Source: Gracilibacillus lacisalsi DSM 19029 (GTDB lineage Bacteria; Bacillota; Bacilli; Bacillales; Amphibacillaceae). Taken from it: a DNA stretch of 64,000 bases. This document shows positions 1 through 64,000 of this stretch, piece by piece. The stretch is from positions 62,001 to 126,000 of the forward strand of contig NZ_KB898669.1 in assembly GCF_000377765.1 (NCBI RefSeq). Direction: 5' to 3'. Each line of letters opens with the position of its first letter. The stretch's first letter is position 1. The position numbers were made by a program, and so were the translations under genes. The notes below the pieces were generated by a model that had not been told where the DNA came from, did no database searches, and was given only the letters and a program-made list of their open reading frames with translations.

Positions 1-527
1 TGTGCTAGTTGCAAACTATCTTGAAGATTTTCAGTCTGATAGGATACCTCTAACTCTCTGATAGAATCACGAACGGCATGATGATCTGTCTGGTTAGCAG
101 TAAGTATGACTGGATCTTTCTGAGCATGTATCACACTTACCTGATGCCCTGCCCCTAACTGATCGATTAATTCCTCTGCTTGCTCTTTTGCTTCCACTAA
201 CCTTGTTGTTCCATTTTGTTCTGTCATCATTGTCGCAGATGTATCAAAGACAATCACCAAATGATCACCACTTACCCTTTCACTTTCCAGATAAGGACGA
301 GTGAGCGCAAAAATAAGAAATAATAGAATCAGAAGTTGCAACAACAAGAGGATATTCTTCTGCAACTTGTGCCACCAATGATCTGATTCCCACTCCTGAA
401 AGGTTCGCTCCCAAAGATATATAGATGAGATAGTTTGTTGATCAAATTGCTTTTTAAAAAAATAAAATAAAAGTAAAATCGGAATAGCACTAAAAAACCA
501 GAAAGAAATTGGTGCTAAAAAACCCAT
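1..527 (-). CDS. BatA-like vWA membrane protein (3' end outside window)
   Basis: Partial: the start is inside the window and the C-terminal part runs off the left edge. The 175 visible codons begin with a short N-terminus, a membrane segment at about residues 5-24, a second at about 58-75, and a von Willebrand A domain whose MIDAS-like DTSAT begins at residue 95. This is the architecture of BatA N-terminal/vWA proteins. The ATG at 527 follows AGGAGGTGATGAG and lies 4 bases after the DUF58 stop, so the two are cotranscribed and probably coupled. In known Bat/MoxR operons such proteins act with a MoxR ATPase and a DUF58 protein in an envelope or stress role; the exact job here is unknown. Confidence 0.8.
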   Translation of the reverse strand, partial: MGFLAPISFWFFSAIPILLLFYFFKKQFDQQTISSIYLWERTFQEWESDHWWHKLQKNILLLLQLLILLFLIFALTRPYLESERVSGDHLVIVFDTSATMMTEQNGTTRLVEAKEQAEELIDQLGAGHQVSVIHAQKDPVILTANQTDHHAVRDSIRELEVSYQTENLQDSLQLA

Positions 528-531
528 CTCA

Positions 532-1413
532 TCACCTCCTGAGCCATCCTTTATGCATCAATGTCGAAAAAACTGTTTCTTCTAAGCTTTGGGAGGTAGG
601 GCAAACAATCAATTCCATACCTCGTTTTTGGCAGAATGACTTCATTTGGTTAGTATGATTTTCAAATAGTTGCTTGTATTGATCAATCACCTTTTGGGAC
701 ATGGATACTTCTCGATATTTCGTCGTCTCAATATCAATCAGTTGCAAATCACCTACATAGTCCGGATTCATTTCTTCTGGTAAAACAACTTGTAAAAGTA
801 ATACTTGTTGATGACGAGCCTGCATTTGTTTCAATGCCGAGAACAAATTATCTGGATCATCTAAAAAATCACTAATCAAAATAGTTAAAGATCCTTTTTT
901 CCCAGCCCGAGATTTGTGCAGTAGTTGTTGACCAAACCGTTCTTCATCAGGTGCAATAGATACCTGATCGATAAAATCAATGACATGGTTGATCATGGCT
1001 TTCCCTTTCGTATCTGGATACGTGTTAGAAGGAGAAGCTATCGGTGTAAAACGTAGACGATCCGCATTTGCCAATGTCAAAAAAGAACATGCTGCTGCAA
1101 GTTGCTTGGCTCTTAACCATTTTCCCTTAACGATTCCCATTGATTTCGTACAATCTAAATAAATCGAAACGGAAAGCTCTTGTTCATCCAAAAACCGTTT
1201 AATATAAAATTTGTTTGTTCTTGCAAATGTGTTCCAATCAATTTGTCTTAAGTCATCGCCAGGACTGTACAATCGATAGTCGGAAAACTCTAATGATGAG
1301 CCAAGCCGTTGTGATCGACGCTCACCCTTATGCCCTCCCCTAACTATTTGCTTGGAGGTAAGTTTAAAGTTAGCAAGACGCTTCGTTAAAACTGGTGATA
1401 AAAGCGCGTTCAT
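532..1413 (-). CDS. DUF58 domain protein of MoxR/Bat operon
   Basis: DUF58 protein, about 293 residues from the chosen start. The family signature is visible as SPGDDLRQIDWNTFAR, followed by a vWA-like region (IYLDCTKSMG). DUF58 proteins are almost always encoded next to a MoxR AAA ATPase, as here. The reading frame is open to an ATG at 1464 that would overlap the MoxR gene by 10 bases, but that ATG directly abuts its G-rich stretch. The ATG at 1413 is preceded by AAAGG at a better distance and gives the usual family N-terminus (MNALLSP). No membrane segment is evident. Molecular function of the family is unproven; a role in assembling or modifying partner complexes with MoxR is the usual inference. 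Confidence 0.85.
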   Translation of the reverse strand: MNALLSPVLTKRLANFKLTSKQIVRGGHKGERRSQRLGSSLEFSDYRLYSPGDDLRQIDWNTFARTNKFYIKRFLDEQELSVSIYLDCTKSMGIVKGKWLRAKQLAAACSFLTLANADRLRFTPIASPSNTYPDTKGKAMINHVIDFIDQVSIAPDEERFGQQLLHKSRAGKKGSLTILISDFLDDPDNLFSALKQMQARHQQVLLLQVVLPEEMNPDYVGDLQLIDIETTKYREVSMSQKVIDQYKQLFENHTNQMKSFCQKRGMELIVCPTSQSLEETVFSTLMHKGWLRR

Positions 1414-1454
1414 CGGATCACAACCTTTCTTTTCCGCGAGCAGCATTTCATTAT

Positions 1455-2450
1455 TTACGTGCATCCCCCTTCAATCGATTCAAGTAATTCTGTAATTAAC
1501 TCATCTTTATTGATTTGACTAGCTTCCCCTTCAAAATTCAAAAAGAGGCGATGTCTTAATACCGAGTGTGCCACTTTTTTGATATCACCAATGGAAACAT
1601 TGTAACGTCCATCAAACAATGCGCGAACCTTTGCAATACTAATTAAACTTTGCATCCCTCTTGGTCCTGAACCGTAATCCACATATTTACGGACATTTTC
1701 TATTGCAAGTTTATAATCAGGATGTGTTGCCATGGTCAGATTGACAGCATAATCTAATACATTATCTGCTACCAATATGTGTTTCGCTAGTTGTTGGACA
1801 TGGACAACATAGGAGTCATCAACTATTTTTTCTAATGGAGGAATAATTGAACCAGTTGTCCGATTGGCAATTTCTTTTAGCTCTTCACGAGTTGGATAAG
1901 CGACATTAATTTTCATCACAAAGCGATCCATCTGTGCTTCTGGTAATGGGTAAGTTCCTTCCAATTCAATCGGGTTTTGTGTAGCAAGGACAAAAAATGG
2001 TTTTGGTAATCGGTGCATTTCTCCCATCACGGTCACCGTTTTCTCCCCCATCGCTTCAAGCAATGCACTCTGTGTTTTCGGTGTAGCACGGTTAATTTCA
2101 TCCGCTAATACAATATTCGAAAAAAGTGGTCCCTGATGAAATACAAAAGACTGCCCACCATTCTCATTAGGTTGAATCATATTTGTACCCGTAATATCTG
2201 ATGGCATTAAATCAGGAGTAAATTGTACCCGCGAAAATCTTAAGTCCATTACTTCTGATATTTTCCGAACGAGCATTGTTTTCCCAAGACCAGGTAGTCC
2301 TTCTAATAACACATGCCCTTCAGCAAAGATCCCCCATAAGAGCTGTTCGATCACATCATCTTGCCCTACGATAAAGCGACGAATCTCCTTTTTGACTAAT
2401 TCTATCTTTTCCTTTACTTCACTCAATTCTTGTTCATTTATTTCTTCCAT
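1455..2450 (-). CDS. MoxR-family AAA+ ATPase
   Basis: AAA+ ATPase of 331 residues. Walker A is GLPGLGKT at 51-58, Walker B is IVLADEIN ending near residue 120, and the ATQNP sensor-type motif follows. MoxR ATPases are chaperone-like and usually work with vWA-domain partners to activate or assemble target complexes. The partners sit immediately downstream (DUF58, BatA-like). The ATG at 2450 is 3 bases from the stop of the upstream coiled-coil gene and has a GAGGAG ribosome site. Family assignment is secure; the target is not known. Confidence 0.92.
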   Translation of the reverse strand: MEEINEQELSEVKEKIELVKKEIRRFIVGQDDVIEQLLWGIFAEGHVLLEGLPGLGKTMLVRKISEVMDLRFSRVQFTPDLMPSDITGTNMIQPNENGGQSFVFHQGPLFSNIVLADEINRATPKTQSALLEAMGEKTVTVMGEMHRLPKPFFVLATQNPIELEGTYPLPEAQMDRFVMKINVAYPTREELKEIANRTTGSIIPPLEKIVDDSYVVHVQQLAKHILVADNVLDYAVNLTMATHPDYKLAIENVRKYVDYGSGPRGMQSLISIAKVRALFDGRYNVSIGDIKKVAHSVLRHRLFLNFEGEASQINKDELITELLESIEGGCT

Positions 2451-2452
2451 CT

Positions 2453-4066
2453 TCAGTTCTCCTCCGCTGGCTTAATGTCAGAAAAGTATTCCTTAATTAT
2501 CTCTTGTAAATGGTCAGGATAATCATTTCGTTCTAACGCTTGACGATACGTATTTTCATAGTGCTGATATACTTCATCATATGAACGAACTTCACCAGGC
2601 AGTATTGGTGCATTTGGCGCAACTTGTTTTTCACTAGGTCCAGAACCAAGTTCTCCATTATCTATTTCTTGATTTTGTTCACCATCTAAGTTTTGAGGTA
2701 CCGATAGTTGACGATTACCATCGCCTAAACCAGCACCGTTACCAGATCCTGAACCACTTCCTGAACCGGTGCCGGAGCCAGAGCCTGTTCCAGAGCCTGA
2801 GCCATTCCCAGATCCGGAACCACTGCCACTTCCTGAATTAGATCCACTTCCATTTCCAGATTGTGAACTAGAACCTTCTTGTTGGTCATTCTCAGTTGAT
2901 TGTCCACTTCCTCCAGCGCTATTACCCGATGACGGACTTCCGTTTGAAAATGAAAGCGAACTTGAAGGAGTGAGACCAGCAGTTGTCATTTGTCCATTCA
3001 TATTTTTTGCAAGTTGTTGAAGATCTTGTTGTGCTTCTGCAAGCATCGCTTGATTTTCAGCAGAATTTACTATTTTCTTTAAATCACCTTCCAAGTTTGA
3101 GATTAACTCATCTAGTTGTTCCTTGGATAACGTCCCTTCCGCCAATGCTTCACTATCTTTTCCCATGACGTCCGCTATGGACTGTAACTTTTCCTGTAAT
3201 GCTTGTAATTCTTCCTCACTAAAATCATCCAATCGCTCCTGCAGCTCAGCCATCTGCTTTTCGATTTGATCCACATTACGATTACTGGTAGCTTGTGCAA
3301 GATTATTTAGCCCTTCTTGCCGCAATTGTTCTGATAACTCATTTAATTGATTTTGACTCGTTTCAGCTTTTTCTTTCAGTTCGTTCAGTTGTTCCTCTGC
3401 TTTTAACAGTTCCTTATTGATTTCCTCTGCTTGTTTTGCCTGTTCCACTTCTTCAAGTAGCTCATCTAGCTCTTTTTCTGCTTCTTCACCAACTTTTTCT
3501 TTATGTTCTTCTGTATACTGTTCGACTTTTTCTTTGTTTTCTTTTACTATTTCAATTTCTTCTTCCCTATTCTCTGCAGTTTCCATAACATCATTAGGAA
3601 ATGCCGATCCAAGGTATACGAGTAACAGCAGACTGCCTGTAACAGCTAGTTTCTTCCATTGGAACCAAGCAATCTTCTCTGCTTTGATAGTAGGTATGAC
3701 TTGTCGCATTTTGTTTAGTGTGTCTTTTCGCTGCAAATTGGCAATAGCCGATGTTTCATCCATAAAGTGATAAGTAGTCATTACCCGATCATCCAAGTCA
3801 TGTTGATCCAACTTCCTAACTGCATCCAAATTGGTCGGCCTTTTCCATACAAGATATAGGAATAAAGCGACAATCACAATACCTATAGTAATAACGACTT
3901 TGTTCTCTAAAAAAGGAATAACAAAAAATCGACTAGCCAAAATCCATAACAAAGGAATACCTGCACAAGTTGTTAGTGCAAGATATAAACTATGAATCAA
4001 TGCTTGGATCCATAGTTTTCTTTTCACTTCTTTTAGCAACCGAAAAAAATGATCGTGCTGATCCAT
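2453..4066 (-). CDS. Membrane protein with long coiled coil and Gly-Ser repeat
   Basis: 537 residues with no confidently recognised family; it vaguely resembles DUF4175-type proteins of similar operons. Membrane segments lie at about 22-45, 56-74 and 140-155. A Glu/Lys/Gln-rich coiled coil runs from about 165 to 330. A low-complexity Gly-Ser tract (about 370-455) is encoded by near-tandem hexanucleotides around 2740-2860. The C-terminus is a charged helix-like stretch. The ATG at 4066 sits 3 bases past the ABC permease stop with GAAGGG upstream. The layout suggests a membrane-anchored stalk with a flexible linker, perhaps scaffolding the vWA/MoxR proteins; that is inference. Confidence 0.75.
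2740..2860. repeat. Short tandem repeats coding Gly-Ser linker
   Basis: A run of degenerate GA-rich hexamer repeats (plus-strand variants of GAGCCT/GAACCA/GATCCA) encodes a Gly-Ser-rich linker in the minus-strand gene. Such tracts can change length by slippage in steps of two codons without breaking the frame. The long open frames seen on the opposite strand and in another minus-strand frame here are by-products of this repeat. Confidence 0.75.
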
Positions 4067-4069
4067 ACA

Positions 4070-4951
4070 TTATCCCTTCTTCATCTTTTTTGACTTGGCT
4101 TTCATATTAGGTCGTAGCTTGTTAATCGCAATTAGTAAAGAAAACAATGAAATGACGATATAAGCAATTGTATAACCGACCCACAACGGCCAATTAATCC
4201 CTAATTGTTGAAATTCATACATAAACATATTTGATTGTAACGACGAAAACATCGAAACAGCCGGATTAAGCATGAGCACAAAGTATGGAAGGATATTATT
4301 ACTTTGTCCAGTGCCTGGTGTTCCTTGCGAAAACCCTAAAATTAAGCGCAGAACTATTAAAAAAATAATCAATGTTCCTACCAGTAAAAATAACATAAAT
4401 CCATAAGTGGTAATCGTAGAGATTATGGTTCTTTTCATTATCGTCGAAAACATAATACCGATGCTTCCAATAGTCAACATGGTTAACAATAAAAAACCAA
4501 ACATGACAAATACCGTTTGGGGGGAAACACCACCATAAAGAAAAACGATACTGTACAATGGTAAAGATGCCACTAGCATGAGAATTAAAAATAAAATCGA
4601 GGAAAACAGTTTACTTAAGATAATCGATGTCGATGATTGTTGTGTCGTTAACATTATATTGAGCGTCTGCTTTTCCCTTTCTCCACTAATAGCACCTGCT
4701 GTCAGACCGGGAGTAATAAAGACAATTAAGCCAAGCTGTCCCATCGAAAGCAGAATAAATAAATTTCTACTATCTGATGCTGTAAAACCATCGTGCGAGA
4801 ACTGAGTTTCGATATAAATAAATGCTAAACACACCGCTCCACAAATAGCTAGAAATAAGAAGATACCTAGAAAATTTTTAAACGAACGAAACCTCAATTT
4901 TATTTCTTTGTTTAAGACCGGGTTAATTAACATGGATTGTAATCGACTCAT
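4070..4951 (-). CDS. ABC-2 type transporter permease
   Basis: Integral membrane protein of 293 residues with about six hydrophobic segments, starting with a large one near 28-50. The cytoplasmic motif SGEREKQTLNIMLTT after the second membrane span is characteristic of ABC-2/NatB-GldF-type permeases. Its ATG immediately follows the stop codon of the ATPase gene (TAA then ATG), so the pair is translationally linked. The substrate is unknown. Related ABC-2 systems adjacent to MoxR/vWA genes occur in other operons, but no substrate can be deduced here. Confidence 0.88.
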   Translation of the reverse strand: MSRLQSMLINPVLNKEIKLRFRSFKNFLGIFLFLAICGAVCLAFIYIETQFSHDGFTASDSRNLFILLSMGQLGLIVFITPGLTAGAISGEREKQTLNIMLTTQQSSTSIILSKLFSSILFLILMLVASLPLYSIVFLYGGVSPQTVFVMFGFLLLTMLTIGSIGIMFSTIMKRTIISTITTYGFMLFLLVGTLIIFLIVLRLILGFSQGTPGTGQSNNILPYFVLMLNPAVSMFSSLQSNMFMYEFQQLGINWPLWVGYTIAYIVISLFSLLIAINKLRPNMKAKSKKMKKG

Positions 4952-5884
4952 TTACTCACCCCCCTTAGTTATTTCCATAAAGATATCTTCTAAATTGGTT
5001 TGCTTTTGTGAAAGGGTTAAAATCGGTAACCCATGTTCGATCGCTTGTTTCAATAATGTCACCTGCTCATCTTCTGTTCCTTGATAAGATAATTGTAAGA
5101 GTTGATTATCTTCTCCATCATGATCAACCTCAAGTACATTTTCATCATTTTCAAAAAAGGATATTGCTTGTTCTACATTGTCTTTCACTGTAACAAGCAA
5201 CACTTTTTGTGCTTGTAATTGATTTTCAATTTGGTTCACATTACCATGGGCAATTAATTGACCATGTTCAATAACTCCTAATTCATCACATAATTCTGAT
5301 AATTCCGGGAGAATATGTGATGAAATGATGATTGTTTTATCCATATTTTTCAGTTCTCTTAATATCCCTCTCATTTCAACTCTAGCACGCGGGTCGAGAC
5401 CAGAAGCTGGTTCATCTAGTATTAAAATTTCCGGATCATGAATTAATGCCCTTGCTAAGCACAAGCGCTGTTTCATCCCCCTTGATAACAAGTCAACATA
5501 AGCATCGATTTTTTCTGTTAGATTGACTAATTCTAATAATTGTGGAATAATCACTTTTCTTTCTGCACTTGGAATACCATAGCTGGTACCATAAAAATCT
5601 AAATATTCATGTACTTTAAATTGATCATACACTCCAAAGAAGTCCGGCACATACCCAATCGATTTACGAACTTGTTTTGGGTCTTTCGTGACATCATAGC
5701 CACTGATATATGCTGTTCCTTCACTCGGTCTTAGTAGAGTAGCTAAAATAGAAAAAGTTGTTGACTTACCAGCACCGTTCGGACCAACAAACCCAAAAAC
5801 CGTACCTTTATCGATGCTCAGATTAAGGTTATCAAGTGCTGTAAATGAACCATATCGTTTCGTTAAATTTTGGATTTCAATCAT
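4952..5884 (-). CDS. ABC transporter ATP-binding protein
   Basis: 310-residue nucleotide-binding subunit. Walker A is GPNGAGKST at 34-42, the signature is LSRGMKQRL, Walker B is ILILDEPASGLDP, and a switch-histidine region (IIISSHILPEL) follows. A C-terminal extension of about 90 residues is typical of ABC-2 exporters of the NatA/YhaQ/GldA kind. It pairs with the directly abutting permease. Its start overlaps the stop of the upstream gene by 4 bases (ATGA), so all three are in one transcript. Confidence 0.92.
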   Translation of the reverse strand: MIEIQNLTKRYGSFTALDNLNLSIDKGTVFGFVGPNGAGKSTTFSILATLLRPSEGTAYISGYDVTKDPKQVRKSIGYVPDFFGVYDQFKVHEYLDFYGTSYGIPSAERKVIIPQLLELVNLTEKIDAYVDLLSRGMKQRLCLARALIHDPEILILDEPASGLDPRARVEMRGILRELKNMDKTIIISSHILPELSELCDELGVIEHGQLIAHGNVNQIENQLQAQKVLLVTVKDNVEQAISFFENDENVLEVDHDGEDNQLLQLSYQGTEDEQVTLLKQAIEHGLPILTLSQKQTNLEDIFMEITKGGE

Positions 5885-8265
5885 GGGTTTATCACTCCTT
5901 CCAACGTTACAGTTGGCACATCAATGGGACCATCCGAAGCTGCACTAACTTGAATGAGAATTTGATTTTGATTTAGATAATCTGCAGCAGCATTTTGATC
6001 ATAAGAAACGAAGTTCTGATCGATACTGTCATAGGAATCACTTTGTTTGTTATATAAAGAGAATGTTAGACCATTACGATTGTTTGGCAAACGGATAGCT
6101 AATTCATCCATTTGAAAAGAACGCTCACGTAATACCGTTGGAAGCTCATACGTTAATAAGTAAGAGCCAGCACTTACTTCAATGAACGGATCGCCCTGTT
6201 CGATACCATTATGATAAATTTGTCCCTGATCAATGGATACGGTTGGCATCTGCAAATCCATGGATAAAGCGCTCGTTTCATCATCTGCTAAATCAATCGT
6301 AGTTGGCTGCATAATCAGGTGATGATTATTTTGATTTGTCTCATCTCCATTAATCGTTACTGGAACAAGTGACTGATCTGTAAAGCCGATTAACATTGGT
6401 GTATTCACATTACGATCGATTTCGTTACGAATTGCCACAGATAAAAGTTCAGCCTTTATTTGCTCTTCATTTTGTAGCCCTGTTTGACCAGGATGACCAA
6501 ATAAGTTATAAGCGACTTGTTCTGTAGGTTGTTGGAAATAGTCCTGATTTTCCGAACTAAAACTTACTTCTTTAGTCTCTCCAGCAGCTAATTTACCTAT
6601 TTCCTGATAGTTCTGACCGCTAATTAAATATACATCATGCAAATCAAATTCAAAATTACTGGTAACTTGACCAGAAATAGTACCATTCGCAAACGAAAAA
6701 CTAGATGAGATTTGACCATATTCTTTTACAGGCTGATCAAATGCTACACTTCGAGGTGACCAAAACTCAACTTGCTGAAAGTGTACGTTTTCCTTATTTT
6801 CTTCTGTTTCGAGAAAAGGTAGATCAGCATACGTTTTCTGCGGACCATATAAATCCTCAGATGGTATTGGATTAAAGGTAGAATCCATGGATAACGTGTA
6901 AGAGCCGGATCCTTTCGATAGCATTGATATAACTCCTTCACCGCTACCCATTCCCTGTTCATCTAAGGAAATCACAGACATTACATTCGTTTTGATAGCA
7001 CCACCACGGTCTTTTGCCCCAATAATATATAAGCCAACGCTTGACACAATGGCAAAAACAGGAATAATAATCCACGCCCACTCACGCTTATCCATTCGTT
7101 TTAACACAAAATAAAGGACTGGAATAATCACTAACAGATATACTGTAAATAAGATAGCCAGTGTTGAAACTTTAAGGTTGGCTAAGGTTGGAAAAGTTCT
7201 TGAGATGTCCCTTAAGCGATCAACAGTACGCATACCTATATTATTCATATAAGCATCGACATTACCATTATCGCTTCCAATAGACTGCCATAATGGATCA
7301 TTTCCTTGCCAATCAGCTAGTTGAGAAAGTCCTAAATCGAAAGCAACTTGTGTAACCGCTCCCTTTCCAATCCTCTTTTCCATTACTAATGGGATATCTC
7401 CCTCTTGATACAAGACAGCAGCTTCCTCATCGACTTCTCCAGTAAATAGCTCTATTCGATCCGCTTCAATTGGTTCTTGAGATATAGCCTCAAATCCTCG
7501 TATCTGTTCAACCTCTTCTTGACCTGTGATGGTTAATGGCAATATATCTGCAAGTGATCCAAACTGTTGTTTTAGGCCTGGCTTACTGCCTGTAATAAGT
7601 GTTCCATCATTTTGCACCCATTCTTTAATCGACTCTTGCTTTTGGGTGGGCAATTGTGCAATTGAATAATCATTAACGACTAGTAAATCAAATATATCCA
7701 ACCCTAACGAGTCATCAGTTATCATACTTTCATCTAAATTTATAACCTCTGGATCACTACCAAAAAAAGAAGTTAACTTTAAGTAATTCAAGCTGTCTGG
7801 GCGATCAGACAGTACACCAATCACTAACTTATCCGGTTGTATGTATGTAGGATTTAAGTCCAAATTAGAATCAAGCGTTACTTCATTCCTGTCTTTCCAA
7901 TCCCCTTCATATAAGTGGAATAGCTGTTCATTTTGGTTAGCATTTGGTTGATAATGCATCATTTCTTGCATTCCCTGTATAGAGAACGAAATAGTTTTAG
8001 TTGTCCCGGACGCAATGTCTACAGGTAGTACTTTGTTAACAACCGGAAGTGTAATAACCAAATCCCCGTTAAAATCTTCCTTATTGTTCGTAATCGTTAA
8101 CGTAACAGGATATCCTTTACCCTCTTTCGCTTTTCCATCTATTCCTGTCTCAACTTTTATTTCCAACCTGTCCTGTTCATCGGCGTATGCTGTAGATGTA
8201 TCGCTATAGGCTAAACACATAAAAAGAAGCACAAATAATCCGATGATATTAATTAGTCTCTTCAT
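5881..8265 (-). CDS. Exported, membrane-anchored protein with GATase-like region
   Basis: First gene of the seven-gene operon, 794 residues. An N-terminal signal peptide (hydrophobic core about 5-22, likely cleavage near AYADE) is followed by a beta-rich region (30-130). A segment at about 145-310 resembles the class I glutamine amidotransferase-like folds found in membrane proteins of this kind. Two membrane spans lie at about 365-388 and 396-416, and a large beta-rich C-terminal part follows. It is therefore probably an extracytoplasmic partner of the ABC transporter encoded next. Specific function is not recognisable. The ATG at 8265 is preceded by GAAGGGGGAGAAAG. Confidence 0.8.
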   Translation of the reverse strand: MKRLINIIGLFVLLFMCLAYSDTSTAYADEQDRLEIKVETGIDGKAKEGKGYPVTLTITNNKEDFNGDLVITLPVVNKVLPVDIASGTTKTISFSIQGMQEMMHYQPNANQNEQLFHLYEGDWKDRNEVTLDSNLDLNPTYIQPDKLVIGVLSDRPDSLNYLKLTSFFGSDPEVINLDESMITDDSLGLDIFDLLVVNDYSIAQLPTQKQESIKEWVQNDGTLITGSKPGLKQQFGSLADILPLTITGQEEVEQIRGFEAISQEPIEADRIELFTGEVDEEAAVLYQEGDIPLVMEKRIGKGAVTQVAFDLGLSQLADWQGNDPLWQSIGSDNGNVDAYMNNIGMRTVDRLRDISRTFPTLANLKVSTLAILFTVYLLVIIPVLYFVLKRMDKREWAWIIIPVFAIVSSVGLYIIGAKDRGGAIKTNVMSVISLDEQGMGSGEGVISMLSKGSGSYTLSMDSTFNPIPSEDLYGPQKTYADLPFLETEENKENVHFQQVEFWSPRSVAFDQPVKEYGQISSSFSFANGTISGQVTSNFEFDLHDVYLISGQNYQEIGKLAAGETKEVSFSSENQDYFQQPTEQVAYNLFGHPGQTGLQNEEQIKAELLSVAIRNEIDRNVNTPMLIGFTDQSLVPVTINGDETNQNNHHLIMQPTTIDLADDETSALSMDLQMPTVSIDQGQIYHNGIEQGDPFIEVSAGSYLLTYELPTVLRERSFQMDELAIRLPNNRNGLTFSLYNKQSDSYDSIDQNFVSYDQNAAADYLNQNQILIQVSAASDGPIDVPTVTLEGVINP

Positions 8266-8354
8266 CTTTCTCCCCCTTCTTATCTTTATAGACGAAAAAA
8301 ATTAGCTATCAGTTTCTTATTTCTGATTCAGAATTCTTTCTTGTTTTTTTTAAT

Positions 8355-8403
8355 AAGCTAACAACATATTCACTTTATAAAGTCAGAGTAAATGAGTTAG
8401 CTT
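8355..8403. other. Nested inverted repeat between operons
   Basis: AAGCTAAC at 8355-8362 pairs with GTTAGCTT at 8396-8403. Inside, nearly concentric, is the perfect palindrome ACTTTATAAAGT (8372-8383). It lies after the mazG-like stop and upstream of the 794-residue protein. It lacks a following T-run on the minus strand, so it is not a classical terminator. It could be a weak terminator, a processing site or an operator. Confidence 0.35.
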
Positions 8404-8417
8404 GATTACCACCTTAT

Positions 8418-8798
8418 TCACCTTGAAATACCAACATCTTTATTTTGCCGTTGTTTCACTTCCTCCATCTTCTTATAAAAGGCATCCTCCATATCAATCT
8501 CAAAATAGTTAGCAAATTTCGTCATATACGCTAGACAATCCGCCAATTCTTTGCCGATGTCTTCTTTTATATTTGCTTTGGCAATTTCGAAGGCTTCTGC
8601 TTCACTTTTTCCTTGATTGATCCATTTATTTGTTTGATTAAATGCCTTTCTTAATTCTTCCGCTACTTCTGCTACCTCTGTAGAAAAAAGCATGTAATTA
8701 TGTAATAACGATGATTTCGTTTCTTCATAATGATTACCACTAATTTCCCAATTCAATTCCTCATGATATGTTTTCATATACCTCTGTAATTCTTTCAT
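8418..8798 (-). CDS. MazG-like nucleotide pyrophosphohydrolase
   Basis: 126-residue all-helical protein with the metal-binding pattern of the MazG/dUTPase-like superfamily: EVAE at 41-44 and ELAD at 84-87 in the context IGKELADCLAYM. Such enzymes hydrolyse (d)NTPs to NMP and pyrophosphate, often as house-cleaning enzymes. The ATG directly follows the stop of the upstream membrane-protein gene (TAA/ATG), so the two are cotranscribed. Interestingly, maf, another house-cleaning nucleotide pyrophosphatase, is divergently encoded just beyond. Substrate preference cannot be read from sequence. Confidence 0.85.
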   Translation of the reverse strand: MKELQRYMKTYHEELNWEISGNHYEETKSSLLHNYMLFSTEVAEVAEELRKAFNQTNKWINQGKSEAEAFEIAKANIKEDIGKELADCLAYMTKFANYFEIDMEDAFYKKMEEVKQRQNKDVGISR

Positions 8799-9725
8799 TT
8801 ATTCCACCTCATTAGGATAAACTTGTTTGTCAAATACTGTACCATCCGTGTACGCAACTTCAAGCACTAACCGCATATTGTCATATTGTTCAAATGGTTC
8901 AAGATCAAATGGTCGATCTCTCATTTCTTCGTCTTGAAGTGTCAATTGTTCTTCTTCCATAAGTGTATCGTTTTGATATTTTAATAGATTTACTTCTTCA
9001 ACAATATTTTCCTGGTTAGCTAAATTGTGATAGTAAACATGTAGCCTCACTCCATCTTCATTAAAATGTACATCAGTATGCAACGAACCATATTTATTCG
9101 CTCCTAAGTAATCGATATGTTCCGATTGTTGTTCACTTTGTTTGATGACTCCATCATGGAAAACAGATACAAAATAGTTGATTTGATTTTCCGGTTCTTT
9201 CTTTACAGATTCGGTTGTTTGACCGCTAACCTCTACTTGACTAGATGAATGAGAACTGACATTTGATTCACTTATACTCACCCGCCATTCAGGTTTCAGG
9301 TCCATTTCAAACGGAATCTGTACTTGAAACATACCCGTGTCCTCTTCATTTGCTGATATTTCCGTAAACTCATTTGCCTCACCATATTTATAATGAAACA
9401 TGACTTTTGCATCTTGATGAAACTCTTGGAGCTGCCAGGAGAAAGTTACATCCGTACTACCATTTGCTAATTGTTTCTCATTTGTTTCCATTCTGATTGG
9501 ACTGATCCAACTCTGCTCTTCAATAAAATGCTCTAATTCTTGCCGAATAACATCAGATTGACTGTTCACATTATTACTTATCATTGATTGATTATCTGTC
9601 AGAAAGCGAATATCTTCTTCCATACTTGTTATTTTAGAAATCACCATAACATTTATAACCAAGCTTACTATTAATGCTATTAGAATAAATAACCGAAAAC
9701 CTTTGATGGATCGCTCCTTCTCCAC
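8799..9725 (-). CDS. Single-pass membrane protein, unknown function
   Basis: 308 residues with one N-terminal membrane segment (about 11-30), a short helical region, then a long extracytoplasmic part rich in acidic and beta-forming residues. No family recognised. Its stop abuts the start of the mazG-like gene. The N-in signal-anchor layout and the repeated beta-sandwich-like stretches (about 80-160 and 200-300) suggest an envelope protein. The region upstream (9726-9848) is shared with divergent maf and should contain both promoters. Confidence 0.7.
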   Translation of the reverse strand: MEKERSIKGFRLFILIALIVSLVINVMVISKITSMEEDIRFLTDNQSMISNNVNSQSDVIRQELEHFIEEQSWISPIRMETNEKQLANGSTDVTFSWQLQEFHQDAKVMFHYKYGEANEFTEISANEEDTGMFQVQIPFEMDLKPEWRVSISESNVSSHSSSQVEVSGQTTESVKKEPENQINYFVSVFHDGVIKQSEQQSEHIDYLGANKYGSLHTDVHFNEDGVRLHVYYHNLANQENIVEEVNLLKYQNDTLMEEEQLTLQDEEMRDRPFDLEPFEQYDNMRLVLEVAYTDGTVFDKQVYPNEVE

Positions 9726-9848
9726 TCTTTTCCCTCCCCTCTACAAAATCGCTTTTAACAAATATTGTAACATATTGATGTGAAGTTGCGATTTACTCAT
9801 TAAGGAATTATGATAAGGACAAATCATTAACCAAAAAGGAGTATATTC

Positions 9849-10415
9849 ATGAAACTAATTTTAGCTTCTTCCTCACCTAGAAGACAGGAATTATTACAGC
9901 AAGTACATATCCCTTTTACCATAAGGAAACCTGATATCGATGAATCACAAATTACTGAAACCGATCCAGCAGAAAAGGTTAAACAGCTTGCTATGTTAAA
10001 AGGAAGAGAAGTACTGATTCAAGACAAAGATGAAGTAATTCTATCTTCGGATACAGTTGTTTCCTTTCAACAAAATATTTTCGAAAAACCGGCAGATAAG
10101 CAAGCAGCCTACAAAATGATTGAAGCGATGAACGGTAAAACACATGAAGTATATACTGGTGTGATGCTGCGTTCTGTAGAGCAGGAAGTTGTATTTGTAG
10201 AAAACACTAAAGTGGAATTTTGGTCATTAACAGAAGAAGAGATCATATCCTATATTGAAACAGATGAACCGTATGATAAAGCTGGTGGCTACGGAATCCA
10301 AAGCGTTGGTGCGATGTTTGTAAAAGGGATTATTGGTGACTATTATAACGTTGTCGGCCTACCTATTTCTCGTGTAGTACGAGAGTTAAGTAAATTTGAG
10401 ATTTTTCCCCGATAG
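9849..10415 (+). CDS. maf: Maf family nucleotide pyrophosphatase
   Basis: 188 residues, standard length for Maf/YhdE. Motifs in order: SSSPRR at 7-12 (nucleotide phosphate binding), SSDTVV at 66-71 with the catalytic Asp68, EKPADKQAA at 79-87, and GGYGIQ in the C-terminal part. Maf hydrolyses dTTP, UTP and some modified nucleotides. Overproduction blocks septation in B. subtilis. In many bacilli maf sits with mreBCD/radC; that linkage is not seen here. The ribosome site AAAAAGGAG precedes the ATG. A strong hairpin terminator follows. Confidence 0.95.
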   Translation: MKLILASSSPRRQELLQQVHIPFTIRKPDIDESQITETDPAEKVKQLAMLKGREVLIQDKDEVILSSDTVVSFQQNIFEKPADKQAAYKMIEAMNGKTHEVYTGVMLRSVEQEVVFVENTKVEFWSLTEEEIISYIETDEPYDKAGGYGIQSVGAMFVKGIIGDYYNVVGLPISRVVRELSKFEIFPR

Positions 10416-10433
10416 AATATAAGTAAGCTTCTC

Positions 10434-10461
10434 AGGAAAGTGATGCCACTTTCCTTTTTTT
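10434..10461 (+). terminator. Rho-independent terminator after maf
   Basis: GGAAAGTG, a short ATGC loop, CACTTTCC and then seven T residues. It lies about 20 bases after the maf stop. Confidence 0.9.
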
Positions 10462-10465
10462 ATGC

Positions 10466-10481
10466 AAAGAAGCGTTTACAT
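10466..10481. promoter_or_regulatory. cre-like site upstream of BMP lipoprotein
   Basis: AAAGAAGCGTTTACAT matches the CcpA cre consensus well in its right half (CGTTTACA) and poorly in the left. Located about 135 bases before the lipoprotein start. Catabolite control is only a suggestion. Confidence 0.3.
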
Positions 10482-10615
10482 GTAAATATTCTATTACATT
10501 TTACTGAAAACAATAGAATAATGAGTAAAAAGTATGTTATTTTAGAATGTGTTGTTTTAGGTATAAATACCTTTTAAAACAAGCTATATAATTCTAACAT
10601 CCCGGAGGTTAACAA

Positions 10616-11593
10616 ATGAGAAAATGGACTTTAGTATTATTTTTGTCACTTTTTATCGTGATGGCAGGCTGCTCTGAGCAAACTGACTCATCTACAATAG
10701 ATGACAAAGTTAAAATCGGTGTTATGTTGTCGGACGTCGGACTTGGTGACCAGTCCTTTAGTGACTCTGCTTTTTACGGATTGGAACATGCACGTGATGA
10801 ATTAGGTATACTTTTTAATTATCGTGAATTGGCAGAAGTCGGAGACTATCAAACTGGTTTAACCCAATTAATTGAGGAAGGCAATGACTTAATTATCGGT
10901 CTCGGATATATGATTGAAGAAGATTTAAAGAAAGCTGCAGAAGAATATCCTGATCAACAGTTCGTTATTGTTGATAGTGTGATAGATTTACCAAATGTAA
11001 CAAGCGTAACTTTTAAGGAACATGAAGGAAGTTTTCTGATCGGTGCTATTGCTGGTATGAAGACTGAATCCGATATCGTCGGATTTGTTGGTGGTGAGGA
11101 TACTCCACTCATCCGCAAATTTTTGAACGGCTATAAACAAGGTGTTGCTGCAACAAATCCTGATGCAACTGTATTAGACCAGTTTGCTGGAGACTTTGGA
11201 GATGATCAACTTGGTGAAGAAATTGCTGCTGAACTAATCGAAGAAGGAGCAGATTATATTTATCCATCTGCAGGTTTCACAGGTGTTGGTGTAATCAACC
11301 AAGCACAAGAAAAAGGCATTTATTCATTTGGGGTCGATTCTGATCAATATTATTTAGGTGAAGATACCGTTGTAACATCTATGATGAAAAATATCGATGT
11401 GGCGATGTACACATTAGCTACCGAACTGGTGGAAAATGGTGAACTAACAAGTGAACATTTAGAATTAGGTTTAAGTGATGACGGGGTTGGATTAGCTCCT
11501 ATTCGTGTTCTTTCTCTCACATCAGAAGAAGAAAATCAGCTGAATGAGCTGACAGACGATATCAACTCTAATGAGATTACGGTGAACGAATAA
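10616..11593 (+). CDS. BMP-family (Med/PnrA-like) substrate-binding lipoprotein
   Basis: 325 residues with a type II signal peptide. The lipobox MAGC puts the lipidated cysteine at residue 19. The rest is a periplasmic-binding-protein fold of the basic membrane protein family (KIGVMLSDVGLGDQSFSD, GFVGGEDTPLIRKF, GVDSDQYYLGED). Family members bind purine nucleosides or related ligands and normally deliver them to an ABC importer. No permease or ATPase gene is nearby. Instead a chemoreceptor follows 9 bases after the stop, so it may act as a ligand-binding coreceptor (inference). Ribosome site CGGAGG is well placed. Confidence 0.88.
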   Translation: MRKWTLVLFLSLFIVMAGCSEQTDSSTIDDKVKIGVMLSDVGLGDQSFSDSAFYGLEHARDELGILFNYRELAEVGDYQTGLTQLIEEGNDLIIGLGYMIEEDLKKAAEEYPDQQFVIVDSVIDLPNVTSVTFKEHEGSFLIGAIAGMKTESDIVGFVGGEDTPLIRKFLNGYKQGVAATNPDATVLDQFAGDFGDDQLGEEIAAELIEEGADYIYPSAGFTGVGVINQAQEKGIYSFGVDSDQYYLGEDTVVTSMMKNIDVAMYTLATELVENGELTSEHLELGLSDDGVGLAPIRVLSLTSEEENQLNELTDDINSNEITVNE

Positions 11594-11602
11594 GGAGAAA
11601 GG

Positions 11603-13252
11603 GTGAAACACATGAAATTAAAACAAAAATTAAGATTAAACTCTCTATTACCTTTGACTATCGCCTGTATTATTATCGGATTTATCGCATTTCAAATGAC
11701 ACAAATTCACTCTTCCAATAATGACAATGTCGAGCAGCTTGTGGATGTAGAGAAACTAAATAGTGCGATAATCTCCGTTGAGCAAGGCTTAAGTAGCTTT
11801 TCTCTAAACAAAACAGATGCAGATGCAGAGTCTGTGCAATTAAGCTTACAGAAAAGTTCGGATATTTTAGCGGAATTAGCAAATACCAAAAGAGCTGAAG
11901 ATCAAATTGACAGGATTGAAGAAAAATTAGCAACTTTAAACGATGATATCACTGTAGCTTTAGATGAAAAAGATGCAGCAGAAGCTAAAAAACAGTCGAT
12001 TCGAACTAGGGGCATTCAAAACGATATTCATTTATTACAATTAATCGTAGAGGAAAACTATCAAAAAGCACAACAACAACTAGAAACAAAGATTGATTCG
12101 GTCATCTTGTTTACGATTGTCTCAGGTATAGTGTTACTACTAGGAACAGGCAGCTTTTCTTTTATCACGACAAATCGGATCGTAAAACCAATTTATACAC
12201 TTACCGATCATGCTGACGCTATTTCCAATGGTGATCTTACTAGGTCAATAGCAGAAACAGCACGGAAAGATGAAGTTGGACAGTTACATAATAGTTTCGC
12301 CCGAATGAATCAAGATTTAAAAGAGTTAATTGCTAATGTATTAGAAACAGCGCAAAGTGTCGCTGCTTCTGCAGAACAATTAAGTGCTAATGCTGATGAA
12401 ACGTCAACAGCTACTGAGCAAATTGCCAATTCCATTCAAGAGGTATCAGATGGATCTGAACAACAACTTAATAATGTTGATCAATCTAACCGAAATGTCG
12501 AACAGATCTCAAAAGATATGGATGCTATCTCAACTCGCATTTCACGTGCAACAGAATCTTCCAATCATGCTTCAGAACAATCTGAGCAAGGAATGGATAC
12601 AGTGAAGCGTGTTAGCGAACAAATGGCGATTATCAATCAAAACACCGAAGACACTGGCCAAGTAATCGAAGGACTAAATAATCATTCCCAAGAAATTAAT
12701 AAAATCGTCGATATGATAACCGATATCGCTGAGCAAACCAATTTGCTTGCACTGAATGCAGCAATTGAAGCAGCACGTGCCGGAGAACATGGAAAAGGTT
12801 TTGCGGTAGTAGCTGATGAGGTAAGAAAATTAGCAGAAGAATCCGGACAATCCGCTCGTCAAATAAATGATTTAATTGCGGTGATGCAACAAACAACTGG
12901 TAAAGCAGTACAATCAATGGAAGCAGGAAATGAGGCAGTGAAACAAGGTTCCTCCCTTGTATCTGAAGCAAGTGATGCATTCGGAAATATTACAAAGGTT
13001 GTCACAGATGTTCAGGAACGAATGGAGGAAGTGACGACTTCACTTGATCAAATGAAAAACAATAACGAAACACTCGTTACATCAATGAATCACGTTTCAA
13101 CCATTACTGAAAAAACTGCTCATCACTCTCAGGAAGTGGCTAGTGCGACGGAGGAACAAACCGCCTCTATTCAAGAAGTATCAGCTGCTACTAAAGTGTT
13201 AGCAGAAATGGCACAAGAATTACAGGATAAAGTAAGTCGATTTAAAATCTAG
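11603..13252 (+). CDS. Methyl-accepting chemotaxis protein
   Basis: About 549 residues. Membrane span 1 at about 14-31, an extracellular helical sensor of about 130 residues, span 2 at about 168-190, HAMP to about 240, then the signalling coiled coil. The conserved hairpin tip [23 protein letters not shown]... is visible, which contacts CheA/CheW. The start is either GTG 11603 (5 bases from AAGGAG) or ATG 11612 (8 bases after AAAGGG). Cotranscribed with the upstream BMP lipoprotein, which is probably its ligand-binding partner. Tandem hairpins follow. Confidence 0.93.
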
Positions 13253-13272
13253 TAAAATAGATTGCTATACGT

Positions 13273-13316
13273 CATGGCATACCAGTTACATTAGTGATTG
13301 GTATGCTATTTTTTAT
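13273..13316 (+). terminator. Terminator after chemoreceptor gene
   Basis: GGCATACCA, a 13-base loop, TGGTATGC, then ATTTTTT. Confidence 0.85.
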
Positions 13317-13358
13317 AAAATAGGAGTTGGGATATTTTAGAATTAACTCCTATTTTAT
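13317..13358. terminator. Second, adjacent hairpin
   Basis: AAAATAGGAGTT pairs with AACTCCTATTTT around a loop of about 16 bases. It directly follows the first terminator and works on either strand, probably as a backup terminator. Confidence 0.6.
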
Positions 13359-13499
13359 GTTAAGATAAAACTAAGGTATTGTGAAAATACAAAAAATATA
13401 TCCAAACGGAATGTACTAGGTATCATAATCGGATAACATACGTTTTACAATAGTTGATACATCTCATAGATACCAAATTTATCTTTAGGAGCTATTCAC

Positions 13500-14432
13500 A
13501 TGACTACCTACCATATAGATCCTCAAAAACAAACTCTCCATGGTTCTTTTTCAAAACATCTCAAAACTATATTAACTATAAACTCAGGTGATTCCGTTCG
13601 CTATTCTACTTTGGATGCATTATGGGGATTAGAACCTTTTCAATCAACTGGTTATCGAAGGACTTTTGAGACAAAAGGGTTAAAGGGAAACAATGGCCAT
13701 GCTCTCTGTGGTCCAATAGCCATTAATGGTGCTAAACCTGGAATGGTTCTGATGATTAAAGTGAATGAAATACGCCCCTCTTCATGGGGCTGGAGTTTTG
13801 CAGGTGGTTCCAAGCAAGTCAAAAATCGACTCGGCATAGGAGAACAAGATCCATACCACTTAAACTGGGATTTGGACCCTGTAAATATGATTGGTACGAG
13901 TCAACTGAATCATCGTGTTTCCTTATCGCCATTCATGGGGACGATGGGCATGCCACCTAATGAATCTGGCATTCATTCAACCATACCACCAAGATTTTGT
14001 GGTGGGAACATGGATTGTAAGGAGCTAGTGGAGGGAAGTATTTTATATCTCCCAATTCCTGTTTCTCGGGGGTTGTTCTCAGTTGGTGATGGCCATGCCC
14101 TACAGGGAGATGGTGAGATAAGCACTCAAGCTATTGAATGTCCAATGGATCTGGTAGACTTAACTTTTACAATAAAAGCTGATCAACACTTATCAATGCC
14201 GCGCGCCAATACACCTGCAGGCTGGATCACATTCGGCTTTCACGAAGATCTTGATGAAGCTTGTTTCATTGCACTTGAAGGTATGCTAGACCTTATGCAA
14301 GAACTGTACGATTTCAGCAGAAAAGAGGCCTACACACTAGCTAGTTTGATAGTGAATTTAAGAATTACTCAAATAGTTAATGGAGCGAAAGGGGTACACG
14401 CCATTCTGCCTCACGATTCGTTTACTCATTAA
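13500..14432 (+). CDS. Acetamidase/formamidase family protein
   Basis: 310 residues of the FmdA/AmdA family, which hydrolyse short-chain amides to ammonium and carboxylate. Seen: N-terminal SGDSVRYSTLDALWG, GHALCGPIAINGAKPGM, the HSTIPPRFCGGNMDCKEL metal/active-site region, and VGDGHALQGDGEIS. Length matches the family. Stands alone with a ribosome site (AGGAG) 7 bases before ATG. No amide transporter or urea genes nearby, so the physiological amide is unknown. Confidence 0.9.
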   Translation: MTTYHIDPQKQTLHGSFSKHLKTILTINSGDSVRYSTLDALWGLEPFQSTGYRRTFETKGLKGNNGHALCGPIAINGAKPGMVLMIKVNEIRPSSWGWSFAGGSKQVKNRLGIGEQDPYHLNWDLDPVNMIGTSQLNHRVSLSPFMGTMGMPPNESGIHSTIPPRFCGGNMDCKELVEGSILYLPIPVSRGLFSVGDGHALQGDGEISTQAIECPMDLVDLTFTIKADQHLSMPRANTPAGWITFGFHEDLDEACFIALEGMLDLMQELYDFSRKEAYTLASLIVNLRITQIVNGAKGVHAILPHDSFTH

Positions 14433-14519
14433 ACATATCTGTTTTGCTCATCGAGAAAAAGTGATTTTCCCTCCGTGGGGATTTTACGGACGATTAAACC
14501 TCAATAAAGGAGTGTTAAT

Positions 14520-14714
14520 ATGACAGAAGAAAAAGAAACACCAGAAAAAAGAAGAGAACGAATGAGACAAGAAGAATTGAAAGGAAATCCTTCTGGAAGT
14601 ATTCATGGGAGTGGGTTACCTGATTTGGTCGGCGGGTTAGGTTGGAAAGGTACAGGAATACTTATTCTAATTATCCTAGTAGCTTTTATCATTTATTCTG
14701 TTTTCTTTCGATAG
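14520..14714 (+). CDS. Small membrane protein, DUF6366 type
   Basis: 64 residues: a charged N-terminal half (EKRRERMRQEELKGNP), a Gly-rich patch and one C-terminal membrane span (about 44-62). The pattern matches the DUF6366 family of small bacillar proteins of unknown function. AAAGGAG lies 8 bases before the ATG. A long perfect-stem hairpin follows. Confidence 0.75.
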   Translation: MTEEKETPEKRRERMRQEELKGNPSGSIHGSGLPDLVGGLGWKGTGILILIILVAFIIYSVFFR

Positions 14715-14740
14715 CTAAATAGTGCTTTATGAATCAGAGC

Positions 14741-14800
14741 CCTTCTAATGTAGATACAATAGTTATTTCATCAAAAAAACTACATTAGAAGGTTTTAATG
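14741..14800 (+). terminator. Hairpin terminator after DUF6366 gene
   Basis: A 13-base perfect stem (CCTTCTAATGTAG / CTACATTAGAAGG) around a loop of about 24 bases, followed by TTTTAATG. Confidence 0.75.
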
Positions 14801-14837
14801 TAGTTCAGACAGTCAATCAATAATTTCAAGTATAATG

Positions 14838-15311
14838 CTACTTTACATCGAAGGCTTCTTGATAATACTCTCGCAATGTCTCGACATTATCCTTCCACAC
14901 CACTGGTTCACCGTAAACAAGTTGTTGAAATACTTCAAGACAGCGATGCCACCCCGCAGCGATATACATCGCCATAGATGCGTCATCGAAAGAATGCTTA
15001 AATGTAAATAGACAACCATCTTCTTTTTCCGTTATTCGCATATCAAGTAAATCGTCTACTTCTTTGAAAACAAACGTGTGCGGTTCCTCTAATTCCAATA
15101 CTTCTCCTTCATAAACAGAACCTTCCCCATCGTCAAACTTCAGCTTACCACCGACTTCTACTTCCATTTCCATTGTTGCGAATGGATACCATTGGATAAA
15201 GAAAGTCGGGTCAATTAAGGTAGCAAATACTTTTTCTGAGGAAAATGGGAATTCACATTCAAATGTTAATGAATATCGTTCATTGTGCTGGCTAAGTGTA
15301 CCGTAATTCAT
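14838..15311 (-). CDS. SRPBCC (START-like/AHSA1) domain protein
   Basis: 157 residues with the helix-grip fold pattern of the polyketide cyclase/AHSA1 family: RYSLTFECEFPFSSEKVFATLIDPTFF near the N-terminus, an acidic beta sheet, and a long C-terminal helix (AAGWHRCLEVFQQLV). These proteins bind hydrophobic ligands or, in AHSA1 relatives, stimulate Hsp90. The ligand here cannot be guessed. AGGAGG precedes the ATG. It is transcribed divergently from a VOC-family gene; 15312-15450 holds both promoters. Confidence 0.85.
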   Translation of the reverse strand: MNYGTLSQHNERYSLTFECEFPFSSEKVFATLIDPTFFIQWYPFATMEMEVEVGGKLKFDDGEGSVYEGEVLELEEPHTFVFKEVDDLLDMRITEKEDGCLFTFKHSFDDASMAMYIAAGWHRCLEVFQQLVYGEPVVWKDNVETLREYYQEAFDVK

Positions 15312-15450
15312 TGCAACAACCTCCTTTTGGATGCTATTTTAACACAAAAACTGACGACAGTATTACGAAAGCATTATTTAGCATTGACTAGTTTACTGTC
15401 GCATAATATGGTTATATTACTAAAGCTTACAAAAAAGAGGAGCTGTTGGT

Positions 15451-15801
15451 ATGAATCCATTAAATAACAAAATTACCGCTGTATTTATTCCCGTGAAGAA
15501 TATTGAAAAAGCTCGTGACTGGTATTGTGATTTACTAGATAAAGAACCTCATGATGACTTTCCTGGAGGACACCTCTATGTTATCGAATTAGACGGATTA
15601 AATGTCGTTTTGGACAGTAAAATTCATCGAGAAGAAACGATTTTGAAAACACCTGCCTTCCATTTTGATACAGATAATATTGAAGTGGCCTATCAATATA
15701 TCGAAAGCAAAGGTGTAGAATTACTTTCAGATATTCAATTTGGCCATTTTTTCACATTTAAAGATCTAGATGGTAACCACATGATGGTATGTAAACGATA
15801 G
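15451..15801 (+). CDS. VOC family (glyoxalase-like) protein
   Basis: 116 residues with the two beta-alpha-beta-beta-beta modules of vicinal oxygen chelate proteins: a first module from KITAVFIPVKNIEKARDWY, a second around PAFHFDTDNIEVAYQYIES, and the terminal FKDLDGNHMMV. Members include glyoxalase I, dioxygenases and drug-binding proteins; no specific activity is evident. AGAGGAG precedes the ATG. A GNAT gene follows directly, probably on the same transcript. Confidence 0.88.
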   Translation: MNPLNNKITAVFIPVKNIEKARDWYCDLLDKEPHDDFPGGHLYVIELDGLNVVLDSKIHREETILKTPAFHFDTDNIEVAYQYIESKGVELLSDIQFGHFFTFKDLDGNHMMVCKR

Positions 15802-15821
15802 AAATGAAAGGTAGTGGAACA

Positions 15822-16391
15822 ATGGAAGTAGAAGATATATTTAGTGATTTTCCGATCTTGGAAACGGATCGACTACTACTACGAAAGGTATCTTTAGGGG
15901 ATGTTCGTGATACCTATGCCTATGGTTCTAATCAGGAAGTATCGAAATATGTAACATGGGAAACCCACCAGTCTTTAGATGAAACACTAGCATTTGTCGA
16001 ATATATTATTAGTAGATATGAAAGTAATTATCTCGCTCCTTGGGCAATCGAATGGAAAGATCAGCAGAGAATGATAGGGACGATTGATTTTGTCTCATGG
16101 GATACACAGCAACATATTGCGGAACTCGGCTATGTGATTTCTCAGGACTATTGGGGCAAAGGGATTGTCACGGAAGCTGTTAAAGAAGTTATTAAGTTTG
16201 GTTTCAACCATATGGACTTAGAACGGATTCAGGCAAAATGTTTAGTAGAAAACATCGGTTCAGCAAGAGTGATGGAGAAAGCAGGTATGATGTTTGAAGG
16301 AGTATTAAGAAAAGCAGTATATGGCAAAGGGCAGCATTGGGATGTAAAGATCTATTCGATTTTGAGAGAAGAATTTGCTGCACAAGACTGA
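15822..16391 (+). CDS. GNAT acetyltransferase (RimJ/RimL type)
   Basis: About 189 residues. The fold signature runs from ILETDRLLLRKVSLGDVRDTYAY through the acetyl-CoA loop region (ELGYVISQDYWGKGIVTEA) to LVENIGSARVMEKAGMMFEG. This matches protein N-terminal acetyltransferases of the RimJ/RimL group. Target unknown. I choose ATG 15822 because AAAGGTAGTGG lies upstream at good spacing; the earlier in-frame ATG at 15804 lacks a ribosome site. Confidence 0.87.
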   Translation: MEVEDIFSDFPILETDRLLLRKVSLGDVRDTYAYGSNQEVSKYVTWETHQSLDETLAFVEYIISRYESNYLAPWAIEWKDQQRMIGTIDFVSWDTQQHIAELGYVISQDYWGKGIVTEAVKEVIKFGFNHMDLERIQAKCLVENIGSARVMEKAGMMFEGVLRKAVYGKGQHWDVKIYSILREEFAAQD

Positions 16392-16417
16392 AAAGTAGCT
16401 TGTTAATCCCTAAATAA

Positions 16418-16457
16418 TTTGTAAAACACCGCTCAAGTAACCACTGGAGCGGTGCTA
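16418..16457. terminator. Shared terminator between convergent genes
   Basis: CACCGCTC and GAGCGGTG form a stem around ACTTACTTGG-like loop bases between the GNAT gene and the convergent rph-like gene. A-rich on the left flank, so best suited to the minus strand. Confidence 0.65.
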
Positions 16458-16463
16458 CATTAA

Positions 16464-19079
<2,616 letters not shown>

Positions 19080-19217
19080 TCACTCCTAACCATTAAAGTA
19101 CTATTGATTTTAGCAGTAGGAAATGAGAATAAATAGTCTATATTTCCCTTTTTTTGTGTGCTATAATTAAAGTAGAAAGAATATTGTGCCTAAGTTCTTC
19201 ACTTCTAATAAAAGAAT

Positions 19218-19268
19218 AAAAACACCTTCGTTTCATATGGAATTCATAGAACGAAGGTGTTTTTTATT
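19218..19268. terminator. Bidirectional hairpin terminator
   Basis: AACACCTTCGTT and AACGAAGGTGTT form a long stem, flanked by A-run on the left and T-run on the right. It lies between the DUF2935 gene stop and the rph promoter region, so it insulates rph from upstream minus-strand transcription. Confidence 0.85.
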
Positions 19269-19312
19269 TTTATATTAAAATCTATTGTTTTGTTCAGTAA
19301 TAATTGGCTAAC

Positions 19313-20095
19313 TCAATTTCCAGTAACTTGCTTGGACTGGGCCACTTTCATTAAGTAATATTGTTCCTCACGAGCCATGTGATCAGCCATTGAGGCAGTA
19401 AATGTACTTAATACCTCTGCACTAAGCTCCATTTCTTCCAATTCATGCAAAAAAGTTTTAAATAAACCTATTTCTACCTCCACGTCATTATTAAACTTTT
19501 TTAATGCGGGGAATGCGTTAACATTGGAACGTAAATAACCGGTCAGCTCTACTGCTTTTAAATAAAATTGATTAAAATGCTCTGTGAATGCATGACTTTT
19601 CTCTTTTAAACGTTTCTCGACACCATCCATTTCATCATTAATCGCGCCCGCATGACCAGATGCATCCAGTAACCAGACAAGGTGATGATGTAATTCATGG
19701 AAAATAGGTGGTACCTCTCCTTGCTTCAGATAGCCTAGTATCAACAAATATTCTTCCAATTCATTAACCATATGATTCAAAAATGTAGGTGTCAAATGAA
19801 TCCCCATTTGACCCGTCAAGTGCCGTTCAATAATGGAAAGCTTGAATTCTCTGAATTGCTTAGTGAGATCCTCCACCATAATCGAGAATGAAATGGCATT
19901 GGACGTATCAATAGCACTTGATTGGGCAAGCAATTGATCATACTGTGAGCGAAACATTTTGGCTTTTTCAATATCCTCAGTTTGTGATGGGTAAAGGGAA
20001 TCATGAATAAACCGAGCGTGATCTCCGAGCACCTGCAACCAAAATTGATGTTCAAACACAGCACTTTTTAAGTAATTGGATTTCAAACCAGACAT
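19313..20095 (-). CDS. DUF2935 domain protein
   Basis: About 260 residues, nearly all helical, made of two related halves each beginning with an EHxFW/HxxR-type pattern (AVFEHQFWLQVLGDHARFIHDSL; later FLHELEEMEL and MADHMAREEQYYLM). This is the DUF2935 family of bacilli, a putative di-metal four-helix-bundle protein of unknown function. The frame extends to TTG 20134 without a ribosome site. ATG 20095 directly abuts AAAAAAGGGG, and TTG 20086 lies 9 bases after the same site, so the true start is one of the latter two. Confidence 0.8.
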   Translation of the reverse strand: MSGLKSNYLKSAVFEHQFWLQVLGDHARFIHDSLYPSQTEDIEKAKMFRSQYDQLLAQSSAIDTSNAISFSIMVEDLTKQFREFKLSIIERHLTGQMGIHLTPTFLNHMVNELEEYLLILGYLKQGEVPPIFHELHHHLVWLLDASGHAGAINDEMDGVEKRLKEKSHAFTEHFNQFYLKAVELTGYLRSNVNAFPALKKFNNDVEVEIGLFKTFLHELEEMELSAEVLSTFTASMADHMAREEQYYLMKVAQSKQVTGN

Positions 20096-20160
20096 CCCCT
20101 TTTTTATGCAATGATGGTTTATTGTATTCGGCAAACAGGGGAAATATTAACGAAATACTC

Positions 20161-20391
20161 TCAGATTAACGTGTATGTTCCTCTAGTTAGTCTTTTCAAT
20201 CTTCTATATTCTGCTGGTACAGACGAAGAAGAATTCCCACCATAATTAAGCGGAACCATATCTGCTAAAGTAGTGCCAATATCTTTCCACTTTTGTTTAT
20301 ATTGCTGACCGATATATATTTCCACTTCTAGAATAGTCATTGGCTTTTGTTTTTCAATGAAACATTCTAAAATAGCTTCATATAACGTCAT
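20161..20391 (-). CDS. Small protein, possible winged-helix
   Basis: 76 residues. The first 55 have an alternating helix pattern (LYEAILECFIEKQKPMTILEVEIYIG...) reminiscent of HARE/winged-helix N-terminal modules. The end is basic (RRLKRLTRGTYTLI) with a beta-wing look. AAAGGTGAGATC precedes the ATG. No family is recognised with confidence; DNA binding is inference only. Confidence 0.6.
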   Translation of the reverse strand: MTLYEAILECFIEKQKPMTILEVEIYIGQQYKQKWKDIGTTLADMVPLNYGGNSSSSVPAEYRRLKRLTRGTYTLI

Positions 20392-20463
20392 GATCTCACC
20401 TTTCCTTATTTGTTCAGTAATTTATTTTATAGCGAGAAGCAACAATCTATGAATAAGAATGAT

Positions 20464-20512
20464 AAAAAGACAGAATCCAATTCACTATTTGGACTTCTGT
20501 CTTTTTTTCACT
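20464..20512. terminator. Hairpin terminator after 186-residue membrane protein gene
   Basis: AAAAAGACAGAA with TTCTGTCTTTTT form the stem; T-run on the right, A-run on the left, so it may serve both directions. Confidence 0.7.
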
Positions 20513-20532
20513 TTTTATTTAGGGAATTCCGA

Positions 20533-21093
20533 TTAACTCTCTTCTGGATAAAACTCATAACGAAACCAGGAAAAATTCGGATCACCAAAATCAGTATCGA
20601 TTTGTTTCGTCTCACCCGGCTCCAATGAAATATCAAAAACCTTATCATTAATTATATTCTCGTTATCATCATAAATCGCAACTCTTATCTTCCCATGAAA
20701 CTCCCATTCTTCATGGAAATTTTTAGCGTAAACATAAGATGTGACATTGTCATTTTCTCTGAGTGGTTCAACTAAACCAACCAGTTCTTTGTTTTGTGCC
20801 CGTTCTTTACTCTCTTCAAAAACTTCACTTAACCTTTCTTCTATATACGCATCATTAGCTGGAGTTGCCACTTCTATATCATTCAACTGAGTTTGATCAG
20901 CAGATACATTTATATAAATAAAAAATGAGACAAATACAAAATTAAATAATAATGCTAATATCCCCGATTTCACAGTCGTCTTTACTGGATATCTCCCAAG
21001 TATCATCGCCGTCAATGCAACTACAGAAAAAAACACTGTCACCCATTGCCATTTTGAAAAGATAATATCATTTACAATATCCAAAATCTTCAC
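20533..21093 (-). CDS. Membrane protein, unknown function
   Basis: 186 residues. Two hydrophobic segments (about 15-33 and 39-60) are followed by an acidic helical stretch and a beta-rich C-terminal domain of about 75 residues with FxLyD-like features (SLEPGETKQID near the end). The latter resembles extracytoplasmic beta-sandwich domains of bacillar lipoproteins. Divergently transcribed from the 374-residue membrane protein. Role unknown. Confidence 0.65.
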   Translation of the reverse strand: MKILDIVNDIIFSKWQWVTVFFSVVALTAMILGRYPVKTTVKSGILALLFNFVFVSFFIYINVSADQTQLNDIEVATPANDAYIEERLSEVFEESKERAQNKELVGLVEPLRENDNVTSYVYAKNFHEEWEFHGKIRVAIYDDNENIINDKVFDISLEPGETKQIDTDFGDPNFSWFRYEFYPEES

Positions 21094-21163
21094 AACTTTC
21101 TTTTTTTTGTTATACTTATTTTAGCAAATATTCATTTATCTAACTACATTTTGGGAGGGAAAT

Positions 21164-22288
21164 ATGGAATCAAGTAAGGCTATGTACCAATACGTAGAGA
21201 AGAAATTCGATCCCTTTTGGTGGATAACATTTTCCTATATCATTTCCGTGCTTTTTCTGCTTTGCATCACGATGGTAGTGGGGCCGATAATAGTCTTCAG
21301 CAATAATACCAATATATGGTCCGTGCTGCTTATGCTGCTTGTCCCGCTAGGAATTTGGCTAGCTACCAGAGTGTTTGCCTATGCTCGCGGATTAATCTGG
21401 CGAAATAACCATCTCACAACTTATAAGTTCTATCCGGATACTATTCAATTAAATAAATGGGAAAACACTTATGATAGAGAACCTACCAAGATGGAGGTAG
21501 AGCTTTCTGCTATACGGAAAGTGGTTGTTGCTCCATATATCATAAACGAATATCTAACGAGACATGGAACAAAGCATATAGAGAAAAGTTATATACTTTA
21601 CGTTATTCACGAAGCAAATTCGAAAAAAGAATTGTTGAAGCTTCCATTTGCCAGTAATTACGAGAATATTAATATCTGGTTAACCTATTTCAAAAAAAGA
21701 AATATACCCGTACAATTCACAACAGAAGTACTCTTTAGTTATGAGCGAGATGTGTTTACAGATCAAAAAAGGATAAGACGATTAGAATCCAATATTCACG
21801 AGATTCCAATCGAACACCAAGGTAATTGGAAGAAGCAGCAGAAGGAAGTGTATCGAGAATGGTCTAGAACATATCCACCAAAAGAATATATAGAACCTGT
21901 TGAGAAAGACAATTCCTTATTCAGACCAATTGCAAATGCTGTTCTATTAAGCTATGCACTAATGTTAGCAATTACCTTTGGATTAATAGAGCTTTATAAA
22001 TACGGATGGTTTGCTGAGAAAAACCCCTGGCCCATTTTTGTTATGTTTTTTGTTATCAGTCTACTATTTTTCTTCATTCTGCGTCGTGTTTTACGTTGGT
22101 ATTTTATGTTAGTATTCATTGTGAATGCTTTTATTTTTGGAATTGCCATGACTATGAGTTTTGAAGAAGAAACTCAACCAATTGCTTCTGAGATTTCAGT
22201 GAGTGTGCTTGGCATGGCTATGTTATTCCCACTTGTCGTGTGGATACCTTACTTAATTGTTAAAAAAATTAATAATAATGCAACATAA
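21164..22288 (+). CDS. Multi-pass membrane protein, unknown function
   Basis: 374 residues. Two membrane spans near the N-terminus (about 20-45 and 53-72), a cytoplasmic region of about 180 residues rich in aromatic and basic residues, then four C-terminal spans (about 250-370). The middle part has a PH-like beta pattern (YKFYPDTIQLNKWENTY, IRKVVVAPY). No family assigned. GGGAGGG precedes the ATG. A hairpin terminator follows. Confidence 0.7.
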   Translation: MESSKAMYQYVEKKFDPFWWITFSYIISVLFLLCITMVVGPIIVFSNNTNIWSVLLMLLVPLGIWLATRVFAYARGLIWRNNHLTTYKFYPDTIQLNKWENTYDREPTKMEVELSAIRKVVVAPYIINEYLTRHGTKHIEKSYILYVIHEANSKKELLKLPFASNYENINIWLTYFKKRNIPVQFTTEVLFSYERDVFTDQKRIRRLESNIHEIPIEHQGNWKKQQKEVYREWSRTYPPKEYIEPVEKDNSLFRPIANAVLLSYALMLAITFGLIELYKYGWFAEKNPWPIFVMFFVISLLFFFILRRVLRWYFMLVFIVNAFIFGIAMTMSFEEETQPIASEISVSVLGMAMLFPLVVWIPYLIVKKINNNAT

Positions 22289-22340
22289 CCCACAAATGCT
22301 TTGGACATTGTCAAGATCAAAATTTCAAAAAGCCTAAAGA

Positions 22341-22388
22341 TAAAAGTCAAGAAGCATAATAGCTATGACTGCTTTGTTTCTTGACTTT
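22341..22388 (+). terminator. Hairpin terminator
   Basis: AAAGTCAAGAA pairs with TTTCTTGACTTT around a loop with an inner GCA/TGC pair, followed by ATTTG. Confidence 0.7.
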
Positions 22389-22477
22389 ATTTGTTCGAAC
22401 AACATTTACACCAGTTCTATGTAGCTATGTTATTCAACATGCGCCCTTTTCTCGAATACCCAACGATGAAAAACAAA

Positions 22478-22903
22478 TCAAAATACTCCTAGCTGCTCCA
22501 TTAAGTGTACGCCATCAGAAGATACCCAATAACCTTTTATTTTTCCATCTTCGACTTGCATAATATCCATACCGTTAAAGCTTATTATTTTTCCCACTTC
22601 CGCCTTAGCACCTGGCATGCCTCCTTTATAAGCTCCTGCAAATTGCCATCGTGCCGAGACATACGGACTGTCTATGATAGGACCTACTACTACCGTCATA
22701 TCCACATCATCAAAAAAGGCGCAAGCATCCTTAATGATCCCCTTTAAGGCTTCTGCTCCCTTTTTATCAGCCGTAGATTTTCCATCAGTTCTTGCCTGGT
22801 GAATCATGCAAGCAGGCGCTGTTATCTTATCAAGTATAGAAACATCCTCGTGCCATGCTTTTACCCATAATTGATAAACTTGATTTTCGTCTAGAATAGT
22901 CAA
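22478..22903 (-). CDS. SnoaL-like/NTF2-fold protein (ester cyclase type)
   Basis: 141 residues, cone-shaped NTF2-like fold: N-terminal helix with VYQLWVKAWHEDVSILDKITAPACMIHQ, then alternating strands ending in MDIMQVEDGKIKGYWVSSDG. This is the SnoaL/ester-cyclase pattern of small stand-alone enzymes or ligand-binding proteins. The start is TTG 22903, with AGGAGG 8 bases upstream. Monocistronic. The substrate cannot be inferred. Confidence 0.82.
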   Translation of the reverse strand: MTILDENQVYQLWVKAWHEDVSILDKITAPACMIHQARTDGKSTADKKGAEALKGIIKDACAFFDDVDMTVVVGPIIDSPYVSARWQFAGAYKGGMPGAKAEVGKIISFNGMDIMQVEDGKIKGYWVSSDGVHLMEQLGVF

Positions 22904-23027
22904 TTCAAAAACCTCCTAAAATACGATTTTATACTATATTCAAGTTCTTTCGTGAAATACCTTTATTATGGTACTTTTCTTCTTACATTGAATTAGCTAG
23001 CTGTTGAGGGATTATTTTTGTACGCTA

Positions 23028-23960
23028 TTAAAATCCTTTTTTGACATCTACTTTATTAGATAAAGGTTTATCCTTTTCTAAATTTTCAAGTGTGTCAACA
23101 AAACATTCTACCGCTTCTTTAGCAGTTGTCACAGCTGAAATATGTGGTGTAATCATCACGTTTGGTTGTTGCCACAATGGACTGTGTTGTGGCAGTGGCT
23201 CCTCTTGAAATACATCAAGTACAGCAAACCTAACCTGACCAGTATCCAATGCATGTAAGAGGTCTAATTCACTAACAGATTCTCCCCTGCCAACATTGAT
23301 AAAGCCGGCACTCGATAAACCTGAAAAAATATCCTTGTTAATTAAATGCTCTGTTTTTTCCGTTAATGGCAAGGTATTAATCAAATAATTCACTTCATTT
23401 AATAGTGTAAAATGCGAGTCAACTGTAAATACCTCTTTGAAATACTCCTTTTGTTCACCGCTCCATGATACTCCGTAAACTTCTACACCAAAAAAGGAAA
23501 AGACTTGTGCTATTTTTTGACCTATTTCTCCTGTTCCATAAATCATTACTTTTGAATCACTTAACATCTTAGGTGTGGTAGGTTTCCAATGCTTCTCCTC
23601 TTTCTGATGAAAGAATTGATCATGATACTGTAAGTCTTTTAGTATGTAGCTAAGGCTATACTCACTAATTCTTTCTCCAAACGAACAAATCGTTCTGGTT
23701 AAGATTACATCGTCATTCCATTTCTTTCTAAATAAGAAACTATCTACACCTGCACCTAGAGAATGAACCCATTTCACTTTACTATAGTCATAACTTGCTC
23801 TAGTTTTGAAGGATACAAACGCATCAGCCCAGTCTAAATCTTCCTCCCTTATTTCTTCTTCTGTCAAATAACGAAATTCCTTGTCTAATTTATAATCTTC
23901 TATCAGATTTTGTAATTCTTGATTCAAAGGGCTTACAAATAAAATATGGTTGATTTTCAT
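23028..23960 (-). CDS. D-2-hydroxyacid dehydrogenase family protein
   Basis: About 310 residues. NAD-binding motif GTGEIGQKIAQVF (short-chain variant of GxGxxG), hinge region, LINTLPLTEKTEHLINKD, FINVGRGESV, and the C-terminal catalytic patch HSPLWQQPNVMITPHISAVT containing the conserved His. Members reduce 2-keto acids or oxidise D-2-hydroxyacids; substrate not evident. ATG 23960 has AAAGGAG at ideal distance, so the 18 codons upstream in frame are unlikely to be translated. It is 70 bases after the pentapeptide-repeat gene and may be cotranscribed. Confidence 0.87.
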   Translation of the reverse strand: MKINHILFVSPLNQELQNLIEDYKLDKEFRYLTEEEIREEDLDWADAFVSFKTRASYDYSKVKWVHSLGAGVDSFLFRKKWNDDVILTRTICSFGERISEYSLSYILKDLQYHDQFFHQKEEKHWKPTTPKMLSDSKVMIYGTGEIGQKIAQVFSFFGVEVYGVSWSGEQKEYFKEVFTVDSHFTLLNEVNYLINTLPLTEKTEHLINKDIFSGLSSAGFINVGRGESVSELDLLHALDTGQVRFAVLDVFQEEPLPQHSPLWQQPNVMITPHISAVTTAKEAVECFVDTLENLEKDKPLSNKVDVKKGF

Positions 23961-24030
23961 TGGTGTTCTCCTTTCGATAATGAACGTCTCGTCAAAAGAG
24001 GGGGCAAGATACATTCCGTTAATCTATGTA

Positions 24031-24834
24031 TTACCGCCAATGACTAGGCTTCTCTAAATAACTTGGAATGCTGGTACGGCTATCTCCTTTTGCTGAATTA
24101 AGTTGAGATTGTGTAAGAAAAAGAGCACTTGTCAAATCTGCTCCAAATAACTTGGCATCTCGAAGGTCTGACCCGATAAAATCTACTTTTCTTAAATCAC
24201 TATTGCTTAAATCTGCTGCTATCAATAGCTTCCCGCGAAAGTCCTCTCCTTTAAGATCTGACCCTTCTAAACTTTCCCCTATTAAATCATTTGTCTCCAT
24301 TATTCTTTTATTTTTATTCATGAAGTCTTTCCGATACCATTGACTCGTCTTTTTCAACAGACTGTTGACAATACTTCTATGTTCCATAATATTCAATTCT
24401 AGAATATCTTTTGGATGCTTCTTAGTTAGTTTTACAGTATCATAATAAATTTGCTGAAGATGGTCATGTAAAGGTTCTGTTTCCATTATTATCAATGCTT
24501 GTTTGAGGTACCAAAGCATTTCATGTAGTTGCTGAACAATAGGAAACACAGCAAACATCTCTTCTGCATGTTCACTATCTTCACGCCAGTCTTTCCCACC
24601 ATAGATAGTTTGTGAAACATGCTGACCTGCACCAAAGCATTCATACGTGACACAACCATTAAAACCTTTGTCTTTCAATTGGTCATGAATGGAACACATA
24701 TTATTGGAGCATAAGTGTCGACATGGATTTCCACCATCTTTAGTGAAGGGAAAATCATGAGACTTACCAAATGGTAAAGCTACACAACATAAAGCAAAGC
24801 AGTTTTTACAATCTGATTTAAGATCATTTAGCAT
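24031..24834 (-). CDS. Cys-rich protein with C-terminal pentapeptide repeats
   Basis: About 267 residues. The N-terminal 75 residues hold about eight cysteines in a CxxCxxxCC plus CxxxCxxxxC pattern, likely a metal- or cluster-binding module. A helical middle region follows. The last 80 residues contain about seven A(D/N)L/F-type pentapeptide repeats (ESLEGSDLKGEDFRGKLL, then DLSNSDLRKVDF), which would form a right-handed quadrilateral beta helix. The combination recurs in bacillar pentapeptide proteins of unknown role. The start is uncertain: ATG 24852 lacks a ribosome site, while GGAGG inside its first codons fits TTG 24840 or ATG 24834. Confidence 0.8.
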   Translation of the reverse strand: MLNDLKSDCKNCFALCCVALPFGKSHDFPFTKDGGNPCRHLCSNNMCSIHDQLKDKGFNGCVTYECFGAGQHVSQTIYGGKDWREDSEHAEEMFAVFPIVQQLHEMLWYLKQALIIMETEPLHDHLQQIYYDTVKLTKKHPKDILELNIMEHRSIVNSLLKKTSQWYRKDFMNKNKRIMETNDLIGESLEGSDLKGEDFRGKLLIAADLSNSDLRKVDFIGSDLRDAKLFGADLTSALFLTQSQLNSAKGDSRTSIPSYLEKPSHWR

Positions 24835-24852
24835 TTTCAATATTTCCTCCAT

Positions 24853-25194
24853 CTTTTTGACAGTGAATTATTAATCCTATTCTATCACACTATCATTTGA
24901 ATGCCTTGAAAAGAGCAAAAGATAAGAAATCAATAAGGAATGAAAATGAAACGATTCTATTAACTTGATAGAATATAAGGAGGACAATAAATAACGGTAA
25001 ACATTACACCACCCTTTTTAAGGATGGATGGAAATGCAAGATATGCAATCCAATATTATTAGGCAGCACGTTGAACAATCAAGACGGTTTTTGTAGGTTT
25101 AAAAGGGGGAAGCTCAGGTGAAAATGCCTTTTCAAAAACAATCATTTTGCCCAGAATACGTCCGATACGGGGTAAAGTAAAAGTAATCATACAA
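24853..25194. other. Intergenic, no gene recognised
   Basis: About 340 bases between the pentapeptide-repeat gene and a terminator. It has one good ribosome-site-like AAGGAGG (24977-24983) but no open frame of useful length behind it. A remnant of a lost gene is possible, but nothing recognisable remains. Confidence 0.4.
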
Positions 25195-25252
25195 AATTTC
25201 AGGTCTGTTCCTGCTATGAATCCAGCAGAGCACAGACCTGAAATTTGCTATC
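25195..25252. terminator. Strong terminator after 5'-nucleotidase gene
   Basis: AAATTTCAGGTCTGT pairs perfectly with ACAGACCTGAAATTT around a loop of about 27 bases that itself contains CTGCT/AGCAG. It lies just beyond the stop of the minus-strand gene. Confidence 0.8.
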
Positions 25253-25261
25253 ACTCATTTT

Positions 25262-27313
25262 TTATGATGTTTTTACTTTTCTATATACTAAAACACCTAT
25301 TCCTATAATCAAGACGATTGCTCCTAATAAGAGAAATGTATACATATTAGTAGCCGTATCCGGGAGACGCTCTCCTTCTTCTTGATTACTTTCATTACCA
25401 GAGCCTGCTTCATTGTTATTATCTTCTGAAGTTTCTTGGCCATTTTTTTGTTCGGAATCTACTTTATCTTCTTCATCTTCAGAACCTACTTTGTCAGTAT
25501 CCTCTTTTGTGTTTTCACCGTCACCTGATCCATCATTAGATCCGTTATTGTCAGTTCCTTCACCAGTGTCGCCGCCATCCTCTTGACCTTCTTCATCAGG
25601 AGTTCCGTCATTGTCCTCTTCAGGTTTCTCAGGAGCTTCTGGTTCTTCCCCTAATAAGTCAGTTATGCGACCTTCAATAACTGGATCAACCACACCACCT
25701 AAATCTTCTACCATATAATCACGTAATTGTTCCCAGTCAATTTCACCGATATCTCTCACTCGTCCTTCATCATACGCTTGAGCAAAGACTTCAAAACCGT
25801 CTCCACCTTTACCTGTGAAATTGTTTGTTGTTACTAAATAAGTTTGGTCTAAATCAATATCCTCATATTCACCTTCCACTTCTACTTCCATCGTCACAAT
25901 TCGGGATCCAGGTTCTTTAGTGCTATCATAGTTAAATTTCATACCAGCAACCTGTAAGAATCCACCGCTTTCTGCAGGTGCTTGTCGGACACTGTGCTCT
26001 AAAATTTCTTTAATTTCCGCTCCTGTTAATTTTGCAACAACTGGATCATTTCCAAACGGTAATACGGCAATCACTTCACCAACAGTAATGGGACCTTCAT
26101 CAATTGCCGCACGGATTCCTCCACCATTTTGCATGGCAATCACAACTTCTGGATTTTTTTCTCGCGCCTTTGCTAGCATTGCATCAGTGATAAGATTTCC
26201 TAATTCTGTTTCATTTGCTCGAACACTAACTTCACTATCACCTAAGCGCGGATTAGGAATATCTCTCATCGCCACTGCGCCTGTTTCTTGATTGGTTAGC
26301 TCATCTACTTCTTCTTTGTAGGAAGACAGTACTTCCTCAGCTTCTGGATCAGCTTCTTTTTCGTTAATATCTATTAATTGACCATCGTAGCCTACTACTA
26401 CACCATTTTCATCAAAATTAACATCTAATTTACCCAGTAGCTGTGCGTATTGATGTGCCTGAACGATAACAGTTGGATCTTTTTCTGCTCCATTCTCATC
26501 TGTTGATACAACAGTTGGTTCATCTAATCTGGTATGAGAGTGTCCACCAACAATGACATCAATTCCGTCGACACTTGCTGCAAGCTGTAGGTCATTTCCT
26601 ATATCTGGTGTGCTATCATAGCCAATGTGGTTTAATGCAATAATCTTGTCCACACCTTGTTCTTCAAAAGCTGCAACAGCTCGTTCGGCCTCTGCTATAT
26701 AGTTTAAAAATTGCACATTTACTGGACTTGAAATATTCGCTGTATCTTCTGTCGTCAGCCCAAAAATACCAACCTGTTCTCCATTGACTTCTTTAATAAT
26801 ACCGTCATAGACAGATCCATTTTCTGGCGAATCAGATAATGCATTTTCACTTATGTAAGCAGCCATAAATGGATCCCCTGAGAAATCAATATTAGTTCCA
26901 AGGAATGGGAACTGTGCCTCCGCTACAAATTCTGATAGAGACTCATGTCCGTCTTCACCTGAACCCAAATCAAACTCATGATTCCCAAATACCATTGCAT
27001 CGAAATCCATTAAGTTTAATAAGGCCAAATCAGCTTTTCCGTGAAATTGGTTAAAATACAAAGTACCTGAAAAAACATCTCCAGCATGAAGTAATAGTGC
27101 TTCAGGATTATCAGCTCGTACTTCTTTTACAGCTGTTAACATTCGAGGTAATGGTTCTACATGAGCATGTGTATCATTCATATGCATGATTGTTAATGAA
27201 AAATCACTGTCATCCTCAGCAGCCAATGTACTTGTAGGTAAGACTATCGTTAATACTAAGACAATAATAGCAACCATTCTGAAAGAAAAGCCGAATCTCT
27301 TATTACTTGTCAT
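25262..27313 (-). CDS. Wall-anchored 5'-nucleotidase/metallophosphatase
   Basis: 683 residues. Signal peptide (1-31), N-terminal calcineurin-like metallophosphatase domain (IMHMNDTHAHV, GDVFSG, GNHEFD, VGGHSHT), C-terminal 5'-nucleotidase domain (TELGNLITDAM, QNGGGIRA, LPFGNDP), then an acidic spacer of about 90 residues rich in D, E, G and N. The end is a cell-wall sorting signal: LPDTA, a hydrophobic span and RKVKTS. LPxTA resembles the recognition motif of class D rather than class A sortases. Such enzymes dephosphorylate nucleotides outside the cell to harvest phosphate and nucleosides. A Pho box precedes the gene. AGGAGG is 10 bases before ATG. Confidence 0.92.
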   Translation of the reverse strand: MTSNKRFGFSFRMVAIIVLVLTIVLPTSTLAAEDDSDFSLTIMHMNDTHAHVEPLPRMLTAVKEVRADNPEALLLHAGDVFSGTLYFNQFHGKADLALLNLMDFDAMVFGNHEFDLGSGEDGHESLSEFVAEAQFPFLGTNIDFSGDPFMAAYISENALSDSPENGSVYDGIIKEVNGEQVGIFGLTTEDTANISSPVNVQFLNYIAEAERAVAAFEEQGVDKIIALNHIGYDSTPDIGNDLQLAASVDGIDVIVGGHSHTRLDEPTVVSTDENGAEKDPTVIVQAHQYAQLLGKLDVNFDENGVVVGYDGQLIDINEKEADPEAEEVLSSYKEEVDELTNQETGAVAMRDIPNPRLGDSEVSVRANETELGNLITDAMLAKAREKNPEVVIAMQNGGGIRAAIDEGPITVGEVIAVLPFGNDPVVAKLTGAEIKEILEHSVRQAPAESGGFLQVAGMKFNYDSTKEPGSRIVTMEVEVEGEYEDIDLDQTYLVTTNNFTGKGGDGFEVFAQAYDEGRVRDIGEIDWEQLRDYMVEDLGGVVDPVIEGRITDLLGEEPEAPEKPEEDNDGTPDEEGQEDGGDTGEGTDNNGSNDGSGDGENTKEDTDKVGSEDEEDKVDSEQKNGQETSEDNNNEAGSGNESNQEEGERLPDTATNMYTFLLLGAIVLIIGIGVLVYRKVKTS

Positions 27314-27416
27314 ATCATGATTACCTCCTAAATATTTTTTGTTTTCTACTAAATCTATTATGTTAAAACACTAGATGTAAGTATTACAGAACAAGTGACA
27401 ACATCTACCTACTTTC

Positions 27417-27470
27417 ATTCTAGAAATCTACTATTAACTTAGAATTAAAATATCGTAAAATATATGTAAA
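27417..27470 (-). promoter_or_regulatory. Pho box and promoter of 5'-nucleotidase gene
   Basis: On the minus strand four hexamers recur every 11 bases: TTTACA, TTTACG, TTAATT, TTAATA (27470 down to 27432). This matches the PhoP direct-repeat consensus TT(A/T/C)A(C/T)A with 5-base spacers. A TAGAAT -10 element (27422-27417) follows 9 bases later. The arrangement fits PhoP-activated promoters of B. subtilis that have no good -35. Confidence 0.7.
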
Positions 27471-27529
27471 TCTATACCAATTATAATGTCTTAGAATCGT
27501 TACGTAAATGATCCTAATGTAACAGAAAG

Positions 27530-27557
27530 AAAAGATGACCATCTCTGGTCACCTTTA
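27530..27557 (-). terminator. Terminator after UvrA-like gene
   Basis: On the minus strand GGTGACCA, loop GAGA, TGGTCATC, then TTTTCTTT. Confidence 0.8.
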
Positions 27558-27562
27558 GGCTT

Positions 27563-30027
27563 TTATAACCCCAATTCTGCTTTTAAAAATTGACCAGTAT
27601 AAGAAGTACTAGATTGCGCTACTTCTTCTGGTGTCCCTGTTGCTATTACTGTCCCTCCGGCATTACCACCTTCTGGTCCAAGATCGATAACCCAATCAGA
27701 AGCACGAATAATATCGATACTATGGTCTACGACAATAACGGTATTCCCGTTCTCTACCAGTCTATTTAATAAGATTAATAGCTGCTTTACATCTTTGGGA
27801 TGCAGTCCATTTGAAGGCTCGTCCAATATATAAAGTGTATGATTGGTAGCTTTTTTGTTTAATTCTTTAGCAAGCTTTAGCCGTTGACCTTCTCCGCCAG
27901 AAAGTGTTGTTAATGATTGCCCCCATTTCAAGTACCCTAATCCAATTTCATTAAGCAGTCGGATTTTAGGTGCCAAAGTATTATGCTTTTCAAACAGTAC
28001 CATTGTTTCTGCAATCGACATATCTAAAATATCAGAAATAGAGTATCCCTGGTATTTCACCATTAACAATTCCTCTTTAAAACGAGTACCATGACAAACC
28101 GGGCATGTCACTTCCAAATCATAAATAAAGTGCATGTTTAGTGAAATAAATCCTAATCCTTGGCAGTTTTCACATCTCCCTCCAACCGTATTGAAGGAAA
28201 AGTCCTTTGCACGAAAGCCATATTGCTTAGCCTCAGGTACATTAGCAAATATTTTTCTGATAATAGTAAACATATCTGTATAGGTAGCAACATTAGAACG
28301 CTGCATCCTACTTAAAGCTGACTGACTAACGGTAATGATGTCATCAACTGCTTCTAAACCAGTGATGTGATCGCAGTAAGATCCTGATTTGCTAAAATAT
28401 CAAAAATTAACGTTGATTTTCCTGACCCTGAGACACCAGATACTGAAACGAGACGGTTTAACGGAATGTCTATTGAAATATTTTTTAAATTATGCTTGAA
28501 AGCATTTTGAATATGAATAACTTGTTCAGGTCTTTTCCGCCTCTCAAATATCATTTTCTTGTTTTCTCTTAAAAATTCACCAGTTACAGAATCAGCTTGT
28601 GATTGCAATTCTTCCACCGTACCTTCTCCTACTATTTTTCCTCCACCGCTTCCTGCTTCTGGCCCCATATCAATAATGTGATCAGCTTCTCTCATCACAT
28701 CCACATCGTGTTCGATCACTAATACCGTGTTACCTAAGTCTCTTAGCTGCTTCATAATAGCCACTAATCCTTTTGTATCTTTTGGGTGTAGACCTGCAGT
28801 TGGTTCATCTAAAATGTATAAAACTCCTGTTAACCCAGAGCCTAGAACAGAGGCTAGTCGTAATCGTTGAGCTTCACCACCAGACAATGTAATAGTTTGC
28901 CTGTCTAGATTCAAATAGCCTAAACCAACTTTTAACACTCTACTTATTTTTTCTAATAAGTCTCGTAGATATGTTTCAATAAATAACTTCTGTTCAGCTG
29001 TTAAAGAAGCCTTAAGTCGTTGTAGCCATTCAAACAAATCCACTAATGAAATGGTTGTTAACTCTGTTATCGAAGTTTGATGAACGAGTACATTTCGACT
29101 TTCTTCTTTTAACCGATGACCATGGCAATCTGGACATGTTTGCGAGGAAAAAAGACTAGCTTCACTTGAATTACCACCTTTTTCCTTATACCTTCTCCAA
29201 ATAGCGGTTAGTACTCCTTCAAACTTCCCTTTTGAAACTGTTTTTGGTGGCTTTATACCGGGGAAATGAGCTTTAAATTGCTTACTTTCAACTCCATAAA
29301 ATAGTAAATCACGTTGCTGAGCAGAATAGTTCTTTAATGGGAGATTTTCATCAATAGGGATTTGATAATATTTTGCTGCAGTTAACACATTATGTTTTTG
29401 GTAATCAAAATAAGTGCCTCCCACCCATACTTTTATACAACCATCATTTAAACTTAAATTCTCATCCAATACCATGTCTTGTTTTATTTCACTTACCTCT
29501 CCTAAACCATCACAAGTTGGACAAGCACCTTCAGGTGTATTGAAGGAAAAATGAGAGCGGGTGAATTTTTCTATGCGAGTATGACATTGCGGACAATGGA
29601 TGTATTCTGTATAACCTGAAGTTTCTTCTTGCATCGCTTCCTTATTAAGCGAAGGTAAAATAATATGTTGACAATGGGGGCAATTACACTCTCCAAGACG
29701 TTCATAAATGAGTCGTAAATAGGTGTACATGTCCGTTACTGTTCCAACTGTTGACCTTGGATTTCGATTGGTTATTTGCTGGCCGATGCTTATAGATGGT
29801 GATAGTCCGATCATAGCCTCTACTTTTGGTTTACTTACGCTATCTGTCGGCATACCTAAGGACTCCATATATTGGCGTTGACATTCTCGTTGCAAGGTAT
29901 CCATAGCTAAAGTAGATTTCCCCGACCCTGATGGTCCTGTTAAAACGACAAGTTTGTTTTTCGGTATTGATACAAAGATGTTTTTTAAATTGTTTTCATA
30001 AGCACCTCTAATGTGAATGCTAGACAT
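27563..30027 (-). pseudogene. UvrA-like ABC protein (UvrB-binding domain missing), frameshifted
   Basis: One UvrA-type gene split by a frameshift into 557- and 247-codon frames. Seen: first Walker A GPSGSGKST (32-40), SPSISIGQQITNRNPRSTVGT, zinc-binding CPHC...CPQC, FSFNTPEGACPTCDGLGEV, ABC signature LSGGEAQRLRLASVLGSGLTG, second Walker A GVSGSGKST, then CENCQGLGF...CPVCHG and LSGGEGQRLKLA. Only about 20 residues lie where classical UvrA carries its UvrB-binding domain, so this is a UvrA2-like paralogue, often linked to resistance to DNA-damaging drugs. The break is at the TTT run 28388-28390: one extra T restores DILAKSGSYCDHITGLEAVD. Loss of function or a sequencing error are both possible. 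Confidence 0.85.
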
Positions 30028-30213
30028 GAGAATTCCTCCCTATTTTTTAGATTCATCAACTATTCTATTACATTAATGCAAGTTATAAGGTTGATCGGAA
30101 CCAGTGTTGTTGTTTGGGTAAATTCCCGTCACATGGAGTCTAAGGTTTTTCTTTAAAGTTTGAAAAAGCACAGAAAAATATAGATAATAGTTTATGATGA
30201 CAGGAGGGAGAAC
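30028..30213. promoter_or_regulatory. Divergent promoter region of MerR-type regulator and UvrA-like gene
   Basis: 186 bases between divergent starts. An inverted repeat TTTTTC (30146-30151) and GAAAAA (30162-30167) with a 10-base gap may be an operator. MerR-type regulators commonly act in such shared regions. Exact promoters could not be fixed. Confidence 0.4.
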
Positions 30214-30909
30214 ATGGTTCGTCCGATTGATATTGCAAGAAAACTGAAGATTACAACGAGTGCTCTTAGACATTATGAGACTTGGGGGATTGTGCCTCCA
30301 TCAGAAAGGAAAGAAAATGGCTATCGTGTTTATACAGAGGAACATGTCGCCTATTTTGAATGTATACGTGCCTTGAATACTGGCTTTGGCATGGGATTTG
30401 TCAAAGAAATCATGCCACTTGTTCAAGAAAAGAAATTAACCGAAGTTCTATGGTTAGTAAACGAAAAACAAGCAGAACTACACAAAGAAAAAGAAAAAAC
30501 TGAAAAAGTAATTGAAGTGTTGGAACTAGAAAATCCGGAGAAAGTCCCTCATAGAAAACAAAAGAATTCCTACACAATTGGTGAAGTAGCAGCAGCATTG
30601 GAACTCCCTACAACTGTTTTACGCCATTGGCAAAAGGAAGGATTAATTGAACCAAAACGTAATGAAGAAAATGGTTATAGGAGTTACACTAAACAAGATA
30701 TCAGCAAACTATTAATTATTCGAACACTTAGAAAAGCTTATTTCTCTATAGAAATTATCAGAGAAATGGTAAAAGAATTTGATAACAATAACATTACCAA
30801 AGCAAAAAAAGTAGCAAAAGACTCGCTTATTTATATGGATTATTTAGTCGAGGAACAACTAAAGGGACTCTTTTATTTGTATAAATTGTTTGAGCGGGTG
30901 AGACATTGA
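30214..30909 (+). CDS. Transcriptional regulator with two MerR DNA-binding domains
   Basis: 231 residues. Domain 1 (about 3-72) and domain 2 (about 117-190) are both MerR winged helix-turn-helix modules: PIDIARKLKITTSALRHYE...GYRVYTEEH and YTIGEVAAALELPTTVLRHW...GYRSYTKQD. They are joined by a charged helix. Normal MerR proteins have one such domain and a dimerising helix plus an effector domain. The double copy could allow a monomer to cover a pseudo-palindrome. It is divergent from the UvrA-like gene and is its likely regulator. GGAGGG precedes the ATG. Confidence 0.88.
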   Translation: MVRPIDIARKLKITTSALRHYETWGIVPPSERKENGYRVYTEEHVAYFECIRALNTGFGMGFVKEIMPLVQEKKLTEVLWLVNEKQAELHKEKEKTEKVIEVLELENPEKVPHRKQKNSYTIGEVAAALELPTTVLRHWQKEGLIEPKRNEENGYRSYTKQDISKLLIIRTLRKAYFSIEIIREMVKEFDNNNITKAKKVAKDSLIYMDYLVEEQLKGLFYLYKLFERVRH

Positions 30910-30997
30910 TCACCTGCTTTTAAAATTGTTATCACCTTTACATGGTAGATTCTATACTACTTGCTTCTAAATTATACTACGCCTCAAGGTTTAAAAA

Positions 30998-31025
30998 TCC
31001 CCTCTTCCTATAAAAGAAGAGGGGC
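30998..31025. terminator. Terminator between regulator and fbp
   Basis: CCCCTCTTC, an 8-base loop, GAAGAGGGG. Shared by the convergent genes, with A-rich flanks on the left (T-run on the minus strand). Confidence 0.8.
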
Positions 31026-31038
31026 ATAAAATAATGGA

Positions 31039-32970
31039 TTAATTCATATAACGGTATTCCATCAATTGCTTCAACATTTCAATTTCCTCTAATAATTCCT
31101 TTCCAACATTGGTTTCTCTCACTTTCTTTCGTTCGAGTTCTTTGTCTACTACTCTTCTAACTGATAAAACATCTGCACCATTTAACAGAACATCTTCTTT
31201 AGAATTAAAATGTTGGTGAGCAACTAACTGCATGCCAAATGAATTATATAACAACGTATACCCAGCAATACCAGTAGTTGACTGATACGCTTTGGAAAAC
31301 CCACCATCAATGACAATCATTTTACCGTTTGCTTTGATTGGATTCTCTCCTTCTACTTCTTTAACAGGGGTATGGCCATTGATAATATGACCTTGATCAG
31401 GATCAAGATCAAACTCTTCCAACATTTTACGGCATACTTCCTCATCTTCTCTCAAATAGAAGTAAGGATTCTTTTGTTCTTTATGTGCTTGTTTATCTGT
31501 AATGAAATAGCGCTCAAATGTTGTCATTGCACGTTTTCCAAATAACGATGAATATTCCCCTGTCCAGAGATACCAAACCATGTCTGTTGCCAGATCATCT
31601 GTCTCTTCCAAATTCGCAAAAGCATGGCGTAAGTATTCTTCAAACTTATCCAGTAAGTCACGGCCTTTATAGGTGTTTCCTTCAATCTCCATCTGTTCCA
31701 TATTTCCGTCTTCATCAACAGGAATACAACCATGAATTAGTAAATTGCCGTTATATCTTAAGTATAGATTCCCTTTTTTCATGAGAAACTTCATATGTCT
31801 CGATAATTTCTCCGAATATTGTACCGAAAGCAAGAGTTTATCGATTACCTCCTCTTCTTCCGGTAACAGTTTTGCCGGATTTTCTGGATCTACTGTAGCA
31901 AAGCAAGTATTTTCAAGTGAATATGTTTTTCCATAAATCGTTACCTGATTCTTCTCATAATCTACTTTCTCCAATAAAAGTCTTTCCGACATATTAAAGA
32001 ATGGACGTCGTTTAATAATGGGACTTTCTAATTTAAATTGAATCATCGCTATCGCCTGATGAATTTTAGTAATTTGTAATGCCTCATCCGCTGATAGAGG
32101 TTTATCAGGATGCTCCTTCGGTCTGAAAGCAGGGTTATCATCATAGTATTTTTCAGCTAAATTTAATAATGGCCTAAGATTAATTCCATAAACATCTTCA
32201 ATAATATCGAGGTTATCATAACGGGCACAAATACGAATGATATTGGCAAGGCAAACCTTCGAACCGGCAAAAGCACCAATCCATAGAACATCATGGTTTC
32301 CCCATTGGATATCTAGAGAATGATAATTAATGAGTGTATCCATAATTTTATCTGGGTCAGGTCCACGATCATAAATATCTCCTACTACATGGAGATGATC
32401 CACTACCAGCTGTTGAATCGTATAAGCAAGTCCGGTGATCAGTTTATCTGCCTGACCTAGCGTAATGATCTGCTGGACGATTTTTTCATAATACGGTTTT
32501 TTGTTGGAATATTTATCAGATTTATAAAGCAATTCTTCGATAACATAGACAAACTGTTCTGGTAATGCCTTACGCAGCTTTGAGCGAGTATACTTAGATG
32601 ATGCGTATGGAATCAGTTGAATCATATCGCAAATAATTTTCTCATACCAGTTATGTAAATCCTGTTTATGATTAAAATTATTTTTGATTAATGTTAATTT
32701 CTCTTCAGGGTAGTAAACCAAAGTCGCGAATTCGTTAATTTGATCTTGTGACAATTTATCTTTGAAAATATCCGTTATTTTTTCTTTCACTTTCCCTGAA
32801 CCATTTCTCAGCACATGTTGAAATGCATGATATTCCCCATGCAAATCACTGACAAAGTGCTCCGTACCTTTTGGTAAGTTCAGAATTGCTTCAAGGTTAA
32901 TGATTTCGGTTACCACTTTTTCTTCACTGTCATATTTTTCAGCAAGTAAGTCTAGGTATTTCGTATTCAC
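31039..32970 (-). CDS. fbp: Fructose-1,6-bisphosphatase, class III
   Basis: 643 residues, the large class III enzyme typical of Firmicutes and unrelated to class I/II. Metallophosphatase motifs: [57 protein letters not shown] and [11 protein letters not shown]. It removes the C1 phosphate of fructose-1,6-bisphosphate for gluconeogenesis. The start is GTG 32970 with GAGGGG about 11 bases upstream. Monocistronic and closed by the terminator at 30998. Confidence 0.95.
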
Positions 32971-33222
32971 TGTGTAGCTATCCCCTCTCCGTTATGTATC
33001 ACGGCACTATTCGTCCGTAAACCTCCATTATTGGCAGCCTGATTTTATATAGCATTATTGTAACAATTAACGCAACACATTTCTAGTTATCACTCTTTTA
33101 ATACAACGCTTTATCTGAATAATGTTGTGTTAAAAATTATTTCTCGGGAAATATCGGCATCACTCCTCAGCTATTTCGTTTCAACGTCGATTTGCGCTAT
33201 AATATCATTTAGGAGGGGTTAC

Positions 33223-34263
33223 ATGTCGACATATACTGTCATTGGCGGTGGAATTGCCGGAGCTTCCATAGCCTATCATCTTGCCAAAACCGGGAATTCT
33301 GTTACTGTCTTTGATCGCTATGATAAAGGACAAGCAACTACTGCTTCAGCAGGGATCATTTGCCCTTGGGTCAGTCAGCGCAGAAATAAAAAATGGTACA
33401 GACTTGTTCAGGAAGGTGCTCGTTATTACCCGGATTTCATTCAAGAACTCGAGGAAACAACCGGGCAGTTTACTGGATACAAACGAAATGGAGCGATATG
33501 TCTATTTAAAGATGAGCGGATTCAGCAACTCGCATATGAACGGATTTCTGCCAAACAGGATGGATCACCTGAAATGGGAGATGTTTATAAACTGACAAAA
33601 GCAGAAGTGAAAGAAATTCATCCACATCTGACTGATTGTTATCCAGCCGTATTTGTAGAAGGTGGGGGGCAAATCCGTGGAGAAAGTCTGCTTTCAGCTT
33701 TAAAAGAAGGGATAAGCCTTCATGGTGGTAAATGGATACAACAAGCTATCAAGCCTGAAGAGGCAGAAGGTACTGTTATCTATGCTGCTGGTGCATGGGC
33801 TGGTGAGTATTGTCAAACACCTTTAGTCCGTCATCAACGGGCAGAATTATTGCACCTCAAACTAGATGATGAATACCAGAGTAAAGAAACTCCCGTTGTG
33901 ATGGGACTTGGACCAATGTATATTGTAGGAACTGATCATAATCAGTTTGCGATTGGAACAACACACGAGGATACCGAAGAATTTTCCATTGCCCCGTCAG
34001 AAGAAAATCAGCAATACCTTCATCATGAGGCAATGCGTTATTTTCCGGAAACTACTATCCAAGACCAATTTATGGCTGTAGGTTTACGTCCTTTTACAAG
34101 GGATTCATTGCCGTATATCGGATGGACTGCAGATCATATCTTTTCCGTGAATGGTTTAGGTTCTTCTGGATTAACAGCAGGACCAGTGATTGGGAGAGAG
34201 GTTGCAGCCTATTTAACAGATAAGGAAACAGTTTTAAACCTGGAGGATTATGCTTATCTTTAA
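33223..34263 (+). CDS. FAD-dependent oxidoreductase (D-amino acid oxidase type)
   Basis: 346 residues from the chosen start. Dinucleotide-binding motif VIGGGIAGASIAYHLAKTG at the N-terminus, ATTASAGIICPW, later GAWAGEY, RPFTRDSLPYIG and the C-terminal GLGSSGLTAGPVIGREVA, all as in the DAO/GlpD/ThiO superfamily. ThiO, sarcosine oxidase and DadA belong here. The substrate is not predictable; no thi genes are adjacent. ATG 33223 has AGGAGGGG 6 bases upstream, so the longer in-frame extension (from 33127) is rejected. Confidence 0.88.
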   Translation: MSTYTVIGGGIAGASIAYHLAKTGNSVTVFDRYDKGQATTASAGIICPWVSQRRNKKWYRLVQEGARYYPDFIQELEETTGQFTGYKRNGAICLFKDERIQQLAYERISAKQDGSPEMGDVYKLTKAEVKEIHPHLTDCYPAVFVEGGGQIRGESLLSALKEGISLHGGKWIQQAIKPEEAEGTVIYAAGAWAGEYCQTPLVRHQRAELLHLKLDDEYQSKETPVVMGLGPMYIVGTDHNQFAIGTTHEDTEEFSIAPSEENQQYLHHEAMRYFPETTIQDQFMAVGLRPFTRDSLPYIGWTADHIFSVNGLGSSGLTAGPVIGREVAAYLTDKETVLNLEDYAYL

Positions 34264-34360
34264 GTGTTCGACAAGATAATGACTTAGAAGGGACTGAATG
34301 ATGCACAGATATCAATATTTTTTATCCATCAATTAAACTCACAAATGGGAGGTAAAAGTA

Positions 34361-34891
34361 TTGATACAACATCTATATACGAAAAGACTGCACTTAAGGA
34401 AGATGACTTCTGAAGATGCAGCTAGTCTGTTTACCATTTGGTCTGACTCTGATGTAACAGCGTTTATGAACATTAGTAACTTTACAACGAAAGAGCAGGC
34501 TGAGGAAATGATCTCTTTTCTCGACCGGTTGGCACAAGATCATAAAGCAATCCGTTTTACCATCATAGAAAGAAACGCTAACGAAATTATCGGATCCTGT
34601 GGGTATAATTCCCTTGATTTCGAAAATAAAAAGGCGGAAATAGGCTATGAAATAGCTAAAAAACACTGGGGTAAAGGCTTTGCGCCAGAAGCAATCTCAA
34701 CGCTTATGGATTATGCCTATAATAGATTAGATTTCCATCGTATCGAAGCGAAGGTAGAACCGGGAAATGTTAATTCGGTGAGAGTTCTAGATAAGTTAGG
34801 TTTTATTTATGAGGGGACATTAAGACAGTCTGAGAAAGCTAAGGATAAGTTTATTGACTTACAGATGTATTCTAAATTAAAAACAGACTAG
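34361..34891 (+). CDS. GNAT acetyltransferase (RimJ/RimL type)
   Basis: 176 residues: YTKRLHLRKMTSEDAASLF at the start, SCGYNSLDFENKKAEIGYEIAKK with the acetyl-CoA binding KHWGKGFAPEA, and VEPGNVNSVRVLDKLGFIYEG. Very similar in layout to the other GNAT gene in this window (15822-16391), but not a recent duplicate. The start is TTG 34361 with GGAGG 8 bases upstream. About 100 bases after the oxidoreductase gene, possibly in its transcript. Confidence 0.87.
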   Translation: MIQHLYTKRLHLRKMTSEDAASLFTIWSDSDVTAFMNISNFTTKEQAEEMISFLDRLAQDHKAIRFTIIERNANEIIGSCGYNSLDFENKKAEIGYEIAKKHWGKGFAPEAISTLMDYAYNRLDFHRIEAKVEPGNVNSVRVLDKLGFIYEGTLRQSEKAKDKFIDLQMYSKLKTD

Positions 34892-34902
34892 AATATTTAA
34901 AG

Positions 34903-34943
34903 CAAACCTCAAAAGCGTAACGTTTTTGAGGTTTGCTTACTTT
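34903..34943. terminator. Bidirectional terminator
   Basis: AAGCAAACCTCAAAA pairs with TTTTGAGGTTTGCTT around GCGTAACG; T-rich right flank. Sits between the convergent GNAT and coat-protein genes. Confidence 0.88.
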
Positions 34944-34947
34944 TTTC

Positions 34948-35574
34948 TTAGTGCATACCTTGTTGAGGTGCTTTTGTATAAGCTTGCAGCATATTATTCA
35001 TATCTTGAGCGTCTAGTTTAGGTAGTTGATAATAACCATGTTTGTTTTGGTATAAGAACAGTTCATAGCTCATTTCGATTATGTTCGGCACACTATCTGC
35101 AATAATGCGACGCAATACCGGGTTGTTCATCTCTACTGCTGCCATAGTGAGTCCAGAAGCCATTGATTTAGTATGACCTAACATAAAAGAGGAGAAACAT
35201 TCATCCGTAAACTCATTAACAGACTGCTTTGGTTTTTTTGGTTGCCCAGCCTGAGTGCCGTAAGTAACCTCATTATTTTGCTGCATTTTGTACTGTTGTG
35301 TTGGTACTTGTGGATCTTGCCCAGTTTGGAAGCTTTCTACGATTGTGTTATACATTTGCGTAAGAAAAGAAGTTTGGCGCTGCAGGATACCTTTTAATTC
35401 TTGATCTTGAATATGTTGATCATACAACTGATACTGCTCCATCATCCCGATTAAGCCACCAATTAATTCATGGGAATCCATCATTTCATGTGCACCATGA
35501 TTATGACTAGTCCCTTGGTTCGCCATATTTTGTGGCATTTGCGCATTGTTTTGCATCTGATTTTGATTTTGCAC
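34948..35574 (-). CDS. Spore coat protein, CotF family
   Basis: About 208 residues. A Gln/Asn/Met-rich N-terminus is followed by two helical blocks; the second (DECFSSFMLGHTKSMASGLTMAAVEMNNPVLRRIIAD) is the coat-F ferritin-like signature, ending with YQLPKLDAQ. Coat-F proteins are made in the mother cell and deposited in the spore coat, which implies a spore-former. The start is GTG 35574, with AGGAGG 9 bases upstream; the longer frame lacks a ribosome site. No sigma-K promoter could be defined by eye. Confidence 0.9.
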   Translation of the reverse strand: MQNQNQMQNNAQMPQNMANQGTSHNHGAHEMMDSHELIGGLIGMMEQYQLYDQHIQDQELKGILQRQTSFLTQMYNTIVESFQTGQDPQVPTQQYKMQQNNEVTYGTQAGQPKKPKQSVNEFTDECFSSFMLGHTKSMASGLTMAAVEMNNPVLRRIIADSVPNIIEMSYELFLYQNKHGYYQLPKLDAQDMNNMLQAYTKAPQQGMH

Positions 35575-35691
35575 TATAAGTAACCTCCTGTATTTAAAAT
35601 TCAAGTATATATTTTCCTCTTAGGGAACATTTATGTATATAATTTTTCGTAAAAAACAAAAAATCTCGTAAATGTGTTAATTACTTCTAAG

Positions 35692-35725
35692 AATCATTAT
35701 CAACTTTGGGGATTTACTATCAACT
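35692..35725 (-). repeat. GTTGATARTAAATCCC direct repeat, copy A
   Basis: Read on the minus strand, two units AGTTGATAGTAAATCCCC and AGTTGATAATG stand 20 bases apart. The same motif occurs in three units at 53484-53541. Noncoding, upstream of the coat-protein gene. Confidence 0.6.
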
Positions 35726-35778
35726 TTTAGAATGACCAAGACAATATAAAAGTCCGAGAATCCCGGACAATCGTATTT

Positions 35779-36417
35779 TTACACTTCTTCAATTATCTTT
35801 TCAAGTCTTGCTGTCGTATAATGACCATCTATCCCTGGTTTCGTAATCAAATAATCTAAAATTTCCTTATTCTCTAAGGACAATGTTGATTTTAAACCAT
35901 GAATGATCATGCTTAAATATTCTTTAGATGGTGTATGAAAAGGGACATCTAAATCCCAATCTGCAGTGAAAGTAACGATAGGGTAACCATCCTCTTCGCC
36001 TAAAAACAAAATCGTTCCATACCACGAGTCTCGTAATGTTTTGTATCCGCTCTCCATCACTTTATCTAAATCGATATGTATCTCCACTCCATTATTTTCC
36101 TGTTTAACTACATCCATAAATTGCTCTTCTGTTATTAAATATTTTCTACTGTATGTATGGAACTTTTCATTTTTGCTCAATCCGATAAATGCCACACCTT
36201 GTTTTTGCCAGCGCCTTGATTCTTTTGCAAAGTAAAGCGGATATGGCATGATATGTGTTCCTTCAGCGATTGGAAGGGATTTATCTCTACACCCTACCTC
36301 TCTTTTTTCCGAACCTTTAGGTCGTCCACCTTTGATATAACATAAAAACCTTTCCCTGCTTAAATTAGATCCATAGCTTGCATACCAGACATAGGACCTT
36401 TCTTCTGACGTAGACAT
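35779..36417 (-). CDS. Gamma-glutamylcyclotransferase-like protein
   Basis: About 212 residues. The N-terminal VWYASYGSNLSRERFLCYI contains the YGSNL motif of the GGCT/AIG2-like fold. Further on are YPLYFAKES, GVAFIGLS and a helical C-terminal half longer than in minimal GGCT proteins. Enzymes of this fold release 5-oxoproline from gamma-glutamyl amines, but many members are uncharacterised. ATG 36417 is preceded by GGGGGAAG at good spacing. It lies just after a gamma-glutamyl hydrolase-type gene, and the two probably form an operon. Confidence 0.75.
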   Translation of the reverse strand: MSTSEERSYVWYASYGSNLSRERFLCYIKGGRPKGSEKREVGCRDKSLPIAEGTHIMPYPLYFAKESRRWQKQGVAFIGLSKNEKFHTYSRKYLITEEQFMDVVKQENNGVEIHIDLDKVMESGYKTLRDSWYGTILFLGEEDGYPIVTFTADWDLDVPFHTPSKEYLSMIIHGLKSTLSLENKEILDYLITKPGIDGHYTTARLEKIIEEV

Positions 36418-36440
36418 AATACTTCCCCCTAACATTAAGC

Positions 36441-37166
36441 TTAATTTTTGCATGCTTTAACAAAAGCATCAAATATCCCTTGCATTGTTGCGTCTTCACT
36501 CGCCATCTCTTCAGGATGCCACTGGATGCCCATTATCATTGGAGAAGTTTTATCGACTCCTTCCACCGCTTCCATGATACCATCTGGGGCAATCGCTACT
36601 TTCTTTAGATTTGTTGCAAGCTGATCAATTGCCTGATGATGAATGCTGTTTACTTGAATACTTGAGTTACCTAGAATCTGATATAACAGACTCGTCTTAT
36701 CGATCTGAATATAATGGGTGGGCTCTGGTCTTGCCGCTTGCTGGTTATGGTTGATTGCATGAGGATTACTAGTCTCGATATCTTGTATGACTGTGCCTCC
36801 TAATGCAACATTTAACATGGTTGCACCTCTGCAAAGCCCCAGAATTGGTTTACTTTGTTTTTGTGCATATTTCACCAATTCTATTTCAGTATGATCCCTT
36901 TTTTTATTGGTGTTTTGGATTTTTGGAGATGGATACGTCCCAAACGAGTTGGGATCGATATCTTCTCCACTGCTAAGTATAATGCCGTTACAAATACTGA
37001 CCCATACTTCCGCCATCACTTCTGGACCTGTGGGAATGATGATAGGAACTCCACCTGCTTGCATTACGGACTGAATATGCTTCTCATGCAGATTATAACT
37101 GGGAATATTGTTGTGACTAACAATCGAACACGTAATTCCAATTACAGGCTTGATCGATGGAACCAT
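36441..37166 (-). CDS. Class I glutamine amidotransferase-like gamma-glutamyl hydrolase
   Basis: About 241 residues of the PuuD/peptidase C26 group: VIGITCSIVSHNNIPSYNLHE, GIILSSGEDIDPNSFG, the nucleophile elbow PILGLCRGATMLNVALGG with catalytic Cys, NSIHHQAID, and the His-Glu dyad GIQWHPEEMA. PuuD-type enzymes hydrolyse gamma-glutamyl-GABA in putrescine breakdown, but no puu genes are nearby. ATG 37166 is preferred over GTG 37175, which is only 2 bases from AAGGG. Cotranscribed with the GGCT-like gene 24 bases downstream. Confidence 0.87.
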   Translation of the reverse strand: MVPSIKPVIGITCSIVSHNNIPSYNLHEKHIQSVMQAGGVPIIIPTGPEVMAEVWVSICNGIILSSGEDIDPNSFGTYPSPKIQNTNKKRDHTEIELVKYAQKQSKPILGLCRGATMLNVALGGTVIQDIETSNPHAINHNQQAARPEPTHYIQIDKTSLLYQILGNSSIQVNSIHHQAIDQLATNLKKVAIAPDGIMEAVEGVDKTSPMIMGIQWHPEEMASEDATMQGIFDAFVKACKN

Positions 37167-37332
37167 GTTGAACACTACCCTTCCATATTAAATACTTTAT
37201 GCGCCGTTGTTAAACCTTTTTTATTTTGTAAAAAAAGTTAAAAATTATACTTCTGCATAAAGTCAATTTCCGCCGGTAAGAGTTATGCTCTAGTAGTTTA
37301 CAGGCTGACCATCTACTTCTCAAATTTATACT

Positions 37333-37517
37333 TTATAACATGCCATGAATGGTTAGTTGTTCATCATCGATTTTAAAGTGTCCTTGCAGTTTTGGTTGAT
37401 CGTTGAAGGCAAATTTCGATATAATATATTCTTTTAGTTCGATGATAATTTGCGGACGAAAGCTTGCATCAAATGGTCCAAATGAATATATTGTTCAGTT
37501 CTTGTCATTCTTTTCAT
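37333..37517 (-). pseudogene. Possible remnant of a small gene
   Basis: An ORF of 54 codons, from 37494 down to TAA 37333-37335, reads like a real acidic protein (SFGPFDASFRPQIIIELKEY, then PKLQGHFKIDDEQLTIHGML) but has no start codon in frame. A frame from ATG 37517 (MKRMTRTEQYI) would join it after a one-base shift near 37483. No ribosome site. It could be a decayed gene; no family recognised. Confidence 0.35.
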
Positions 37518-37525
37518 GATAATAA

Positions 37526-37567
37526 GAAAACGCGAAAAACCTATTAAAAGGACTTTTCGCGTTTTTT
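37526..37567. terminator. Terminator after STAS-like gene A
   Basis: AAACGCGAAAA pairs with TTTTCGCGTTT around a loop of about 15 bases; T-run on the plus side, A-run on the other side, so it can act both ways. Confidence 0.85.
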
Positions 37568-37935
37568 TATGCTTCCATTATTTCATAGTTAGGCAAATCA
37601 ACCGTTCTGGCAATACGGTTCAGCTGCATTTTGATCTCTACATTATGAGTGATTACGAATTCGACTTTTTTAAAACCAGATTTTTTATATAACTTAAAGG
37701 ATCGGGCTAACTTTGGTGTCATTTCTTGATGGATTACCTCCATATCCTTGCAATCTACTTGTAACACATAATCATAAGTAGAAATGGAGCCTATCTGCTT
37801 TTCATAATCTTGATGGAATTTGTCCGCTTGCTCAGGTGTAAAGGTCCCCACTACATTCATATAAACAGCTTTACTTGTGGGCTTAACATCAATAACGTAA
37901 CCGCCATCAGCTGTCATGTTTTCTATTTTTGCCAT
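37567..37935 (-). CDS. STAS-like protein, copy A
   Basis: 122 residues. The pattern of short strands and helices (GYVIDVKPTSKAVYMNVVGTFTPEQADKFHQDYEKQI, VLQVDCKDMEVIHQEM, KKVEFVITHN) resembles STAS/SpoIIAA-like folds. It lacks the conserved Asp-Ser of true anti-sigma antagonists. It is a clear paralogue of the gene at 39838-40224: both begin MAK(I/V)ENMT.GGY.IDV and share FTP.QA..FH.DY.KQI. The two flank the alkaline phosphatase gene. Function unknown. GGAAGAGG precedes the ATG, and the leader resembles that of copy B. Confidence 0.7.
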   Translation of the reverse strand: MAKIENMTADGGYVIDVKPTSKAVYMNVVGTFTPEQADKFHQDYEKQIGSISTYDYVLQVDCKDMEVIHQEMTPKLARSFKLYKKSGFKKVEFVITHNVEIKMQLNRIARTVDLPNYEIMEA

Positions 37936-38329
37936 GTATACCTCTTCCTTTCTCTTGGATGTTTAATTAGAGTCTCGCACTAATAGATTTAGTTCATTTC
38001 AGATAAAAAAGTAATAATACCTAAGTCATTATTCCTCTTTTTCATTTGATATATGTCACCATTCTACAAACCATAAGATATTTTACCGTATTAAAAGATG
38101 ATTCGCAAAATATACAAAACTTTTAACTTAGTATAAAGGATCTATTTAATTATGGATTGTAAACACATTTAGCATAGACACCACAAAAAAATGCCATTTT
38201 CTGATATTATTTCCTACATATCCAGATTAATGACGTAAAGTCCCGGATGTTAACTAGTAAAGAAGAAGGATAGTCATCAAATTTTGATGGATCAAGGTAA
38301 ATAATCATGGATGTTAAGCCGGTATTTTT
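37936..38329. other. Intergenic region between STAS-like gene A and phosphatase
   Basis: About 390 bases. The minus-strand leader (CTCTAATTAAACATCC...GAGAAAGG) is similar to that of the paralogue at 40225-40265, suggesting the promoter was duplicated together with the gene. Otherwise nothing recognised before the Pho box at 38330. Confidence 0.5.
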
Positions 38330-38390
38330 TTCACCTAATGTTTACCATCAATTAATAGTCTATCAATATTCATCTAGTATCTTGTAACTG
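38330..38390 (+). promoter_or_regulatory. Pho box and promoter of alkaline phosphatase
   Basis: Hexamers recur every 11 bases: TTCACC (38330), TTTACC (38341), TTAATA (38352), TCAATA (38363), then CTAGTA (38374), with 5-base spacers throughout. This is the B. subtilis PhoP-box pattern. TAGTAT (38375-38380) or TAACTG (38385-38390) would be the -10. Four repeats directly upstream of a -10 is the arrangement of PhoP-activated phoA-type promoters. Confidence 0.75.
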
Positions 38391-38419
38391 TAAGCAAAAT
38401 TATGAAGGAGTTGGTAAGA

Positions 38420-39775
38420 ATGTTTAAAAAGATTGGTGCTGTAGCTCTTAGTACAGGTCTAGTTTTGTCTGCTGTGAGTGTTCCGGTTTTTGCGGACAAG
38501 CCTGAATCACCAGGAAAAGGAAACGGTAATGGATATGGTGGAAAGAAAATCGATAATATCATTTACATGATTCCAGACGGATTTAGTGGAGACTATGCTT
38601 CCAATTACCGTGTCTACAAAGGTGAAGATGCTGTTTGGGACGAACACCTAAAAGGAATGTTTACGACCAATTCGGCAAACGCTGATGTAACGGATTCTGC
38701 GGCCGCTGGTACAGCAATGGCTAGTGGTGTAAAAACTAACAATGGTGTAATCGGCCTTGATCCAGAGGGAAATGAACTAACAACCATCTTAGATGTATCT
38801 GAAGAAGCTGGTAAATCATCTGGATTAGTAGCTACATCCACGATCACACATGCCACACCTGCATCTTTTGCTGCAAATGTAGAAGATAGAAATAATCAAA
38901 CAGAGATTGCCAGACAGTATATCTCTAGTGAAGTAGATGTCCTTCTAGGTGGAGGGAGAAATATGTTCTTACCTGAAGCAGAAGGTGGTAACCAAGAAGA
39001 CGTCAATCTGATCGAACAAGCAGAAGATGCTGGATTTACCTATGTGGAAACTAGAGAAGAGCTACAAGACAATGCCGATATTAATGTAAATCAAGGCGAA
39101 AGACTACTTGGACTCTTTGCTGATGATGCACTTTCTCCTGAATTACACCGTGATCAAAGTGTAGAGCCTAGTTTAGCAGAGATGACAGAAGCATCCATCG
39201 AGGTTTTAGAGCAAGATAAGGACGGATTTTTCCTTATGGTAGAAGGAAGTCAAATCGACTGGGCAGGACATGCCAATGATGCTGCATGGGCTATGTCTGA
39301 TGTAGCGGCATTTGAGGAGGCAGTCGAAGCGGCCATTGATTTTGCTGAACAAGATGGTAAGACACTAGTGATTGTTGCTGGTGACCATGATACTGGTGGT
39401 ATGACAACAGGATCTGGTGCATACTCAGGATTGAATGCGGACATTTTGAATCAGGTAACAGCGACTGGAGACTTCATGGCTACTCAATTAAATGAAGATC
39501 GCTCCAACGCAAAAGAAATAGTTGAGGAATATACTAATTTAACCCTAACAGAAGATGAAGTACAATCCATTCAGAATGCTAGTGATGTAGCACTTGCAAT
39601 TAATAGCGTAGTAAGTGACCATGCAGGTATTGGCTGGACAAGTACTAATCATACTGGGGCAGACATCCCTGTTTATGCATATGGTCCTCAAGCTGATAAG
39701 TTTGCCGGTTTCTATGATAACACAGAACTGCCTAAGATTATGGCGAATGCTCTAAAAGTTAATTTGGAAAACTAA
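38420..39775 (+). CDS. Secreted alkaline phosphatase
   Basis: About 451 residues with a signal peptide ending near VFADK. Alkaline phosphatase motifs: MIPDGFSGDY (first metal ligand Asp), TDSAAAGTAMASG with the phosphorylated Ser, TSTITHATPASF, EGSQIDWAGHAND, VAGDHDTGG and HTGADIPVYAYGP. It removes phosphate from organic monoesters outside the cell. ATG 38420 lies 9 bases after AAGGAG; the in-frame ATG at 38402 overlaps that site and is rejected. Product is related to B. subtilis PhoA/PhoB; which of the two cannot be said. Controlled by the Pho box upstream. Confidence 0.93.
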   Translation: MFKKIGAVALSTGLVLSAVSVPVFADKPESPGKGNGNGYGGKKIDNIIYMIPDGFSGDYASNYRVYKGEDAVWDEHLKGMFTTNSANADVTDSAAAGTAMASGVKTNNGVIGLDPEGNELTTILDVSEEAGKSSGLVATSTITHATPASFAANVEDRNNQTEIARQYISSEVDVLLGGGRNMFLPEAEGGNQEDVNLIEQAEDAGFTYVETREELQDNADINVNQGERLLGLFADDALSPELHRDQSVEPSLAEMTEASIEVLEQDKDGFFLMVEGSQIDWAGHANDAAWAMSDVAAFEEAVEAAIDFAEQDGKTLVIVAGDHDTGGMTTGSGAYSGLNADILNQVTATGDFMATQLNEDRSNAKEIVEEYTNLTLTEDEVQSIQNASDVALAINSVVSDHAGIGWTSTNHTGADIPVYAYGPQADKFAGFYDNTELPKIMANALKVNLEN

Positions 39776-39824
39776 TATTTTTACAATCCCCTTTTTTGAT
39801 AAACTTGAATCAAATGCAATAGTG

Positions 39825-39860
39825 AAAGGGCCAAAATTTAAGTTTTGGCCCTTTTTATTT
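39825..39860. terminator. Terminator between phosphatase and STAS-like gene B
   Basis: AAAGGGCCAAAA, loop TTTAAG, TTTTGGCCCTTTTT. Shared by the two convergent genes and overlaps the end of the STAS-like coding region. Confidence 0.9.
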
Positions 39861-40224
39861 GGCTAATTATTTGATAGTTAGGTAGCTTGATAGATTGAGC
39901 AACTTGGTATAACTGCTCTTGGATGGCTTCATTATCATTAACTAAGAATATGATTTTTTTATAGTTTGATTCCTTATATAGCTGATAAGATCGGATTAAT
40001 CTAGGTATCATTTCCTGATTGATAGCCTTCATCTCTCTACAATCTACCTCTAAAACAAAATCAATGGTTGAAATGATGCTGATTTGTTTACGATAGTCTA
40101 GATGAAATTGTTCCGCTTGGTCTGGTGTAAAACTACCTACTATCTTCATAATAATTGTTTTAGCAGTGGTTCTTACATCTATTATATAACCACCATTATT
40201 TGTCATATTTTCTACTTTCGCCAT
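39838..40224 (-). CDS. STAS-like protein, copy B
   Basis: About 128 residues, paralogue of the protein at 37567-37935, with the same order of motifs: MAKVENMTNNGGYIIDVRTT, GSFTPDQAEQFHLDYRKQI, VLEVDCREM, then KKIIFLVNDN, and NYQII near the end plus a short basic tail (KRAKT). Both are single-domain, cytosolic and on the minus strand, on either side of the phosphatase gene. ATG 40224 is favoured over GTG 40233: it follows AAAGGG at 8 bases and aligns with the start of copy A. Function unknown. Confidence 0.7.
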   Translation of the reverse strand: MAKVENMTNNGGYIIDVRTTAKTIIMKIVGSFTPDQAEQFHLDYRKQISIISTIDFVLEVDCREMKAINQEMIPRLIRSYQLYKESNYKKIIFLVNDNEAIQEQLYQVAQSIKLPNYQIISQIKRAKT

Positions 40225-40454
40225 ATTGTCCACCCTTTCTCTATCTCTGGTGTATTAATTAGGTACGATTCATTATGATGCCAAACTTACTTTAAATTAA
40301 AAGATACAATTAAATATTAAATTCAATCAAATATAATGCACAAGTGGCTCTTAACTCGGCAATTATTTATGCTTATGAAAGAAGCAACTCTTCCACATAA
40401 CAAAAATCTACATTTTTCTATAATATTTCAAGTTACTTTAGATTCTGATGGTAT

Positions 40455-40498
40455 AAAAAAAGGCAGACCTTGTGAACAAGCTGCCACTTAAAATCTAA
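40455..40498 (-). terminator. Terminator after BASS transporter gene
   Basis: On the minus strand GGCAGCTTG, loop TTCA, CAAGGTCTGCC, then TTTTTTTA. Confidence 0.82.
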
Positions 40499-40511
40499 CC
40501 TTTTCTTCTAC

Positions 40512-41465
40512 TTATGCATCTATATTCTTTTGATCCTCTTTCTCCTGTAGTTTCCGATAAATAGTTGCAACAATAGGTCCAGAAATATTATGCCATACAC
40601 TAAATATCGCACTTGGCACAGCCGATAATGGATTAAAGTGTGCAGCTGCAAGGGTCGCACCCAATCCTGAATTTTGCATGCCCACTTCAATGGAAACAGC
40701 TTTTTGTTGCTTAGGTTCCATCTTCATTATTTTTCCTAGCCCGTAGCCAACTAGATAGCCTAGTCCGTTATGAAGCACCACTATTAAGAAAATTAATAAC
40801 CCAGTCGCTGCAATTTGTTCCTGGTTAACACTTACTACTGCTGTAACAATTGCTACAATACCAATTACTGATACTAACGGAATCGCCTTTACTCCTGCTT
40901 CCACTTTATCTTTCAACAATGCCTTAACTAATAAACCTAACAAGATCGGCACTAAAACAATTTGCACAATAGATACGAATAAAGACCCTGCAGATACTTC
41001 TAACCACTGGCTAGCAAATAGATAAATTAGTGCTGGTGTTAGAAATGGTGCCAGAATCGTAGAAACTGCAGTAATCGAGACCGATAATGCTGTATCCCCT
41101 TTTGATAAGTACGTCATAACATTTGAAGAGGTACCACCAGGACAACAGCCAACTAAGATAACACCGACTGCCACCTCTTTTGAAACAGGTAAAATAGTTA
41201 CGAGCGCAAAAGCAAGTAATGGCATGATCAAGAACTGGCCAGCTACCCCGATCGCCACCTCTTTCGGACGTTTGAACGCTTCTTTAAAATCATTAGCTGT
41301 TAGTGTAAGTCCCATTCCAAACATAATAATACCTAATAATGGTGTGATATAGGCTGCCAACCACGTAAATCCTGAAGGTATAAGAAATGATAAGACCGCA
41401 AATAATACAACCCAAATCGCAAATGTATTCCCTACAAAACTACTAATTTTCTCTAAACCTTTCAT
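40512..41465 (-). CDS. Bile acid:sodium symporter (BASS) family transporter
   Basis: About 317 residues with nine to ten hydrophobic segments. BASS signatures: FGMGLTLTANDFKEAFKRPKEV, GCCPGGTSSNVMTYLSKGD in the sodium-binding crossover, and EVGMQNSGLGATLA. B. subtilis YocS and the pyruvate/pantoate/keto-acid carriers belong to this family; bile acids are an unlikely natural substrate. ATG 41465 is preceded by AGGAGGGGG; the 22 codons upstream in frame are rejected. Monocistronic, ending at a hairpin. Confidence 0.88.
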   Translation of the reverse strand: MKGLEKISSFVGNTFAIWVVLFAVLSFLIPSGFTWLAAYITPLLGIIMFGMGLTLTANDFKEAFKRPKEVAIGVAGQFLIMPLLAFALVTILPVSKEVAVGVILVGCCPGGTSSNVMTYLSKGDTALSVSITAVSTILAPFLTPALIYLFASQWLEVSAGSLFVSIVQIVLVPILLGLLVKALLKDKVEAGVKAIPLVSVIGIVAIVTAVVSVNQEQIAATGLLIFLIVVLHNGLGYLVGYGLGKIMKMEPKQQKAVSIEVGMQNSGLGATLAAAHFNPLSAVPSAIFSVWHNISGPIVATIYRKLQEKEDQKNIDA

Positions 41466-41653
41466 GTTACTCCCCCTCCTAGATGCATATTTAGAAATTA
41501 TATAATATTTTCTGAATATTTTAAATATCATTTTAAAACTTTTGGTTTAGGGTACGGACAAGAAATCAAACAAAATGAGCGAATTCGTCCTTATAAGTTG
41601 AATAGTATGATAAAATAAATAAAAAAATGACCATGTAAAGGAGCGTTAATCAT

Positions 41654-42919
41654 ATGAATGAACAAAAGAACTGGGCTGGTAATTATACATATAGCGCGGC
41701 AAATTGGCATGAACCTGAAAGCGTTAACCAACTTCAACAACTCGTCAGACAATGTGATAAATTGCGAGTAGTAGGTTCTCGCCACTCATTTAATGGAATT
41801 GCAGATTCTAGTGAAAATATGGTGTCCTTACAAAAAATGAATAAAATAATAGTTTTAGACCGTGATAACCAAACGGTTACGGTTGAAGGCGGAATTATCT
41901 ATAGTGACCTAAGCCGTTTCCTTCAAGAGAATGGATTTGCATTAGAGAATATGGCTTCATTACCGCACATTTCCGTTGTTGGCGCATGTGCAACAGCTAC
42001 ACACGGTTCAGGTGACCGAAACAGCTGTTTATCTGACTCCGTTCACGCCATGGAAGTCGTTACTGCTGACGGTGAATTAGTCCATTTTTCTCGTGAAGAA
42101 AATGAAGAACAATTAAAAGGGGCTGTAGTTGGTCTAGGGGGAATAGGGATTGTTACAAAGATGACGTTAGACATCATTCCTGCCTTTCAAATCAGCCAAT
42201 ATGTCTACGAGCAGTTACCTTTAGCACAATTAGAACACCATTTTGATGACATTTTCTCAAGCGCATACAGTGTTAGTTTATTTACTAATTGGCAAAGTGA
42301 TATGATCAATCAAGTTTGGTTCAAACAGCTACATACTGAAGAGAATGAACCACAATCATATACTGATTTATATGGTGCGAAACCAGCAACAGACCATTGC
42401 CATCCTATCGCGGGAATCGAGGCTATTAATTGTACTGAACAAATGGGGATTCCGGGACCGTGGTACGACAGACTGCCACATTTTCGTATCGATTTCACAC
42501 CTAGCAGTGGAGATGAATTGCAATCGGAGTATATCATTCCAAGACAGTATGCATATAAAGCACTAACGGAAATAAATAAAATCCGCGATCAAATCGCACC
42601 ACTTTTACATGTTTGTGAAATACGAAGCATTGCCGAAGATGAATTATGGATGAGCCCATGCTATCAACAAGATTCGATCGGCATTCATTTAACATGGAAA
42701 GATGACTGGGAATCTGTACAAAAAGTGTTACCACAAATTGAAGAAAAGCTTACACCATATCATGCTCGTCCGCATTGGGGTAAATTATTTACCATGACGA
42801 AAGAACAAGTACAACCGCTCTATGAAAAAATGTCGGACTTTCAACAATTGCTTGAGCACTACGATCCCAAAGGTAAATTCCGTAACGAGTTTATAAATAC
42901 TTATATTTTTGACAAATAA
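41654..42919 (+). CDS. Alditol oxidase-like FAD-binding oxidoreductase
   Basis: 421 residues. The N-terminus (NWAGNYTYSAANWHEPES), RVVGSRHSFNGIAD with His44 positioned like the FAD-linked His of Streptomyces alditol oxidase, MASLPHISVVGACATATHGSGDRN, and the C-terminal HARPHWGKLFTM closely follow the AldO/xylitol oxidase subgroup of the VAO/gulonolactone oxidase family. These oxidise the terminal CH2OH of polyols (xylitol, sorbitol) using O2, giving aldose and H2O2. No polyol transporter or catalase adjacent. GGAG precedes the ATG. Confidence 0.85.
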   Translation: MNEQKNWAGNYTYSAANWHEPESVNQLQQLVRQCDKLRVVGSRHSFNGIADSSENMVSLQKMNKIIVLDRDNQTVTVEGGIIYSDLSRFLQENGFALENMASLPHISVVGACATATHGSGDRNSCLSDSVHAMEVVTADGELVHFSREENEEQLKGAVVGLGGIGIVTKMTLDIIPAFQISQYVYEQLPLAQLEHHFDDIFSSAYSVSLFTNWQSDMINQVWFKQLHTEENEPQSYTDLYGAKPATDHCHPIAGIEAINCTEQMGIPGPWYDRLPHFRIDFTPSSGDELQSEYIIPRQYAYKALTEINKIRDQIAPLLHVCEIRSIAEDELWMSPCYQQDSIGIHLTWKDDWESVQKVLPQIEEKLTPYHARPHWGKLFTMTKEQVQPLYEKMSDFQQLLEHYDPKGKFRNEFINTYIFDK

Positions 42920-42923
42920 GAAA

Positions 42924-42970
42924 ATGCCTGTCACTTGAAGCGATTTATGTCGCTAAATTGACAGGCAGCT
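42924..42970. terminator. Terminator, TGCCTGTCACTT family
   Basis: GCCTGTCA pairs with TGACAGGC around a 25-base loop that contains AGCGA/TCGCT. The left arm TGCCTGTCACTT is identical in the terminator at 55522. Confidence 0.75.
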
Positions 42971-42972
42971 TA

Positions 42973-43473
42973 TTATGAGTTCTGATTCTTATTTAAAAAT
43001 GTCTCTATTTGTTCTTTATGATGGTTATCATGCCAGACGAAGGCACTAATGTAGTTAAAAAGTGAGTGTGGATAGCCAGAATATCGGTCAATTTCTTCCC
43101 CATTTAAAACAAATGTGTCAAAAAATTCTTGCTCTGATTTTTCTTTAAGCACTTCTACCAAATGATTTCTAGCTTCGATCTGTTCTTGTATCAATTGTGT
43201 TTTCGTAACTCCCGATGAAGCATACTCGGAAGCTGGTTGATTAATCACATCAAAAGCAACACTTTCAAGCTTAGCGTCTTTCCTCATTTGAGGCATTAAT
43301 TCCTCTAATATGTAACGATCCCAGTAAATAATATGACTAATGATTTCTGCCGGTGTCCATTTTCCCTCATTAATTGGTGTAAAGAAGAGATCCTCATCTA
43401 CTTTTTCTAATTCATTCACCCAACTGTTAAACTGTTCAAACTTCTCAATTAAATTAATTATCTCTTTCATCAT
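42973..43473 (-). CDS. DinB-like/DfrA-fold four-helix protein
   Basis: 166 residues. Metal-binding pattern typical of the DinB superfamily: WTPAEIISHIIYWDRYILEEL with His near residue 48, and FVWHDNHHKEQIETFL with two further His about 100 residues later. B. subtilis DinB, YfiT and bacillithiol-S-transferases belong to this fold; activity is unknown here. Ribosome site AAGGAGTGA. Monocistronic. Confidence 0.85.
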   Translation of the reverse strand: MMKEIINLIEKFEQFNSWVNELEKVDEDLFFTPINEGKWTPAEIISHIIYWDRYILEELMPQMRKDAKLESVAFDVINQPASEYASSGVTKTQLIQEQIEARNHLVEVLKEKSEQEFFDTFVLNGEEIDRYSGYPHSLFNYISAFVWHDNHHKEQIETFLNKNQNS

Positions 43474-43569
43474 GTCACTCCTTCAATTTCGATAACAATT
43501 TTTTACTATCTCATGCAGAAGTCTTATGTTAGTAGTAATTATGAATTGGATTCTTGGGTTCAAGTCAGT

Positions 43570-43612
43570 AACGCATAAGGAGCATCTATTTTAACAAAGA
43601 TACTCCTTATAT
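43570..43612 (-). terminator. Hairpin after PadR operon
   Basis: ATAAGGAGCATCT against AGATACTCCTTAT with one mismatch, loop of about 11 bases. The T-run is weak. Confidence 0.55.
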
Positions 43613-43619
43613 TATTTGT

Positions 43620-44063
43620 TTAATTAGCTAGCACTAAAAATGCGGTGAAACTGAGCGCATAAACTCCAAATAGGCCCACTGATATTCTAGCTAATTTTGA
43701 GTTTGCTGAAAAAGCGTTTTTGATTCCTTCCTGAAAAATACTCACAATAAAAACCGAAACTGACAAGAGAAAAGCTAACATAGCAATGATTAACGCAGCT
43801 TGTTCCAAGAAAATAACCTCCCTTAATGATATCCATCTATAAATAATATAGATATTGATTAAACTAACTAGAAGTAAAATCTGACTCATTCGAAAACCTA
43901 AGATCTCTTTTTCATGCAGTTCTATTTTCCAAGCATCTATTATGCCTAAAAGTAAGTCAATGACTACTTTAATCGAGCAATCGGTATGATTCAACAGTTC
44001 AAATAACTCATCTCCATATCGTTCTCTCCACTTTTTTGGATACAAATAGATGAAGCACTTCAT
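43620..44063 (-). CDS. Membrane protein cotranscribed with PadR regulator
   Basis: 147 residues. An N-terminal cytoplasmic segment with the common YPKKWRERYGDELFELL motif, then three hydrophobic segments (about 57-75, 85-108, 125-145). Proteins with this motif are regularly paired with PadR regulators in Firmicutes, often as small membrane proteins of unknown role. The ATG overlaps the PadR stop by 4 bases (ATGA). Function unknown. Confidence 0.78.
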   Translation of the reverse strand: MKCFIYLYPKKWRERYGDELFELLNHTDCSIKVVIDLLLGIIDAWKIELHEKEILGFRMSQILLLVSLINIYIIYRWISLREVIFLEQAALIIAMLAFLLSVSVFIVSIFQEGIKNAFSANSKLARISVGLFGVYALSFTAFLVLAN

Positions 44064-44362
44064 ACTAACCCAAGCCTTTTTAACCCTAGCGTAGTTATTT
44101 TTTGCATTTCTTTAATTTGTTCACTTAAATATATCCGACCTGCTTCCGTCATTTCATAAGGCTTTTTTCGATTTTCTGATTCAAGAACACGTATATATCC
44201 TGCTTTCTCTAATCGTGAGATTGCACCATACAACGTACCTGGCCCTAACTTAATATCATAATTCTGTTCAATATCCTCCATAATCGCATAACCGTGGCGA
44301 TTTTGTTCAGCAAGGCTGATCAAAATAAGTAACGAAGGTTCTGAAAACCTATTTTTTTTCAT
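44060..44362 (-). CDS. PadR-family transcriptional regulator
   Basis: About 100 residues, the short PadR type. The winged helix runs through LLILISLAEQNRHGYAIMEDIE, LGPGTLYGAISRLEKAGYI and KKPYEMTEAGRIYL. PadR proteins repress genes and usually their own operon. GTG 44374 lies just 1 base from AAGGAGG, so ATG 44362 is preferred though spacing is 12. A concentric dyad overlaps the upstream region and is its likely operator. It forms a two-gene operon with the downstream membrane protein. Confidence 0.88.
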   Translation of the reverse strand: MKKNRFSEPSLLILISLAEQNRHGYAIMEDIEQNYDIKLGPGTLYGAISRLEKAGYIRVLESENRKKPYEMTEAGRIYLSEQIKEMQKITTLGLKRLGLV

Positions 44363-44382
44363 TTCATTACTCACCCTCCTTA

Positions 44383-44412
44383 TTACGCATCGCGATATAT
44401 CGTATAACGTAA
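44383..44412. promoter_or_regulatory. Putative PadR operator
   Basis: The perfect core palindrome CGATATATCG (44393-44402) is concentric with outer arms TTACG (44383-44387) and CGTAA (44408-44412). It lies about 20 bases upstream of the PadR start, at the position expected for autoregulation. Confidence 0.55.
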
Positions 44413-44520
44413 TAATAACTCATATGGAAGATAAAGTCAATAATATGTTACACATCTTTTTTAGTAAACAATCTGAAACTTTATGTTACTATTGAATATA
44501 AAATGTAAAACAATAGGAGA

Positions 44521-45075
44521 ATGGAGATTTTAGAAACTTTATCCTTTATAGGTAACATATCCAATAATGGGAATATTACGTGGGGAGTTGGTGGATCACT
44601 TCTCCTTCGATTCCATCAATTAATTGATAAACCTAATGACATAGATATTTTGGTTGACCTAGATCATACAACACAAATGAATCAAATACTATCATTAATT
44701 GGTACCGAAAAAGAAGTCATTCGCACGGAACCTTTTCGAACAAAATATTTTAATAAATTTCATATTAATTACATTGATTTAGATATAATGGGAGGATTTG
44801 CAATTGAACATCAGGAAGGGAATTATCAATTATCTTTTACACAACAATCCATTGTCGAACACAAACAAGTAAATGGTGTCGATATTCCGCTATGTACACT
44901 GGAAGATTGGTACATTTTTTACTGGTTGATACCAGGTAAGAAGGAAAAAGCCGTTTTAATAGAGAATTATTTTAAAGCGACAGGTATCAAGCACCCAAGC
45001 GTTTTCGAGGAAGGATTAAAGCAACCTTTACCAGCTGACTTGAAATATAAAATCATGCATTTACTTAAAAAGTGA
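44521..45075 (+). CDS. Nucleotidyltransferase-fold protein (MNT/AbiEii-like)
   Basis: 184 residues. The N-terminal region has GVGGSLLLRFHQLIDKPNDIDILVDLD, a GGS...DxD nucleotidyltransferase-fold signature. A helical, more variable C-terminal part follows. Related domains occur in antitoxin/toxin systems (MNT, AbiEii) and in aminoglycoside-type transferases, but no HEPN or antitoxin partner is adjacent. Activity unknown. The annotated ATG follows AGGAGA by only one base; an ATT at the third codon is an alternative start. Confidence 0.72.
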   Translation: MEILETLSFIGNISNNGNITWGVGGSLLLRFHQLIDKPNDIDILVDLDHTTQMNQILSLIGTEKEVIRTEPFRTKYFNKFHINYIDLDIMGGFAIEHQEGNYQLSFTQQSIVEHKQVNGVDIPLCTLEDWYIFYWLIPGKKEKAVLIENYFKATGIKHPSVFEEGLKQPLPADLKYKIMHLLKK

Positions 45076-45088
45076 ATATTGTTAGCTA

Positions 45089-45122
45089 TAAAAAAGTTTG
45101 GATTATTGAAATCCAAACTTTA
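45089..45122. terminator. Terminator between convergent genes
   Basis: AAAGTTTGGATT, loop ATTGA, AATCCAAACTTT. A-rich and T-rich flanks allow function on both strands. Confidence 0.8.
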
Positions 45123-45128
45123 TCATAG

Positions 45129-45542
45129 CTACATACTCAATTCTTTCACTGTAATAGCTTGCGACAGCTTGTTCATTTTACAATCCTGGAACTCTTCTTC
45201 GTTGACTAAATCTATCTTCATTGCTGCTTCTAGTTTTTCTGTATCTGGTTGTTTTACTTGTAAGATAAAGTCTTCTAATTTTAATTCTTCCAATTTTTGT
45301 ACTGTCTTCTCTTGATTGTAATGAACAGAAGTTCGAATGATGCGCTGTGCCTTATATTTACCTAGTTGTACTTCAGCTTTTTGTTGTTTTCCAAACTGTT
45401 CATCTAAGCAGTGGTGGATTTGTTTTTTTATCTGATTCATTTCTTTCTCTAATTCTTTTTTCTGAAGGTTTAAATCAAAGTATTTCTTTAACATTTCTTC
45501 TGATAGTTTAGAAGATTCTTCAAGCTCTGTTGCCCTTGACAT
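45129..45542 (-). CDS. Coiled-coil protein, unknown function
   Basis: About 137 residues, mostly helical. A charged coiled coil (about 5-60) is followed by a compact region (YKAQRIIRTSVHYNQEKTVQKLEEL) and an acidic end. The layout recalls small phage or plasmid Gam/Gp-type coiled-coil proteins, but no such context exists here. ATG 45542 has GGGGGAATG upstream at good spacing. No family named. Confidence 0.6.
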   Translation of the reverse strand: MSRATELEESSKLSEEMLKKYFDLNLQKKELEKEMNQIKKQIHHCLDEQFGKQQKAEVQLGKYKAQRIIRTSVHYNQEKTVQKLEELKLEDFILQVKQPDTEKLEAAMKIDLVNEEEFQDCKMNKLSQAITVKELSM

Positions 45543-45680
45543 CAACATTCCCCCAGTTATTTTATGATTAATTCATTTATATGAGACGGGAGAAGATTTA
45601 TGCGTATGTCGGGAACATCATATTAAATCACGGTGGAGATATCAACAAAAAATTATTATAATCTAGTTGAGGTGATAAAC

Positions 45681-46103
45681 GTGTCGATAAAAGGACTAAA
45701 TCATTTTTTGTTTTCGGTTTCTAACTTAGAAAATTCAATTGATTTCTACCAAAAAGTTTTTGACGCCAAATTATTAGTCAAAGGAAGAAACACTGCTTAT
45801 TTCGATTTGAATGGTATATGGCTTGCTTTAAATGTAGAAAAGGATATACCACGTAATGAAATAGATCAATCATACACACATATTGCCTTTTCAATCGAAG
45901 AAGAGGATTTTGATAAAATGTACAAGAAACTACAAGATTTGAATGTCAATCTGTTACCGGGGCGTCCAAGAGATCAACGAGATAAGAAATCTATTTACTT
46001 CACAGATCCTGATGGACATAAGTTTGAGTTTCATACAGGTACTTTACAGGACAGATTGGCTTACTACAAACAAGAAAAGACACATATGGAGTTTTATGAT
46101 TAG
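45681..46103 (+). CDS. fosB: FosB-type fosfomycin thiol transferase
   Basis: 140 residues from GTG 45681 (AGGTGAT upstream). The VOC metal ligands are His8 ([18 protein letters not shown]), His67 (QSYTHIAFS) and Glu116 ([12 protein letters not shown]). The segments [16 protein letters not shown] and [13 protein letters not shown] match FosB closely. FosB opens the fosfomycin epoxide by adding bacillithiol (or cysteine) in a Mn/Mg-dependent reaction, giving fosfomycin resistance. Monocistronic and typical of an intrinsic chromosomal copy in bacilli; no mobile element adjoins it. Confidence 0.92.
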
Positions 46104-46292
46104 ATAGCAAAGCACAGAGCGGACACTTAGAAATGTAGGACGAAAGAATACCAATCAGTGTTCTCCTTTTTCTGTACACTTGCACTGGCAGTATTATAAA
46201 ACAAACTGGACAAAATTAAAACTTCCATGTAAAAGACGAATGATTGTATAGCATACTAGATACATACTGCGAACTAGTAACAATTTAACGAG

Positions 46293-46479
46293 GCGCGGAC
46301 ATTTAGTGCGTTATTTGACTGAAAATCACTTATTTTCCGATGTTAGCGGACATTGAATCCCTAATTTGCTTCATTTTGGCTTAAATTAGCACTATTTTCG
46401 ATGAATAGCGGAATAGATGTCCGCGGCCACCATAAAAACAGCACTTTTGACACAAATAACGGAACAAATGTCCGCGCGC
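46293..46479. repeat. Palindromic interspersed repeat with GCGGACAT motifs
   Basis: Starts with GCGCGGACATTT and ends with AAATGTCCGCGC. The outer 75 or so bases of each arm form an imperfect inverted repeat (GCGTTATTTG / CAAATAACGG), and inner copies of GCGGACAT (46345) and ATGTCCGC (46417) repeat the motif. No ORF spans it. It looks like a MITE- or REP-like element of Bacillaceae intergenic regions. A related short GCGGACA occurs at 46117. Confidence 0.65.
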
Positions 46480-46638
46480 AGCTCAGATTTACTTGGGAGT
46501 ACACATCACTTCGCAGTTTATAGATAAAAAAACTACTCCATTAATAGTGGAATCATCGTTCTGATTTATCTTGGTTTGTTCCATTCTGTTCTTTTCTGGC
46601 TAGGAGATAATTTTATGTCGTTAAACGTACTTTTGTCC

Positions 46639-48006
46639 TTAATCATTATTTCTCAATTTATCACGTTCATTTGATCCTTGTTCACGTACATCTTCTCTTA
46701 ACTCTTTACCGTCATCTCTGAGTCTCTCGCGTAATTCAGTTCCTAAATCACGTGCAAAGCTTCGTAATTCTTTCCCAATATCCCTTGCTTTATCACGAAG
46801 GTCATTTAATTCTAGATCGAAAGTATCTTCTAAATGATAGGATAAATTTATGAATCGATTCTGTTCAGTGTACGCTTTATTTACCATTTCATTTTGAATA
46901 CTATATAATTCATTTACACGTTCATTTTGAGAAGTATAATAATTGTTTACATTTTCATTTTGCCATGAATACCATTCATTAATTAATCTTCGTTTTTCCT
47001 CGTCAAAGTATCTTTTTAATTCTTGTTCGGTTCGCACAGTAGAGTATTCTCCATCACCAGCTTCTGCTACTTGTTTTAATTGCTGTTGACCTTCGTCATC
47101 CACATCAAAACCAATGATATTTACAATTGCTTTTATATCAGATTGCGTTAATTCTTCTGCTGCTGATACTGGATCCCCATCACACGTTTCCACACCATCA
47201 CTAACAACATAGACGATATTGTCATACTCTTGATTTTCACCTTGATTTAATGCTTCATTTGCCTTAAGAATTGCATCTGCGAGAGGAGTCCAACCTGCTG
47301 GAGCAAAAGAATCAAGTGCTTCCCCAAATTCATCCTCATCATACGGACCCATTGGATAGATTTCATCAATACTGCTACAGGATAACTCTTTATCACTATT
47401 ATCTCCTGTTCCTTCGTGACCATAAATCGTTAAAGAAATATTTACATTATCAGGTAAGTCACTAACAAATGCTTCTACTGCATCTTTAGCTAGGTCCATC
47501 TTTGTATTACCATTTATTTGTGCATTCATACTACCGCTAGCATCAAAAAGTATAGAAACATTTAATGGTGTTAGCCCAGTCGAATCTGGGCTTTCGATAT
47601 CACCGGGTTTCCCACTCGGTCCTTCGAAAGAAACGTCATAGTTGGTAAGCGATTCATAATAGGTACGATAATCCTCTCCTATTAAAGATAACATTTGATC
47701 ATAATATTGCTCTGTTTCTAAATTATCAGGAAACTGGTTAATAAGTTCCTGTACTTCATTTTCATTATAGTTATCTCCACTGAAGGGTGTAGACTCAAGG
47801 TCTAACAGCATACGCTCCTCGACATCAGCGTAATGATATGCATCATAATTAAACTCATCGTCCGACTCATTTGTTCCTTCTTCCTCTTCAATGGTCTCTT
47901 CCCCTACAGGTTCCTCTTCTGTTACTTGCTCTGTACTTTCTTCTTGATTACATGCTATTAAAAAGAAAATAAACATAAAAATAAATATCCGAATGTATTC
48001 CCTCAA
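46639..48006 (-). CDS. vWA-domain lipoprotein with 11-residue repeats
   Basis: 455 residues. Lipoprotein signal with LIAC (lipidated Cys19), an acidic Glu-rich linker, and a vWA domain at about 145-340 with MIDAS LFDASGSMN and VSDGVETCDGD. The C-terminal 110 residues are helical with two sets of hendecad (11-residue) repeats: QNENVNNYYTS, QNERVNELYSI, QNEMVNKAYTE, then KARDIGKELRS, FARDLGTELRE, RLRDDGKELRE. Similar outline to B. subtilis YwmC/YwmD-type vWA proteins. Surface-exposed; ligand unknown. TTG start with GGGAGG 9 bases upstream. Confidence 0.82.
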   Translation of the reverse strand: MREYIRIFIFMFIFFLIACNQEESTEQVTEEEPVGEETIEEEEGTNESDDEFNYDAYHYADVEERMLLDLESTPFSGDNYNENEVQELINQFPDNLETEQYYDQMLSLIGEDYRTYYESLTNYDVSFEGPSGKPGDIESPDSTGLTPLNVSILFDASGSMNAQINGNTKMDLAKDAVEAFVSDLPDNVNISLTIYGHEGTGDNSDKELSCSSIDEIYPMGPYDEDEFGEALDSFAPAGWTPLADAILKANEALNQGENQEYDNIVYVVSDGVETCDGDPVSAAEELTQSDIKAIVNIIGFDVDDEGQQQLKQVAEAGDGEYSTVRTEQELKRYFDEEKRRLINEWYSWQNENVNNYYTSQNERVNELYSIQNEMVNKAYTEQNRFINLSYHLEDTFDLELNDLRDKARDIGKELRSFARDLGTELRERLRDDGKELREDVREQGSNERDKLRNND

Positions 48007-48163
48007 ATTAGTTAACCTCCCATAATATGTATTTACTGATTAATTTATAATATATCGTACTATCATTTATCAGTAAAGAGTGCATGAGAGTTATTCCAAA
48101 GCTGACGTATTCCTATTTACGAGAGCCTTTGTCATACTCCAGATATATCGTTCGGGAACTAGA

Positions 48164-48928
48164 TTACCAGAATACATCATATAAATTTTTTGCTAAAAGT
48201 GAGAACGTTACGATAATAAATATAGCACGGATGTAACCACTCCCCCGACTAATAGCGAACCTTGCCCCAAACACTGAACCTGCAATACATGCAACAGCCA
48301 TCGGAAATCCATATGCATAGTTTACTTCACCTAAAAAGATAAACATGATTAATGCTGCAATGTTACTTCCAAAGTTCAAAAACTTTGCGTTTCCTGCTGC
48401 TTTAATAAAATCCGCACCGATGATTAAAAAAGCAAATATGAGAAATGAACCTGTACCTGGTCCAAGAAACCCATCATAAAAGCCAATTACAAAAATGGTA
48501 ATGATAAATATGAGAAGATTACGACTTGTTAGTTTCTTCTCTGCATAAATACTGCCCCAGTCTTTTTTGACCACAGTATAAAAAGCTACGACACCAAGCA
48601 TGATCAGCATTAATGGTTTTAAGACTTCAGGATCAATCAAGTGCACTGTCCACGCCCCAATCATTGCCCCAATAAAAACTAGTGGAAATAACTTATAGAC
48701 AGATGACAAATCTAGTTTTCCCGACTTTAAAAATACGAAGGCACTCGTAAAAGAACCCATCGTCCCTACCAGTTTATTCGTAGCAACAGCTGCTGATGGA
48801 TTCATTCCAGTTGATAACAATACCGGCAATGTGATAAGCCCACCACCGCCCGCAACAGAGTCGATGAAACCAGACAAAAATCCAAAAATGATCAAAATAA
48901 GTAATAAATAGATATCAAGTTCGGTCAA
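48164..48928 (-). CDS. TauE/SafE family sulfite/sulfonate exporter
   Basis: About 254 residues and eight membrane spans. Characteristic first span region SGFIDSVAGGGGLITLPVLLSTGM and a second half beginning YDGFLGPGTGSFLIFAFL, the internal repeat typical of the TauE family. Members export sulfite, sulfonates or other C2 compounds; no clear substrate here. TTG 48928 is favoured because GGAAGG lies 7 bases upstream; the longer in-frame form (start 48991) adds a hydrophilic leader without a ribosome site. Confidence 0.87.
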   Translation of the reverse strand: MTELDIYLLLILIIFGFLSGFIDSVAGGGGLITLPVLLSTGMNPSAAVATNKLVGTMGSFTSAFVFLKSGKLDLSSVYKLFPLVFIGAMIGAWTVHLIDPEVLKPLMLIMLGVVAFYTVVKKDWGSIYAEKKLTSRNLLIFIITIFVIGFYDGFLGPGTGSFLIFAFLIIGADFIKAAGNAKFLNFGSNIAALIMFIFLGEVNYAYGFPMAVACIAGSVFGARFAISRGSGYIRAIFIIVTFSLLAKNLYDVFW

Positions 48929-49285
48929 TTTATTGCCTTCCTTCCAATGGCTATGAAATAAATCACCTGCCAACTTTAAATTTTGCACCACACCATTATA
49001 ACGATTTATTTCTTATAAATAAATCTTCATTTTCATAGAAGGATGAACAAAATTGATTTTAAGGAAGATAGGTATCTGATCATTTATCACGGAATGATTA
49101 TTTGTCTACTTCACTTACTCACTTCTCGTTTTCAGACACTCCTCAGAAACATTTGTCCAGTTGATATAATACTAGTTTAGAATAAGAAATCCCTGCTTAT
49201 CATTTGTAAACTTCCATGTTAAGCAGGGTAATTTTATATATAATAAGTATTCTTTTCCATTGTAATTAACATGTACTTGTTTAGC
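48929..49285. other. Intergenic region, with terminator at 49187-49232
   Basis: About 357 bases. Contains one terminator hairpin (CCCTGCTTA / TAAGCAGGG around a 20-base loop, U-run on the minus strand) that ends the ylmB transcript. The rest carries the promoter side of the TauE gene. Nothing else recognised. Confidence 0.55.
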
Positions 49286-50545
49286 TCATCGTTTCTTAGT
49301 ATTACACCAAGCCGGAATAAACGTTAACAATGTCTTCGTGAATTGAATCAACTCTTCTAGTTCTATTTTTTCATCAACTGCATGTGCTTCATGTAATTTA
49401 CCTGGACCATAAATCGCGGTTGGTATACCTGCATCGCTAAACCACCCAGCATCTGTCACAGTCTTCGACATACCAACAAAAGGTTTTTCCTGTTCGATAT
49501 TCTCATGTGACTCTTCGAGAAGTTTAATGGCTGGATGCTCTGGATCAATCTCTGCAGAAGGGAAAATCTCACCACGATCTTCTATCATAGATTTTCCACC
49601 CCATTCAAAATGAAGCGGATTATTCTCAAACCATAAGTCTTCTTTAAGTGATTGATGGAGATATTCCTCTACTTCTTGCGAAACAATGCGATAATCTTCA
49701 TGAGGATAAAAATGAACCGTAATCCAAAGGCGACATTCATCCGCAACAAAAGCTGCATGGCGTCCACCTTCTATAACAGCCGGATTAATAGTAGTTGTAC
49801 CTTTTTTAAAGCCAGGGTACTCCTTTGTCTCCGCCCATTTCTTTTCTAAATTACGCAGGCTTTCGATGACTTTTGTCATTTTCTCAATCGCACTGGCACC
49901 CTCGCCTGTTTCATTTAATTCCGCACGCATTGCATCATGATAAACACGTTTACTTTTAACCGTAACCCAACCTGTGATTACACCACCTTGACCATGGATT
50001 TCACGATTACTGCCATCAACAACTAACGCAAAGTCAGCATTATATCCTTTTTCAATACAAGAAAGTGTTCCCGCTTCACCGACTTCCTCACCAATTACCG
50101 TCTGCAACTGCAAATCGCCTTTTAAGTCAATTCCTTCTTCATGTAATAGCTTAGTCGCAAACAAGGCACATGCAACAGCCCCCTTCATATCAGAAACCCC
50201 ACGGCCATACAGATATTTACCTTTTTCAGTAAGAGAGAACGGAGGCACTGTCCAACTAGATTCATCTCCCACCTCCGCTACATCAATATGCCCGTTAATA
50301 ATCAGGCTGTTATATGTATCAGAATCTATTCCTTTCTTCATCCCGACAAGATTAGGATCATTCGGGAAGACATCCCATCGTTCAGTGTCAAAATCTAATT
50401 TTTCTAGATAATCCGCGATATACTTCTGAATGTCAGACGTATTTCTAGCAGGCGGACTAACGGTAGGAAAACCGATAAGGTCAGATAAAATATGCTTTAA
50501 TTCATCTTTTCTATCATCTACTAAATTGGTTAATGCTCTGTTCAT
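49286..50545 (-). CDS. ylmB: Formylaminopyrimidine deformylase (M20 metallohydrolase)
   Basis: About 420 residues, close to B. subtilis YlmB. M20 metal motifs: IINGHIDVAE (HxD), GRGVSDMKGAVA, IGEEVGEAGT with the catalytic Glu pair, and TVTDAGWFSDAGIP. ArgE/DapE belong to the same family, but the operon with tenA and the TPP riboswitch point to thiamine pyrimidine salvage: removal of formyl from N-formyl-4-amino-5-aminomethyl-2-methylpyrimidine, which TenA then deaminates to HMP. ATG 50545 overlaps the tenA stop by 4 bases (ATGA). Confidence 0.82.
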   Translation of the reverse strand: MNRALTNLVDDRKDELKHILSDLIGFPTVSPPARNTSDIQKYIADYLEKLDFDTERWDVFPNDPNLVGMKKGIDSDTYNSLIINGHIDVAEVGDESSWTVPPFSLTEKGKYLYGRGVSDMKGAVACALFATKLLHEEGIDLKGDLQLQTVIGEEVGEAGTLSCIEKGYNADFALVVDGSNREIHGQGGVITGWVTVKSKRVYHDAMRAELNETGEGASAIEKMTKVIESLRNLEKKWAETKEYPGFKKGTTTINPAVIEGGRHAAFVADECRLWITVHFYPHEDYRIVSQEVEEYLHQSLKEDLWFENNPLHFEWGGKSMIEDRGEIFPSAEIDPEHPAIKLLEESHENIEQEKPFVGMSKTVTDAGWFSDAGIPTAIYGPGKLHEAHAVDEKIELEELIQFTKTLLTFIPAWCNTKKR

Positions 50546-51225
50546 TCGGCATTCACCGGCCAATCTTCTTTCTTTTCAACCATATCCCAAAACATATATT
50601 CAAATTGACTAGTCTTCACCACGATCTCTTCAAGTCTTGCTAATTCCTGCTCTGGCTTGCCTTCTGCAATTTGGTTCATCAATTGTTTCGTTTCTTCCGC
50701 TAATTCAGTAAATTCATTAGAACTATACATTTCTACCCAACTGCTGTAAAAATTATCATCTAATGCACCTGGCCATTTTGCCAGTGATTTCCCAATAAAA
50801 TTATAACTCCACTCACACGCTAGTACCGAGGCGACCACATTTTCCACCCCACCACGCTGAGACAAATTCAACATATAACTCGTATATGCGGTAGTAATCG
50901 CAGATGGTTCTGTAGCTTCAAGCTCCTCTTTCGCAATACCGAATTCCGCAGCATAGTTACGGTGCAAATCCATTTCCACATCTAAAACACCATGTAGTAG
51001 CTTGGCAAAAGTCGCCATTTTCCCCAAGTCTTCTGCTTTTGAACTCCCGATCGCAAACAATCTTGCATAATCGATTAGATAAACATAATCTTGCTTTAGC
51101 CAATGCTTAAACTTCTCCTGTTCCAGTGTGCCGTCACCTAATCCCTTTACAAAAGGATGTTCTAGATATGAATTCCATATCGGTTCCACTCTTTTCCATA
51201 GACGATCGGTAAACATTGCAGTCAT
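50542..51225 (-). CDS. tenA: Thiaminase II / aminopyrimidine aminohydrolase
   Basis: 227 residues, all-helical TenA. Conserved features: W-rich N-terminus, HPFVKGLGDGTL, QDYVYLIDYARLFAIG, and catalytic Cys137 in VLACEWSYNFIGKSL. TenA hydrolyses 4-amino-5-aminomethyl-2-methylpyrimidine to HMP, recycling thiamine breakdown products. It is the first gene after a TPP riboswitch and terminator, with ylmB cotranscribed. GGAGAG precedes the ATG. Confidence 0.93.
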   Translation of the reverse strand: MTAMFTDRLWKRVEPIWNSYLEHPFVKGLGDGTLEQEKFKHWLKQDYVYLIDYARLFAIGSSKAEDLGKMATFAKLLHGVLDVEMDLHRNYAAEFGIAKEELEATEPSAITTAYTSYMLNLSQRGGVENVVASVLACEWSYNFIGKSLAKWPGALDDNFYSSWVEMYSSNEFTELAEETKQLMNQIAEGKPEQELARLEEIVVKTSQFEYMFWDMVEKKEDWPVNAE

Positions 51226-51323
51226 TTTACACTCTCCTTTTTTAATGAATAGAGGCTGCCAGAGAAGTCATGAAAGTTGCCAGATAACTTTTCGAAAGTT
51301 GCCAGTAAAATTTGGGATTACAT

Positions 51324-51358
51324 AAGAAAAACCCATCACCAATGCAGGGAGATGGGTT
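51324..51358 (-). terminator. Riboswitch-linked terminator
   Basis: On the minus strand AACCCATC, a 13-base loop, GATGGGTTTTTC. It lies between the TPP aptamer and tenA, so it is the expression platform for transcription attenuation. Its loop is nearly identical to a hairpin at 53573-53597. Confidence 0.75.
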
Positions 51359-51394
51359 AGTAATGTACAGACTAATCAAACAATCTATATAACT

Positions 51395-51488
51395 ACCAAT
51401 TCCACTTCCCTACGCTAGTTTTAACTAGATCAGGTTCAAAGGGTCGATTTCCTCTCTCAGCATCTACATGCTCCCCTAGCCGAATGGT
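51395..51488 (-). promoter_or_regulatory. TPP riboswitch (THI element)
   Basis: Read on the minus strand: AGGGGAGC, the conserved CTGAGA in ATGCTGAGAGAGG, ACCCTTTGAACCTGATC, then CTAGTT...ACTAGC and GCGTAGGGAAG, in the canonical order of THI elements. The outer helix P1 is closed by ACCATTC (51488-51482) and GAATTGGT (51402-51395). It precedes tenA-ylmB and, with the terminator at 51324, should turn them off when TPP is abundant. Confidence 0.93.
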
Positions 51489-51600
51489 TAAATTATTCAG
51501 TTTCCATTTTAGTATACTAACAAATATTTGGAAATGCAAACACGATTAGACATGGACTCACCAAACTTTTCATCATAATCAAAACTTATCCATAAGTTGT

Positions 51601-53319
51601 TCATAGTTTAAATTGCCGTACTAGACTGTTTAATTTTTCTGCTAACTTAGCTAATTCCTCGGAATTGGATGATACTTCTTCCATGGAACTGCTTGCTTGT
51701 TGAGAAGATGCAGAAGTTTGCTCCACTCCTGCTGCAGATTGCTCTGATATCGAAGCTATTTCTTCAATTGAGCTATTGATTTCGTTACTCGAAGCTGACA
51801 TATCTGAAAGATTTGTTGACACTTTATTTATGCTAGTTACCATTTCGCTTATAGAACGATTAATTTTTTCAAAAGTTTTTCCTGTTTGTTTGATTTGGTT
51901 TGTACCTGCTTCTACCTCTCCATAACCTTCTTCTAATGATTGTGACACATTAGCAGATTCATTTTGGATATTAGAGACAATTCCTGTGATATCAGAAACC
52001 GAATCAGCTACTTGTTCGGCAAGTTTTCTCACTTCATCAGCTACAACAGCAAATCCTTTTCCATGTTCCCCTGCACGTGCCGCTTCAATCGCAGCATTTA
52101 AAGCTAATAAATTGGTTTGCTCTGAGATATCTTTGATGACTGACACGAGCTTGGTAATCTCTTGGGACTGACCATCCAAACCACGGACTTTCTCTACAGC
52201 TTCTTGAACAATCGTGTGAATCCGTTCCATTTGTTTTACAGAATACTTCATCATTCCACTGCCATCTTCTGTTATATTTAGTACATTTGTTGATACTGAT
52301 TGGATTTGTTCACCATTTTCATTTGCTTCGATAACTTTTTGGACAAATTCGCTCATTTTACTTGATACATTGCCAGCAAGATTAGCTTGAGTTTCGGAAC
52401 CAGACGCCAACTCCTGCATGGTGACAGCCATTTGTTCTGTTCCAGATTTCACCTCATTGGCAGATTGATTTAATTCTTCACTTTGTGCACTGACAGTATC
52501 AGAGACTTCAGAAACTTGTCGGATCATTCCTTTTAGATAGTCACTCATCTTATTGATAGACCTTGACAATTGCCCGATTTCATCATTGGCTTGGTAATCT
52601 AGCTTTTCTACTTGTAAGTTACCTTGTGCTATTTCATTGCTGACAGACACTACTTTGGATAGGTTACGTGAAATGGTCCGATTCACCAGACTAATGAGAA
52701 TAATACTGATAATTAATGAAACTGCGATCGCAATGAACAGTGACGTTAATACCACCTTCTGACTTTCCTTTGCTCGATTGGAAGCCTCCCCCATCTCGCT
52801 ATGTAGTAACTCTTTTAGTTCATCTATATGGTCTACTGCTTGTAAGCGGAGTTCTTTAGCATTTTCTGCTCGACTAGCTGCCAAATTTTCGTTTCCACTG
52901 TTTATGTATGAAACAACTTCCTCAAACTCATTATTAAATGACTTATCTAAGACAGCCGCTTGCTGATATAATTCTTTCTGTTCGTTTGTTTCCATACTCT
53001 CATCTAATTCGGCATTCAATGCTGCTATTTGATCTTTAGACTCATTAAATTCATCAATTATTTCAGATGATGGATTTTCCATATATTGATAAAAATTGAC
53101 TGCCTTAGCACGAATCAACGACGCCATTTCTGTAGCATTGACTGCATTCATTTCACTTTCTTCCATCGATTGTATATCCGATCTAATATTGCTTAGTAAG
53201 ACACCTACTATAATTGTTGAAATGATAAACAACATCAATACTACACTTAAAATAAATCCGTATTTTCTTCCAATTTTGATATTTTTATACCTCAACTTAT
53301 CTAACCACCGCTTTTGCAT
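51601..53319 (-). CDS. Methyl-accepting chemotaxis protein
   Basis: About 572 residues. Membrane span 1 near 15-37, a four-helix-bundle extracellular sensor of about 140 residues, span 2 near 180-205, HAMP and the signalling coiled coil. The tip motif [23 protein letters not shown] is present and matches the other chemoreceptor in this window. Methylation-helix sequences [22 protein letters not shown] lie near the C-terminus. ATG 53319 has AGGGGG upstream; the earlier in-frame start (53343) is rejected. Ligand unknown. Confidence 0.93.
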
Positions 53320-53483
53320 AATTATCCCCCTGTAGATAGCCAACTTAATATTGATTAAGTTTTTATGACTATATTATCATTACTTTTGGCATAATTCCAC
53401 CTATCAGTACTGATGAAAAGGAATCATACATATGGTGTTTTTCTGAATCAATATATCCACTTTCATAACTTAATGTTGGTGGG
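53320..53483. other. Intergenic, promoter side of chemoreceptor gene
   Basis: Short A/T-rich stretch between the chemoreceptor start and the direct repeats. No gene seen; it should include the chemoreceptor promoter. Confidence 0.4.
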
Positions 53484-53541
53484 AGTTGATAGTATTTTGT
53501 GAAAGGTTGATAATAAATCCCTTGAAGTTGATAATAAATTA
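53484..53541 (+). repeat. Three direct repeats of RGTTGATARTAAATCCC
   Basis: Units begin at 53484 (AGTTGATAGTA), 53505 (GGTTGATAATAAATCCC) and 53526 (AGTTGATAATAAATT), exactly 21 bases apart, two helical turns. The same motif is at 35692-35725. Noncoding. Confidence 0.65.
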
Positions 53542-53567
53542 TCCGTGTACTAAAAACAATGGCAAAA

Positions 53568-53600
53568 AAAATCCCATTACCAATGCAGGAAAATGGGTAG
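53568..53600 (-). terminator. Terminator after small membrane protein gene
   Basis: On the minus strand ACCCATT, loop CCTGCATTGG region, AATGGGATTTTTTTT. The loop equals that of the riboswitch-linked terminator at 51324-51358. Confidence 0.75.
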
Positions 53601-53650
53601 TAACATACAACTCATCGAACTTTATTTCTCAGCTAATTCAATATCAAAAT

Positions 53651-53833
53651 CTAAAATTTGCTTTTCCTCAATCCTCCTAAAGTATTTAAGATCAAATGCG
53701 TCGCAATTATGGATAAAAGGTATGCGATCATCGGGTCTTGCGTTCTTAATACAAAAGTCAAAGAAAAGAATAATAGTGTAGATATACTAAAAAGAATTAT
53801 TAGATATAAACCAATACTCACCATAGTGATCAT
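53651..53833 (-). CDS. Small two-span membrane protein
   Basis: 60 residues, with a hydrophobic N-terminal half (about 4-28) and a second span (about 35-52), ending in a basic RKSKF tail. The ATG at 53833 has GGAGG at ideal distance, and a terminator follows, so it is likely a real gene despite its size. No family recognised. Confidence 0.6.
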   Translation of the reverse strand: MITMVSIGLYLIILFSISTLLFFSLTFVLRTQDPMIAYLLSIIATHLILNTLGGLRKSKF

Positions 53834-54080
53834 AATTAGCCTCCATTAACAGTTTACATTGATTCTACCATTTTAACATAATATTCCAACCCCATCACTG
53901 TCCTAGAATTTCATTAAAGAAAACAGACTAGGAACAGTTAGCGACTCGAGACTAGTATCGATGTTGTTCACAGGACGAGATCGAAGTTAGAAAATAAAAT
54001 ATGATTCTTAGTAGGGCTTATCTAATGCCGATTTCGAGAACTGTTATTCCATACTGAAAAACAGCTATTAAAAATAGATT
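53834..54080. other. Intergenic, nothing recognised
   Basis: Between the small membrane protein gene and the CodY-like sites of brnQ. No T-box (no AGGGTGG-type motif) or other riboswitch found. Confidence 0.4.
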
Positions 54081-54169
54081 GCTTTTCAGATAATTCCATG
54101 ATATTCTGTAAATATTTTGACGAAACATGTCGCTGAAATAATCTGATATTTAGCATTTATCTGATATTA
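54081..54169 (+). promoter_or_regulatory. CodY-box-like sites upstream of brnQ
   Basis: Four motifs resemble the CodY consensus AATTTTCWGAAAATT: GCTTTTCAGATAATT (54081, 12 of 15), GATATTCTGTAAATA (54100, 11 of 15), AATAATCTGATATTT (54137, 11 of 15) and ATTTATCTGATATTA (54155, 10 of 15). A cluster in front of a branched-chain amino acid transporter fits CodY repression, though A/T-rich sequence makes chance matches likely. Confidence 0.5.
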
Positions 54170-54191
54170 ATAAAAATAACGGAGGTTTAAT

Positions 54192-55508
54192 ATGTCATCA
54201 CGAAGTTCATTAAGTGTCGTTACAGTAGGGTTTATGTTATTTGCCCTATTTTTTGGTGCGGGGAACTTAATCTTTCCAGCACAATTAGGTCAAGCTGCTG
54301 GTGATAACTTATTTTCAGCAAACATAGGATTCATTATAACTGGGGTTGGATTGCCCGTACTTGCTGTTCTAGCATTAGGCATTTCAGGTAAAAGTAATTT
54401 GCAGTCACTTGCAAGTCAGGTTCATCCATTGTATGGTCTTATTTTTACGGTTGCATTGTATTTAACAATTGGTCCACTGTTCGCATTGCCAAGAACAAAT
54501 ACGGTTGCTTATGAAATAGGGATTATGCCGTTTCTGGAGAATCAATCAAACAATTGGGCGTTGCCTAGCTTTACCATTATTTTCTTTGGATTATCGTTAT
54601 ACTTCTCATTACAGGCAAAAAAGCTTGTAGATATCATTGGTAAAGTACTAACACCGCTCTTGTTGATTGTTATTGCAATATTAATCTTGGCTGCCTTTTT
54701 TAATCCGATTGGTACGATTCAGGAACCAACCGAGGCCTACTTGACAAATAGTTTCTTCAAAGGCTTTCAAGAGGGTTATTTAACCATGGATGTACTAGCA
54801 GCATTCGTATTTGGGATTATTATTATTAATGCCATGAAAGACCAAGGCGCTTTATCCAAAAAGGAACTGTTAGTTTCAACGATGAAAGCTGCACTAATTG
54901 CTGCAGTACTTTTAGCTATTGTATACTCCTCCCTTGCCTATCTTGGGGCAATTAGTATTACAGAGATTGGGTTTATGGATAATGGTGGAGCGATTTTAGC
55001 GGGAGCATCTGCATTCTATTTCGGATCATATGGGAAGATCATTCTTGGAATTATTGTGGTGGCTGCATGTTTGACGACAAGTATTGGACTAATTACGTCC
55101 TGTGCATCCTACTTTAATGAAATTGTACCAAATGTATCATACAAGGTATGGGCAATTATTTTCACATTGTTTAGTGCAGTTGTTTCCAATTTCGGTTTAA
55201 CTACTATTATCGAATTTTCTGTACCTGTGTTATCTATGCTTTATCCATTAGCGATGTGCTTAATGGTTTTAACATTCGTAAGCCCGCTTTTCAAAGGAAA
55301 AAGAGAAGTATATCAAGTAAGTATTTTCTTCACATTTATTGTAGCTTTATTTGATGGATTGAATGCAGCAGGTATAAAAATACAAATTGTGGACGAATTT
55401 TTTACTGCTATACTTCCTTTATATACGGTAGGACTAGGTTGGATTGTTCCGGCAATTGCTGGTGGAATACTAGGTTTGATTTTTAGTTTTACGAGAAAAG
55501 AAGCTTAA
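54192..55508 (+). CDS. brnQ: Branched-chain amino acid:cation symporter (BrnQ/LIVCS)
   Basis: 438 residues and about 12 membrane segments. The first span has the diagnostic FALFFGAGNLIFPAQLGQAAG; FALPRTNTVAYEIGIMPF and LTTSIGLITSCASYFN follow. It imports leucine, isoleucine and valine with Na+ or H+. GGAGG lies 7 bases before the ATG. Monocistronic, closed by a hairpin. CodY-like motifs are found upstream. Confidence 0.93.
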   Translation: MSSRSSLSVVTVGFMLFALFFGAGNLIFPAQLGQAAGDNLFSANIGFIITGVGLPVLAVLALGISGKSNLQSLASQVHPLYGLIFTVALYLTIGPLFALPRTNTVAYEIGIMPFLENQSNNWALPSFTIIFFGLSLYFSLQAKKLVDIIGKVLTPLLLIVIAILILAAFFNPIGTIQEPTEAYLTNSFFKGFQEGYLTMDVLAAFVFGIIIINAMKDQGALSKKELLVSTMKAALIAAVLLAIVYSSLAYLGAISITEIGFMDNGGAILAGASAFYFGSYGKIILGIIVVAACLTTSIGLITSCASYFNEIVPNVSYKVWAIIFTLFSAVVSNFGLTTIIEFSVPVLSMLYPLAMCLMVLTFVSPLFKGKREVYQVSIFFTFIVALFDGLNAAGIKIQIVDEFFTAILPLYTVGLGWIVPAIAGGILGLIFSFTRKEA

Positions 55509-55521
55509 CAATCATTTAAAA

Positions 55522-55578
55522 GAAAGTGCCTGTCACTTATTACGATCAAATCGTTATAAGTAAACAGGCACTTTTCAT
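55522..55578. terminator. Terminator, TGCCTGTCACTT family
   Basis: AAGTGCCTGT pairs with ACAGGCACTT and inner ACTTATTACGAT with ATCGTTATAAGT; T-rich right flank. Its left arm matches the terminator at 42924. Confidence 0.85.
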
Positions 55579-55585
55579 ATCTGGA

Positions 55586-56050
55586 TTATTCCTCTAACAC
55601 AACTCGTGTATTTCCAATCATGTCATGAATCCCTTGCTTTTGAGCACCAAATGCGACAAACAGGTACAAAAAGACACCGATAAAAAACACGCGGTGAATG
55701 AATCTTCCGATTATCTCGCGAAAGATTAGATCATTCCATTTAAGCGATTGACTATCCTCACGAATCACTCTTAAACCGAAGATCATTTTACCTAGTGTCT
55801 GGTTATAAAACTTTGTCATCAACAAAAAGTAAAGATAAAATACGATCGAGCTGAGAATCCCTGTAACGGTCCAAAATCCGATATCCATCGTGAATCCATC
55901 GTTGATAAATTTAAATGGCACAAGTAAGATGCCGTTAATACTGAAAACAATAATTAAATCAACCAGGTATGCCCAGAATCGCATCCAAAATCCTGCATAT
56001 CGAAATTTCGTTGATTGCGTAGTGGAATCATTCATTTGTTCTTCAGTCAT
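55586..56050 (-). CDS. RDD-family membrane protein
   Basis: 154 residues. Begins with a Ser/Thr-rich cytoplasmic leader, then YAGFWMRFWAYLVDLIIVFSING (the R/D-D pattern of RDD) and three membrane spans. TLGKMIFGLRVI follows the second. RDD proteins are small membrane proteins of unclear function, sometimes in ion homeostasis. It lies 12 bases after sppA, most likely in one operon. Confidence 0.85.
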   Translation of the reverse strand: MTEEQMNDSTTQSTKFRYAGFWMRFWAYLVDLIIVFSINGILLVPFKFINDGFTMDIGFWTVTGILSSIVFYLYFLLMTKFYNQTLGKMIFGLRVIREDSQSLKWNDLIFREIIGRFIHRVFFIGVFLYLFVAFGAQKQGIHDMIGNTRVVLEE

Positions 56051-56062
56051 TCCGACACCTCC

Positions 56063-57064
56063 TTATTGTGAATAGAGAAACATGGCACGTGGCGCATTAT
56101 TCTCTCGCAGTAAATCTTTAATACCAATTAAATCAGATTCTGATCTAAACATACTTTGAACAGTACCACCAAACCATTGATTAAAATTAAAGCCAGGCTC
56201 GTATTCAATCACTTGAGCTTTTGCCAGGTCATGATCTTCTCTCATGATTTCGATCGTATCATCTAAAGAACCAAGTTCATCGACAAGTCCTTCTTTTTGT
56301 GCTTGTGCACCAGTGTATACTCGCCCATCCCCTAATTCACGGACGCGATCCTCGGACATCTCTCTTCCATCAACAATAACTTGCACAAACTCCGCATACA
56401 TATCATCGATCATCGTTTGTAATATCTCTCGTTCATCATCTGTCATTTCACGAGACATTGACATAATATCCTTATATTCACCACTCTTAATCGTGTTAAA
56501 ATCAATACCATGTTCATCAGCAAATTCGGCAAAATTAAAGCTTTCCATAATCACACCAATCGAACCAGTAAGTGTCGCATTATGTGCAACAATTTTATCA
56601 GCTGGGGCTGAAATATAATAGCCACCTGATGCAGCGGTATTGCCCATTGATACATAGATTGGTTTTTCGTATTGTTCTTGAATTTCCAGGATCTTATCAT
56701 GAATTTCTGCACTTTCCACAACACCACCACCAGGTGTATTCACACGTAAGATAATCCCGTTCACACGATTATCTTCACCAGCTTTATCTAGCATATCTAA
56801 AAAGCGTTGATGGTTATAAGAATTGGTATTAATTAACGTACTTGGTGTTGTGTCTTGAATTACCCCATCTAAATGAAGTACTGCTATTTTATTGTTGCCC
56901 GAGCCTCTCTCAATCACCTTTTCACCGAATTTATCGTCCGGATCTTGAAAATTAAGCATGTTCTCAAAATCAGCAGTCGCCATGCTTGAGAAAAACTGAA
57001 AGCCTATTGAAGCCAAAAATAACCCTGCAGCAACAACTAAAGCAATCCAGCGTTTTTGGTTCAT
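56063..57064 (-). CDS. sppA: Signal peptide peptidase SppA
   Basis: About 333 residues. N-terminal membrane anchor (about 7-27), then ClpP/crotonase-like serine protease fold. Catalytic Ser146 in MGNTAASGGYYISAPADK and general-base Lys193 in FNTIKSGEYKD, as in B. subtilis SppA (Ser147/Lys199). TLTGSIGVI and RVNTPGGGVVES are family hallmarks. It degrades cleaved signal peptides in the membrane. ATG 57064 has AGGAGG; the upstream in-frame extension is rejected. Cotranscribed with the RDD gene. Confidence 0.94.
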   Translation of the reverse strand: MNQKRWIALVVAAGLFLASIGFQFFSSMATADFENMLNFQDPDDKFGEKVIERGSGNNKIAVLHLDGVIQDTTPSTLINTNSYNHQRFLDMLDKAGEDNRVNGIILRVNTPGGGVVESAEIHDKILEIQEQYEKPIYVSMGNTAASGGYYISAPADKIVAHNATLTGSIGVIMESFNFAEFADEHGIDFNTIKSGEYKDIMSMSREMTDDEREILQTMIDDMYAEFVQVIVDGREMSEDRVRELGDGRVYTGAQAQKEGLVDELGSLDDTIEIMREDHDLAKAQVIEYEPGFNFNQWFGGTVQSMFRSESDLIGIKDLLRENNAPRAMFLYSQ

Positions 57065-57526
57065 ATGTATTTCCTCCTTTTTTATATGTAAATTTCTCAC
57101 TTTGTTAGTGATTAAACTCTTTTCTTGTAATTATGTACGGATGTTATTGCATGCAGGTTTCAGGAATAACTACATTTATCTTAAATTGTCATTGATATAT
57201 TACATGCGCAGTAAGACATCTTCAAAATCTGAAAAGACGAAAGTGATAATTTTAGGAAATATCCGGTAAATGTACTAAGGCGGAACTTAAAACAAGCAGT
57301 AAATGGAGACTTTTTCAATAGAGGGTGGGATTCTTAATTGATTAGCCTTATTTTCCCCCATTCCATTAACATTATTACAACTACTGCACTTTAATTGTCT
57401 CTGATCACCTTATATATATATATCAAAACACTCTAGGCTTAATGATTGGAAATTGAATTACTGCATAAAAAGTGACGTTTGAATAAAAAATAAAACTGTT
57501 CCAAATCTTATTAAAGGAATGATGAT
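57065..57526. other. Intergenic, no gene recognised
   Basis: 462 bases between divergent sppA and the 90-residue protein gene. A/T-rich with a (TA)n tract (about 57410-57421). It should contain both promoters. No motif stands out. Confidence 0.4.
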
Positions 57527-57799
57527 ATGGGTTTAATGAACAGAGTATTAGCAGTGGGTGCTGCAGGTGCAGCTATATACGGTATTACGAGAGGTGTGCA
57601 AAACGGGACTTTTCAGCGGTTACCTGAAACCGTTAATAACGCACTAAATAATCCTCAAGTACAGCAGTTTACGAAACCAGTACAAAATATGCTAACAAAT
57701 CAAAACCAAAATAATACACAGCCTGCAAATGCAGTACAGAATGCTGTACAAACAGTTGCTGATGAAGAAACTAACGACGCTTTTCTTTATGAACAATAA
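57527..57799 (+). CDS. Small protein with N-terminal hydrophobic segment
   Basis: 90 residues. A short hydrophobic, Ala/Gly-rich segment (about 7-20) is followed by a Gln/Asn-rich region (QNQNNTQPANAVQNAVQ) and an acidic end. It recalls small spore- or envelope-associated proteins of bacilli, but no family can be named. AAAGGA precedes the ATG, and a hairpin terminator follows. Confidence 0.6.
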   Translation: MGLMNRVLAVGAAGAAIYGITRGVQNGTFQRLPETVNNALNNPQVQQFTKPVQNMLTNQNQNNTQPANAVQNAVQTVADEETNDAFLYEQ

Positions 57800-57870
57800 A
57801 ATTCAGTAAAACTAAGAGCAACTCCTCGCTTTTAGTAAGAGGTCTGGACTATCAAGTTTCAACCATATTT

Positions 57871-57907
57871 AATATAGCCTTAGCCATTTTTGGCTAAGGC
57901 TATATTA
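57871..57907. terminator. Terminator between convergent genes
   Basis: AATATAGCCTTAGCCA, loop TTTT, TGGCTAAGGCTATATT: a 16-base perfect stem. It serves the small gene and the pectinase gene. Confidence 0.85.
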
Positions 57908-57931
57908 AAAGTTAGTTAAACATAATTATCG

Positions 57932-60900
57932 TTATTGCTTAGTTCCTTCGACTCTGTACAAACTCCCTTTTTCCAATGTTTCTCCTGCAGCATTTTGCGA
58001 GTTTTCACCAACTATTTTTACATAGGCACGGTTTTCGTAAAAACCTGTTGAATTCGCTATATCCAGTAATTTTTGTGGCCAATCTCCTGCCCAACGGTAA
58101 CCATCTCTTCGTTCCTGTTCAATTTCTTGAATCGAATGCTTAATAACACCATCTCTTCCAGAGAAAATAGGACGATTTGTACCAATTTCATAGAAGCGGT
58201 ACCAAGTATTGGTTGTTGGATCATCGTAGAAATATTGGCCTTCAGGATCAGCTGATACGTATTTTACTCCTTCCACTTTAGCCTCTTCAAACCAGGTTAA
58301 AGCGCCATCAATTGCGGCCTGCACTTCTTTTGAACGGTTTGGCAAAGACATTAGATACTGCACAATTCCCACTGACTCTGAACCTGAAATAGATGGATGT
58401 TCATAGGAGCGAGCTTCCTTCGGTTCATACGTAAATGGATCATGTTGTGCGCACCATGCTGTTAATTCTCCGTCTACTGAAATTTGAGATTTCAAAATGT
58501 AATCTACGCCAAGAGTTAGAGACGCGTCTACCTGCTCTGCAAGCTCTTCCGTAACGATATCTGTATTAAATGGATATTTCTTTTCTGATACCATGGTTAA
58601 CACATTCATAACACGAATCATCGCATTATCGTTAAACGTTGCATAATCAGAATAGTTTCCCCTTGCAGGGTATACTTGTGGCCAGCCACCAGTTTCATAT
58701 TGAGCTTCAAGTAAATAATTAATACCTTTCAGAACAGATTCTTTATAGCGTGTCTCCCCAGTTTCGTTATACATAAGAGCTAAAAAGAGAATTTCGTTTG
58801 TTGTTGCATTATTATCTATAACACCTAGTTCCCCATGTTCAGGATGATACATATCTGATTTAGGTTCTTTACCATCCCACGGACGAGTATATTTATCTTC
58901 CATATTTTTATACCATCCGCCATGGTCCATTTGCCAAGATAATAGTGCATCAGCTTGTTCTATATCATTAGCTCTATCACCGGTATAATAAGGAGCATTT
59001 AAATATGGAATGTTATGTGGATCTTCATTTATTGGTTTATTTATCGTTCCATCCTCATTGAATGACTCCTTCGTTTCAATCACCGCTACTGTTTGTTTTT
59101 CTTTATTAACCCTTGTTGATATCTTTTCTACAGTTATGTTTGGCTGGAGATCAGGGTTAAGAGCTACCCAATCGTTCGTTGCTAACTGCAATTCAATATC
59201 ATTAACATCAAATTCTTTAAGCTTACTATTAAATGTGATTTCCACCGTATTCGAGCTTGTAACTTTACTTTGTAAGATTTTTATGGGGCCGTTCGGAACG
59301 GAACTTCCTTTTGGAACAAGCTTGAACGTTACAGGATCGGATTCATTTCCAGCAAGATCGACAGCCGAAATATTGACTTTATTTAATCCAGGTTCAAGAT
59401 CTATCTCTGAACTAAATGTAAAATCATCCGATAGCGTTACTTCCTCACCATTAATCTTTACACTTCCTGCTTCATTAAGCTTACCTGTAATAGGAAAAGG
59501 ATTATAGTTCACGTTATAGTGATTCCCTTTTTCTTCGCCTTCAATATCATCCACCGTTATAACAGGTTTCTCATGATCGTATTCTACTCTTAATATAGTT
59601 GGTACCGACTGGTTACCTTCTGAATCAACTGCCTCCAATGTAAACGTATTGAGTCCGGACTTTAGTTCAACGGTTTCCTGGAAACTAAAATCTTCGTCTA
59701 ACTCCATTTCTTTTTCATTTACATAAACAGTTGCTTCTTTGTCTACCTTACCTGAAATGGTAAAGCTTGATTCGTTTACAATTGCGTCTTGCTGATCAAG
59801 CGAAATCACCGGCGCGGATGCTGATATAGATGGGATAATTCCAATTCTAGTTGGATCCCAACCGTCTGATCCTTTCAACACATTTTGAACCGTGTATTGA
59901 TTCGCTTCTTCTGGTGTTAATTGCTTTGTCCAAGAATCACGCATTTTTGGATTTGCGCCTGGACCTGTACTATTGTATTCGGAATATTTTGCTGTTTCCT
60001 CGTTCGCCTGGTCGCCCCAGTTATCCCAACCATCAGGAGCAATCGAGTCATCGATTGCTGTATTGATAAAGGAAACCGCTGCATATGGACGCCATGGCCT
60101 ACCAAAGCGCACGTCCTCTATACCTTCATCTGAGGTAATTTGAGAATTTAGAAAGACATAGCCAAACCGATTCTCTTGTGGTGTACTTGCAGCCGTTACC
60201 ATACTTCCATCACGCTTACTGTGGATTTGACAATTATCAAAAACCGCTGTCGCACCACCAAAGATGAAATCCACATCACCTTCAATATAGCAGTCTTTAT
60301 AATACTGGCTTCCAGAATGGGTATACAAAGTATCCTGATAACCTAAAAACATGACGTTGTCAAAGTATGCACGATTGCCTGCAACATAAGCTGCTACTGC
60401 TTGTCCAGTGCCTTGACCTGAATCATTTTGAATCGTTAAATTTTTTGCAATAAAATCATCTGCATAGATGAACATGCTTGAACTCTTTGATGTACCTAAA
60501 GGATTACCATCAGGTCCAATTGTGTTGGCATTATCATCATACACAAGAACAGTACCTTCTTTACTTTCCCCAACAAAACTAAGGTTTGTTTTACTCTCAG
60601 GTACCGTCAGTTTCTCGCGATACTCGCCATCTTTGATATAGATAACATGTCGTTTAGAACTATTATCTGGTGCAGCATCAATTGCTGCTTGCACCGTTTC
60701 AAAGTCTCCTCCTTCTTTCGCTACAACTGTCACTTTTGCCGGAGTAACAGCTAACGGTTCAGAATCGAAGCTTTCACCATTCTCATTTACTGCTGAAACA
60801 ACATAATCATAGGTTTCACCATTTGTTAAGTCTGCGTCTTGATAACTTGTAAGCGGCACATCCGTAGCAATGACTTCATATTCACCACTATCAAACGAAC

Positions 60901-63178
60901 CACGTTTAATGTTATAAGTATCAGCTTCACTAACAGATGGCCAAGTTAAAACTACCTGCCCATCACCAGCAGTGGCTTCTAATCCTGTCGGAATCGCAGG
61001 TGCTCCATTTTTCGGCGCAGCAACCGCGCTTATAGGAGCAGAGTTAGCACTTTGGGATGTATCGCTCTCAGCGGACACAACATAATAATACCTCTCACCA
61101 TTTGTTAAGCCAGTATCCGTATATTCCGTTTCGGTTACTTCACTTTGAACAACTTCATAGCCTATTCCCTTTTCTTTACTACGAAGAACTTTGTACGAGA
61201 CTGCCCCTTCGACTGGTTCCCATCTGATTGTTATCTCTTCATTCCCATTACTGGCGGACAAGTTAGTTGGAACTTGTAATGGAGCTTCAGGTAAAGCACT
61301 TACTTCGTCTGAAGGATTACCTTCTCCACCAATGTTTTCCGCTGAGATAACATAATAATAACGTGTACCATTTTCTAGCTCTGTATCACGAAATGTCGTT
61401 TTCTCAACGTTTTCAGCGATTGTTTCATAAGGTCCTTCTTTCGTTGTGCTACGTTTAACATGATAGGTTTCTTTGTAACTGTACTCATCCTCGATACCGA
61501 GTGCCCATTTTACGGAGGCATCCATTAACTTCCAACCATCTTCCGTCATTACATCTTCTTGTCCTGCGAATAAAAATGTTGCTACTTGACGAGCAGGAAC
61601 TGGGTCACCATTAACATTTTTGGATCCTTTTTCATAAGCAAAAATGGTTGCTTTACTGTCATCATCTGCAGCCGTAGCAATGGTAATCGCCTCTTCACCA
61701 GGGGTACCAAAATTGATGTTTCCAGTCTCATTATAAACTTTAATCGTACCACTTAACTCTGCAGATAATGGGTGATTACTAGTATCAATCGTAATTGAAT
61801 CCTGATTCTCATAACTTCCAAATAAGCCAGAACCTGCTTCACTTAAATAAACATCATCCAGAGCATAAGGTTCAGCATATACGACCGGAACTGGTGAATC
61901 TATGAATTTTGTGCCGATGTAGGCAGAGCCAGAGGATTCACCAACAAACACTAAGTCATAGGAAAGTGCATCATCTCCAGAGACTTCATTGTCTTTGATA
62001 AATGATACGGCAAAACCAAGTGACTCTAAGTGATGAATTGTTTTTTCATCAGCAGGAACACCCGTCCCAACAAATAAGACCTGTTTTCTGTCGCCGGCAT
62101 TCCAACTTAAATCAACCTGACTATTCCTTTCAACAGCTGTCAAACCTGTCGGCGCTGCTGGGGGATCAGGAATTTCAATTGGTGTCACACTGACTGGTTC
62201 AGAATCTTCACTTTCACCTTCCACATTCACAGCAGAAATCACATAATAATATGTCGTATAATTCGTTAATCCGCTATCGATATAACTGGTTTCTGTTATA
62301 TCTGTTGCGACAACTTCATATGGCCCTCCGTCTTCAGTGCTTCGCTTTATTGTATAGGTTTCATTATAATCCTTATCATCCATACCTAACACCCACATAA
62401 CGGATTGATCAAGTAATTGCCAGCCTTCTTCCGTCATATATTCTTCTTGACCAGCGAATAAAAACGTGGCTACTTGGCGAGCAGGGACAGGATCTCCATT
62501 CACATTAGCTGCACCTTCTTCATAAGCAAAGATGGTTGCTTTGCTATCATCATCTGAAGCTGTAGCAATGGTGATTGCCTCTTCACCAGGAGTTCCATAA
62601 TTAATTTTTCCTGCTTGATCATACACTTTGACAGTACCACTTAACCCAGCAGCTAAAGGATGATCACTAGCTTGGATTTGAAGTGAGTCTTGATCTTCAT
62701 AGCTTCCAAATGATCCAGAAGAGGATTCAGACAAGTAAACATCATCAAGTGCAAATGGTTCTGCATAAACAATAGGGACGGAAGAATCGATAAACTTATT
62801 ACCTATATTAGATGAGTTCGATGATTCACCAACAAATACTAGATCATAGGAACCCGCATCTTCTCCACTTACTTCTTTATCCTCTATAAAAGTGATTGAG
62901 AATCCAAGTGATTCAAAATGATCCATTGTCATTTCATCTGCTAGATTCCCTGTACCCACATACAATATATGTTTTCCTACGCCAGGAATCCAACTTAACT
63001 CAACCTGTTGACTGTCATATGGTTCAGCCGTTAATGCGATTGGTTGAGAGGGTAGTTTTTCTGTAGTTGCTGTTACTGTTGAAAGAACATCATGCTGCAT
63101 AAATGAGAGCAATAAAATGAAACTTAATAATACCTTACATACGTTTTTCATGACTTTCCTCCTTGTAACATGCTTCAT
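57932..63178 (-). CDS. Secreted pectin methylesterase-pectate lyase with nested FnIII domains
   Basis: 1748 residues. Order: signal peptide 1-38; FnIII-1 (43-65, 272-333), split by an inserted module at 67-266; FnIII-2 (342-361, 568-630), split by a second copy at 365-562; FnIII-3 633-721; FnIII-4 727-813; CE8 pectinesterase 816-1110, with GEYREKL, QAVAAYV, GYQDTLY (Asp949), DFIFGG (Asp970), FGRPW (Arg1027); Ig-like modules about 1121-1200 and 1204-1289; a linker/beta domain to about 1370; family 10 pectate lyase about 1400-1735, with GGWYKNMEDKY, DNNATTNEI and NRPIFSGRDG. It would de-esterify pectin and cleave the polygalacturonate made. No LPxTG or SLH anchor seen. ATG preceded by AGGAGG. 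Confidence 0.92.
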   Translation of the reverse strand: MKHVTRRKVMKNVCKVLLSFILLLSFMQHDVLSTVTATTEKLPSQPIALTAEPYDSQQVELSWIPGVGKHILYVGTGNLADEMTMDHFESLGFSITFIEDKEVSGEDAGSYDLVFVGESSNSSNIGNKFIDSSVPIVYAEPFALDDVYLSESSSGSFGSYEDQDSLQIQASDHPLAAGLSGTVKVYDQAGKINYGTPGEEAITIATASDDDSKATIFAYEEGAANVNGDPVPARQVATFLFAGQEEYMTEEGWQLLDQSVMWVLGMDDKDYNETYTIKRSTEDGGPYEVVATDITETSYIDSGLTNYTTYYYVISAVNVEGESEDSEPVSVTPIEIPDPPAAPTGLTAVERNSQVDLSWNAGDRKQVLFVGTGVPADEKTIHHLESLGFAVSFIKDNEVSGDDALSYDLVFVGESSGSAYIGTKFIDSPVPVVYAEPYALDDVYLSEAGSGLFGSYENQDSITIDTSNHPLSAELSGTIKVYNETGNINFGTPGEEAITIATAADDDSKATIFAYEKGSKNVNGDPVPARQVATFLFAGQEDVMTEDGWKLMDASVKWALGIEDEYSYKETYHVKRSTTKEGPYETIAENVEKTTFRDTELENGTRYYYVISAENIGGEGNPSDEVSALPEAPLQVPTNLSASNGNEEITIRWEPVEGAVSYKVLRSKEKGIGYEVVQSEVTETEYTDTGLTNGERYYYVVSAESDTSQSANSAPISAVAAPKNGAPAIPTGLEATAGDGQVVLTWPSVSEADTYNIKRGSFDSGEYEVIATDVPLTSYQDADLTNGETYDYVVSAVNENGESFDSEPLAVTPAKVTVVAKEGGDFETVQAAIDAAPDNSSKRHVIYIKDGEYREKLTVPESKTNLSFVGESKEGTVLVYDDNANTIGPDGNPLGTSKSSSMFIYADDFIAKNLTIQNDSGQGTGQAVAAYVAGNRAYFDNVMFLGYQDTLYTHSGSQYYKDCYIEGDVDFIFGGATAVFDNCQIHSKRDGSMVTAASTPQENRFGYVFLNSQITSDEGIEDVRFGRPWRPYAAVSFINTAIDDSIAPDGWDNWGDQANEETAKYSEYNSTGPGANPKMRDSWTKQLTPEEANQYTVQNVLKGSDGWDPTRIGIIPSISASAPVISLDQQDAIVNESSFTISGKVDKEATVYVNEKEMELDEDFSFQETVELKSGLNTFTLEAVDSEGNQSVPTILRVEYDHEKPVITVDDIEGEEKGNHYNVNYNPFPITGKLNEAGSVKINGEEVTLSDDFTFSSEIDLEPGLNKVNISAVDLAGNESDPVTFKLVPKGSSVPNGPIKILQSKVTSSNTVEITFNSKLKEFDVNDIELQLATNDWVALNPDLQPNITVEKISTRVNKEKQTVAVIETKESFNEDGTINKPINEDPHNIPYLNAPYYTGDRANDIEQADALLSWQMDHGGWYKNMEDKYTRPWDGKEPKSDMYHPEHGELGVIDNNATTNEILFLALMYNETGETRYKESVLKGINYLLEAQYETGGWPQVYPARGNYSDYATFNDNAMIRVMNVLTMVSEKKYPFNTDIVTEELAEQVDASLTLGVDYILKSQISVDGELTAWCAQHDPFTYEPKEARSYEHPSISGSESVGIVQYLMSLPNRSKEVQAAIDGALTWFEEAKVEGVKYVSADPEGQYFYDDPTTNTWYRFYEIGTNRPIFSGRDGVIKHSIQEIEQERRDGYRWAGDWPQKLLDIANSTGFYENRAYVKIVGENSQNAAGETLEKGSLYRVEGTKQ

Positions 63179-63331
63179 AAAATTTTTAAATTAGGTATTT
63201 CTAGATGTAATTGGCACTTCTAATACCGCATAATATTTTGCCTTTATCACCTCCTTAAAGTAAGGAAACTATCATCTTCTACTTGGAATATCTATGATCT
63301 TTTTCTAACAAGAAAATATCCCCCTCTACTA
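63179..63331. other. 5' region of pectinase gene
   Basis: About 150 bases between the pectinase start and the operator-like cluster, including the long 5' leader. No gene or riboswitch recognised. Confidence 0.4.
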
Positions 63332-63345
63332 TGGAAACCTTTTCA
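63332..63345. promoter_or_regulatory. cre-like site upstream of pectinase
   Basis: TGGAAACCTTTTCA matches the CcpA consensus TGWAANCGNTNWCA in all but two positions (12 of 14). Repression of a polysaccharide-degrading enzyme by CcpA would make sense. Confidence 0.5.
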
Positions 63346-63349
63346 TTTT

Positions 63350-63367
63350 AAGGTTTAATTAAACCTT
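63350..63367. promoter_or_regulatory. 18-bp palindromic operator candidate
   Basis: AAGGTTTAATTAAACCTT is a perfect 18-base palindrome, with a cre-like site 4 bases away and paired direct repeats beyond. A LacI- or GntR-type regulator site is likely. Confidence 0.55.
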
Positions 63368-63377
63368 CCATAAAATT

Positions 63378-63409
63378 GGTTAAGTTCCATTATAAAAAGG
63401 TAAGTTCCA
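63378..63409. promoter_or_regulatory. Direct repeats GGT(T)AAGTTCCA and -10-like TATAAT
   Basis: GGTTAAGTTCCA (63378-63389) and GGTAAGTTCCA (63399-63409) begin 21 bases apart, flanking a minus-strand TATAAT (63394-63389). This could be the promoter of the pectinase gene with an activator binding as a direct repeat (AraC-type). The -35 is unclear. Confidence 0.4.
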
Positions 63410-63584
63410 AAAAAATATAATCAATATGTTAGAAATGAGAAAAAAGATATAGTATTCACTAAATTATAAGAACTGTTGATTATGAAATAAAGAAATGATT
63501 ATGACCATATAGCCAAGCCTTTTAGCACAATTTAGAAGAACTATGGGTAACTAATACATGAGCTTAAAACTATCATCCATAGAA

Positions 63585-63628
63585 AAAAGCAGAATTTCCT
63601 TAAGTCAATAAAGAAATTCCGCTTTTCG
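63585..63628. terminator. Terminator after YtxH-like gene
   Basis: AAAGCAGAATTTC pairs with GAAATTCCGCTTT around about 18 bases, with a T-run on each flank. It overlaps the end of the YtxH-like frame. Confidence 0.65.
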
Positions 63629-63825
63629 TAAATACTTTACCTATTTTTTGTTTATCTTTATTCATCGTCTGGATTACCGTTTTAGTTTCACCTGCTATTT
63701 TGCTGTGTAGTCGCCCTTCAATCCATTTTGCTGAACTTAGCAAACTAACTAGTGTACCGGCAATAATGGCAAGGAAGCAAGAATCGTTTAGATTTCTTTA
63801 CGGTTTGGAAGATTATACTGATCAT
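63600..63825 (-). pseudogene. YtxH-like small protein, frameshifted
   Basis: The frame ending at TAA 63600-63602 reads CFLAIIAGTLVSLLSSAKWI then KIAGETKTVIQTMNKDKQK. This resembles YtxH-type proteins: one hydrophobic span followed by SLL..AK and ET..V. It has no start codon downstream of its upstream stop. ATG 63825 (10 bases after the nucleoside hydrolase stop, with AAAGTGAG upstream) starts another frame, MISIIFQTVKKSKRF, that would join it after a one-base shift near 63780. Either broken or a sequence error. Confidence 0.45.
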
Positions 63826-63834
63826 AGACTCACT

Positions 63835-64000
63835 TTATTTAATCGCCGTTAATACTTGCAACAAACCTTCTTTAAACTTGTCACGATCTATTGCTTCACA
63901 AACACGGACATTTGGCTTCTGCTCCAGTCTGTTGTTCACATCAACAAGGCTATATCCTCTAGTTAATTCACCCTTTGTTTCAATATCAACATAGTACACA
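63835..64000 (-). CDS. Nucleoside hydrolase, C-terminal fragment
   Basis: The last 54 codons of a gene entering from the right edge. YYVDIETKGELTRGYSLVDV followed by NVRVCEAIDRDKFKEGLLQVL is the C-terminal pattern of inosine/uridine-preferring nucleoside hydrolases (IUNH/Rih). These split ribonucleosides to base and ribose. Most of the enzyme, including the DTDPGxDD motif, lies outside. Confidence 0.8.
   Translation of the reverse strand, partial: VYYVDIETKGELTRGYSLVDVNNRLEQKPNVRVCEAIDRDKFKEGLLQVLTAIK

Follow-up and report, generated by a model that had tools for sequence, protein, structure and literature searches.

In bacterial enzymes that degrade glycans, fibronectin type III (FnIII) domains are generally regarded as passive end-to-end linkers. 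An FnIII domain that holds an insert has been described in the insulin receptor: its second FnIII domain contains an insert domain that has been implicated in ligand binding, is described as presumably disordered, and carries the subunit cleavage site (PMC2577065). The stretch of DNA analyzed here (the window; 64,000 nucleotides of the genome of Gracilibacillus lacisalsi DSM 19029) contains a pectinase gene whose product resembles this receptor domain in having FnIII units that hold an insert. The product departs from the receptor in that its insert resembles a folded alpha/beta module, whose family also has free-standing members, and in being a bacterial pectinase. Neither the module nor its nesting in pectinase FnIII domains was found in the open-licence literature covered (titles and abstracts, and passages of PMC2577065 and PMC11525138). 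An FnIII domain with an insert is already known from the insulin receptor, and the domain family nested here is unnamed in Pfam and NCBIfam.

The pectinase gene is a single open frame encoding 1748 aa on the minus strand (57932-63178, and all features given below are on this strand), so that the limits of 58500-63060 proposed in the initial annotation were too narrow. The protein contains a CE8 pectinesterase domain (PF01095; aa 817-1103; 59870-60730; E 8.1e-71, 238.6 bits) and a PL10 pectate lyase domain (PF09492; aa 1416-1705; 58064-58933; E 3.8e-112, 374.8 bits), the latter also recognized by the NCBIfam model TIGR02474 (338.4 bits). All three matches are above their cut-offs, which agrees with the earlier view of the host as a glycan-active enzyme. 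Judging by the start of the protein, where a basic and then hydrophobic stretch reads as an N-terminal export signal (approximately aa 1-38; 63065-63178), the pectinase is probably secreted. Pfam detects four fn3 stretches. Two belong to uninterrupted domains, FnIII-3 (aa 637-718; 61025-61270) and FnIII-4 (about aa 727-810, bounds read from the sequence; 60749-61000), and two Ig-like/Glucodextran_B domains lie at about aa 1129-1280 (59339-59794; Pfam).

The other two fn3 stretches correspond to split domains. FnIII-1 consists of an N-terminal part with strands A and B (aa 43-66; 62981-63052) and a C-terminal part with strands C to G (aa 267-335; 62174-62380), both delimited by the fn3 profile, the structural model and superposition, and between them lies module 1 (aa 67-266; 62381-62980), delimited by sequence comparison. 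FnIII-2 is similarly composed of an N-terminal part (aa 338-363; 62090-62167) and a C-terminal part (aa 564-632; 61283-61489), both assigned by the fn3 profile, which flank module 2 (aa 364-563; 61490-62089; sequence comparison and model). The two modules agree at 145 of 199 aligned positions (73% identity), and thus the description of them as near-identical was an overstatement.

That each of two consecutive FnIII domains holds, within its B-C loop, a separate module of about 200 residues, as the initial annotation proposed, is upheld by the profile scores of both units and by the model of unit 1. On the split units, the Pfam fn3 profile (PF00041; curated cut-off of 25 bits) covered positions 29-83 and 17-82 of 84, with 26.7 and 25.3 bits, whereas after removal of the module it covered positions 2-83 and 2-82, with 37.6 and 35.3 bits, i.e., a near-full-length match above the cut-off for both joined domains of the window protein. 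In three shorter relatives (see below), the scores were lower: the joined FnIII of G015 and G003 scored 23.6 and 17.1 bits, both under the same cut-off, and that of G004, with its modules removed, gave no fn3 match at E <= 1. An AlphaFold2 model of unit 1 (FnIII-1 plus module 1), built from nine alignment rows, has a mean pLDDT of 64, with values mostly of 76-94 in the FnIII parts and below 50 in residues 99-202. Strand B comprises residues 16-22 and strand C residues 232-238 of this model, placing the insert in the B-C loop. VIA-align superposed unit 1 on the solved FnIII domains of 5g56 (Z 14.8, rmsd 1.8 A, 86 residues, model range 2..293) and 3mpc (Z 14.7, 2.3 A, 90 residues), and FnIII structures were also among its Foldseek matches. 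Since both halves are superposed at once, contributing to one beta-sandwich, the insert is predicted to separate strands B and C of an FnIII domain that still forms, intact, around the module.

In the whole window protein, no Pfam or NCBIfam family covers either module, and none reached its curated cut-off in six proteins scanned separately (module 1, one G003 module, and four proteobacterial proteins), leaving the module without a name in these two libraries. A single-module sequence search of the solved structures gave no match.

Relatives of the module were found in Bacillota, in counts that include the genome of the window. A profile of the two window modules matched 11 of 150 genomes, and a 17-row module profile matched 10 of 159 genomes of the family, three of 398 of the class, and one of 398 of the phylum. 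Scanning named genomes with a sequence pattern yielded four loci, including an additional one in Metabacillus bambusae; the closest named relative there was G. suaedae, whose module is 95% identical. Combining the searches, there are 19 modules in 12 Bacillota proteins (window protein included), and every one of them is flanked by two FnIII parts, as read from the sequences. Five of these proteins have two split FnIII domains with one module each, four (G008, G011, G015 and G066) have one module, G003 and G004 carry two modules head to tail within a single FnIII, and in M. bambusae FnIII-1 is uninterrupted and FnIII-2 holds a module. Thus, the same loop contains zero, one or two modules, mostly one and twice two in tandem. 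This variable occupancy, together with the existence of free-standing distant relatives, makes the loop look like a socket for a part that probably binds a ligand.

The module also keeps company with pectin degradation in these relatives: a PL10 domain shares the frame with it in all 10 module-bearing genomes of the family, and also in the Litchfieldia and Metabacillus proteins. The reverse does not hold: other PL10 enzymes in that bacterial family have the catalytic family in common with the window protein, but 18 of the 28 PL10 matches in 159 genomes lie outside module-bearing proteins.

The initial annotation also proposed that the whole FnIII-module unit had been copied in tandem, an explanation that would demand a later loss of module 1 in M. 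bambusae. Both inserts occupy the same loop position, and a branch of the FnIII tree sets FnIII-1 and FnIII-2 together, without strong support (78/89); both observations speak for such a duplication. However, divergence between the copies is greater in the FnIII parts than in the modules: the FnIII/module distance ratio between copies 1 and 2 is 2.41-3.21 (mean 2.77, four genomes), against 0.58-3.04 (mean 1.62) between orthologues, a range from 12 non-independent pairs that overlaps the former. This higher ratio favors either module-only copying into an existing FnIII or a later homogenization of the modules. Moreover, FnIII-1 of the window is 54% identical to the uninterrupted FnIII-4 and 50% to FnIII-2, and a clade of FnIII-1 with FnIII-4 is not rejected (p-AU 0.265). 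The two modules within one FnIII in G003 and G004 indicate that a module can double without its FnIII, and the FnIII-1 of M. bambusae, which shares 61% identity with its counterpart in the window and 42% with the window's FnIII-2, has no module at all. The module-1 copies make up a single clade of the module tree (100/99), both G004 modules group together (88/83), and the G003 modules lie inside a G003/G008/G011/G015 clade (100/99), where the tree does not show them to be sisters; the grouping of the G004 and G003 modules suggests, without proving it, that there was more than one module doubling. Duplication of the whole unit is thus doubtful, although the weak grouping of FnIII-1 with FnIII-2 speaks for it, and we consider it somewhat unlikely. 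Module-only copying appears, tentatively, to fit better.

The family extends beyond Bacillota. Module homologues were found in 12 of 72,556 plasmid records, all of them from Proteobacteria, with 27-32% identity in the best place; this search covered plasmids, and the spread observed in Proteobacteria is therefore a lower bound. A profile comparison places the Bacillota and proteobacterial modules in one family (99.9% probability, 197 columns), and two scans of viral contigs revealed no relative of the module. Four proteobacterial proteins inspected by eye are frames of about 240-260 residues that consist of a putative export signal and the module alone. In seven of the nine loci inspected (of the 12 records), a TonB-dependent receptor gene lies directly upstream on the same strand; several of these loci come from the same genus, and thus this neighborhood does not represent nine independent events. 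One of the seven has a FecR gene ahead: on a megaplasmid of Cupriavidus metallidurans (L005:2284-6567), the genes for FecR, the TonB-dependent receptor and the free-standing module stand in a row on one strand, an arrangement that suggests regulation by an iron-type signal. The two Polymorphobacter loci have a 2-hydroxycarboxylate transporter gene upstream and a cytochrome b561 gene downstream of the module gene, and their TonB-dependent receptor is farther away on the opposite strand.

Regarding its fold, the module looks flavodoxin-like and may belong to the ThuA/amidotransferase type. Modeled by itself, at low confidence (mean pLDDT 60.6, pTM 0.68), it gave 14 Foldseek matches at E <= 0.001, ranked first (E 7e-6 to 7e-4; TM by query 0.35-0.47; rmsd > 10 A), which are chorismate, anthranilate and GMP synthase and HisH chains, all of which we take to contain class I glutamine amidotransferase domains. 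With VIA-align, by contrast, the top-ranked structures were CheY-like receivers (Z 10-11, with 94-110 of the 200 residues aligned). No ThuA chain was named among the best 50 matches listed by either program, which excludes nothing. When the module family profile was compared with the solved structures, 26 chains appeared up to E 10 and one below 0.01; this LacI-type periplasmic-binding-like match over 70 positions (E 0.0024 for the whole, 0.084 for the stretch) was set aside as a shared Rossmann-type core.

Profile comparison against five families placed ThuA best, aligned over most of the module (163-166 columns), with a probability of 66.6% using a hand-picked 14 of the 29 ThuA sequences and 35.2% using all 29. 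The other families reached, with the 17-row alignment, 28.7% (response regulators, 77 columns), 4.3% (amidotransferases), 0.6% (DJ-1/PfpI) and 0.1% (DUF4350), the last two scoring within their own column shuffles and being discarded. ThuA scores beat all of their shuffles (6 in one comparison, 20 in the other), as did those of response regulators and amidotransferases, so that this behavior is not specific to ThuA. The ThuA probability was about 4-5% with the Bacillota rows alone and 22-43% with the proteobacterial rows. In addition, the same method finds little even between known families (1.0% for ThuA versus amidotransferases, 21.2% for ThuA versus DJ-1), and therefore it is weak evidence either way. 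The module and ThuA (PF06283) also have an H-P motif in common, but ThuA gave no Pfam match at E <= 10 in any of the six proteins scanned, nor in the whole window protein, and it is the proteobacterial rows that contribute most of the weak profile match. Any link to ThuA is no more than suggestive. The earlier idea of a ThuA/GATase-like domain stands insofar as ThuA is the best profile family and Foldseek ranks amidotransferase types first, and is weakened by the low TM values, the preference of VIA-align for receivers, and the fall in probability with Bacillota rows. Genuine ThuA domains are present, close to the N-terminus, in further long proteins of the genus that look exported (L051 G013:C6 and L076 G000:C1), where they lie outside FnIII and are followed, as judged by eye, by sugar-dehydrogenase-like and PKD-like parts.

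If this resemblance were functional, the module might be a ThuA/class I amidotransferase-like enzyme, acting for example on a sugar or a carboxylate, and would provide the pectinase with a third catalytic activity. In addition to the ThuA profile alignment and the amidotransferase-type Foldseek matches, the ThuA domains just mentioned and the near-invariant D, H, Y and R/K positions are consistent with an enzyme. In window numbering, D81, Y219 and W262 are present in 17 of 17 aligned modules from Bacillota and Proteobacteria, and D145 and H173 in 16. The defining residue of the class I glutamine amidotransferases (PF00117) is the Cys nucleophile of the catalytic triad, and cysteine is absent from all 17 aligned modules, making an amidotransferase mechanism unlikely. 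In general, moreover, repeated copying of a module within one protein is seen with binding parts more often than with enzymes, and the ThuA match itself is uncertain. On balance, an enzymatic role seems improbable.

We rather favor, at about an even chance, that the module is a non-catalytic ligand-binding domain, perhaps for pectin. A second CE8/PL10 pectinase is encoded in the same genome outside the window (L109, G000:C1:32000-40000), with the catalytic domains in the opposite order. It has N-terminal CBM6 and CBM35 matches and no module (read to residue 1604 of 1862). These CBM6/CBM35-type domains resemble the module in being accessory domains N-terminal to the same catalytic families, and differ in their family, in their location outside FnIII and in the reversed catalytic order; binding by the module is putative. 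The CBMs of this paralogue, the multiple module copies, the selection described below and the uptake-receptor neighborhood together point to ligand binding. The module would take the place of the CBM6/CBM35-type domains and, projecting on a loop from the FnIII stalk, could keep the substrate near the two catalytic domains, the geometry of the FnIII chain being kept despite the nested module. The bound substrate might be pectin/polygalacturonate or another carboxylated ligand, and the exported-looking single-domain form beside TonB-dependent receptors in Proteobacteria would fit ligand binding too. Against ligand binding, the near-invariant polar residues could also be explained by a catalytic or metal site. 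The well-known CBM folds are mostly beta-sandwiches, and the alpha/beta look of the modeled module sets it apart from them; in addition, no CBM model of Pfam matched the whole window protein or the six module proteins scanned. The low confidence of the module model also keeps any pocket out of view, and in the three shorter relatives the joined FnIII falls short of the fn3 cut-off or goes unmatched.

Alternatively, the module could act as a spacer or structural element, making the arm longer or stiffer or promoting self-association, with no specific binding of a ligand. Its location in the FnIII stalk and its varying number per loop are what would be expected of a spacer. Nevertheless, an insert in the B-C loop would hang sideways and should lengthen the stalk little. 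Furthermore, the dN/dS values of 0.06-0.15 in eight pairs (seven orthologous and one between the window copies) indicate purifying selection, as estimated by a simple counting method and with a dS of 1.75, near saturation, for the window copies. These low values, and the invariant polar residues common to the free-standing proteins of another phylum, argue for a specific function, and a purely structural role is accordingly given a low probability, similar to that of an enzyme.

Ligand binding can be carried further into a proposal for the whole family, which we offer as a rather unlikely possibility. The module would belong to an undescribed alpha/beta extracellular ligand-binding family, ThuA-like by descent and devoid of the amidotransferase cysteine. 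In Proteobacteria it would act on its own in the periplasm, as a partner of TonB-dependent receptors, and in Bacillota it would be plugged into pectinases. The FnIII B-C loop would be the socket that receives zero, one or two modules by module-only copying, and the ligand common to both forms would be a carboxylate, such as galacturonate polymers, citrate-type siderophores or hydroxycarboxylates.

Because the same FnIII loop naturally holds zero, one or two nested domains in these proteins, the question of whether such a loop can act as a port for functional domains becomes directly testable. The B-C loop is also a candidate site for engineering enzyme fusions, and an unnamed module family that spans two phyla is now open to ligand-binding tests.

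Two of the relatives have additional features at their ends. The M. bambusae pectinase (L035:4918-10164) carries about 240 additional N-terminal residues ahead of its empty FnIII-1, a region without any Pfam family at E <= 0.001. No match to the Gram-positive cell-wall anchor PF00746 is listed by Pfam for the window protein; the shorter module-bearing pectinase of G015 (L027:6957-10412) has one, with 21.2 bits against a cut-off of 20, and this enzyme may therefore be wall-bound.
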